Origin: an uncultured Alphaproteobacteria bacterium
Lineage (GTDB): Bacteria; Pseudomonadota; Alphaproteobacteria; UBA7887
Assembly (NCBI GenBank): GCA_902562525.1
Contig: CACETT010000008.1
Span: forward strand, 1-37,550
Reading direction: 5' to 3'
Length of the DNA stretch: 37,550 nt
In this document: positions 1-37,550 of the stretch, one piece after another
Layout: every line of letters starts with the position of its first letter
Numbering within the stretch: the stretch's first letter is position 1
Made by a program: the position numbers and the translations under genes
Notes under the pieces: generated by a model
The model's database searches: none
What the model was told of the DNA's origin: nothing
What the model saw: the letters and a program-made list of their open reading frames with translations, nothing else

Positions 1-2
1 TC

Positions 3-500
3 ACTGTCCGCACTACAGCGTTTAAAGCTGTGGAGCTTACGGGGAGCGCTTCAATAACGGAAGTAGTCTCAACACACACAAACGATCTCTCTTTGTTCCT
101 AAGAACTGAAATTTCCAAGTCGGAAAGACCAGAGCTGACCTCCGCAAAAATTATCGTATCTGGTGGACGAGGAATGCAAAATGGAGAAAATTTTGTGCTG
201 CTTGAGGCCCTGGCCGATAAGCTTGGTGCGGCGGTCGGAGCTTCTCGTGCTGCGGTTGATGCAGGCTTTGTTCCCAATGATTACCAAGTCGGGCAGACCG
301 GGAAAATTGTTGCGCCAGAGCTTTATATTGCCGTAGGCATATCAGGAGCCATTCAGCACCTGGCAGGCATGAAAGACAGTAAAGTCATTGTAGCTATCAA
401 CAAGGATGAAGAAGCCCCGATTTTCCAGATAGCAGACTACGGCATTGTGGGTGACCTCTTTGAGGTGGTGCCTGCACTAACATCAGCATTAGAAATTTGA
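3..500 (+). CDS. etfA: Electron transfer flavoprotein alpha subunit, C-terminal part (5' end outside window)
   Basis: EtfA pairs with EtfB and carries FAD. It takes electrons from acyl-CoA and other flavin dehydrogenases and passes them to ETF:ubiquinone oxidoreductase. The open frame runs in from the left edge ([10 protein letters not shown] can be read before the first internal GTG at 30), so the gene is cut by the window and 30 is not its start. The visible part holds the family's C-terminal FAD domain: [12 protein letters not shown], then [11 protein letters not shown], then [16 protein letters not shown] and [12 protein letters not shown], ending with [20 protein letters not shown]. These are near-invariant EtfA segments. 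A 3-hydroxyacyl-CoA dehydrogenase follows 31 bases later on the same strand, an order often seen in alphaproteobacteria, and both genes serve acyl-CoA oxidation. Confidence 0.95.
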
Positions 501-531
501 TTGGCTCCTTTATAGCGTAGAGAGATTTTGT

Positions 532-1404
532 ATGATTAAAAAAATTGGAATTATAGGTGCGGGCCAAATGGGCGCGGGCATAGCCCAGGTTTGTGCCCTA
601 TCTGGACTTGAGGTAATCATCACGGACGTGGGGGAGATTGAACTACAAAGAGCTCTCCAATCCGTCAATAATGGCATTGACCGACAAATTTCCAGAGGCA
701 AATTGTCTGCAGAGGAAAAAGAAGCTGCGATCCGACATATTACGTGTGTTTCGGACACTAGTTCCCTGTCAGAAGCCGATCTAGTTATTGAAGCAGTCAG
801 CGAACAAGAAGAAATAAAAAGGGAGATTTTTAAAAATCTGATTCCAACCCTAAACAAAGATTGCATCATTGCTAGCAACACCTCTTCTATTTCCATCACC
901 CGCCTAGCTGCGTCGACAGATCGACCTGAAAAATTTATTGGAATGCATTTTTTCAATCCAGTGCCGGCAATGCAACTCGTTGAATTAATACGAGGCATAG
1001 CCACCGCACCTGAGACTTTCGAAGCAATTGCTGGCCTTGCAAAAGGACTGGGGAAAACCCCGATTAGTGTCCAGGACTCCCCGGCATTTCTGGTAAACCG
1101 AATCCTGCTTCCGATGATTAATGAAGCAATATATACCTTACATGAGGGAATCGGAGATATAGCCGCAATTGACTCTGCAATGAAGCTAGGCGCGAACCAC
1201 CCCATGGGGCCTCTTCAATTAGCTGATTTCATAGGGCTTGATACATGCCTAGCTGTGATGCAAGTCCTGTACCGTGGGTTTTCCGATAGTAAATATCGAC
1301 CGTGTCCGTTGTTGATAAAGTATGTAGAAGCTGGCTGGCTCGGCCGCAAAACTGGCCGGGGGTTTTATGACTATTCCGGAGAAAGCCCGGCCCCTACAAT
1401 CTAG
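532..1404 (+). CDS. hbdA: 3-hydroxybutyryl-CoA dehydrogenase
   Basis: This 290-residue protein is a single-function NAD(P)-dependent 3-hydroxyacyl-CoA dehydrogenase, interconverting 3-hydroxybutyryl-CoA and acetoacetyl-CoA in short-chain fatty acid or polyhydroxybutyrate metabolism. The N-terminal Rossmann fold shows [11 protein letters not shown] near residue 8. The catalytic region has SNTSSISIT, then [19 protein letters not shown] with the catalytic His and Glu, then [18 protein letters not shown]. The C-terminal helical domain has [15 protein letters not shown] and ends in [11 protein letters not shown]. Length is normal for the family. It lies 31 bases after etfA and is probably co-transcribed with it. 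Substrate chain length cannot be read from sequence, so the butyryl assignment is by family resemblance. Confidence 0.93.
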
Positions 1405-1495
1405 ATTCTTTCTGGGCGACGAATGCAACCCGTGGTGATCTCTTTGAAATAAAATTATTTGCCAATATCCGTTCCGCTGAGCCTTCTCAGGTTCC

Positions 1496-4141
1496 TCATG
1501 TGCCATCATCATAATTTAAAATCGGCCGTAAGATCTTCTCCGTCTCCGCTAAGTCAAGCCCCTTTCGTAAGGCATAACTCTGAACTTGGTCTTTCTCAAT
1601 TTTTCCAACTCCAAAGTATCTACTCTCAGGATGGCTAAAGTAAATGCCGCATACGGATGCTGCAGGCATTATAGCATCGTTTTCAGTAAGTCTTGTGCCA
1701 ACTTTATTTTGGGCATCCAAAATCGAGAAAAGAGTCCGTTTTTCTGTGTGATCAGGACAGGCCGGATAACCAGGCGCGGGCCTTATCCCCTGATACAGCT
1801 CATCTATCAACGATTTATTATCAAACTTCTCCTCCGGCGCATAACCCCAAAACTCTCTCCGAACCCTCTCGTGCATATGTTCCGCGAAAGCTTCAGCCAA
1901 CCTATCGGCAAGGGCTTTAACCAGAATCGCGCTGTATTCGTCATTTTCAGATTCAAATTCAGCAACTACACGCTCACAATTGTGGCCTGCCGTGACAACG
2001 AAACCTCCAATGTAATCTGGGACACCACTATCCAAAGGAGCAACAAAATCGGAAAGGGCATGGTTGGCCCGCAATCCTTCCCTCTTCATCTGCTGACGCA
2101 ATGTATGGAAGCGCGCTATCTCACGCTCCCTATCATTATCTGAAAATAAGGCTATATCATCCTCAACCGAATTAGCAGGCCAAAACCCAATAGCTGCTTT
2201 GGCCATAAGCCAATTACCTTCGGCGATTCTTTCTAACATCACCAAGGCATCTTGATATAGATTACGGGCTGCCTCCCCTACCACTTCATCCTCAAGGATC
2301 GCAGGAAACCGTCCTGCCAATTCCCATGCCTGGAAAAAAGGGGTCCAGTCAATGTACTCGCTAAGCGCTACTAGATCATACTGCTGGAAATATTCCGGCT
2401 CGGCAGAAGAGGGCTCGGGTGGAACATAGGAATCCCAATCAACGGACAGTTTATTCCTTCGCGCCTCAGCAAGTGAACACTTAGTTGCCCGCCTGCTAGA
2501 ACTCTTATGCTTTTTACGGATAATATCTTGTTGGCGACCAACTTCATCAATAAACCCCTGGCGTTCCTGATCGGAAATCAACTTGCTTACTACTCCAACT
2601 GCTTTAGAGGCATCAGTCACGTGGATAGTTGGACCATTATAAGTCGGGGCAATTTTAAGAGCCGTGTGCACCGAACTAGTGGTTGCTCCGCCAATCAACA
2701 AAGGCATGTCAATGGAAGCACGATCGAGCTCCCGGCCAACTGTTCGCATCTCATCCAAGCTTGGAGTTATAAGTCCCGATAGCCCAATTAGATCAACTTT
2801 CTCCTCTTGAGCAATTCTCAAAATATCCATCCAGGGAACCATCACCCCTAAATCAAGAACTTCATAGTTATTACATTGGAGAACTATACGAACAATATTC
2901 TTTCCGATATCGTGGACGTCTCCCTTCACGGTGGCTAATAATATCTTGCCCCCGTTGCGAGCGACAACCTTTCCCTTAGCCCTCTCTTCTTCCATATACG
3001 GGGTCAAATGAGCAACGGATTGCTTCATTACCCGTGCACTCTTAACCACTTGTGGAAGAAACATCTTGCCAGCTCCAAATAATTCGCCAACCTCCCGCAT
3101 TCCCTCCATCAAGTGCCCTTCGATAACATCCAATGGTCTAACCGAATTTTGGCGAGCCTCTTCCGTGTCTTCGATAATATATTCACTGATACCTTGAACC
3201 AGGGAGTGCTTGAGACGTGCCCCGACCTCCCCCTCACGCCATGACAGATCTTCCACTCGGCCTTGAATACTTTTGCCACTATGCTCATTAGCAATGGCCA
3301 ACAGACGTTCCGTCGCATCGGCACCCCGATTAAAAAAAACGTCTTCGATTCGATCTCGTAGCTCCGTTGCGATTTCGTTGTAGACCGGAAGGCGGCCTGC
3401 ATTAACGATACCCATGGTCATTCCCGCCTTAATCGCGTGATATAAAAACACCGCATGCATGGCAGCTCGGACAATCTCATTACCTCTGAAGGAAAACGAA
3501 ATATTTGATACCCCCCCTGAGATATGAACGAGCGGGAACGCCTTTTTTATTCTCCTAACAGCGTTGATAAAAGAAAGCGCATATTCGTTATGTTCCTCGA
3601 TTCCAGTAGCAACGGCAAATATGTTAGGATCAAAAATTATATCAGATGGGAAAAAGCCCACACGTTTCGTCAACAATTCATAACTACGAGCACATATTGA
3701 AAACTTCCTGTCTTCGCTATCTGCCTGACCCGCCTCATCAAAAGCCATCACAACGACTGCCGCACCGTACTTTCGGATTAATTCAGCCTGTTCCAGAAAA
3801 AGTGCCTCACCCTCCTTGAGGCTGATTGAGTTTGCTATGCTCTTACCCTGAACATTTTGCAGGCCCGTCTCTATAACCTGCCACTTCGAAGAATCAATCA
3901 TTAGGGGCACCCGACTAATCTCCGGCTCGGAGGCAATTAAACGTAAAAATCGCCGCATTTCTAACTCACTATCCAGCAAGCCTTCATCCATATTTATGTC
4001 AAGTATCTGTGCTCCATTCAAAACCTGCTGGCGAGCGACCTGCAATGCTCCTTCATAATCTTCATCAGTTATGAGTTTACGGAATTTAGCTGAGCCCGTC
4101 ACATTCGTTCGCTCGCCTATATTAACAAAGCCCGGGATCAT
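1496..4141 (-). CDS. metH: Methionine synthase, C-terminal part (folate, cobalamin and reactivation domains), separate gene
   Basis: This 881-residue protein carries three of the four modules of cobalamin-dependent methionine synthase. The methyl-tetrahydrofolate (pterin) domain opens with [14 protein letters not shown] at residues 7-20. The cobalamin cap and binding domains follow, with DVHDIG at 408-413 supplying the cobalt-ligand His410. The C-terminal S-adenosylmethionine reactivation domain has [12 protein letters not shown] and [12 protein letters not shown]. The start used is the ATG at 4141-4139, because it overlaps the stop of the upstream homocysteine-binding gene as ATGA and places the pterin domain at the N-terminus. 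An in-frame ATG at 4270 would add 43 residues that match nothing in the family. With the upstream 347 residues the total is 1228, essentially full-length MetH. Confidence 0.95.
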
Positions 4142-5181
4142 GGCTGAATACTGACGGCTTCTAGCCCGGAAATGGCGAGCACGGAGCCCCGCTCGGGCAA
4201 AGCCCGTGGGGATATTCCTTCCACCGAGGTAGCAATTGCTGCCACATGGGCGGGGGTGGTGCCGCAACAACCCCCTAAAATATTAACCAAACCCTCTTGC
4301 GCCCATTCATGTAAGAACTCCGCTGTTTGTTCAGGCGTTTCTTCATATTCACCAAACTCATTAGGAAAACCAGCGTTTGGATGAGCACTGACCAAACAAT
4401 CTGCTACAGATGATAATTCACCTACATATGGCCTCAACTGTTTTGCCCCCAAGGAGCAGTTTAATCCCACACTTAAAGGCCCACAATGACGCACCGAACA
4501 CCAAAACGCTTCCACCGTTTGGCCAGTTAAAGTCCGCCCAGACCGATCAGTAATAGTCCCCGAAATCATTATTGGAAGAGATGATTTCCTTTCCTCAAAC
4601 AATTCCGCAAATGCGAACAACGCTGCCTTTGCATTCAGCGTATCAAAAACTGTCTCCAATAAAAGCAGATCCACTCCGCCCTCTAAAAGTCCTTCTGTCG
4701 CCTCACGGTAACCAATCCGCAGCTCATCGAAATTTGTAGCCCGATGAGCCGGATCCGATACATCCGGTGAAATCGAGGCCGTTCTATTCGTCGGCCCTAC
4801 CGTGCCAGCTACAAACCTTGGCCGGGACTCTGAAGCAACAGAGTTCACTGCCTGTCTAGCAAGACACGCACCTTCAAAATTCAGCTCCTTAACGATACGC
4901 TCGAGCTTATAATCGGACATAGAAATACGGTTGGAGTTAAAAGTGTTGGTAGTTAGGATGTCAGCTCCCGCTTCAAGATAGGCGAGGTGAATTTCTTTGA
5001 TCAAATCCGGTTGGGTCAAATTGAGCAAATCGTTTGCTCCGAATAAATCAGCTGAGGAATTGGCAAACCTTTTTCCACGATAATCGACATCACCCAGCTG
5101 CTGCCTCTGGATCATGGTGCCCATGGCTCCATCCATTAATAGAATTCGGCTCTCTGCTGACCCCAGAATATTTCTTTTCAT
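4138..5181 (-). CDS. metH: Methionine synthase, homocysteine-binding N-terminal part, separate gene
   Basis: This 347-residue protein is the zinc homocysteine methyltransferase module of MetH. It should bind and activate homocysteine for methyl transfer from the cobalamin on the protein encoded next. The three zinc-ligand cysteines are in place: Cys242 in GLNCSLG, and Cys305 and Cys306 in GGCCGTTP. The N-terminus has [10 protein letters not shown], typical of the homocysteine barrel. The start ATG overlaps the metF stop as ATGA (5181-5178), and its own stop overlaps the start of the second MetH gene the same way (4141-4138), so the three genes are translationally coupled. Taken alone it could be read as a betaine- or S-methylmethionine-dependent enzyme, but the abutting MetH C-terminal gene makes a split MetH far more likely. 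Confidence 0.93.
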
Positions 5182-6083
5182 GAGCCTACGCCTACCAATG
5201 AGGGAGAAGAAGTGAACTTAAGACCGAGAGAATCCCATATTCCTAAAATTAGATCCGACCGATTCAAGGTATAAAAATGCAGTTCTTCCACCCCCTGGGA
5301 GATCAAACCTGAACACTGCTCACAAGCGATATCCAAAGCCACTTTACTGGCTTCACTAGACCCACTCGGCACACCCTCAAATTGTTCAGAGATGGCCTTA
5401 GGGATCACGGAACCACAGCTCGCACTAAACCGAGCAATTTGTTCAAAATTTGTGATAGGCAGAATCCCAGGTACAATGGGCACCGTAATACCGCAAGCTC
5501 GAACACGTTCGTAGAATCTAAAAAACTGATCATTATTATAAAAAAATTGGGTGATCAGACGAACCGCACCTGCGTCACATTTCCTCTTAAGATGTTCCAT
5601 GTCTGACTGCACCCCCTGGGATTCTGGATGACCCTCAGGGTACGCCGCAGCCGTAATCTCAAATTCAGCTACTTCCCTCAAACCTTCAATCAACTCAACT
5701 GAACCCCCATAACCTCCAGGATATGGCTTGAACTTGGTGGTTCTTTCTGGGGGATCTCCTCGCAGGGCGACAATATGGGTTACTCCGTCATGAAAATAAT
5801 TTTGGGCGATATCCCTAATTTCCGCACGAGAAGATCCCACGCAGGTCAGATGAGCTGCTGGCCTGACATTAGTTATACGTTTGATATCCTTTACTACCTG
5901 GTGCGTGCGATCACGGGTCGTACCTCCCGCGCCATACGTCACAGATACAAAGACGGGATCAAGCGGGAGCAAGGCTTGGAGAGTTTTCCACAATGAAGCT
6001 AACATCGCAGCAGTCTTCGGGGGGAAGAATTCAAGTGATACACCTATACGTGCAACAGGAGTGAGTCCCTGGTCTCTAGGCAT
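5178..6083 (-). CDS. metF: Methylenetetrahydrofolate reductase
   Basis: MetF reduces 5,10-methylene-THF to 5-methyl-THF, the methyl donor for the methionine synthase encoded directly downstream. The 301-residue length is typical. Recognisable segments are SLEFFPPKT at the N-terminus with the catalytic Glu, [24 protein letters not shown], the flavin-region [26 protein letters not shown], and IVPGILPI. The chosen ATG at 6083 follows the regulator's stop after the eight bases GATTGGAA, with AGGA of the TAGGA sequence as a ribosome-binding site. A longer reading from 6152 would overlap the regulator by about 60 bases and add residues unlike MetF. The metF stop overlaps the next start as ATGA. Confidence 0.95.
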
Positions 6084-6091
6084 TTCCAATC

Positions 6092-7069
6092 CTACCAAAA
6101 ACTGCGAGCATATTTTGTTGATAAAGGCATAGTGCCCAGCCGCCCAACCCATACAACAACCGTGAGTTCCCCGCCCTTTAGTGTGGCAAAATTTTCGAAC
6201 TCCAACTCCGCTGCTTCAAACCAAGTCGCCATCTCCCTTTCCTCAAAGCCAAGTCGCCGATGAGCATAATCTTTTCGAAGAAACTCCAGCTGATGAGAAG
6301 CAAAATCAACGACAACCAATTGCCCTCCAGGGCGCAGAACACGGGCTGCCTCCCTCAATACTCTTGCCGGCTCCTCAGCGTAATGAAGAACCATATGGAC
6401 AACAACCGCATCAAAGGAAGCCCTAGTAAACGGCACTTTATACATGTCGCCGAAGCGAGCATGGCAGTTGTTGGCTCGCGCATGCCGTAACTTGGTTCTG
6501 GCAAGGCCTAACATTCCACGAGAAGTATCGATCCCCACGCCTCTTTTTATATCATCCGCCATAAGTTCTAGAATTCGTCCTGTCCCAGTACCTATGTCTA
6601 ACAAGTCCGCAACGTCCCTGCCTGAAAGGCACTGTTTCAAAACAGACTCCACGTTCACCTCGTCAACGTGGAACCTCCTAACTTCATCCCACCGAGGAGC
6701 AAGCTCCGAGAAAAGGAGCTCGGCCTCAGATGCACGGTCACGCCTCAGAATCCTGAGGCGTTCCCTATCCGAAGCCAGTTGCTGATCACCTATTGGAAGA
6801 AGGTTAAGAATATTCTTCGCTATCCCCTGACTAGGGTCATCTGAACTGATCTTATAAAAGGCCCATGTGCCCTCTTGCCTCCGCTCTAAAAGATGGCAAT
6901 CGCACAATTGCCGAAGATGGTGGGACACACCGGACTGCGGCTGCCCAAGAATTTCTGTTAAATCCTTAACAGTAAGTTCTTCCTCTGCGCACAGAGCCAG
7001 CAACCTCATCCGGGTTGGCTCCGACACGGCACGAAATTTCTGCAACAAGGATTCCAAGATGCCCCCCAA
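6092..7069 (-). CDS. ArsR-family winged-helix regulator fused to a SAM-dependent methyltransferase domain
   Basis: Residues about 1-85 form an ArsR-type winged helix, with SEPTRMRLLALC and the recognition-helix region GQPQSGVSHHLRQL. After a linker, the rest is a class I methyltransferase-like domain with the SAM-binding motif LDIGTGTGRILEL, then GIDTSRGML, DAVVVHMVLHY and RVLRPGGQLVVVDF. Proteins of this fused architecture are commonly found beside metF in alphaproteobacteria, and a role in sensing SAM or S-adenosylhomocysteine is plausible. It is first in a four-gene operon, with metF starting eight bases after its stop, and a perfect palindrome sits 25 bases upstream. Start is uncertain: the frame opens with TTG at 7069 without a clear ribosome-binding site, no in-frame ATG exists upstream before a stop, and nearby TTG codons (7057, 7048) are alternatives. 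Confidence 0.88.
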   Translation of the reverse strand: MGGILESLLQKFRAVSEPTRMRLLALCAEEELTVKDLTEILGQPQSGVSHHLRQLCDCHLLERRQEGTWAFYKISSDDPSQGIAKNILNLLPIGDQQLASDRERLRILRRDRASEAELLFSELAPRWDEVRRFHVDEVNVESVLKQCLSGRDVADLLDIGTGTGRILELMADDIKRGVGIDTSRGMLGLARTKLRHARANNCHARFGDMYKVPFTRASFDAVVVHMVLHYAEEPARVLREAARVLRPGGQLVVVDFASHQLEFLRKDYAHRRLGFEEREMATWFEAAELEFENFATLKGGELTVVVWVGRLGTMPLSTKYARSFW

Positions 7070-7093
7070 CCATTAAGTGTGGTTTATCGGTCC

Positions 7094-7119
7094 AATAGAT
7101 CAATATACATTGATCTATT
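7094..7119. promoter_or_regulatory. Perfect 11-4-11 palindrome, likely operator of the ArsR-metF-metH operon
   Basis: Arms AATAGATCAAT (7094-7104) and ATTGATCTATT (7109-7119) are exact reverse complements around the spacer ATAC. The inner ATCAAT/ATTGAT core resembles operators of ArsR-family repressors. The site lies 25 bases before the regulator's TTG start. On the minus strand a -10-like TATATT falls across the palindrome spacer, so binding there would block transcription. Autoregulation is inferred from position and symmetry. Confidence 0.75.
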
Positions 7120-7523
7120 AATTTTTAACAGAGTCTATTGTGCCAATTTGTGCCTATATTCGTCCCTAAACCGCCTAGACTAAACCAGTCTAAGAGCAAA
7201 CAAGCTTAAAAGAGCGCACATTCAAGGGCTGCCTTGACAGGGAGAAAACTCATAAGCATTGGGGACTGAGGTATTTTTGCAACAAATCAAGTGGGACTCA
7301 TAGTATTTTGCTAGGTCAAGCTAGTGTTTTTTGTCCGATTGTGGTACCGAACTTTGAAGCTTTGTAGCTGACGACCTGCAGTAGCTAAACAATGCTCAGT
7401 TAGCACTGGAAGATTCTGGGTATGGCCTATCACAGTGGCTAAATTTGCTCTTGTCGCTGGGCCAAAGCGTTTTGTAGGATGGGGGAGTATGACGTGTCAG
7501 GCAGTGGAGCATTGTTGGGGATT
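7120..7523. other. Intergenic stretch of about 400 bases between the divergent metF and mla operons
   Basis: I find no credible gene here. It must hold the promoter of mlaA. A consensus -35 hexamer TTGACA is at 7234-7239, but the matching -10 position reads only CATTGG, so I do not call a promoter. A small inverted repeat TAGACT-AAACC-AGTCTA lies at 7176-7192. Nothing resembles a known riboswitch. Confidence 0.5.
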
Positions 7524-8339
7524 ATGTTGTTGAGCCGTTCAAGTATGTTCAAGTTGGTAGCCCGTCCATTACTATTAGGTATTCTTGTGGCGGGACTGAG
7601 CGGGTGCGCCACTCCACCCAAGGATCCGGAGGCCTATAGTGAGTGGAAGGCAATTAATGATCCACTAGAACCAATGAACCGTGGCGTATTCGAGGTCAAC
7701 ATGTTTCTCGATGGAATTATCCTGAAACCTGTTGCTCAAGGCTATCGGTGGATTTTGCCAAACTTTCTTCGGTCCGGAGTAAAGAATGCTCTCGATAATC
7801 TAGGGGAGCCGCTTAATGCTGCGAACTCTCTCCTGCAAGGGGATTTCAGCAGAGCAAGCACAGCCTTAGGCCGATTACTCATAAACACCACTGTCGGCCT
7901 GGCGGGCTTGATTGATGTAGCAGAAACGATTGGACTGCGCCCAGTCCAGGAAGACTTTGGCCAAACCCTGGCTGTGTGGGGCGTAGAGAACACGCCCTAC
8001 CTAGTACTGCCCCTGATCGGGCCATCCTCAATCAGGGACGGCATAGGAAAAGGAATAGAGTTTTTCGTAGACCCAACGACCATTGCCCTGGAAAATTCTG
8101 ATCTTGAGTGGGTCAACTGGACCCTGACAGCGGTTGAAATTATTGAAAGGCGGTCCCGACACATTGAAACCCTTGATGATATCGAGCGTAACTCAGTGGA
8201 CTTTTACGCGGCAGTTCGAAGCTTGTATCGGCAACGGAGAGATGACCTGATCCATAATGGCAACGCCCCTGAACCTGATCCATTTTACGGAAATTCGCCG
8301 GACTTGCCGGACGACAGCGAACTATCATCTGTGAATTGA
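7524..8339 (+). CDS. mlaA: MlaA/VacJ outer-membrane lipoprotein
   Basis: MlaA sits in the outer membrane and removes misplaced phospholipids from the outer leaflet, handing them to periplasmic MlaC. The protein has a lipoprotein signal ending in the lipobox LSGC, then the family's opening NDPLEPMNRGVFEVN, with LGRLLINTTVGLAGLIDVA and FGQTLAVWGV followed by YLVLPLIGPSS and later FVDP. Length is about 271 residues. Starts at 7479, 7524 and 7545 are all possible. I prefer the ATG at 7524 because GGGGA stands just upstream and the signal peptide is then of normal size. The following mlaC begins four bases after the stop, so the two proteins of the same pathway are coupled. Confidence 0.92.
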   Translation: MLLSRSSMFKLVARPLLLGILVAGLSGCATPPKDPEAYSEWKAINDPLEPMNRGVFEVNMFLDGIILKPVAQGYRWILPNFLRSGVKNALDNLGEPLNAANSLLQGDFSRASTALGRLLINTTVGLAGLIDVAETIGLRPVQEDFGQTLAVWGVENTPYLVLPLIGPSSIRDGIGKGIEFFVDPTTIALENSDLEWVNWTLTAVEIIERRSRHIETLDDIERNSVDFYAAVRSLYRQRRDDLIHNGNAPEPDPFYGNSPDLPDDSELSSVN

Positions 8340-8343
8340 ATTG

Positions 8344-8967
8344 ATGTTGCGCCGCCGCTTCTGTTTGCTTAGCTTTATCGGGTTTCCTTGCTTGCTAGCA
8401 TCTGGAAGCATGGAGGCCATTGCTTCTCCAGAAACCGAACAAGCTAAATTTGTAAACACGCTTATCGATAAAGCAATTAAAATACTGAAACTACCAACAG
8501 AAAACCGCTCCGAGCGGGAAGCTGGATTCAGGAACTTGGTTCGGCATGATTTTGATATGCCCACTATAGTGAGATTAGTACTGGGCAGACATTGGCGTAC
8601 AGCAACAACTGGCCAGAAAACAAGATTCTCCAATGCGCTTCTAACGCATCTCATCAGCGTGTATTCAGAGGGACTAGGCATGTACGATGGCCAGATATTG
8701 GAAATAGAAAAATCTACTCCGCTCACCGAAAAAGACACTGTAGTATTTACCCACATATCTCGGGAGGGGGCCCTGCCCCTGCGTTTGGATTGGCGAGTTC
8801 GCCAGACCAGCAGGGGGCTTAAGATAATTGACATAGCGACCGAAGGAGTAAGCATGGTTACTACAAAACGGTCAGAGTTTACCTCGCTGATTGCGCGCGA
8901 GGGGGTAGAAGCCCTTATAGCCCGTCTCGAAGGCATGAATGCCAAGACCGCAGAAGGCAGTTCGTAA
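8344..8967 (+). CDS. mlaC: MlaC/Ttg2D-type periplasmic phospholipid-binding protein
   Basis: This 207-residue protein belongs to the MlaC (toluene tolerance Ttg2/Tgt2) family, which ferries phospholipid between MlaA in the outer membrane and the inner-membrane MCE transporter. It starts with a charged and hydrophobic signal peptide (MLRRRFCLLSFIGFPCLL), then KFVNTLIDKAIKIL, FRNLVRHDFDMPTIVRLVLGRHWRT and LDWRVRQTSRGLKIIDIATEGVSMV, the typical MlaC order. The ATG at 8344 is preferred over the adjacent TTG at 8341. It directly follows mlaA. The transporter genes (MlaE, MlaF, MlaD types) are not in this window. Confidence 0.92.
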   Translation: MLRRRFCLLSFIGFPCLLASGSMEAIASPETEQAKFVNTLIDKAIKILKLPTENRSEREAGFRNLVRHDFDMPTIVRLVLGRHWRTATTGQKTRFSNALLTHLISVYSEGLGMYDGQILEIEKSTPLTEKDTVVFTHISREGALPLRLDWRVRQTSRGLKIIDIATEGVSMVTTKRSEFTSLIAREGVEALIARLEGMNAKTAEGSS

Positions 8968-8995
8968 TGGCAGCGGATTTTCTCGGAAACAACTC

Positions 8996-9964
8996 ATGGC
9001 GTGGCCAAGACGAGAGGCTGCATTTCCCCTCAATATGATGAACACGGACCTCCGGCTTGCACTTACTGAATGGCAAACCTGGCTTAGGACGGAGCGCCGA
9101 TTGGCGAAAAATACCCTTTCTTCCTATCATCGTGATGCTCAACGATTTCTAATCTTTCTAGCTTCCCACAAAGGATCGGCAATATGCCTGGATCAGCTAG
9201 TATCCCTCCACATCCGCGATTTTAGAGCTTGGTTAACGCAACTCCACAACGAGGGGCTCAGCCCACGCTCACGATCACGGGCGTTGGCTTCCATTCGGAG
9301 CCTTTTTCACTTTCTTGACAAAGAAAAATATGGCCAGAATGCTGCCATATCAGCCATTAGAAGGCCCCAAATGGATAAGCGTCTGCCCCACCCCACCCAG
9401 TTGGAATTAATAGAACAGGTCATCCATGCTGCAGCCTCAAAAAGGCGCGGTCGAGCGCAATGGGTAGGACTACGAGACCAAGCGCTGTTGACCCTACTAT
9501 ATGGAGCTGGGCTCAGAATAGGCGAAGCACTGGATCTAAGCGCCAACGCTTTTGATGGTGATCCGGAGACATTAATAATTACCGGTAAGGGAAGTCGTCA
9601 ACGGATGATCCCTATCCTTCCAGTTATAAGAGAACGGGTTGCCAAATATAAGGATCTGTGTCCCTATGAATTTAACCCTGAGGGGGCCTTATTTCTTGGG
9701 CAAAGAGGAAAACGACTTAACCCTGGAGTTGTCCAAAAACTAGTCAGGAGTCTGCGACAGGAACTGCACATAGGAGACGACCTCACTCCTCACGGACTTC
9801 GGCATAGCTTTGCAACGCACCTCCTATCAAACGGGGGAAATTTACGGATTATTCAAGAATTACTAGGCCATTCTAGTCTTTCTACAACTCAACAGTACAC
9901 GACTGTGGCCGACAGAGAACTCCGTGGGGTTTTTCGGGACACCCACCCGCGTGCAAAGGTCTGA
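8996..9964 (+). CDS. xerC: Tyrosine recombinase XerC
   Basis: XerC resolves chromosome dimers at dif with XerD during division. The N-terminal SAM-like DNA-binding domain shows RRLAKNTLSSYHRDAQRFLIFL. The catalytic domain carries the recombinase residues: Arg in LLYGAGLRIGEAL, Lys in TGKGSRQR, His and Arg in HGLRHSFATHLL, His in LLGHSSLSTTQ, and Tyr in QYTTV. Length of about 322 residues fits a chromosomal Xer rather than a phage integrase, and there is no neighbouring excisionase or att repeat. Starts at 8996 or 9035 are both possible, and neither has a strong ribosome-binding site. XerC rather than XerD is judged from overall resemblance and is less certain. Confidence 0.85.
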   Translation: MAWPRREAAFPLNMMNTDLRLALTEWQTWLRTERRLAKNTLSSYHRDAQRFLIFLASHKGSAICLDQLVSLHIRDFRAWLTQLHNEGLSPRSRSRALASIRSLFHFLDKEKYGQNAAISAIRRPQMDKRLPHPTQLELIEQVIHAAASKRRGRAQWVGLRDQALLTLLYGAGLRIGEALDLSANAFDGDPETLIITGKGSRQRMIPILPVIRERVAKYKDLCPYEFNPEGALFLGQRGKRLNPGVVQKLVRSLRQELHIGDDLTPHGLRHSFATHLLSNGGNLRIIQELLGHSSLSTTQQYTTVADRELRGVFRDTHPRAKV

Positions 9965-9983
9965 TGCTGCTGCCCCTGATGTA

Positions 9984-10015
9984 TGCCTCAATAGAAGAGA
10001 GGCACGCTATTTTTT
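9984..10015 (+). terminator. Probable rho-independent terminator after xerC
   Basis: TGCCTC (9984-9989) and GAGGCA (9999-10004) form a stem around a nine-base loop and are followed by CGCTATTTTTT. It lies 19 bases after the xerC stop, between convergent xerC and sucD. The stem is short and the T-run begins five bases after it, so strength is uncertain. Confidence 0.45.
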
Positions 10016-10885
10016 CAGGGCCGCCTGCATAGCAACACCAATTTCCGCCGGCGAGTCCACCACTACGACCCCAGCTGCTTTGAGGGCGTTGATTTTGACC
10101 TGAGCCCCGCCTGAGCCACCGGCCACGATGGCCCCAGCATGTCCCATACGCCGTCCCGGAGGAGCAGTAGTCCCAGCCACAAAACCAACCACTGGTTTTC
10201 GCTCATCACCAAGGCTCTGCAAATACTCAGCAGCGGCTTCTTCAGCAGACCCTCCGATTTCACCGATCATAACCACCCCCTCCGTTTCAGGGTCACCCAT
10301 AAAAAGTTCAAGACATTCGATGAAATTGGTCCCGTTAACCGGATCTCCTCCAATTCCAATGCAAGTAGTTTGACCGAGACCAACAGCCGTGGTCTGGGCT
10401 ACAGCCTCGTAAGTCAGTGTGCCAGACCGCGAAACGATCCCAATTCTTCCTGGCGCATGAATGTGGCCAGGCATAATGCCTATCTTGCATTTGCCAGGGG
10501 TTATAATGCCAGGGCAATTCGGCCCTATTAATCGAGTGCCACTACCTAATAACTGCCGCTTTAGGAAGACCATATCCTGAACTGGAATCCCTTCTGTAAT
10601 ACAGACCACCAACTCTATACCAGCATCTATTGCCTCACAGATAGCAGAAGCCGCAAATTGCGGAGGAACATACACGACAGTGGCATTAGCCTGCGTTGCT
10701 TCCACCGCTTCGTGAACAGTATCAAAAATTGGCCTTCCAAGATGTTGTTGCCCACCCTTCCCAGGGGTAACACCCCCAACCAATTGAGTGCCATATTCTA
10801 TCGCCTGCTCAGAGTGAAAAGTACCCTGCTTACCCGTAAAACCCTGGCATAGAACACGAGTGCTGCTATCTACGAGAACCGACAT
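10007..10885 (-). CDS. sucD: Succinyl-CoA synthetase alpha subunit
   Basis: With SucC this makes succinyl-CoA synthetase, the substrate-level phosphorylation step of the TCA cycle. The 292-residue protein has the CoA-binding fold at the N-terminus ([29 protein letters not shown]), then [20 protein letters not shown] and [10 protein letters not shown]. The phosphorylated active-site His lies in [11 protein letters not shown] near residue 245. It begins five bases after the sucC stop, so the subunits are co-translated. sucA, which often follows in alphaproteobacteria, is absent: the next gene, xerC, is convergent. Confidence 0.97.
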
Positions 10886-10890
10886 TACTA

Positions 10891-12054
10891 CTACCTCTTA
10901 ACCGCACTGACTATTTTTTTTGCCGCGTCAGAGAGGTCACCAGCAGTCGTCACCTTTAACCCCGATCGACCAAGTATTTTGTTACCCAACTCTACATTGG
11001 TCCCTTCCAAACGAACCACTAGCGGGATCTCTAAACCCACTTCTTGGGCAGCCCCTACTATGCCCTCCGCTATTATGTCGCACCTCATAATTCCCCCAAA
11101 GATATTAACCAAAACCCCCTCCACAGCCGGGTCAGCTAAAATAATTTTGAAGGCCTCCTTTACCCGATCGCCAGTAGCTCCACCACCCACATCCAGAAAG
11201 TTGGCGGGGCTAGCACCAAATAACTCAATGATATCCATCGTAGCCATCGCCAATCCTGCACCATTGACCATGCAACCAATATTTCCATTAAGTTTTATAT
11301 AATTCAAACCCTGATCCTCAGCCATCCGCTCACGTTCATCTTCCTCATCTACATCCCTCAAGGCCAGAATCTCTGGATGTCGGAATAGAGCATTATCATC
11401 AAAGTTAATTTTGGCGTCCAACGCCATAATCTCCCTATCCCTCGTTACAACGGCCGGATTTATTTCGATCAAACTAGCGTCAGTTGAAGTATAGAGGTCA
11501 TAAAGGCCGGCTATAAATTCAATGCCTGAGTCAAGTGTTTGGCCCTCTACACCTAATGTAATTAAAAGATTCCGGGCGTGGAAAGGTTTCAGGCCAATCA
11601 TCGGATCAATGGCTATTCTGCTAATCTTCTCTGGATTGCGCTCAGCCACCTCTTCTATATTCATGCCCCCTTCTGAAGACCCAATTAGTGATACACGACC
11701 ATTATTGCGATCCAAGAGAACGGCAACATAAAGTTCACTCTCAATTTCACACCCGTCCTCAATATAAATTTTTCTGACGGTCTTGCCACCGGGTCCAGTC
11801 TGAGGGGTCACAAGCTGCATGCCAATCATCGACGTAGCAGCGTCAACCACAGCGTCAACACTATGACAAATTCTTACTCCACCCCCTTTACCACGGCCTC
11901 CAGCATGTATTTGAGCTTTCACCACCCAAACCGGACCCCCGAGCTCTTTGGCTACCTGCTCTACCTCACTAACATCAGCAACCACCTGACCATTTGGAAC
12001 TGAAACATTATTCTTTCGAAGAAGGTTCTTTGCCTGATACTCATGGATATTCAT
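10891..12054 (-). CDS. sucC: Succinyl-CoA synthetase beta subunit (ADP-forming type)
   Basis: This 387-residue protein supplies the ATP-grasp nucleotide-binding domain and the C-terminal part of the succinyl-CoA synthetase active site. Visible features are [12 protein letters not shown] at the start, [28 protein letters not shown], and the C-terminal [15 protein letters not shown] and [17 protein letters not shown]. Length matches the bacterial family. It lies between mdh (32-base gap) and sucD (5-base gap) and is co-transcribed with both. Nucleotide preference is assigned by family only. Confidence 0.97.
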
Positions 12055-12086
12055 CTAAATAATTTCCGCTTTATGATCAGACCAAG

Positions 12087-13112
<1,026 letters not shown>

Positions 13113-13143
13113 CTATTACTTGCCTTAAGAGCAAGTCTCTCAG

Positions 13144-14292
13144 CTATAACTTTTTAAACGACCCCCCAGACAAATAAATTGATGTTTGCATCTCTCGCAA
13201 TCTAGACGCGGTCCGCAGAAATTCGCGAGAACCCGTCCCACGAACATATAATTCCTCTGGTTTTCCAGCAGCACTACAAACCAATTTAATTTTATGCTCA
13301 TACAACATATCAATGAGAATTGAAAAACGACGTGCCTCGTTTCTCTGCTCTGGCGGCATGATAGGGATATCAGATATAACCAAAGTATGAAATCGATCAA
13401 TAATCGCTAGGTAATCGGAAACTCCCACGGCCTCTTGGCAGAGCTCACTAAAATTAAACCATGCTACACCCTGGTTAGCCCGCCCCACGTGGAGAGCTCT
13501 ACCTTCCACCCTAAGCTCCTCTGACCGGCTATCGCCCCCGCCAGTGAGAGTGTCAAACAAACCTCTTAAAGCGATGCGTGCCGCATCATCTAAGGGGCTA
13601 AAATACACCGGCCGAGAGCTCAGCCCTAAGAGACGATAGTCAGTGCCACCACACAAAGAGACAATCTGAACCTGTTCCTTTAAGAACTTTATAAACGGGA
13701 TAAATAATTCTCTCTGTAATCCACCAGAATATAAATCTTCAGGATGCCAATTAGAGGTGGTTACAAGCCGCACCTTATTATCCAGAAGGCTAGAAAATAT
13801 GCGGCGGATTATAAGTGCGTCGGCAACATCGCTTATCTCAAATTCGTCAAAGCAAAGCAGATCAATTTGCTTCGACAGGGAATGTGCCAATGCCATAATG
13901 GGATCCCCAGAATCATCCTGTTCTTTACCTTTTTGTCGTCGAGCGTGTATCCATTGGTGCGCCTCCCGCATAAAAATATGGAAATGTACCCGCCGCTTCC
14001 GGGTCGACTTTACAGACGAAAAAAACATATCCATTAACATTGTTTTTCCGCGCCCTACCCCGCCAAAAAGATAAATACCTATCGGATCCCCGACGGCCTT
14101 GACCGAATGGACCCGAGGCCACCAAGAAAAACGTTTCCTGGAGCCGTCATCAGTTGCAGAAAGGTTGTCGCTAAATTGTGAGAGAAGCCTAACAGCCCCC
14201 TCCTGCTGCGGATCCCGCTGCAGATCGCCACTTTTGACCCGACTAAAATAAAAACTAACCAGATCACTTGCATGGTTAGTGACCTTGGCCAC
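13144..14292 (-). CDS. zapE: AFG1/ZapE-family cell-division ATPase
   Basis: ZapE is an AAA-type ATPase that interacts with FtsZ at the division site; its eukaryotic relative AFG1 acts in mitochondrial protein quality control. The protein shows Walker A GGVGRGKTMLMDMFF, then HFHIFMREAHQWIH, Walker B DLLCFDEFEISDVADA, LVTTSNWHPEDLY, and the C-terminal arm with RFHTLVISDIP and EARRFSILIDMLYEH, all diagnostic. I take the GTG at 14292, 14 bases after the mmsA stop, giving 382 residues. A start at 14361 would overlap mmsA by 55 bases. No convincing ribosome-binding site is seen, so translation may be coupled to mmsA. Confidence 0.92.
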   Translation of the reverse strand: MAKVTNHASDLVSFYFSRVKSGDLQRDPQQEGAVRLLSQFSDNLSATDDGSRKRFSWWPRVHSVKAVGDPIGIYLFGGVGRGKTMLMDMFFSSVKSTRKRRVHFHIFMREAHQWIHARRQKGKEQDDSGDPIMALAHSLSKQIDLLCFDEFEISDVADALIIRRIFSSLLDNKVRLVTTSNWHPEDLYSGGLQRELFIPFIKFLKEQVQIVSLCGGTDYRLLGLSSRPVYFSPLDDAARIALRGLFDTLTGGGDSRSEELRVEGRALHVGRANQGVAWFNFSELCQEAVGVSDYLAIIDRFHTLVISDIPIMPPEQRNEARRFSILIDMLYEHKIKLVCSAAGKPEELYVRGTGSREFLRTASRLREMQTSIYLSGGSFKKL

Positions 14293-14306
14293 GCTTGACA
14301 AACAGC

Positions 14307-15803
14307 TCACTTCAATGTTGGGATCGAAAAGTCCGCACCTTGACGTATGCCTGAAGGCCATCGGGAGGTCACCGTTTTCAACCTCGTGTAAAACCTAACG
14401 CCATCCATACCATGGGTGTTTGATGCACCAAACATTGAGTCCTTCCACCCTCCAAAACTATGATAGGCGACTGGGACGGGAATCGGAACATTAACGCCGA
14501 CCATCCCAATATTTGCCCGATTAGAGAAATCCCTAGCTGCGTCACCATCACGAGTAAAAATTGCGGTCCCATTCCCAAATGGATTGTCTTTAACCAACTG
14601 GAGAGCCGACTCATAGTCGGGGACACGAACTACGGAAAGTACCGGACCAAAAATCTCTTCTTTGTAGACACTCATCTCCGGCAAGACCTTATCAAATAAA
14701 CACCCACCAAGAAAAAATCCGTTCTCGTAGCCTTGTAAACTGACATCCCTTCCATCCACTACCAATTCCGCGCCATCAGTTACGCCTGCATCTACCAGAC
14801 CTCGTATCCGAGCTAAAGCTTCTTTTGTTATTACGGGTCCCATTTCCGCTTCTAAATCCGAGTACGGCCCAATTTTCAAATTCCTCACACGGGGTGCCAA
14901 ACGTTCGATTAATGGATCAGCAGAACTGCCAACAGCGACGGCAACAGATACCGCCATACAACGCTCTCCTGCCGAACCATAAGCTGCTCCCATCAAAGCA
15001 TCTGTTGCCTGCTCCAGGTCAGCATCGGGCATCACTACCATGTGGTTTTTAGCACCCCCGAGGGCCTGAACGCGCTTTCCGGAGGCCGCAGCGGTTGCAT
15101 ACACATGCTTTGCTATCGGAGTTGACCCCACAAAACTAACTGCATCAATACCCGGGTCAGTCAGTAGCGTGGCAACAGCGTCTTTATCGCCGTTTATTAC
15201 ATTTAGAACACCAGCTGGGGCGCCAGCTTCATGAAGCAATTGGGCCAAAAACAATGGACATGAGGGATCCTTTTCGGACGGCTTAAGAACAAATGTGTTG
15301 CCACAAGCAATAGCCAAAGGAAACATCCAGAGCGGAATCATAGCAGGAAAATTAAACGGGGTTATGCCGGCACAAACGCCCACTGGCTGTCGTAGTGAGT
15401 AGGAATCTACATTCGTTCCAACCTGTTCCGTAAATTCACCCTTGAGTAAATGGGGAATACCACAAGCAAATTCAACAACCTCCAAACCTCGGGTAATGGA
15501 CCCCCGAGCATCCTCCAACGTTTTGCCGTGCTCCGATGAAACCAAGACTGCTATATCATCCATGTGCTCTTCAATCAGAGCCTTAAAGCGAAACATAACC
15601 CTGGCTCTCTGAATCGGCGGCGTCGCTGCCCAATTTGGCAAGGCGTCGGTGGCCGCATTTATTGCGGCTGCAATTTCCTCAACACCTCCAAATGGAACCC
15701 GGGACACCACATCCCCTGTCGCCGGATCAAAGACATCTCCAAATTTACCACTCTGTTGATGGAGTTTTTCCCCTTTAATCCAATGATATAAACTCTTAGC
15801 CAT
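14307..15803 (-). CDS. mmsA: CoA-acylating methylmalonate-semialdehyde dehydrogenase
   Basis: MmsA oxidises methylmalonate or malonate semialdehyde with NAD and CoA to propionyl-CoA or acetyl-CoA, in valine, beta-alanine and inositol breakdown. The 498-residue aldehyde dehydrogenase has SSEHGKTLEDARGSI, GVCAGITPFNFPAMIPLW, VLKPSEKDP, LGGAKNHMVVMPDADL and the catalytic Cys in GSAGERCMAVS near residue 285. GAKNHMVV in place of the usual glutamate-bearing motif is the mark of this CoA-dependent subgroup. AAGGGGAG precedes the ATG. It starts the run mmsA-zapE-mdh-sucC-sucD, so propionyl-CoA production may be tied to TCA genes, though only zapE is closely spaced to it. Confidence 0.95.
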   Translation of the reverse strand: MAKSLYHWIKGEKLHQQSGKFGDVFDPATGDVVSRVPFGGVEEIAAAINAATDALPNWAATPPIQRARVMFRFKALIEEHMDDIAVLVSSEHGKTLEDARGSITRGLEVVEFACGIPHLLKGEFTEQVGTNVDSYSLRQPVGVCAGITPFNFPAMIPLWMFPLAIACGNTFVLKPSEKDPSCPLFLAQLLHEAGAPAGVLNVINGDKDAVATLLTDPGIDAVSFVGSTPIAKHVYATAAASGKRVQALGGAKNHMVVMPDADLEQATDALMGAAYGSAGERCMAVSVAVAVGSSADPLIERLAPRVRNLKIGPYSDLEAEMGPVITKEALARIRGLVDAGVTDGAELVVDGRDVSLQGYENGFFLGGCLFDKVLPEMSVYKEEIFGPVLSVVRVPDYESALQLVKDNPFGNGTAIFTRDGDAARDFSNRANIGMVGVNVPIPVPVAYHSFGGWKDSMFGASNTHGMDGVRFYTRLKTVTSRWPSGIRQGADFSIPTLK

Positions 15804-16062
15804 ATGTACTCCCCTTACTCAGGCCTCACACCTAATTTGATTTCCCCGATAAGGCTTAGCCCCTTCACTCAGCCTAAGCAAGTTGTTACCCTAATGGCTT
15901 TCTCGATAAAATAGAAAATTATTCCCAAAGGCCCTACTAATCCACGCTACCAACCCCTAAAGAAAGCAAGAATCAACCCCAACAAGCGTCCCTGGACATA
16001 GCTATTGGGTGAATAATCACTACAATAGGGGTTAACCGTTAATACAAATCCAAAGGTACCCA

Positions 16063-16842
16063 ATGTCAGAATATGAGTTTGTTAAAGTGGAACAAGATGG
16101 ACGGATCACCCTCATTACTATTAATCGCCCCGAGGTTTATAATGCACTGCATTCGCCGGCACATACAGAGTTTGATCAAGTGTTTAACGAATTCGCATCA
16201 GATCCCGAGCAATGGGTTGCAATCATAACTGGCGCCGGTGACAAGGCTTTTAGCGCAGGAAATGACCTGAAATATCAGGCGGCAGGGGGTCGCCGGGACC
16301 GTCCAGCCAACGGCTTCGCGGGGCTAACAGAGCGCTTTAATCTAAACAAACCGGTTATCGCGGCTGTGAATGGCTTTGCAATGGGTGGCGGCTTTGAGAT
16401 TGCACTCGCCTGCGACCTCATTGTAGCATCGGACAATGCTATTTTTGCACTGCCAGAACCCCGGGTTGGCCTAGCCGCACTCGCAGGCGGCTTGCACCGG
16501 CTTCCACGTATTATACCTCAAAAACAAGCACTTGGCATGATTTTAACTGGCCGAAGAGTGACGGCTGCAGAGGGTCAACAGCTCGGTTTTGTGAACGAGG
16601 TAACAAAACCAGAGCGGCTTCTAGATGCCGCTCGAACCTGGGCCAACCTCATTCTTGAATGCTCACCCATGTCAATTCGTGCATCCAAACAAAGTGTGTA
16701 TGAGGGTTTAAGGCAGCCAGACTTGAAAAATGCAATGGAGGAAGTTTATCCCGCTGTTCAAGCTCTTTACGATAGCTCGGACTTCGTTGAAGGGCCGAAA
16801 GCATTTTCTGAAAAGCGCCCACCTAAATGGAAAGCCGAATAA
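16063..16842 (+). CDS. Enoyl-CoA hydratase/isomerase family protein (crotonase)
   Basis: This 259-residue crotonase probably hydrates an enoyl-CoA. The oxyanion-hole segments are AFSAGNDLKY and AMGGGFEIALACDL. Both glutamates used by true hydratases are present, one in GGGFEIA and one in FALPEPRVGL, which favours hydratase over isomerase activity. It resembles the carnitinyl-CoA dehydratase branch (ALPEPRVGLAALAGGLHRLPR), but substrate cannot be assigned. AAAGGT stands five bases before the ATG. It stands alone: the divergent mmsA is 259 bases away and xseB starts about 110 bases downstream. In the 259-base upstream gap I see no clear promoter or structured element. Confidence 0.88.
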   Translation: MSEYEFVKVEQDGRITLITINRPEVYNALHSPAHTEFDQVFNEFASDPEQWVAIITGAGDKAFSAGNDLKYQAAGGRRDRPANGFAGLTERFNLNKPVIAAVNGFAMGGGFEIALACDLIVASDNAIFALPEPRVGLAALAGGLHRLPRIIPQKQALGMILTGRRVTAAEGQQLGFVNEVTKPERLLDAARTWANLILECSPMSIRASKQSVYEGLRQPDLKNAMEEVYPAVQALYDSSDFVEGPKAFSEKRPPKWKAE

Positions 16843-16953
16843 GCTTGAATAAAATATCGGGAGAACCACTGAGTGAACTAAATTAGTTAGCTAACAAATT
16901 ACAACCGGACAAAAGTGTTTTACATGTAGCTTACAATGATTTCGAGGAACGCC

Positions 16954-17214
16954 ATGCCAGCAAAAGATACCGTCGCAAAGATTACCAAGATGACTTTTGA
17001 GGAAGCCTTAGCTGAGCTGGAAGAAATAATCCGTCGCCTAGAGGGTGGGAATACCGATTTGAACGACGCTATTACTGCCTATGAACGAGGAACCGCCCTC
17101 AAGCGTCACTGTGATGGCAAACTACGTGACGCTCAGGAGAAAATTAGCCGCATCAAATTGGATGAGACAGGCAGTGCTACCGGCATAACTCCCGAGCACC
17201 CAAAAGAAAAATAA
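16954..17214 (+). CDS. xseB: Exodeoxyribonuclease VII small subunit
   Basis: XseB joins XseA to form exonuclease VII, which degrades single-stranded DNA. The 86-residue protein has the family core MTFEEALAELEEIIRRLEGGNTDLNDAI and YERGTALKRHCDGKLRDAQEKI. I use the ATG at 16954 because GAGGAA lies at the right distance. The frame is open from an ATG at 16936. It begins the xseB-ispA block and the ispA start lies two bases after its stop, a standard bacterial pairing. Confidence 0.94.
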   Translation: MPAKDTVAKITKMTFEEALAELEEIIRRLEGGNTDLNDAITAYERGTALKRHCDGKLRDAQEKISRIKLDETGSATGITPEHPKEK

Positions 17215-17216
17215 CC

Positions 17217-18104
17217 TTGAACTCTTTACGCAATGCAATGGCGGAAACAGCGGCTGCCATCGACGGGGAATTGGAAAAGCTTATTCCCAGTGAGGCAGGC
17301 CCTTTAGCAAACCTAATGGCTTCACTCCGCTACTCCGCAATTGGGGGTGGAAAGAGATTACGCCCGTTCTTGACTCTGCAAACATCCCGTTTGTTTTCTG
17401 TCCCCAAATCACAGGCCCTGTGCATTGCAACGGCAATTGAGTTAGTCCACTGTTATTCTCTCGTGCACGATGACTTACCCGCTATGGATAACGATGACTT
17501 GCGTCGGGGCAAACCTACTAACCATAAAGTATTTGGCGATGGGCTAGCCATCCTTGCTGGAGACGGCCTGCTGACCTTAGCATTTGCAACTTTAAACGGT
17601 GCTGACAGCGGGATAAGCTCCCGCCTGCGCTCCCAACTGACTCTCGAATTAGCGAACGCCGCCGGTATAAATGGAATGGTTGGTGGGCAAGCGATAGACC
17701 TTCAAGCCCCATACCAGACCATGGGTCCGTCGGATATCAGGCACCTGCAGGAGCTTAAGACGGGGGCCCTGATATGTTTTGCGGTTGATGCGGGAGCTAT
17801 CCTAGGTTCCGCTACCCGGGACGAGAGAGACGCTCTAAAAGGATATGCAAGTTCCTTGGGGTCGGCCTTTCAAATCGTTGATGATCTCCTCGATATGGAA
17901 GGGAACTCCAACGAGGTCGGAAAGAAACTCAGAAAAGATACAGCTGCGGGAAAAGCAACTCTGGTCAGCTCCTTGGGTATAGACGAGGCTAGGAGAGAAG
18001 CCCAAAAAATGACAATGCAAGCGCAACGTTACCTCGAATGTTTTGGTGGTAGAGCAGAGCTTCTCCGGGAAGTTACCCAGTTTTTATTTGTGCGAAACCA
18101 CTAG
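17217..18104 (+). CDS. ispA: Farnesyl diphosphate (polyprenyl) synthase
   Basis: IspA condenses isopentenyl and dimethylallyl diphosphates to geranyl and farnesyl diphosphate for undecaprenyl, quinone and hopanoid synthesis. The 295-residue protein has GGGKRLRPFLTLQT, the first aspartate-rich motif in VHDDLPAMDNDDLRRGKPTNH, GGQAIDLQ, and the second DDxxD motif in QIVDDLLDMEGN. The frame opens with TTG at 17217, two bases after xseB, and ATG at 17238 is an alternative. In most alphaproteobacteria dxs follows ispA. Here the next gene is tlyA after only 49 bases. Confidence 0.93.
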   Translation: MNSLRNAMAETAAAIDGELEKLIPSEAGPLANLMASLRYSAIGGGKRLRPFLTLQTSRLFSVPKSQALCIATAIELVHCYSLVHDDLPAMDNDDLRRGKPTNHKVFGDGLAILAGDGLLTLAFATLNGADSGISSRLRSQLTLELANAAGINGMVGGQAIDLQAPYQTMGPSDIRHLQELKTGALICFAVDAGAILGSATRDERDALKGYASSLGSAFQIVDDLLDMEGNSNEVGKKLRKDTAAGKATLVSSLGIDEARREAQKMTMQAQRYLECFGGRAELLREVTQFLFVRNH

Positions 18105-18153
18105 AAAATTTCATACCAGCCTTATGCAACACGCCACTTCTTAACTACAACAG

Positions 18154-18903
18154 ATGAAAACCCCCAATATTCTTAGACTGGATGATCTTCTCGTCCTTCG
18201 TGGAATGGCTAACACCAAAACACAGGCAAAGGCCTACATCATGGCTGGGCTCGTGTTTCACAACAATACGCGCCTGGACAAACCAGGACATAAAGTAAAG
18301 GAGGACCTCCAAATTTCCTTGCGGGAGAAGCCTCATCCATGGGTCTCTCGTGGAGGAATTAAGCTTGCTCATGCCATAGACCACTTCCAATTATCTATAA
18401 ATCAAAAGGTTTGCATGGACATCGGATCTTCGACAGGAGGTTTTACAGATGTTCTCCTATCGAAGGGGGCTAGAAGAGTATATGCCGTAGACAGTGGAAC
18501 AGGGCAGCTAGACTGGCGGCTACGAAACACGGAAAAAGTTGTAACGCTCGAAAAGACTAACGCCCGGCATCTCACGCCTCAACAAATCCCAGAAGCAATC
18601 GAAATCATCACATGTGATGCTAGCTTTATTAGCCTAACCAAAATTTTACCCACCCCACTCACATTTGCAGAAAATAAGGCTTACCTAATAGCACTCATCA
18701 AACCACAATTTGAAACGAGCCGAGAGCACATCAGCAAGGGGGGCGTCGTCCGAAATCCCGCGCTCCACGACTCCGCTTGCAAAAAAATCCGCGATTGGAT
18801 CACAATAGAAACGCCGTGGACACCCCTCGGCATTGAGCCAAGCCCAATCACAGGTCCCAAGGGAAACCGGGAGTTCTTAATTTTAGCCCAACTCCAATCG
18901 TGA
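18154..18903 (+). CDS. tlyA: TlyA-family rRNA methyltransferase (S4 plus FtsJ-like domains)
   Basis: TlyA proteins 2'-O-methylate ribosomal RNA and are often annotated as hemolysin A. Residues 1-60 form an S4 RNA-binding domain (RLDDLLVLRGMANTKTQAKAYIMAGLV). The methyltransferase part has PWVSRGGIKLAHAI, the SAM motif DIGSSTGGFTDVLLSKGA, AVDSGTGQLDWRLR, CDASFISLTKI, and LIKPQFE with the late Lys and Glu of the catalytic tetrad, followed by SKGGVVRNP. Length of 249 residues is normal. It is probably read with xseB and ispA. It converges with the PepSY gene, with 35 bases between them. Confidence 0.93.
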   Translation: MKTPNILRLDDLLVLRGMANTKTQAKAYIMAGLVFHNNTRLDKPGHKVKEDLQISLREKPHPWVSRGGIKLAHAIDHFQLSINQKVCMDIGSSTGGFTDVLLSKGARRVYAVDSGTGQLDWRLRNTEKVVTLEKTNARHLTPQQIPEAIEIITCDASFISLTKILPTPLTFAENKAYLIALIKPQFETSREHISKGGVVRNPALHDSACKKIRDWITIETPWTPLGIEPSPITGPKGNREFLILAQLQS

Positions 18904-18938
18904 ACTTTGATCGACCCACGGGAAGTTTTGGGCTTGAG

Positions 18939-19649
18939 CTAACGCCGAAGGTACCAATTGTAGATACCTGAAATCACTAGTAGCAGCAGTACTACTGCCG
19001 CGGCATCCATTACATACGAGCCCCAAGAACCCAAAATGCGGCCACTATGCAAATCCAACAGCACCCGCTCCCAAGGGAGACCACGACCGCGAAACGCCAA
19101 AAGCACCGACTCTTTAACTTCGGGTGGCGCTTCCTGGGTCAACACCCATACCGGTTCCTCAACTGAGGACCTCCACGTTAAAAATCCATCAGAGGAGGCA
19201 AAAGTATCCTCTCCCGAATTGATATAGGTAGTGTCCCTCAAATGCCCAAGGCGACTAATTGTCCCAGCTTTCCAACCGAGCTTCTCAATCAATTGCCCAT
19301 TATCTTCAAAGAGATAGATGCTGTCCGCTGTTCCAACGATTAGAAACCCATCCCCTTGCACCGCCCCCACCAAGGAACCTTTAAAGCTAGGCACATGCAC
19401 CGCATCCAAAAACAAACTGCCATCGACTTCCGTCAGCCAACGGTCACCAACCCGGAAATTGATAGGCGGACTTTCTGGGGCAACACCGTACCAGCTCAAG
19501 AGCCATCCAGTTCCAACAAACCGGCTATCTAAGTTTAATCGCTCGGTATGGTTAAGCGCTATCCCAGTGATGATAAGAATAGTGACTAACAAAGAGGCGC
19601 CTACCCCCAAATGGCCGTGCCAACGAAATATCCAGGGATTAAGATGCAT
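18939..19649 (-). CDS. PepSY-associated transmembrane protein (PepSY_TM-like)
   Basis: This 236-residue inner-membrane protein has one helix near residues 14-33 and a second near 213-233, with a periplasmic domain between. Marks of the PepSY-type family are FRWHGHLGVGASLL followed by ITGIALNHTERL at the first helix, and LDLHSGRILGSWGSYVMDA followed by a hydrophobic run and SGIYNWYLRR at the second. Histidines in WHGHLG, LNHT and DLHSG could bind heme, as proposed for PepSY membrane proteins in flavin-based reductases. It follows the FMN-binding protein by 31 bases and is probably its electron donor or membrane partner. Ferric reduction is inferred from that pairing and from the iron genes nearby. 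Confidence 0.8.
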   Translation of the reverse strand: MHLNPWIFRWHGHLGVGASLLVTILIITGIALNHTERLNLDSRFVGTGWLLSWYGVAPESPPINFRVGDRWLTEVDGSLFLDAVHVPSFKGSLVGAVQGDGFLIVGTADSIYLFEDNGQLIEKLGWKAGTISRLGHLRDTTYINSGEDTFASSDGFLTWRSSVEEPVWVLTQEAPPEVKESVLLAFRGRGLPWERVLLDLHSGRILGSWGSYVMDAAAVVLLLLVISGIYNWYLRR

Positions 19650-19680
19650 TAGCCGATAGCGGCGGTTAAAAACCTTCCAG

Positions 19681-20217
19681 CTACTTATTCTCAGCAGTAA
19701 TCTCCTCGGTTAAATACAGTGCCAAGCGGCCCAACCTTGTCAACGCATCCACCGATAATGTCGCACCCGAGATGCCATCTATGTAGCGGTCTAGCCGATA
19801 GTCCGCATCCACCGTAGCGCCGACAAACTGATCCGTAAAGAATTTGTGTCTGACCTCCCAACCGCGGCTCTCCCGGTAGATCAAAACTGCAACTCGTTCG
19901 ATCTGCCCGCTTTTCACAACATAGCCAGTTGTTATGGGCCTTACCTTACCTATCTCCTCTAATATCCAAGCAGTTCGCGTCGCGTCAGCCCAGTACCTAA
20001 TCCTCCTTGGACCCTTGCCATGGGTCATTATCCTGCTTGTTACGGACTTCCGGTCTTTGGTAATCCACAATACATCTGGATCCGGGAGAGATGACCCAAA
20101 CACCTCAGCCAAAAAGGTGTCTGGCTCCAGATAAACTTCCTCTGCATGCCCCTCTTGAAAAGGACTAACTAGAACAAAAAGAGCACACAAACTTATCGCC
20201 AGCAATGAGTTCTTCAT
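19681..20217 (-). CDS. Exported FMN-binding domain protein (covalently flavinylated)
   Basis: This 178-residue protein has a signal peptide (about residues 1-25, ending GHA) and an FMN_bind-type domain. DGISGAT at 147-153 is the motif at which ApbE attaches FMN through a phosphoester bond, here at Thr153. Such proteins carry electrons outside the cytoplasmic membrane. Between lie VKSGQIERVAVLIYRESRGWEVRH and KFFTDQFVGAT, typical of the fold. It stands between the porin gene and the PepSY-type membrane gene, all on the minus strand. A strong terminator hairpin sits just before its start, so expression depends on read-through or an unseen promoter. No apbE is in the window. Confidence 0.85.
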   Translation of the reverse strand: MKNSLLAISLCALFVLVSPFQEGHAEEVYLEPDTFLAEVFGSSLPDPDVLWITKDRKSVTSRIMTHGKGPRRIRYWADATRTAWILEEIGKVRPITTGYVVKSGQIERVAVLIYRESRGWEVRHKFFTDQFVGATVDADYRLDRYIDGISGATLSVDALTRLGRLALYLTEEITAENK

Positions 20218-20234
20218 AATTGTAACACCATCAC

Positions 20235-20263
20235 AAAAAGGGAGGGGACTTGCGCCCCCTCCC
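20235..20263 (-). terminator. Strong rho-independent terminator or attenuator between porin and FMN-binding genes
   Basis: Read on the minus strand, GGGAGGGG pairs exactly with CCCCTCCC around the eight-base loop GCGCAAGT and is followed at once by TTTTT. It starts 27 bases after the porin stop and ends 17 bases before the next start codon. It should let abundant porin mRNA end while a fraction reads into the two electron-transfer genes. Confidence 0.85.
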
Positions 20264-20290
20264 CATATTGTCTCAGCTGAAGCTCAAAAA

Positions 20291-21499
20291 CTAGAACTGC
20301 CAGCCAATGCCGAGGTTCAGACGGTCGTCATCAGCCGTACTGTTCTCAATGGTTATCTCGTCGTAATCTGCTTTTAAGACCACATCAGGGTGGATCCAAT
20401 AGTTGAACCCAACCGTGAAACCATCCTCTACACTACCAGTACTGTCGCCGGCGGTGCGATCAAAAGCATAGTAGCGGGCAAATATCCCAAGCTCACCGTC
20501 GCCACCGGCACCAGGTACCGCAAAGCGATAGGAAGGTTCTACGAAGTAACCCCACTGCTCATCCCTACCCAACGATGCTGGACCAACACCTGTGGTGCCT
20601 TCATCTAGATCCCAGCGGGCATACATTGCCTTAAGCCCTACGGGACCGCTCCGATAGTCAGCAGTAAAATTAAGGAGAGTGGCGTCGGTGTCAAAATCCC
20701 TGTCAGTACCGGGTTCGGCCGTGCCTTGAGTGATATCGTCCTGATACTGCGCTGCAACTGTTAGGTTAAGCCCTGGAAATCCGGAATACCGGAGACGTCC
20801 GGTGATAGCTGGCCTATTTGCAACAGCCTCGGCAACTTTTTGACGGCCACCCCGTATCGTAAAAGCCGTCTCGTCAACGTTAAGTCCAGAATGAAAGAAG
20901 AGATCGTATCCCAGTCCTTCACTTAGCTCTCCTCGTGAACCCACACCCGCTTCCCACCAAGTGGTAGGAATGATCTGGGAATGGACGCGGTCACGTTCAA
21001 CCCCAAAGAAAGTTGGTGGCTCATGAGTTTCGTTCAACATCCCCACTGGCACCAAAACAACTCCGGCGAAGACCGCGTTGCTAGGCGAGGTATTATATTC
21101 AATGAACGCCTGTTCGAGTTCAACTTCACCAGGCTGACCTTCGCCCGCAAGCGCGTGTTCAAGCTCAAATTCTCCTTGCACCCGCAACTTGTCATTGAAT
21201 TCATATTCAGTGAAAAGCACCCAACGATGGACGTCAATCTGTTGCCTGTCACCAGCGTTGTAATGTACTTCGGCATAGCCGCCCCAAAGAACGTCACCGC
21301 CTCCGTGGCCATGGCCCCCGGAGCCCGCCGACTCTTCTATCATTTCCCCAGTAGTCTCGACCTTCATTTCGAGCTCCTGGATTTTATCCCACATTTCTTC
21401 CGCAGTAGGCGGCTCCGCCAAAACTTGCGAAGATGCAACACAGAGGCCTAGCCCGATAGTGGCCGCCCCCAATACTACATTACTTCCATTATTCTTCAT
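20291..21499 (-). CDS. Outer-membrane porin with N-terminal coiled segment and His-rich linker
   Basis: This 402-residue protein has a signal peptide (about residues 1-28, cut after VLA), a short coiled-coil-like stretch (EEMWDKIQELEMKVE), a glycine/histidine linker (GGHGHGGGD, 61-69), and a beta-barrel of alternating strands ending in the outer-membrane C-terminal signature GIGWQF. It resembles OprO/OprP-like porins without enough detail to name the solute. The ATG at 21499 follows AAAGG at good spacing. A reading from 21562 would begin inside the promoter. Fur-like boxes upstream, and flavin reductase-type genes downstream, suggest an iron- or metal-related solute. The HGH linker could bind metal. 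Confidence 0.8.
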   Translation of the reverse strand: MKNNGSNVVLGAATIGLGLCVASSQVLAEPPTAEEMWDKIQELEMKVETTGEMIEESAGSGGHGHGGGDVLWGGYAEVHYNAGDRQQIDVHRWVLFTEYEFNDKLRVQGEFELEHALAGEGQPGEVELEQAFIEYNTSPSNAVFAGVVLVPVGMLNETHEPPTFFGVERDRVHSQIIPTTWWEAGVGSRGELSEGLGYDLFFHSGLNVDETAFTIRGGRQKVAEAVANRPAITGRLRYSGFPGLNLTVAAQYQDDITQGTAEPGTDRDFDTDATLLNFTADYRSGPVGLKAMYARWDLDEGTTGVGPASLGRDEQWGYFVEPSYRFAVPGAGGDGELGIFARYYAFDRTAGDSTGSVEDGFTVGFNYWIHPDVVLKADYDEITIENSTADDDRLNLGIGWQF

Positions 21500-21533
21500 T
21501 TGAGAATGCCTTTTATTATCAATAATTCGCCTT

Positions 21534-21562
21534 AAGATAATGATTTGCGTTCTCATTCGCAA
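21534..21562 (-). promoter_or_regulatory. Porin promoter overlapped by a Fur-like box
   Basis: On the minus strand TTGCGA (21562-21557) and TATCTT (21539-21534) are 17 bases apart, each matching four of six sigma70 consensus positions. On the plus strand 21536-21554 reads GATAATGATTTGCGTTCTC, matching 14 of 19 positions of the classical Fur box GATAATGATAATCATTATC. The box covers the spacer and -10, the usual place for repression. The porin ATG is 35 bases downstream of the -10. Confidence 0.6.
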
Positions 21563-21654
21563 GGAGTCTGCGACCTATTCTCACCTAAACTCCCCAATCG
21601 TGACATTTTTGCGACACTCGGACAGCCCCACACCCCCGTGATAAAAGATACCGG

Positions 21655-21772
21655 CCAAAGAAATGTGCCCGTTAGTAAGAAGAGGACTAACGGACACGAA
21701 GTCTAAGTAAAGATGAGCAAAGGGCTTGTTTAGGCTGGCGAGAAGGGACTAGCCACCCCTAAACAAGCGATT
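21655..21772 (-). ncRNA. Candidate structured small RNA or porin leader RNA
   Basis: Two strong hairpins lie in the 358-base gap between bfr and the porin. In the first, GCTTGTTTAGG (21724-21734) and CCTAAACAAGC (21758-21768) are exact 11-base complements around a 23-base loop. In the second, arms 21665-21676 and 21686-21697 pair over 12 bases with one mismatch around a nine-base loop, and on the minus strand a weakly T-rich ATTTCTTT follows. A near-consensus minus-strand promoter with an adjacent Fur-like box puts the predicted first base just before the first hairpin. The product would be either a small RNA of about 115 bases or the first part of a 270-base porin leader. No coding frame fits. 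The 3' end is a guess. Confidence 0.45.
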
Positions 21773-21775
21773 CGA

Positions 21776-21820
21776 GTTATAGCTGATTATGCGCCGCATT
21801 GTCAATGCGAATAATTCTCA
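21776..21820 (-). promoter_or_regulatory. Near-consensus sigma70 promoter with adjoining Fur-like box
   Basis: On the minus strand TTGACA (21805-21800) is a perfect -35 and TATAAC (21781-21776) a five-of-six -10, 18 bases apart. Directly upstream, touching the -35, plus-strand TGCGAATAATTCTCA (21806-21820) matches 11 of 14 defined positions of the 7-1-7 Fur box TGATAAT-N-ATTATCA. It lies 37 bases beyond the bfr stop and drives transcription toward the hairpins and the porin. Confidence 0.65.
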
Positions 21821-21857
21821 ATTGCAAAATTCGTCCATTCAGGCAGACCCAGCCCGC

Positions 21858-22331
21858 TTATTCGGTTCCCATATGGTCTTGCAGATAATTCTCCAGACCG
21901 ACAGACTTTATCCTAGACTGTTGGGTCTCTATCCAATCTATGTGCTCCTCCGTGTCTTCAAGAATCTTTTCAAAGATCTCTCTAGACACGAAATCAGCCA
22001 AACCCTCACATATGGTGATAGCTTCCTTCAGACAGCCTTGGTTATCCATTTCAACTGATAGGTCGCAGCGAAAGATTTCCGGCACATCCTCGCCAATTTT
22101 GAGCTTACCCAGATCCTGCAAATTTGGCAGCCCTTCGAGAAGCAAAACTCTTTTTATAATATAATCCGCATGCTTCATTTCCCCGATCGACTCTTCGTAG
22201 ACCTTCTGACCCAACTTTAAAAAGCCCCAATCTTCTAACATCCGAGCGTGAAGAAAATATTGATTAACCGCCGTCAGTTCATTAGTCAAAATGCGGTTCA
22301 ACTGCGCCAGTACTTTCGGTTCACCTTTCAT
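21858..22331 (-). CDS. bfr: Bacterioferritin
   Basis: Bfr forms a 24-subunit heme-containing shell that oxidises and stores iron. The 157-residue length is standard from the ATG at 22331, which GGGGAG precedes at good spacing. A longer reading from 22439 lacks family support. By alignment with E. coli Bfr, ferroxidase ligands Glu18, Glu51, His54, Glu94 and His130 are present, and the heme ligand is Met52 in GEMKHAD. The sixth ferroxidase ligand, Glu127, is replaced by Thr in LEDTEEHIDW. It may therefore work with a second Bfr subunit or have an altered iron site. It is divergent from bfd, whose product helps release its iron. Confidence 0.95.
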   Translation of the reverse strand: MKGEPKVLAQLNRILTNELTAVNQYFLHARMLEDWGFLKLGQKVYEESIGEMKHADYIIKRVLLLEGLPNLQDLGKLKIGEDVPEIFRCDLSVEMDNQGCLKEAITICEGLADFVSREIFEKILEDTEEHIDWIETQQSRIKSVGLENYLQDHMGTE

Positions 22332-22443
22332 GAGCTGATCTCCCCTTTTTGTCCCGGTATCAACAAACCCATAGGACGAGATAAACAGTATTCCCTCAGA
22401 TACTGGTGCCATACCCAAACGCTGGGACCGGCACAACACAAGC

Positions 22444-22511
22444 TAGAAATCATTCTACTGTATGGCTAGATCCCAGTTCAACTTCCAGTTGTGATAACGA
22501 CTCGCATTCGC
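22444..22511. promoter_or_regulatory. Possible iron-regulator sites between divergent bfr and bfd
   Basis: TAGAA-ATCA-TTCTA (22444-22457) is a perfect short palindrome that recalls the TAGAA/TTCTA arms of Irr-type iron control elements, though I cannot confirm the spacing. At 22493-22511 GATAACGACTCGCATTCGC matches about 12 of 19 Fur-box positions. Both lie in the 222-base gap where bfr and bfd promoters must be. Each is weak alone. Confidence 0.35.
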
Positions 22512-22553
22512 GCATTTTTTTTGATAGCATCCTTTCGGGAGGAAACGGAACGT

Positions 22554-22784
22554 ATGTATGTATGCAACTGCAATGGCATCTCAGAACGCATGGTGCAAAC
22601 CGCACTTAAGGATGGAGCAAGCACTTGGACCGAAGTGCATGAATATTTTGACTTTTCTCCGTGCTGCGGTAAATGCAGCTCAGAAATGACTAGCACAATT
22701 GCATTGCAGCGTCAGCGGACATCCACTGCCAAGTCGCCACCTCAACCCATCCTGAAGCCGGATCTGTTAGCGAGCGATTGTTAG
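22554..22784 (+). CDS. bfd: Bacterioferritin-associated ferredoxin
   Basis: Bfd is a small [2Fe-2S] protein that docks on bacterioferritin and reduces its stored iron for release. The 76-residue protein has the four cluster cysteines at 4, 6, 38 and 41 (YVCNCNG and PCCGKC), the same positions as in E. coli Bfd. The ATG at 22554 is chosen because GGAGGAAACGGA precedes it. An ATG at 22491 would add 21 residues before the cluster. It is divergent from bfr across 222 bases. The tail beyond residue 50 is polar and longer than in E. coli. The 249 bases after it, up to aroC, hold nothing I can identify. Confidence 0.93.
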   Translation: MYVCNCNGISERMVQTALKDGASTWTEVHEYFDFSPCCGKCSSEMTSTIALQRQRTSTAKSPPQPILKPDLLASDC

Positions 22785-23033
22785 ATTGTTTTTGTGGGCT
22801 AATCTTCAACCCGAAAAACTTTTGGCTGTTTTCACAAGACCACAGCCCACGTTTCCTGATCAGCCTAAGCTAGCGAAAATTACAAAGCCTGCTGAAACTG
22901 CTACTGAAGATCCTCTGCCACACACTTTAGATAAGCTACACAAAAACGCCCAGACCTAGCGTTGTAAGGTTAGCCCATAGCAGGTCCTATTATTCGGCAT
23001 TTTTCTCTAAATCTGCTAATACGGGCATTCATT

Positions 23034-24110
23034 TTACCGGCCTATTTGCCCGCGATGGCGAAGAAAATGATCCGCCAAAACGCAAGCCATCATTGCTTCC
23101 CCGACAGGAACTGCCCTTATACCTACACATGGGTCATGGCGGCCTTTCGTAGAAATTTCTGTCTCCGCCCCATCCACATCAACAGTCTGGACAGGCTCTA
23201 GTATAGAACTAGTGGGCTTAACCGCAAAACGGGCCACTATTTCTTGCCCTGTGCTAATCCCACCGAGGATGCCACCAGCATTGTTGGAAAGAAACTTAGG
23301 CTTATCCCTCGAACCTGCTCGCATTTCGTCAGCGTTCTCTTTCCCCGTCATCCTAACGACATCCAAGCCAGCACCTATTTCGACTGCCTTAACGGCATTT
23401 ATCGTCATGAAACCCTTGGCCAAATCGCCGTCCAACTTATCGTAAACAGGCTCACCCCATCCTGCCGGCACTCCACTCGCGACGACCTCTATCATAGCAC
23501 CCAGCGACAAACCTTTCTTTCGAATTGTTGTCAAAGTTTCTGCCCAATCCAAAGCAACATCGGCATCAGGACACCAGAATGGATTCTTTTCCACTTCATC
23601 CCAATCCCACGATCCCCGCTTAACTGGCTGATCTCCGATCTGGACTAGGGCTCCTCGAATTTTTATCTTTTCCCCCAGAATTTTTCGGGCAACCGCGCCG
23701 GCTGCGACACGCATCGCTGTCTCACGGGCACTCGCCCTCCCGCCGCCTCTATAATCTCGAATCCCATACTTCGCCCGATATGTATAGTCTGCGTGAGCGG
23801 GCCTTAGTTTATTCTTAATCTCACTATAATCTCGCGACCGCTGATCTTCATTACATATAATCAAGCCTATAGGGGTTCCAGTGGTATAGCCCTCAAAAAC
23901 CCCCGAGACAATTTTAACTAAGTCCGCTTCCTGCCTTTGTGTTGTATAACGAGACCGACCCGGTCGACGCCGGTCTAGCCAGTACTGCAAATCTTCTTCC
24001 GAAAGCTCTATCTTGGGCGGCACTCCATCTACCACGCACCCTATTTGCGGCCCATGGCTTTCACCCCATGTGGTGAACCGAAACGCGTGCCCAAATGAAT
24101 TACCCGGCAT
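23034..24110 (-). CDS. aroC: Chorismate synthase
   Basis: AroC makes chorismate from EPSP using reduced FMN, the last shared step toward aromatic amino acids, folate and quinones. The 358-residue protein has the three family signatures: [23 protein letters not shown] with the first conserved His, the [23 protein letters not shown] segment (described as positions about 123-145), and [19 protein letters not shown] near the C-terminus. It starts seven bases after the fabI stop, so fabI and aroC form an operon, a pairing familiar from alphaproteobacteria. Confidence 0.97.
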
Positions 24111-24117
24111 CAGCCAC

Positions 24118-24954
24118 TCACACCGTGGAGATATCTGGAGCGTCAGGCCTTTTCATTCCAACCACATGATAACCTGCATCCACGTGATGGATCTCGCCAG
24201 TGACTCCTGAGCTGAGGTCACTCAAGAGGTAAAGAGCCGCTCCCCCAACATCTTCAATTGTCACGTTGCGCTGAAGCGGACTGTTGAGCTCATTCCACTT
24301 CAAAATATATCGAAAATCACCAACACCACTGGCCGCCAAGGTTTTTATTGGCCCCGCCGAAATAGCATTAACACGGATCCCCTCCCCACCTAAATCAGCC
24401 GCAATATAACGGACGCTAGCCTCTAAGGCAGCTTTCGCAACTCCCATCACATTGTAGTGGGGGATAACGCGTTCAGCTCCATAATAACTTAGGGTGAGTA
24501 AACTTCCTCCGTTCTTCATCAAAGACGCAGCACGACGGCAAACGGCTGTAAACGAGTAACAAGAAATTTGCATGGTCTGGGAAAAATTCTCAGCACTGGT
24601 ATCTACGTATCGTCCCTTGAGCTCTTCCTTATCCGAAAATGCAATGGCGTGAACTACAAAATCCAGTCCTCCCCAGCGATTTTGAATATCAGCAAAAACT
24701 GAATCTAGAGCCACATCGTCACTTACATCACAGGGCAATAAAACATTAGAACCTAGAGACTCAGCCAGGGGACCCACTCGTTTTGCAAGCGCCTCACCCT
24801 GATAGGTAAAAGCTAATTCCGCTCCGTGTTCAGCCGCTGATCGGGCAATGCCCCACGCAAGGGACCGATCATTGGCGACACCCATAACCAGGCCTCTTTT
24901 CCCGGCCATCAGCGGTTTTGCCACTTCTCCTCCGGCTGACTCTGGCTTACTCAT
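24118..24954 (-). CDS. fabI: Enoyl-ACP reductase (NADH-dependent, FabI type)
   Basis: FabI reduces trans-2-enoyl-ACP, the last step of each fatty acid elongation round. The 278-residue short-chain dehydrogenase-like protein has the FabI nucleotide motif [27 protein letters not shown] (about residues 25-51), [15 protein letters not shown], and the active-site Tyr and Lys in [21 protein letters not shown], then [20 protein letters not shown]. The Y-x6-K spacing is the FabI form and not that of FabG or FabL. GGGGGCT stands before the ATG. It leads the fabI-aroC pair. Confidence 0.95.
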
Positions 24955-25097
24955 TTGATAGCCCCCATAACATACCTCTGACTGCCACTACCTAATAATC
25001 CCAACTTTCCAGCATTCTACACCAAGAGAGGAAAGAGGGGAAAGACTGGATGACTACAGCACCACTTCTACCAGCTAATATAAGCAAAGCCCACTAG

Positions 25098-25895
25098 CTA
25101 GGCCCCCGTAAAATTTGCTTTTCGCTTGTCTATAAACGCTTCAACGCCTTCCCGAAAGTCCCTTCTTCCAGCGCATTCGGCAAAACACTCTCCCTCCAAT
25201 TGAAGCTGAGCTTCAAACTCATTCTCCAAGCTTCGGTACATAAGCTTCTTAGCTTTACCATATACAAATGTCGGCCCCGCCGCCAATTTATCTGCCAACT
25301 TCGCGCACTCCGAATCCAACTCATCTGCTTTGACAACAAAGTTTACCAATCCCATATCAGCCATCTCCTGAGCGGTATATCTGTTGCCCAACAGTGTCAT
25401 CTCCAATGTCTTTTTAATTCCTATAGCTCTTGGCAAGTGAAAAGAGGAGGAACCATCCGGAGTAGTGCCTATATGGCAATACGCAAGAGTAAAAAAGGCA
25501 TCTTCTTCGGCAATAATCAGATCACAGGCAGCCGCTAGCGAAACACCTGCCCCTGCTGCTGCCCCTCTAACCATCGCTATTATGGGCTTAGACATTCTTC
25601 TCATCGAAAACATAATTGGGTGAAGGTTATGGATACGATGTAGAAAGTATTTTTCTACCTCCTCCGCCTCATGACCCTTGAGGTACTCATTCATCTGGGC
25701 TACATCACCACCAGCCATAAAATGTTCGCCTGCGCCCGTAAGAACTACGCATCTAACTCGTTCATCAAACTCAATATCATGCAGAGCCGCGTCTAACTCC
25801 GCGCGCATGTCCATAGAAAGTGCATTGCGCACCGCAGGTCTGTTCATCGTCAAAGTTGCAACCGCACCATCTTTCTTCACCTCTAGATCCGCCAT
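25098..25895 (-). CDS. Crotonase-family enoyl-CoA hydratase/isomerase (PaaG-like)
   Basis: This 265-residue crotonase has the oxyanion-hole segments HFMAGGDVAQM and GAAAGAGVSLAAACDL. In place of the first hydratase glutamate it has GAGVSLA, and its second catalytic position reads IGTTPDGSSSFHLPR, with an Asp. Loss of the first Glu with a retained Asp is the pattern of isomerases such as PaaG and dienoyl-CoA isomerase, so isomerisation is more likely than hydration. The ATG at 25895 is chosen: GGAGG lies six bases before it, while the ATG at 25901 has no spacing. It stands alone, divergent from maiA, so no pathway can be named. Confidence 0.85.
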   Translation of the reverse strand: MADLEVKKDGAVATLTMNRPAVRNALSMDMRAELDAALHDIEFDERVRCVVLTGAGEHFMAGGDVAQMNEYLKGHEAEEVEKYFLHRIHNLHPIMFSMRRMSKPIIAMVRGAAAGAGVSLAAACDLIIAEEDAFFTLAYCHIGTTPDGSSSFHLPRAIGIKKTLEMTLLGNRYTAQEMADMGLVNFVVKADELDSECAKLADKLAAGPTFVYGKAKKLMYRSLENEFEAQLQLEGECFAECAGRRDFREGVEAFIDKRKANFTGA

Positions 25896-26109
25896 TATCA
25901 TCCTCCATTTTCAGGGCACGCGGCCCACAATTTGAACTTTATTTCCCCCAGAATATTTATCACTTCGTGCCATATTAAAAAGCTCGGTTGGGGAACTAGT
26001 GCCATGAATGTTTGCTAACGAGCCTATCCAGGCTTTAGATTACGAGATAGTCTCTACCATTAACTGGCCAACTTTGGCAAAATACATATAACCGGCATGG
26101 CAAAAAATA

Positions 26110-26757
26110 ATGTTTAAACTATACGGCTATTTCCGATCATCAGCTGCTTATCGCGTTCGCATAGCTCTTAACCTTAAGAAAATTGAATGGACCTCGGAAG
26201 CAGTCCACCTGACCAAAAATGGCGGCGAGCAATTCCATGAGCCTTATAAAAAGGTCAATCCCCAGTCCCTGCTGCCTACCATCGAGGAAAACGGGAAGCA
26301 ACTAACCCAATCCTTGGCTATACTAGAATATTTGGACGAGCTCTATCCAGACCCCCCTCTTCTTCCAAAATTACCAATCCACCGGGCCCAGGCCCGCGCT
26401 CTCGCATTAGCGGTAGCGTGTGACATCCACCCTATCAATAATTTACGCGTGCTAAAATATCTGACCCAGAAAATGGGACTCGATGAAGCCCAAAAAACTG
26501 AATGGTACCGACATTGGATCTCTGTTGGTCTGGAAGCAATAGAAACTATGCTCGAGCAACAAACTGAGACCGCTGAATTCTGTTTTGGATCTCAGGTCAG
26601 CCTGGCCGATATTTGCCTGATACCGCAAGTGTTTAACGCCAACCGATTTGACTGCGATCTTAGCGCTTATCCCATCATCACCCGCATTAATGCAAATTGC
26701 CTCGCCATAGAGGAGTTTCAAAAAGCAGAACCGCAAAATCAGGAAGACGCCGAGTGA
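26110..26757 (+). CDS. maiA: Maleylacetoacetate isomerase / zeta-class glutathione S-transferase
   Basis: Zeta-class GSTs use glutathione to isomerise maleylacetoacetate to fumarylacetoacetate in tyrosine or homogentisate breakdown, or maleylpyruvate in gentisate breakdown. The 215-residue protein has the zeta active-site segment YFRSSAAYRVRIALNL near residue 7, then NPQSLLPTIEENG and LTQSLAILEYLDELYP from the thioredoxin fold, and a C-terminal helical domain with VSLADICLIPQVFNANRF. The zeta motif is usually SSxS/A/C, met here by SSAAY. Neither homogentisate dioxygenase nor fumarylacetoacetase is nearby, so the substrate is assigned from family only. Confidence 0.88.
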   Translation: MFKLYGYFRSSAAYRVRIALNLKKIEWTSEAVHLTKNGGEQFHEPYKKVNPQSLLPTIEENGKQLTQSLAILEYLDELYPDPPLLPKLPIHRAQARALALAVACDIHPINNLRVLKYLTQKMGLDEAQKTEWYRHWISVGLEAIETMLEQQTETAEFCFGSQVSLADICLIPQVFNANRFDCDLSAYPIITRINANCLAIEEFQKAEPQNQEDAE

Positions 26758-26794
26758 CTAGAGCGAGTGGCACTCCGTCCGCCTGGGAAATGGG

Positions 26795-29110
26795 TTAACC
26801 TACCGTATTTTGGTTATCGCTCCCCGCCAACTTTTTATGCCGTTGGCTGATTATGATTAATATAACCAATATTCCACCCAAAGCATCACTCTCCCAAGCA
26901 CCATGCAAAAGCAATACTGAAGCAAGCCCGGCTGCACCTCGTTCCCAGACTTGTAATTTTGTAATCAAAAACCCTTGCACCGCCATGCCCAACGACACCA
27001 CCGCAATAATACCTGTGATCAGCGCCTGCACTATCTCCACTGGACTACCAATGGAGAGAAGGGCAGGGCTATAAACCATAACAAATGGAACCAGATAAAC
27101 TGCCGCACCTAGTTTCATGGCTTCTAAGCCGGTTCGTTGCAATGGGGTCCCTGCTATAGTCGCAGCAGCGTAGGCCGCAACGGCTACCGGAGGAGTAATT
27201 GCCGAAATTATGGCATAATAAAACACGAAGAAGTGGGCTGCTAAAGGTTCAATCCCAAGCTTAACCAGAGCAGGAGCGCCAAAGATAGCTACTATCATAT
27301 ACGCTGCTGAGGTTGGCAAACCCATACCGAGCAAAATACAACTAACCATCACGAGAATAAGTGTGAGAAGCAAATTTCCGCCCGTTACGTTAATGAGAAT
27401 TGATGTAAACCGAAGGCCCAATCCACTTAGTTCTATGGTTCCCACAACCAGCGCCGCAACGAAAAGTGCTCCAGCTATGGGAGCAATCCGTCGAGCGCCA
27501 ACCTCAAACCCATCCAACAAGCGCTCCAAGTTTAATTGTGTGCGCGAACTGAGCAGAGAAAACAGAAGAATAGAGCAGACCCCGGCAAAAGCCGCAAAGA
27601 ACGGCGTTGTCCTATCAAGCAAAAGAACTACTACTACTACCAAGACTAGGATCATATGGAGATCTGACCATATTTCCCGACGAGCCTGTTGCACCAGATT
27701 GGGTGCCATAGAAGGCAGGCCAAATTTTCTCGTCTCCAGATGCACCATAAAGTACACAGCAAATAGATAAAGAAAGGCTGGAAGTGCAGCCGATTTAGCA
27801 ACCTCTACATATGGCAGACGCGTAAAATCAGCTATCAAAAAGGCTGCAGAACCCATAATTGGTGGCACTAATTGACCACTCGCAGATGCAACAGCCTCGA
27901 CAGCTGCTGCGAACCGGCGCTTAAAGCCCGTCTTTATCATCAGAGGAATAGTAAAAGTACCCGTTGCATAAACATTTGCTACCGCGGCGCCTGAAATGGA
28001 GCCAAACATACCGCTCGCCAAAACCGCCGCCTTTCCTGGACCGCCCGGCTGTCTTCCCATCAAGCCCGTAGCAAGGTTCATAAATAACTCCCCACCCCTG
28101 GCTTTTTCCAAAAGTGCTCCAAGAAGGACGAACATCAACACATAGGTGGCTGAAATCCCAGTTATTGATCCGTAAAGGCCCTGGGTCGTCATAAACAAGT
28201 GATCAAGCAAACGCTTAGGCTCCACCGCTGCCTGGTTGAGTGGGCCAGGGAAGAAATTTCCAAAGAGGCTATGCAGTATAAAGACGCCTAAGAGTAAGGT
28301 AAGGGTCCACCCAACCGCCCGCCGACATGCCTCGATGGTGGTTCCAAGAGCTACAATACCAGCCAACCATGCCCCCATGGTTAATTCTGACACATATGGA
28401 TAACGATCAACCACATAGAAATAATTTAGATAAATGTATGCAGCTGGGACCCACGCAAAAACAGCAAGCATCCAATCAAACCAAGGAACAGAAGTTCCCT
28501 GATCGCTCCTCTTGTAGGCATACAAAAGAAAAATCAATGAAACAAACATAGCAACGTGAGTGGGCCGGAATTTCATAACTTCAGGAGCCCCGAACATCGC
28601 TGCAGCTAGGTGATAAATAATTATTAGAGCTGAGAACAAGCGAACAAATAGTTTAGATCGGACTGGAAGGACTCTTTGTCCAGCCACCTGAATGGAGTCA
28701 CTCCCCAGAAAGCCCAAATCGCTGAAAAGTGGCAACAGTAATTTGACCGCCGCATAGAAGGCACTGCCACATAATAATATTAAGCATACTAACTGCCCGT
28801 TAGTCGGGGCCAACACAAAAGGTATTGTTTCATCGAAGGTTGGCACTTCAAAGCCGTATAAGCCAATGCCAATAAATACGCTGACTAGAGCTGTCCCATC
28901 CAAAATTTGGTTAGCCGAACGCCCCTCCACTAAAGGCAGGAAAATCGCCACTAGCACCAAAAAAAGATAGGCACCTATAAAAGACAAATGGAGCGCCTGT
29001 AGCTCAGCCCCACCAAATCTATCCACCCCGAAGAGTGCCAATATCACAAAAACCGATGCCCACCGCGCAGTCGAACCGCTCAAACCAATACGGGCCCTTC
29101 CCAACATCAT
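26795..29110 (-). CDS. TRAP transporter permease, fused small and large membrane subunits (TAXI type)
   Basis: This roughly 770-residue protein joins the DctQ-like and DctM-like membrane parts of a TRAP transporter in one chain with many hydrophobic helices. Typical segments of the large subunit are ATYVLMFVLLGALLEKARGGELFMNLA, then GRQPGGPGKAAVLASGMFGSISGAAVANVYATG, GQLVPPIMGSAAFLIADF and MGLPTSAAYMIVAI (each a family landmark; longest runs are paraphrased by position at about 325-420 and 590). It uses an ion gradient with the periplasmic binding protein encoded 108 bases upstream on the same strand. Fused permeases go with TAXI-family receptors, as here. Start choice among TTG 29113, ATG 29110 and ATG 29107 is open. 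Confidence 0.93.
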   Translation of the reverse strand: MMLGRARIGLSGSTARWASVFVILALFGVDRFGGAELQALHLSFIGAYLFLVLVAIFLPLVEGRSANQILDGTALVSVFIGIGLYGFEVPTFDETIPFVLAPTNGQLVCLILLCGSAFYAAVKLLLPLFSDLGFLGSDSIQVAGQRVLPVRSKLFVRLFSALIIIYHLAAAMFGAPEVMKFRPTHVAMFVSLIFLLYAYKRSDQGTSVPWFDWMLAVFAWVPAAYIYLNYFYVVDRYPYVSELTMGAWLAGIVALGTTIEACRRAVGWTLTLLLGVFILHSLFGNFFPGPLNQAAVEPKRLLDHLFMTTQGLYGSITGISATYVLMFVLLGALLEKARGGELFMNLATGLMGRQPGGPGKAAVLASGMFGSISGAAVANVYATGTFTIPLMIKTGFKRRFAAAVEAVASASGQLVPPIMGSAAFLIADFTRLPYVEVAKSAALPAFLYLFAVYFMVHLETRKFGLPSMAPNLVQQARREIWSDLHMILVLVVVVVLLLDRTTPFFAAFAGVCSILLFSLLSSRTQLNLERLLDGFEVGARRIAPIAGALFVAALVVGTIELSGLGLRFTSILINVTGGNLLLTLILVMVSCILLGMGLPTSAAYMIVAIFGAPALVKLGIEPLAAHFFVFYYAIISAITPPVAVAAYAAATIAGTPLQRTGLEAMKLGAAVYLVPFVMVYSPALLSIGSPVEIVQALITGIIAVVSLGMAVQGFLITKLQVWERGAAGLASVLLLHGAWESDALGGILVILIIISQRHKKLAGSDNQNTVG

Positions 29111-29218
29111 CAAAACAATCCCGCCTTGCTAAAAAACAGCGCTTTCAATACTCCACTACCAATAGCCGAGTATTTCCCGTTTTATGAATCTGGCCTATTT
29201 ATGACGAGTTTCTGCATT

Positions 29219-30214
29219 TCACTTAATAATGCCAACCTCTCTATAAAATCGCTCGGCCCCCGGATGCATCGGAATTGGGCTATTTTCTGCTACCTGTTCG
29301 GCGCGAATATTAAAGGCCCGAATTGCCGACTGTAAATCTTCTTTATTGAGAAAAATTAATTTAGCCATCTGATGGATCACTACCTCAGGCATATCTTTAT
29401 GACAGAGAAATATAGTCTGCCGTTTTACTGTATGAACATCTTCTAACTGGCCACGATAGGTCCCGCCAGGGATAACACCCGGTGTGTAGCCAAACTCAGA
29501 ATGCAGCCTATCTATGACATCTCTACTCAGGGAAAGTAATTTTACATCCCTTGAAGATACCAAATCGGAAAATAACGGAGCACCCATAAGATCGTTATAC
29601 ATCAATGCATTTAAATGGCCGTCTTTCATTCTATCAACCATCTCACGAAACTGCGAATGGATAACTCGGCCACCCTCATTTCTAATCTCCGAATAACTAT
29701 AGCCATGAAGATCTAATGCCCTTTTTGCAGCCAATTCCGAGCCCGTGCCTCGGGGGCCCGTATCAACCTTCAATTCCGGGCGCACCATCTTCAATTCCTC
29801 CATCGAAGATATCCCCAGGTCTTCATCAACGAAGACATGCAACCGTGCCTCAAAACCAACATTGGCGACTGCCCGAATATCGGCAAGCGGACTCGAATAG
29901 GGCTCCTGACCTTGAACAGCTGAACCCAGGTCGTTGGTGAAAGAAAAGCCACACTGAGCATCACCCTGGTTAATGGCTATTGGATTAGATATCGACCCAC
30001 CGGGAACTATAGAATAAGTGAGACCTTCAATATTTTTTGAAAAAATATCAAACATCGCTGCATTCATGACATAAAAACTGCCACCAACAGATCCCGCGAC
30101 CACAGTTACTTGAATGGTTTCTCTCTGTGGCTCTTCCGCCACAACAGAATTCCAACAAGATACGAATATCAAAGGGATAACTCTCAAAACTTTTTGCAGC
30201 ATGCCAACCCACAT
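29219..30214 (-). CDS. TAXI-family TRAP transporter solute-binding protein
   Basis: This 331-residue periplasmic receptor captures the solute and passes it to the fused permease encoded next. It has a signal peptide (hydrophobic run VIPLIFVSC, with cleavage after about VVA) and TAXI landmarks: VAGSVGGSFYVMNAAMFDIF, VPGGSISNPIAINQGDAQCGFSFTND (as two adjoining segments), VDTGPRGTGSELAAKRAL, and AVRAFN-like C-terminal SAIRAFNIRAEQ with HPGAERFYREVG. The ATG at 30214 follows GGGAG at good spacing, and a start at 30250 lacks a signal-like N-terminus. TAXI receptors are associated with small acids such as glutamate, but this ligand is unknown. It follows a VOC gene by 134 bases. Confidence 0.92.
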   Translation of the reverse strand: MWVGMLQKVLRVIPLIFVSCWNSVVAEEPQRETIQVTVVAGSVGGSFYVMNAAMFDIFSKNIEGLTYSIVPGGSISNPIAINQGDAQCGFSFTNDLGSAVQGQEPYSSPLADIRAVANVGFEARLHVFVDEDLGISSMEELKMVRPELKVDTGPRGTGSELAAKRALDLHGYSYSEIRNEGGRVIHSQFREMVDRMKDGHLNALMYNDLMGAPLFSDLVSSRDVKLLSLSRDVIDRLHSEFGYTPGVIPGGTYRGQLEDVHTVKRQTIFLCHKDMPEVVIHQMAKLIFLNKEDLQSAIRAFNIRAEQVAENSPIPMHPGAERFYREVGIIK

Positions 30215-30348
30215 AATTTCACTCCCTTCGTCCGCTATCTCACCTACCATAAGCAGTGTTTCCTCAATTTTTATAAGCCAAAATTTCTATTTGTAACTGG
30301 TCATAGAACCATGCTGGGTTCCTCAAGCAACGCGAAACCTGATGCGGG

Positions 30349-30753
30349 TTAATTTTCAGGATGGTAATTTTGGGCGTCTTCACCTCTAAAATTTAGCTCC
30401 ACTTTAATACCATCTGGATCATGTACGAAAATCTGATGAATCCCGAAGTCAGACACCTTATTATGTTTCATGGACACATTGTACGCCTTGGCATTTGCAA
30501 CAAATCCCCTGATGTCGGTACCAGCAAAAGCAACATGATCTATTGCTCCCGAACCCGCTTCCTTTTTAACATCAGCATTATCGGCCGCAATCAAATGAAC
30601 ACATGCTGTTTCCCCGAGATAAATCCAGTATCCAGGAAATTTGAAAGCAGGCCTTTCCCCAACTTTCATTCCAAGAACATCACAATAGAAGTTCTTAGTC
30701 GCCTCAAGATCGGCCGCCCTAATATTAAAATGCTCCATTGCCTCAAGTGGCAT
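30349..30753 (-). CDS. VOC-family (glyoxalase/dioxygenase-like) metalloprotein
   Basis: This 134-residue protein has the two beta-alpha-beta-beta-beta repeats of the vicinal oxygen chelate family. Likely metal ligands are His in EHFNIRAADL, His in ACVHLIAADN or IDHVAFAG, and Glu in IKVELNFRGE. LEATKNFYCDVLGMKVGERP and FVHDPDGIKVEL are typical. Members include lactoylglutathione lyase, fosfomycin-resistance enzymes and extradiol dioxygenases, and I cannot choose between them. GGAGGGG precedes the ATG. It lies between cofC (110-base gap) and the TAXI receptor on the same strand, so it may belong to either group. Confidence 0.82.
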   Translation of the reverse strand: MPLEAMEHFNIRAADLEATKNFYCDVLGMKVGERPAFKFPGYWIYLGETACVHLIAADNADVKKEAGSGAIDHVAFAGTDIRGFVANAKAYNVSMKHNKVSDFGIHQIFVHDPDGIKVELNFRGEDAQNYHPEN

Positions 30754-30863
30754 AAGACCCCTCCATCCTTATCCATAATAAGCCTGCTTTCCTACATTTT
30801 ACACCTTAGACAAGCAGCGCTTGTTTTTAAACACTTTGTCACAACGCCATCACCCACACCAAA

Positions 30864-31493
30864 TTACCTGTTCCACCAGCCTTCATGAGTTAGCTGAAAA
30901 CTCGAGAGCTGGAGTAAATCTCTTGGCCAATCGACGTCAAAAGACAGAGAGCAACGGGGGAGGGAGACCAACTTAATCTCACATCTACCCGCCTCGATCC
31001 TGTGTTTAGCATAGCTCTCGAAACCGAATTGAAAATTAAATGTGCTCCGTGTCGGGACGCACAACGCATTGGTGCCCCTAAGCCACCTATCGGGAGCTAT
31101 TGCTGCACCAGCACGTCCCGCTCTAGCGACCAGCAGACACAAATCATTCCTATCGACCATCGGGAGATCAGAAGGAAGAACTAAAATCTTTCTAACTCCC
31201 CATGCTCCAACGATCCGAGAAGCTCTGCTTAATGCTGGGTTCAAGCCCCCTCTCGTAATCTCAAATAAATACTTAATCCCTAGAGATTGACAAATTTGAC
31301 TTACTTCAGGACACCTGCTTACAACCACAACAGCCTTTATCCCCACCACAGAAATTGCAACGTCCAAAGTATTTACAAAAAAGCGCCTATTAAGCTCGTG
31401 CCGTTCACTCTTGCTAAGAACAGGTGCTAATCTTGACTTTCCGTGCCTAAGCGAGCGAACCGGAATAACAATATTTAAACCAGAGCACTTCAT
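30864..31493 (-). CDS. cofC: F420 side-chain guanylyltransferase CofC
   Basis: CofC activates a phospho-acid (2-phospholactate, phosphoenolpyruvate or 3-phosphoglycerate, depending on the lineage) with GTP to give the guanylylated donor used by CofD. The 209-residue protein has the nucleotidyltransferase start VIPVRSLRHGKSRLAPVLS, GLNPALSRA, the metal-binding VLPSDLPMVDRNDL, and IAPDRWLRGTNALCV, the family signature. Its ATG overlaps the cofD stop as ATGA. Which substrate it uses cannot be told by eye. CofC ends the tight cofE-cofD-cofC run. Confidence 0.92.
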   Translation of the reverse strand: MKCSGLNIVIPVRSLRHGKSRLAPVLSKSERHELNRRFFVNTLDVAISVVGIKAVVVVSRCPEVSQICQSLGIKYLFEITRGGLNPALSRASRIVGAWGVRKILVLPSDLPMVDRNDLCLLVARAGRAGAAIAPDRWLRGTNALCVPTRSTFNFQFGFESYAKHRIEAGRCEIKLVSLPRCSLSFDVDWPRDLLQLSSFQLTHEGWWNR

Positions 31494-32416
31494 ATTAATG
31501 ATCTAGCAAATTCCAAGACATCCGAAGCTAGGTTTTTCTTATCCTGATCTGTCTGCATTAAGGTATTTGTTATTAGGGTTTTTTGCCTTATAGCCGCCCG
31601 ATCTTTATCCTTAGCGTCGATCACCAGCCCATCTAGAAGATCCCCATAATACTCAGCCACTCCTGCAACAGAGGGGTCTTTCCCCAACTCTCTAAACAGT
31701 TTAGCCGCGGGTCCTTTCACAGCCTTTCCTTCAATGATAGGGGAAACGGCAATCACAGGAGCAGGGTGGCTGCGTAACGAAGGACTCACACCCTGCACCG
31801 CCAATATTGGAGCCACACTTAAAATCGGATTGGACGGGCAAATGATTATCGCTGATAGGTAAGTATCTTGTAGAGTTTTCATAAAAGCTTCAGATGGCTT
31901 CGCTTGATCAGCACCAACATACCGCACATTGCGCACCTTCGGCTGGCAACGCTCCCGAACAAAATATGTCTGAAAATCCAGTTCTCCAATTTCCGTATCT
32001 AAAAAGGTCCGGACAGGGTCATCGCTCATTGGAAAGACCTGATGGGTAATTCCCAATGCCGAGCATATACGCGCCGTTACCTCTGACAAGGTCCAGCCCT
32101 TTGACAGCCAATAAGATCGCATCACATGGGTTGCTAAATCCTTGTCCCCCAGCTTGAACCAGGCTTCTCCCCCCAACCTCTCCAATGCAGCCAGGAATTG
32201 CCAGCTCTCCTCCGCTAGACCCCAGCCCTTCTCTTGATCATTTAACCCAGCCAACGTGTAAGTAACCGTATCAAGATCAGGCGAAATCGACAGGCCTTGA
32301 AAAACAAAATCATCTCCAGTGTTGACTGCTATGGCGAGTTGGTCAGGTCCTAGGATCCCTGCCAATCCGGTTGCCAGCTTAGCCCCTCCTACACCGCCAG
32401 CCAGAGCTAGAATCAT
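31490..32416 (-). CDS. cofD: 2-phospho-L-lactate transferase CofD (FbiA)
   Basis: CofD transfers the phospho-acid moiety from the guanylylated donor to the deazaflavin FO, giving F420-0 or its dehydro form. The 308-residue protein has the family's N-terminal ALAGGVGGAKLATGLAGIL, AVNTGDDFVFQGLSISPDLDTVTYTLAG (about residues 31-58), WFKLGDKDLATHVMRS, and the C-terminal SNPILSVAPILAVQG and AVSPIIEGKAVKGPAAKL. The start overlaps the cofE stop as ATGA and its own stop overlaps cofC as ATGA, so the three are translationally coupled. This is among the most specific F420 markers in the window. Confidence 0.96.
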   Translation of the reverse strand: MILALAGGVGGAKLATGLAGILGPDQLAIAVNTGDDFVFQGLSISPDLDTVTYTLAGLNDQEKGWGLAEESWQFLAALERLGGEAWFKLGDKDLATHVMRSYWLSKGWTLSEVTARICSALGITHQVFPMSDDPVRTFLDTEIGELDFQTYFVRERCQPKVRNVRYVGADQAKPSEAFMKTLQDTYLSAIIICPSNPILSVAPILAVQGVSPSLRSHPAPVIAVSPIIEGKAVKGPAAKLFRELGKDPSVAGVAEYYGDLLDGLVIDAKDKDRAAIRQKTLITNTLMQTDQDKKNLASDVLEFARSLI

Positions 32417-33171
32417 TGTTTCCCATCCCGAAAAAGGTCTTCCTCCTTTTCTCGGATCAGTTCCCTGGCGCTCCCTTTAGGATGTCCCGAGACAAAACCG
32501 CGCACAAGAACGACAGGTCGGCCTTCTGCTGCCTGCCCCATCAACAAGGAAGCGGCGGCGGCCAACTCATCGGCCACCGCCACTTGGGTCACCTGCAGCT
32601 TCCGTCCAAAAAGGTCCGCCTTTCCAGATAAGTCCGTTAGCGCTGGCAACCCAGACACACCAATAGCAATTCCAGTTGTTCCATTTCGAAAAGCCCGCCC
32701 CAAGCTGTCGTTTATGATGATGCCAACGTCGACCCCAGCCCGACGCCTCACCTCATCCTGCAATTTTGCAGCACTTTCATCTGGATTAATGGGTAACAGT
32801 AAAACCGTGTCCCCGTCAGCTTGCCTAACGTTTGACATATCTACGCCAGCGTTAGCCAACACAAGCCCATTTTTATTTTCTACTATTATTAGACCAGGAC
32901 GATGCCGAACGACCTCCTTTGACTCATCTATAATGACCTCAATAAGCCTCGGATCCTTACCGACGATTTTTGCTAATTTGCTGGCAGCGCTAGAAGGCAC
33001 GACATTTTTTAAAGAAACTTCCCTGCCTTCCGATTTGGATATCACCTTTTGAGCTACCACTAAGATATCCCCCTCAAGCAACTGTGTACCAAGTATGCCC
33101 ACCGACTGTATTAGCAAATCAGCCAGGTCATCACCGGGTTTCACGAGCGGGATGTCGGGTAGCGATATCAT
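32413..33171 (-). CDS. cofE: Coenzyme F420:L-glutamate ligase CofE
   Basis: CofE adds glutamate residues to F420-0 using GTP. The 252-residue protein has LEGDILVVAQKVISKSEGR, RHRPGLIIVENKNGLVLANAGVDMSN, and the metal-binding segment IINDSLGRAFRNGTTGIAIGVSGLPAL, followed by VAVADELAAAASLLMGQA. It is the single-domain form: the C-terminal flavin domain of actinobacterial FbiB, which reduces dehydro-F420-0, is absent. The ATG at 33171 is used although no ribosome-binding site is clear; a TTG at 33204 in frame is the alternative. It begins 59 bases after npdG. Confidence 0.94.
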   Translation of the reverse strand: MISLPDIPLVKPGDDLADLLIQSVGILGTQLLEGDILVVAQKVISKSEGREVSLKNVVPSSAASKLAKIVGKDPRLIEVIIDESKEVVRHRPGLIIVENKNGLVLANAGVDMSNVRQADGDTVLLLPINPDESAAKLQDEVRRRAGVDVGIIINDSLGRAFRNGTTGIAIGVSGLPALTDLSGKADLFGRKLQVTQVAVADELAAAASLLMGQAAEGRPVVLVRGFVSGHPKGSARELIREKEEDLFRDGKQ

Positions 33172-33230
33172 CGTTAATTGGTTAATAATAGGGGACAAGT
33201 CCAAAAAAACCCTATGAATTTGAAGTTTTG

Positions 33231-33914
33231 CTATTCAATTTCGGAACCATCAGAAAGTCCTGTTATTATTATTCCGGCCCCAGGAATTTTATACCGCCTA
33301 TTGATACCAATAAGAACGGAGGTAAGGGCCTCAGCAGCTACAGAATTTACTAGTGGCCCTCCGTGAATCCCTCGCAGTCCTGCAGCAGCCACCAGTTTTA
33401 TTGTCTCTTGTCGCGCCTCAACATCATCGCCGCATACTAAGACATCACATTTTATCTTATGGTCAAGATCATTCAGATGGTGGGCAGACACGTTCTGAAA
33501 GGCCGAGACTACCCGTACATTTTCTCCAAGAATACGCTGAACGTTAACCACAGCGGAACCAGCCTCCGGTAGTTGAACCCTAGCGACCTTAGGTGGCACC
33601 AAAGGTACCGTAACATCCACTAAAATCTTTCCATCAAGACATGTGGCAATATCTTCCACTGTAGACAGCTGGAATTTAAATGGCACCGTAAGCACGATTA
33701 TATCGGCACCCCTTGCAGCACCCTTATTATCGTCAGATGAAAGAGAAATATTGGAATGCAATCTATTTAATTTTTCCACCTCGGCGCGGGCGCGGGCGGA
33801 AGCGCGAGACCCAATGGTAACGTCGTATCCTGCCGCTGACCATCGGAGCGCCAAACCCCGCCCTTGCTCGCCCGTGCCGCCAACAACGGCGACAGAAGGC
33901 AAAGATGTGTGCAC
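33231..33914 (-). CDS. npdG: F420H2:NADP oxidoreductase (NADPH-dependent F420 reductase)
   Basis: NpdG moves hydride between F420 and NADP. The 227-residue protein has a Rossmann motif VAVVGGTGEQGRGLALRWSAAGYDVTIGSR (about residues 7-36), then ADIIVLTVPF, KILVDVTVPLVPP, SAFQNVSAHHL and the C-terminal GPLVNSVAAEALTSVLIGINRRYKIPGAGI, the F420-binding side in known homologues. I use the GTG at 33914, 14 bases after the fbiC stop. An ATG at 33974 would overlap fbiC by 47 bases and precede the Rossmann fold with 20 extra residues. Its place inside the biosynthetic run shows that cofactor reduction is co-expressed with synthesis. Confidence 0.93.
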   Translation of the reverse strand: MHTSLPSVAVVGGTGEQGRGLALRWSAAGYDVTIGSRASARARAEVEKLNRLHSNISLSSDDNKGAARGADIIVLTVPFKFQLSTVEDIATCLDGKILVDVTVPLVPPKVARVQLPEAGSAVVNVQRILGENVRVVSAFQNVSAHHLNDLDHKIKCDVLVCGDDVEARQETIKLVAAAGLRGIHGGPLVNSVAAEALTSVLIGINRRYKIPGAGIIITGLSDGSEIE

Positions 33915-33927
33915 CTGCGACAAGAGT

Positions 33928-36375
33928 CTAACTACTCGCGCTTGCCGACATTGCAGCGGAGCCGGTACGTGCATATTTCGTAGCTGGGGTCTGTATCACA
34001 GGAGATAGTTCCGCGGCCTGAAAAGACCTTTCTCTTTGTTGATCCGATGCTTCCACATACAAGGTGGTACGTTGGACTGGTTCTCGCCCCATTAACCTGA
34101 TTAGCTTCTCCATATCTTGTGGTGACATTTCCTGGCCGTGCTCGTTGCCCGCTGCACGAGATATACTTTCATTCATTAACGTGCCACCCAAATCGTTCGC
34201 CCCAGCCTTAAGGCACTCCACGGCACCTTGTGACCCAAGTTTCACCCAGGAAACCTGAATATTGGGGATCAATGGATGAAGGACCAGCCTAGCAACGGCG
34301 TGCATTAGCAGGGTCTCTCTCCAGGTAGGACCTTTGCGCGCTTTGCCCTTTAAATACAACGGAGCCTCCATATGGACAAAAGGCAAGGGAACAAATTCGG
34401 TAAATCCGCCTGTTTCTTGCTGCAAATCCCGTATTTTAAGCAAGTGGACAGCCCAGTTAGTAGGCGTATCAACGTGACCAAACATTATTGTAGCTGTAGA
34501 ACGGAACCCTTCCTTGTGGGCTGACCTAACCACATCCAGCCACTCTCTACTATCTAGCTTATCAGGACAAATAATTCTTCGTACTGGATCATCAAGGATC
34601 TCTGCAGCTGTACCCGGCAAAGTACCTAAACCCGCCTCGCGCAGTTGCTTTAAAAATTCGGCCACGGACAGATTCAAGGTAGCAGCCCCCTGGGCAACCT
34701 CCAGAGGAGAGAAGGCATGGACATGCATCTCCGGAACCGCCGCTTTAACCGCCTTGCAAATAGAGAGATAGGTCTCGCCAGTATAGTCGGGATGAATACC
34801 CCCTTGCATACACACCTCGGTCGCCCCGCGCTTCCAGGCTTCCTGCACCCGTCTAGTTATTTCAGACAGAGGCAAATCATATGGATTGCCGCGCAAATTT
34901 TCGCTCATCTTCCCCTTGGAAAAGGCACAAAATTGGCAGCGAAAATAACAAACATTAGTGTAGTTAATGTTCCGATTAACTACGTACCGAACAACATTAC
35001 CCACTGCCGCCTGCCGTAACTGATCGGCAAGCTGCAATACCCTTTGGAAGCTGCTACCCCTAGCTTGAAACAACTGAACAACTTCCTCAGTGGACAGCCG
35101 CACACCATTGCATGCCCGGGACAAAATATTCTCCAACTCGCCCGACACTTCGGACACACGAGAGTTAACTTGCAGAACAGGTACCGGAGACGATGCCCCG
35201 GGAGACCAATGCCCCTCTCGAGAATACCCTTCAGAATCCGAAGCATCCAGCACTACCGCCACAAGTTCAGGGTCTAGCCATTTCCCTGATTCCTTCAGGT
35301 ACTCTGGGTATATCGCGAGCCGCGGCACCAGCGTTTTTCCAGCCGCATGCGTAGCCTGTTCCAAATTTTGCACCTCCGGCCAAGGAGCTTCTGGATTCAC
35401 ATGATCAGGGGTCACTGGAGAAATTCCTCCCCAGTCGTTGATCCCTGCATTTAGCAGCTTGCCAAAAACGGTAGGGGTCAAATTGGGAGGTGCCTGAATG
35501 TTCATGACTGGGCCAAAAGCAATACGGGCTACAGCAATAGTCCACATAAGTTCATCCAAACTAGGCTCACAAGCATCCGCCATCTTAGTTCCAGCTTTGG
35601 CCCTAAAATTTTGTATGATGATTTCTTGAAGATGTCCGTAGCCTTGGTGCAGCCGGCGCAGAGCCAGAATGGCGCTTATACGCTCATCTCTGGTTTCCCC
35701 CAAACCGATCAAAATACCCGAAGTGGTAGGAACCGATTGCTCCCCCAAAATTTGGAGAGCCCGCAATCTTACGGCTGGTTTCTTATCAGGCGACCCATAA
35801 TGGGCCCCCCCTCTCTCGCATAACCGCTCCGACGCACTTTCGAGCATTATCCCCTGCGAAACAGTCACACGACGCAACTCGGAAACCTCCTCCGAGCTAA
35901 GAACTCCTGGATTAGCATGTGGCAATAAACCGGTTTCTTTGCGGACCAATCGGCACATTTCAACAAGATACGAAATGGTGCTTTTATGCCCCAACTCCCC
36001 AAGTTTTTCTTGAGCCACCCGATACCGCAACTCAGGCTTATCCCCAAGGGTAAATAGCGCCTCGCGGCAGCCGGCAGCCGCTCCCGCACGGGCCACCCCC
36101 AGGACTTCCTCCGGGGTCATATATGGGTTCTCGCCCTTTATGGGTGGGCGAGAAAAGGTGCAATAGTGGCAAACATCCCTGCACAAGTGAGTGAGCGGGA
36201 TAAAAACTTTCGGCGAATAAGTTTGAATTTCGCTGCGGGCTTCATCCCGCAAAGCACCCGCCCAGTTTATCAGTTCCGCGGTCGTTAATTTCACTGAAAT
36301 CGACCGCAGTTCCTCCTCAGAGATCAGTTTCTCGTCTTTAGAGGCGGCTAGAGGAGATATCAACTTATCCACCAT
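33928..36375 (-). CDS. fbiC: FO synthase, fused CofG-CofH (FbiC), two radical SAM domains
   Basis: FbiC makes 7,8-didemethyl-8-hydroxy-5-deazariboflavin (FO), the F420 chromophore, from tyrosine and the flavin precursor diaminouracil. The 815-residue protein has two radical SAM clusters: Cys64, Cys68 and Cys71 (HLCRDVCHYCTFSR) in the CofG half, and Cys475, Cys479 and Cys482 (NVCYFRCQFCAFSKG) in the CofH half. Further signs are QNFRAKAGTKM and NDWGGISPVTPDHVNPE in the first half, and MQGGIHPDYTGETYL and HAFSPLEV in the second. The fused form is typical of bacteria; archaea mostly carry two genes. AAAGGCAGGG precedes the ATG. The C-terminus ends in a low-complexity tail, 14 bases before npdG. 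Confidence 0.97.
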   Translation of the reverse strand: MVDKLISPLAASKDEKLISEEELRSISVKLTTAELINWAGALRDEARSEIQTYSPKVFIPLTHLCRDVCHYCTFSRPPIKGENPYMTPEEVLGVARAGAAAGCREALFTLGDKPELRYRVAQEKLGELGHKSTISYLVEMCRLVRKETGLLPHANPGVLSSEEVSELRRVTVSQGIMLESASERLCERGGAHYGSPDKKPAVRLRALQILGEQSVPTTSGILIGLGETRDERISAILALRRLHQGYGHLQEIIIQNFRAKAGTKMADACEPSLDELMWTIAVARIAFGPVMNIQAPPNLTPTVFGKLLNAGINDWGGISPVTPDHVNPEAPWPEVQNLEQATHAAGKTLVPRLAIYPEYLKESGKWLDPELVAVVLDASDSEGYSREGHWSPGASSPVPVLQVNSRVSEVSGELENILSRACNGVRLSTEEVVQLFQARGSSFQRVLQLADQLRQAAVGNVVRYVVNRNINYTNVCYFRCQFCAFSKGKMSENLRGNPYDLPLSEITRRVQEAWKRGATEVCMQGGIHPDYTGETYLSICKAVKAAVPEMHVHAFSPLEVAQGAATLNLSVAEFLKQLREAGLGTLPGTAAEILDDPVRRIICPDKLDSREWLDVVRSAHKEGFRSTATIMFGHVDTPTNWAVHLLKIRDLQQETGGFTEFVPLPFVHMEAPLYLKGKARKGPTWRETLLMHAVARLVLHPLIPNIQVSWVKLGSQGAVECLKAGANDLGGTLMNESISRAAGNEHGQEMSPQDMEKLIRLMGREPVQRTTLYVEASDQQRERSFQAAELSPVIQTPATKYARTGSAAMSASASS

Positions 36376-36435
36376 CCCTGCCTTTCGTTGTTATATGAGG
36401 CTTGCCCATAGAGTGCCATATAACACTATACCTGT

Positions 36436-37476
36436 TCATAGCAATTCTTCCGCCAAAAATCTCAGTGTTTCCCGATCAGAAGCGGGGACAACCATTGTAC
36501 CAACGTGCTTTCTCCTGGCCGCATCACGCCACGCACCCAACCTATCTCGCACCCTATCTTTGCTCCCAACCAGGGCAACTTTGTCCACTAATTCATCAGG
36601 CACAGCGCCAATCGCCGCCCCCTTACGTCCACCCAGGTACAACTCCTGAATCTTAACCGCTGCCTCCTCAAATCCGAGTCGCTTAATATGGTCATTATAA
36701 AAATTCTTTCCGCGGGCACCCATGCCGCCGCCATACAAGGCTAAGAACCTTTTGGTCGGCAAACGACACTCCTCCAGATCATCCCCAATCGTAACCTGCA
36801 CTAAAGGCAGGATCTCAAAATTTTCCAGGCTCTTTGGCTCTCCAGCTCTGGCAAAACCTTCATTAAGAGGTTGTTCAAAAACACTAAAGTTTTCTGGATC
36901 ACTGAAAAAGGGGAAAACCCCATCTGCCACCTCAGCACTTGTTCTGAGGCCGCTAGGCCCAATTGCAGCTGTATAAATCCTCAAGGAAGGATCGCCCTTA
37001 ATGATACTTTTTAGAGGTTTACCAAAGCCCGTAGCGTCCTCGCCAAAGTATGGAAGTTGATAATGCTCCCCCTTAAACTGCACTGGCTCTTTGCTATCAA
37101 TAATCTGACGCACGATAGAAATATATTCTTTCGTGCGGGTCAGCGGTTTGCCGTACGGGACTCCGTGCCAACCTTCAACGACCTGCGGCCCTGATGGACC
37201 CAAACCCATGATAAACCGATTCCCAGAGAGGGCCTGAAGGGTTATAGCCGTCATAGCCGCCATAGCCGGAGTTCGGCCCGGCATTTGCATGATGGCAGTA
37301 CCCGCCTTGATACGACTTGTGTTTGCTAAAACCCAAGTTATTGGGGTAACCGAATCCGAACCGTAGGCTTCCCCAGTCCAAACTGAGTCAAACCCTAAGG
37401 CTTCCGCTTCACGGATGAGATCCACGTCTATGGAAAAATCTGGCCCCGCTAGGCTCAACTGCAGTCCCAATCGCAT
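36436..37476 (-). CDS. Luciferase-like (LLM class) F420-dependent oxidoreductase
   Basis: This 346-residue TIM-barrel protein belongs to the bacterial luciferase-like family. The group using F420 rather than FMN is suggested by RLGLQLSLAGPDFSIDVDLIREAEALGFDSVWTGEAYGSD at the N-terminus (about residues 2-40), TAIMQMPGRTPAMAAMTAITLQALSGNRFIMGLGPSGPQVVEGWHG (about 75-120), and the C-terminal PDELVDKVALVGSKDRVRDRL. The ATG at 37476 follows GGAAGGGG. It lies 60 bases upstream of fbiC on the same strand and is probably the first gene of the operon seen here, so it likely consumes the cofactor the operon makes. Substrate is unknown. FMN use cannot be excluded by eye. Confidence 0.88.
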   Translation of the reverse strand: MRLGLQLSLAGPDFSIDVDLIREAEALGFDSVWTGEAYGSDSVTPITWVLANTSRIKAGTAIMQMPGRTPAMAAMTAITLQALSGNRFIMGLGPSGPQVVEGWHGVPYGKPLTRTKEYISIVRQIIDSKEPVQFKGEHYQLPYFGEDATGFGKPLKSIIKGDPSLRIYTAAIGPSGLRTSAEVADGVFPFFSDPENFSVFEQPLNEGFARAGEPKSLENFEILPLVQVTIGDDLEECRLPTKRFLALYGGGMGARGKNFYNDHIKRLGFEEAAVKIQELYLGGRKGAAIGAVPDELVDKVALVGSKDRVRDRLGAWRDAARRKHVGTMVVPASDRETLRFLAEELL

Positions 37477-37550
37477 TGCTCTACCCCTTCCTCTCTTCCA
37501 ATACCTAGCCCCATTCAACTGTTTAGTTTCTCAGACAGGATCCCAATCAA

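Follow-up and report, generated by a model that had tools for sequence, protein, structure and literature searches.

The window, a stretch of 37,550 bp from an uncultured alphaproteobacterium (contig CACETT010000008.1, positions 1 to 37,550), carries a sahR gene at the head of a metF-metH operon, the position that the first-pass annotation had given for the fusion gene, with metF and both parts of metH downstream on the same strand (Table 1). MetH is split across two ORFs. Provided that the predicted starts are correct, metF overlaps metH by 4 bases, and the two metH parts overlap by 4 bases as well. Based on the operon position and the operator described below, metF and metH are predicted to be under SahR control. 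A riboswitch leader was rejected, the window having no Rfam match at gathering score.

Table 1. Coordinates of the sahR-metF-metH operon and of the associated features in the window
Feature	Position	Strand	Remarks
metH second part: pterin-binding, B12-binding and activation domains	1496..4141	-	PF00809, PF02607, PF02310, PF02965; TIGR02082 positions 342-1182; predicted start ATG 4141, ORF open to 4270
metH first part: homocysteine S-methyltransferase domain, 347 aa	4138..5181	-	PF02574; TIGR02082 positions 2-338
metF, methylenetetrahydrofolate reductase	5178..6083	-	PF02219, TIGR00676; predicted start ATG 6083, ORF open to 6152
sahR, ArsR-type winged helix and class I SAM-dependent methyltransferase domain	6092..7057	-	321 aa from TTG 7057; ORF open to TTG 7069
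SAM-binding motif I DIGTGTG, residues 158-164	6578..6598	-	D158, G160, G162 and G164 conserved in at least 92% of 197 aligned rows
Recognition helix QSGVSHHLRQLCD	6899..6937	-	Residues 45-57 in 325-aa numbering, 41-53 of the 321-aa AlphaFold2 model; alignment
Operator core, 20 bp AGATCAATATACATTGATCT, ATC-N10-GAT	7097..7116	.	Inside the 26-base palindrome 7094-7119

In the same-genus relative G427 (locus L212, 6573-6848), only a remnant of metF is found, in which the stretch matching residues 1-25 directly adjoins, in frame, the one matching residues 258-324. About 230 metF codons are absent between sahR and metH, reflecting either a true deletion or a flaw in the assembly (listed completeness 99%, contamination 5%). 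At L012, L013, L018-L021, L023-L028, L030 and L032-L038, the genes after sahR are only about 31-39% identical to the two MetH parts (best local segments), which suggests a different homocysteine methyltransferase and corrinoid arrangement. Beyond the sahR-mlaA intergenic region, the window contains mlaA and mlaC and, after them, a phage-integrase-type tyrosine recombinase (7479-9964; Pfam), perhaps XerC or XerD. A block of about 45 bases in this intergenic region (7311-7355) is 95-100% identical in G427, compared with 70% over the aligned intergenic region, and might perhaps represent the mlaA promoter.

The description of the sahR product as an ArsR-methyltransferase fusion is borne out by its domain matches, with HTH_5 (ArsR) at residues 18-61 (39.4 bits, cutoff 22) and Methyltransf_11 at residues 157-253 in Pfam, and NF033788 (ArsR/SmtB) at residues 10-78 (78 bits, cutoff 55) in NCBIfam. 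Because an in-frame TGA lies 4 codons upstream of the homologous TTG in the same-genus relative (read by eye), translation probably starts at TTG 7057 rather than at 7069, giving a protein of 321 aa. The AlphaFold2 model of this protein (21 sequences) has a mean pLDDT of 87.3 and a pTM of 0.81, and a 36-residue helix precedes the second domain. In structural superpositions, which mostly span residues 112-309, the methyltransferase domain matches many class I enzymes (best VIA-align Z 22.8, 177 residues, 1.9 A). The long Foldseek matches include Rv2258c and winged-helix O-methyltransferases, with a TM of 0.4-0.5 and an rmsd of 16-21 A. No PDB chain named SahR is present among the matches listed, i.e., the best 60 of 78 in the sequence search and 50 rows in each fold search.

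Homologues from 199 loci were aligned, of which 197 were kept (L039 and L040 were incomplete). H229, H259, H270, G274 and F275 are kept in at least 91% of the 197 rows, a set that spans the alphaproteobacterial homologues and a second, non-alphaproteobacterial group (hereafter the QSG group, after its recognition helix). Together with the intact SAM motif, this suggests a conserved pocket. The sequence C56-D-C58-H59 closes the recognition helix (window 6893-6904), with positions 58-59 being Ala-Gly in most rows and Cys-His in the window and G427; it is a possible metal or redox site.

Upstream of sahR, the perfect 11-4-11 palindrome noticed by the first-pass annotation was recovered at 7094-7119 (AATAGATCAAT-ATAC-ATTGATCTATT). 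It is the sole perfect inverted repeat in the window with arms of at least 11 bases and a spacer of 0-12. Dinucleotide shuffling produced arms of such length twice in 1000 shuffles of 7070-7478 and once in 2000 shuffles of 7070-7169, and a chance palindrome was rejected on these grounds. Two details needed revision. With the probable start at TTG 7057, the distance to the gene would be 36 bases and not the 25 given before, and the palindrome had been said to span a -10-like element: TATATT is present inside it on the minus strand, yet a sigma-70 scan of 6950-7500 gave no promoter-like site, which leaves the -10 element unsupported. As for its extent, the proposed 26-base operator is indeed perfect over its 11-base arms, but 17 of the 20 core bases and just 1 of the 3 outermost base pairs (by eye) are kept in the same-genus relative; therefore, an operator of about 20 bp fits better. 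This core (minus-strand reading AGATCAATGTATATTGATCT) is a candidate SahR site, being a palindrome of about 20 bp with the ATC-10 nt-GAT consensus. Other exact ATCAAT-N4-ATTGAT matches occur in the two genomes of the genus. The copy on G427 contig 27 lies inside a coding ORF, the copy on G000 contig 7 overlaps the start of one, and the copies on G000 contig 43 and G427 contig 27 have the same core.

SahR, which Novichkov reportedly described in 2014, is said to be an SAH-responsive regulator of the ArsR family. According to the available part of PMC4239095, SahR responds to SAH and regulates SAM-cycle genes, with a core of ahcY, metH, metF, metK and sahR. The same part gives its site as a 20-bp palindrome, with ATC-10 nt-GAT common to the gammaproteobacterial SahR and SamR motifs. 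The window resembles this system in the ArsR helix and methyltransferase domain of the homologues examined, the ATC-N10-GAT palindrome, the SAM-cycle targets and self-regulation. SamR of Xanthomonadales is presented there as a distant SahR homologue with a 24-bp palindrome; its predicted regulon is wider than that of the window SahR.

The first-pass annotation assumed that the SAH regulators known from the ArsR family have no methyltransferase domain, so that the fusion would be a new sensing design. Neither assumption survived the domain surveys. A match at an E of 1e-15 or better was found in 119 of 240 alphaproteobacterial genomes, a label which rests on class kinship and named records, and the best match spans both domains in 118 of them, the remaining one being cut by a contig end. 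In a sample of the phylum, 53 of 200 genomes gave a match at an E of 1e-20 or better. Eighteen of these lie outside the class, and their matches cover query residues 13-283 or more in one search, a second search giving a shorter first segment for L108. Fourteen of the 18 loci are located directly before metK on the same strand (6 of them also with ahcY and metF), a gene neighbourhood already published for SahR, and belong to the QSG group, which is presumably gammaproteobacterial. The other four (L106-L109), which are SamR-like, have a MetH-N homologue as the next gene and are 33-34% identical to the window protein. Both domains were detected in all three of the 18 homologues scanned with Pfam, namely the metK-linked L114 and L118 and the SamR-like L106.

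Published records point in the same direction. E. aridi sahR is given with the figure 1023 (in the part of PMC8877191 available), presumably its length in bp and enough for both domains, and a fusion has also been published for Brevundimonas (PMC10190100). The accessible text of PMC7950407 names P. aeruginosa PA0547 as the SahR orthologue. Since SahR-like homologues already carry the fused domain, it is the usual form of SahR and not a new sensor design. Orthology to SahR, with the same domain plan, is drawn via the metK-linked homologues and the nesting of the window protein in the alphaproteobacterial clade; tree placement and a mean identity of 32-33% by domain place it outside SamR. Among 96 alphaproteobacterial loci with enough DNA, some of them near duplicates, metF directly follows sahR in 71 (including the same-genus relative with its metF remnant only) and a MetH-N homologue does so in 21 more.

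Canonical ArsM enzymes use several conserved cysteines for As(III). The alignment does not show such a set in the window protein, whose methyltransferase domain contains two cysteines. Partial conservation is confined to C202, which is shared by 103 of 179 alphaproteobacterial rows and by none of the 14 QSG-group rows, and no cysteine follows it. Nor does a Pfam scan of 17 window proteins reveal an arsenic gene. This bears on the idea that the domain is enzymatically active, e.g., as an arsenite methyltransferase (ArsRM), with regulation as a side role. In its favour stands Brevundimonas sp. M20, where, according to the available part of PMC10190100, an ArsR/methyltransferase fusion named ArsRM heads a metRFHH operon, was gel-shifted on the palindrome of its own promoter, and is claimed to methylate arsenite, with C134, Q224 and Y228 being named. 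Like the window SahR, this fusion heads an operon with metF, a homocysteine methyltransferase gene and metH, and has a palindrome upstream of its start codon; that palindrome (CTTTATATAAAG), unlike that of the window, resembles the usual alphaproteobacterial type. An active enzyme would also agree with the intact SAM motif, the conservation of H229, H259 and H270, and the best long Foldseek matches, which are wHTH-methyltransferase proteins and enzymes. However, as winged-helix small-molecule methyltransferases are among these matches, the fold alone cannot tell a regulator from an enzyme. The cysteine pattern gives no support for arsenite methylation, and an enzymatic main role seems improbable to us, although catalysis of some other kind is conceivable. 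The name SahR does not occur in the available text of PMC10190100, and as far as the accessible parts of PMC10190100 and PMC4239095 go, the two literatures appear to describe one protein family. The methyltransferase domain is likely a SAM/SAH sensor, and the fusion probably acts at the palindrome as the repressor of the metF-metH operon that it heads.

What stands out here is an apparent paired change of recognition helix and operator inside one alphaproteobacterial genus. Differences in SahR motifs between large groups have been published (PMC4239095 and PMC5343134, in the parts available); no account of a paired change within one alphaproteobacterial genus was found in a literature search covering few subscription journals. 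In most alphaproteobacterial rows, the helix has P46, R47 and R50, compared with S46, G47 and H50 in the window. The usual alphaproteobacterial pairing is a helix QPRxSRHL with a site of the type ACATAAA-N6-TTTATGT, located at about the same place as the operator of the window. The window and its one same-genus relative (G427; protein 90% identical, operator ATATCAATATATATTGATTT) combine QSGxSHHL with ATCAA-N6-TTGAT, and the QSG group combines QSGxSHHL with sites resembling ATATCAA-N6-TTGATAT.

This pairing was surveyed over 188 non-redundant loci, obtained by collapsing rows that agree in their first 150 residues and excluding L028, which has no upstream DNA. The site pattern, written once both site types were known, accepted either A or C at the key base, and the threshold was set at the 99th percentile of simple shuffles. 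A site was called upstream of sahR in 168 loci. With Arg at position 47 or 50 (171 loci), 149 sites are ATAA/TTAT, 2 are mixed, 20 loci have no called site and none has ATCA. With neither Arg47 nor Arg50, all 16 loci have ATCA/TGAT (helices 14 QSGxSH, 1 QPSxSH and 1 QPAxSH), although the QSG-ATCAA association amounts to at most two independent events, i.e., the split of the two large groups and the window genus with its 2 genomes, and stands as a good hypothesis short of proof. In the remaining row (L195), the helix is unreadable and the site is ATAA. Where only R50 is changed, L004, L008 and L208 keep ATAA, and L016 and L031, both in the sister genus, have the mixed sites. Where residue 47 is changed and R50 kept (8 loci), the two called sites are both ATAA (L068 and L138) and six loci have no called site, against 10 without one among 154 QPRxSR loci. 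Under this SahR-type pattern, none of the four SamR-like loci (QPRxST) has a called site.

A possible reading is a SahR code in which either Arg47 or Arg50 is enough to hold ATAAA and loss of both leads to ATCAA. The window genus would then have changed stepwise, losing R50 first and acquiring P46S and R47G together with the new operator, and would have converged on the distant group after ahcY left the regulon. This is put forward tentatively, at somewhat less than an even chance. Because six of the eight loci with R47 changed and R50 kept and all four SamR-like loci lack a called site, the data fall short of establishing a simple two-residue code; sites that go with other helix changes may be invisible to the pattern scan.

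A tree was built with IQ-TREE from 66 of the 197 rows, a partly random draw in which the program flagged long branches. The window and G427 are joined at 100/100, inside their own family at 100/95 and within an alphaproteobacterial clade at 99/98, separate from the QSG group. The sister genus is joined to the window genus at 100/99 and has a half-changed helix (QPRVSHHL or QPRVSQHL) with old or degenerate sites. Outside the helix, the N-terminal domain shares on average 64% identity with the sister genus, 45% with other alphaproteobacteria and 24% with the QSG group. These identities argue for substitution and not domain replacement, and a domain swap was rejected. Thus, although helix and site type equal those of the non-alphaproteobacterial group, a gain of the DNA-binding domain from a non-alphaproteobacterial SahR by recombination is extremely improbable. 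Judged by tree and identity, the window protein is alphaproteobacterial. The simplest order of events would be that R50 was lost first, followed by P46S and R47G with an A-to-C change in both half-sites.

Another possibility might be that the match between helix and operator is a coincidence, the operator having drifted and the helix residues not setting specificity. The case concerns one genus with two genomes, and sites are lost or altered elsewhere (20 of 188 without a called site and 2 mixed), including the six of eight loci with residue 47 changed and R50 kept. In the Brevundimonas ArsRM, in silico docking places the DNA contacts at R20, E42 and residues 96-104, i.e., elsewhere than the recognition helix (PMC10190100, available part). 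In contrast, the new half-site is present in both arms in both genomes of the genus, the changed residues lie inside the recognition helix of the AlphaFold2 model, and the same pairing exists in a separate non-alphaproteobacterial clade. In addition, base-specific contacts of NolR, also of the ArsR family, come mostly from the helix corresponding to the changed one (PMC8960804, available part). Coincidence is therefore considered rather unlikely, and a joint change of helix and operator is preferred.

The first-pass annotation suggested looking for the palindrome in relatives upstream of metF, ahcY and metK, and the outcome is mixed. A site does recur upstream of sahR; for ahcY, this was found outside the family of the window and not within it. 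Thirty genomes were surveyed for ahcY (G368 and G286 without an ORF, G428 incomplete, G056 with a doubtful start). Outside the family, 19 alphaproteobacterial genomes were readable, including G101, which is not among the sahR carriers; 10 of them have an ACATAAA-type site before ahcY, and the other 9 have no called site. Within the family, a clear site was found in 0 of 8 readable genomes. The borderline G425, which scores exactly at the threshold (24; the equivalent in G426 scores 21), was counted as having no clear site. For metK, the two genomes of the window genus gave no convincing site, with a best match of 8/10 fixed bases and 3/8 pairs (judged by this best match alone). Sites at ahcY and metK are frequent but neither universal nor defining in the published SahR core. 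Compared with SahR as presented in the available part of PMC4239095, the window genus thus differs in having no ahcY or metK site found and a non-alphaproteobacterial-type helix and operator with an alphaproteobacterial protein. As ahcY has no clear site in the family, the regulon may have shrunk before the helix/operator switch; once few operators remained, the repressor and its site could have drifted in step.

The same result bears on the ligand. It might be that SAM rather than SAH is sensed, in an end-product switch as proposed for SamR, which is suggested to respond to SAM (PMC4239095, available part). The SAM motif is intact, and the lack of a clear ahcY site in the family is similar to an argument made for SamR. 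However, both the tree and the identities place the protein nearer to alphaproteobacterial SahR than to the SamR-like loci, and metK has no site in the window genus, whereas SamR is predicted to regulate it (same source). SAM as the signal is therefore viewed as a fairly unlikely option.

Taken together, it is quite probable that the gene is SahR in its usual fused form, acting as a dimer that represses sahR-metF-metH at the palindrome and is released by SAH (or SAM), with helix and operator having changed together in this genus, probably after the regulon shrank towards sahR-metF-metH. In this proposal, the SahR dimer would bind the palindrome upstream of sahR and block the operon. By analogy with the published Desulfovibrio SahR, SAH (or SAM) filling the methyltransferase-fold domain would make the dimer leave the DNA, so that homocysteine remethylation would rise as SAH accumulates. 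In the window genus, QPRxSRHL with ACATAAA-N6-TTTATGT would have become QSGxSHHL with ATCAA-N6-TTGAT, recreating the non-alphaproteobacterial pairing, and this switch probably came after the regulon had narrowed towards the operon.

For the SahR family, the idea of the fused methyltransferase domain as a new SAH-sensor design is hereby corrected, as the SahR homologues examined have it. In the genus, a repressor and its operator would have changed in concert; this makes a compact natural example for which intermediate sequences are available, and regulon shrinkage before a change of specificity becomes directly testable.

Follow-up and report, generated by a model that had tools for sequence, protein, structure and literature searches.

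Between the bacterioferritin gene bfr and a porin gene of an uncultivated marine alphaproteobacterium, the minus strand carries a Fur-like box next to a predicted promoter, which raises the question of whether the segment behind it is a small RNA (sRNA) gene, the leader of the porin mRNA or the end of the bfr transcript. The window, i.e. the whole stretch of 37,550 nucleotides that was analysed, is contig C8 of genome G000 (63% complete). Its host replaces the gammaproteobacterial context in which an earlier note on this DNA had considered the locus, and the closest named relatives of the porin come from marine alphaproteobacterial metagenome bins (SAT1449, MarineAlpha9_Bin6 and Bin7). On the minus strand, bfr is followed by the sRNA unit, the porin, an FMN-binding protein and a PepSY protein, and the flanking genes are the following:

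21861 to 22331 (stop codon at 21858-21860), minus strand: bfr, bacterioferritin, the same-strand upstream neighbour (NCBIfam TIGR00754 equivalog at 227.9 bits, over the cut-off; Pfam Ferritin)
20294 to 21499, minus strand: outer-membrane porin, the downstream neighbour (Pfam Porin_O_P / Porin_4)
22554 to 22781, plus strand: bfd, divergent from bfr (Pfam Fer2_BFD)

Positions 21769-21657 of the minus strand very probably form an independent gene for a non-coding RNA of about 113 nt that would be repressed by Fur, assisted by Hfq and active by pairing with mRNAs, in the manner of RyhB, PrrF and NrrF. The anatomy, the conservation, the terminator, the rank of the Fur box and the presence of the regulators (fur at C6:16551-16910 of G000, hfq in both G000 and its same-genus relative G001) are observed in the sequence. 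Specifically, the RNA is laid out as follows:

21657 to 21769, minus strand: predicted non-coding sRNA of about 113 nt, starting at 21769 +/- 2 and ending at the T-rich tail (from the promoter position, the fold and the G001 orthologue)
21724 to 21768, minus strand: hairpin 1, with an 11-bp outer stem, an inner stem and the C/U-rich apical loop UCCCUU (invariant between the two species; unpaired-probability profile)
21707 to 21723, minus strand: single-stranded linker CCUUUGCUCAUCUUUAC, the candidate seed (100% conserved, with mostly near-1 unpaired probability in both species)
21707 to 21768, minus strand: 62-nt invariant core, made of hairpin 1 and the linker (62/62 identical in G001)
21657 to 21697, minus strand: intrinsic terminator with a 12-bp stem, a 9-nt loop and the tail ATTTCTTT (TTTTGTTT in G001); all 12 pairs are kept in G001

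Folded as a 115-nt minus-strand RNA, the sRNA reaches -43.2 kcal/mol (z = -7.1), a stability that none of 200 shuffled sequences attained, and its G001 counterpart has z = -7.8; the opposite strand folds more weakly. Hairpin 1 has the 11 perfect pairs that had been described before and an inner stem in addition, and its UCCCUU loop is unpaired and invariant in both species; together, the linker and the loop appear to follow the usual layout of a seed. The conserved core contains no ATG, its only GTG frame runs for 8 codons, and no frame is conserved. Hairpin 2, the stem-loop of the terminator itself (21697-21665, minus strand), retains the 12-base stem attributed to it by the earlier note, although the mismatch placed there is in fact a U-G pair, and the T-rich tail ATTTCTTT behind it, which had been overlooked, gives it the form of a terminator. 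A terminator scan missed this hairpin because its loop limit was 8 and the loop has 9 nucleotides.

An orthologue of the sRNA lies between bfr and the porin gene of G001, in the same order and on the same strand. Identity between the two genomes is 84% for bfr, 83% for the porin, 69% for the bfr-bfd intergenic region, 72% for the region between the sRNA and the porin, 50% for the gap from bfr to the Fur box and 39% for the promoter spacer, and the chance of a 62/62 identical core is about 1e-9 to 1e-10 at the intergenic rates and 2e-5 at the rate of bfr. With zero base differences, hairpin 1 offers no covarying pair, and its pairing is predicted by folding. In hairpin 2, five bases are changed while 12 of 12 pairs and the T-rich tail are kept, with one two-sided pair change (U-A to C-G) and three one-sided changes that each involve a U-G pair. 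Because the pairs and the tail are kept despite these changes, hairpin 2 is taken as a minus-strand intrinsic terminator, and the U-G pairs, which are A-C mismatches on the other strand, suggest that transcription runs along the minus strand. The uncompensated drift of the hairpin arms, which the earlier note had set against a structured RNA, is not what the one relative, G001, displays. As the covariation comes from two genomes only, too few for a shuffle test to become significant, the case rests on the combined pattern and not on covariation alone.

Upstream of the predicted start, the Fur-like box touching TTGACA and the TATAAC 18 bases beyond it were both found where they had been described:

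21804 to 21825, minus strand: predicted Fur box, containing GAGAATTATTCGCATT and abutting the -35 (Fur matrix rank; 20 bases identical in G001)
21800 to 21805, minus strand: -35 hexamer TTGACA (identical in G001)
21776 to 21781, minus strand: -10 hexamer TATAAC, 18 bases past the -35 (identical in G001)

The 18-base spacing is the same in G001 even though the spacer has diverged to 39% identity, and the window contains a single match to the pattern TTGACA-N15-19-TATAA, where chance predicts 0.07; a generic promoter scan missed this promoter on account of the C as the last -10 base. The Fur matrix was made from 12 boxes that precede relatives of the porin in other families of Alphaproteobacteria and were picked by resemblance to the classical Fur consensus, and since the window was not used in making it, its ranking is an independent test. 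Scanned over 0.81 Mb of G000 and 0.78 Mb of G001, a part of each genome, it returned the sRNA box as the top-scoring site in both. The next four sites of G001 all fall within the bfd-bfr-sRNA-porin island, and the second-ranked site of G000 precedes a gene for an imelysin (Peptidase_M75; L150:11050-12261, G000:C20), a family that is often iron-regulated. Moreover, in G015 a near-identical 29-bp Fur box stands before an ABC permease gene. The other predicted regulatory elements of the island are the following:

22493 to 22511, plus strand: Fur box before bfd (Fur matrix rank 11 in G000 and 4 in G001)
21534 to 21562, minus strand: predicted promoter of the porin itself, TTGCGA-N17-TATCTT (same arrangement in G001, L002)
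21536 to 21554, minus strand: Fur box overlapping the porin promoter (the porin-promoter Fur sites rank 6 and 7 in G000, 2 and 3 in G001)

The porin is probably Fur-regulated, and its relatives in other alphaproteobacterial families also carry upstream Fur boxes.

The earlier note had preferred a Fur-controlled sRNA over a long regulated porin leader and had credited the porin with a promoter of its own. Such a predicted promoter is present, overlapped by a Fur box and kept in G001, and it bears directly on the leader, in which hairpin 1 and the linker would form a riboswitch-like sensor and hairpin 2 a regulated terminator under Fur control. The anatomy of a riboswitch would likewise combine an invariant 5' domain with a covarying terminator, and the element precedes the porin on the same strand and in the same order in both species. 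Still, a leader appears unlikely: both species have the separate, predicted porin promoter with its overlapping Fur boxes, no Rfam riboswitch is matched, the element is absent upstream of the porin in other family members, and pairing between the 5' arm of the terminator and the upstream RNA is equalled in 381/500 and 243/500 shuffles. As the porin has its own predicted promoter and no antiterminator pairing exceeds chance, an independent sRNA is the simpler reading, for which the G001 orthologue, the Fur-matrix ranking and the preserved terminator stem also speak.

Instead of pairing with mRNAs, an sRNA under Fur control could also bind a protein or soak up another RNA as a sponge, which is improbable too, if marginally less so than the leader. 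No protein partner can be named, and a conserved linker and a C-rich loop, both exposed, are what base-pairing RNAs typically display; the conservation of even the stem of hairpin 1, which goes beyond the needs of seed pairing and would suit such a role, comes from a comparison of two species only, with genes about 84% identical, and the lack of an mRNA target among the searches described below is the other point in its favour. The least probable reading by far is that there is no gene, and that the terminator and 3' UTR of the bfr transcript lie next to a chance promoter match. The segment does follow bfr directly on the same strand, but the promoter, its spacing and the Fur box are conserved against 50% identity of the gap and 39% of the spacer, no other Fur site scores higher in either sampled genome, and hairpin 1 has no U-tract.

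The distribution of the predicted sRNA is narrow, as is usual for Fur-repressed iron-responsive sRNAs. No Rfam family, RyhB included, reaches its gathering score anywhere in the window; under a permissive scan, mmgR/suhB (RF00519) scored 15.4 bits where the cut-off is 41, which is chance level, and its match near the terminator falls in sequence that G001 does not conserve. A covariance model, run on the 9 genomes of the order and on 385 from the class, gave matches in this genus only, two weak matches outside it being discarded as chance, as they lie in apparent coding sequence without a Fur box or promoter. The same model found no match at the porin loci of relatives, no such sRNA unit was seen in the region after bfr in G003, and the exact core pattern is absent from public genome and viral contig collections.

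The predicted RNA shares its control logic with RyhB (E. coli), PrrF1/2 (Pseudomonas), NrrF (Neisseria), HrrF (Haemophilus) and BrrF (Burkholderia), which are about 70-160 nt long. Like them, it would be a stand-alone RNA that has stem-loops, an exposed seed region, a Rho-independent terminator and a sigma-70-type promoter with a Fur box, in a genome that encodes Hfq, on which many of the Gram-negative RNAs of this class depend, and it differs from them in being alphaproteobacterial, in lying between bfr and a porin and in having no Rfam match. FsrA (Bacillus) and IsrR (Staphylococcus) are Fur-repressed iron-sparing RNAs whose C-rich single-stranded stretches block ribosome-binding sites; the UCCCUU apical loop resembles these stretches, and no homology is claimed. 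Within the class, RusT of Caulobacter crescentus is an iron-starvation sRNA of 118 nt with a terminator hairpin and bound by Hfq, which is located between lolA and xth and is under NtrYX, not Fur (PMC11005374). The predicted RNA is likewise alphaproteobacterial, of similar length and terminator-ended, with a predicted Fur box at its promoter. No Fur box was found upstream of the iron-induced sRNAs of Caulobacter (PMC6120978), and the missing Fur-box sRNA in Alphaproteobacteria has been remarked upon in Caulobacter studies (PMC6120978, PMC3751524).

No report of a Fur-box sRNA in Alphaproteobacteria was found in the searchable, non-subscription literature, a scope that does not prove priority. 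The iron-saving RNA switch as a kind is already known from other bacteria; that the present sRNA is the first RyhB-like RNA of the Alphaproteobacteria under direct repression by Fur, specific to its lineage and set within a bfd-bfr-porin iron island, stands at about even chances. If true, the class would have neither lost nor bypassed the Fur-sRNA switch, but would invent it locally. With such an RNA, preceded by a Fur box and closed by a terminator, the Fur-sRNA question in the class becomes testable in a marine lineage, in a setting where iron is often limiting.

As for its function, we infer transcription, repression by Fur, binding of Hfq, trans-acting targets and iron sparing along the following lines. 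Iron-loaded Fur on the box abutting the -35 would block RNA polymerase; upon a drop in iron, Fur would leave and the sigma-70-type promoter would fire, with transcription ending at hairpin 2. The resulting RNA would begin with hairpin 1 and expose the invariant unpaired linker and the C/U-rich loop, which, together with Hfq, would most likely pair with the ribosome-binding regions of mRNAs and so lower the output of iron-using or envelope proteins that the cell can spare. Iron sparing by the RNA is plausible, and, given that it is an sRNA, it is somewhat more likely than not that iron-using proteins are among its targets.

Target searches gave no signal, so that the likeness to RyhB is claimed at the level of the control logic. 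At 301 orthologous gene starts, 36 of 100 shuffled linkers and 12 of 100 shuffled loops did as well as the real seed; seed searches of both genomes returned 3 non-self matches for the linker against 6 for controls, and 24 matches for the loop (self included) against 43. Complementarity at the bfr, bfd and porin starts (G000 starts and bfd) is no better than for shuffled seeds, which leaves bfr, put forward by the earlier note, unsupported as a target, and sdhC is missing from the 63%-complete assembly. A match to the complement of the loop, with at most 3 mismatches in 16, is seen in both species near base 1500 of L176 and L177; the site coincides with the ribosome-binding site of an ABC permease for branched-chain amino acids, which was set aside as a target as the match is not above chance.

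Lastly, some observations concern the neighbouring genes. The bfr gene has no match in 6 of the 9 genomes of the order, and G003, a family member, has two bacterioferritin-like genes in tandem (G003:C145:10818-11791, L015/L016). Upstream of the porin match of an uncultured relative (L055), at a distance of about 140-190 bases, there is a near-perfect long inverted repeat, GCGTGTGAGACCGATTCGCGTTGCGGATCGGTCTCACACGC. In the window, the genes for the porin, the FMN-binding protein and the PepSY-TM protein stand in tandem downstream of Fur boxes (18939-21499, minus strand), a row that looks like a Fur-regulated operon for iron reduction or uptake.
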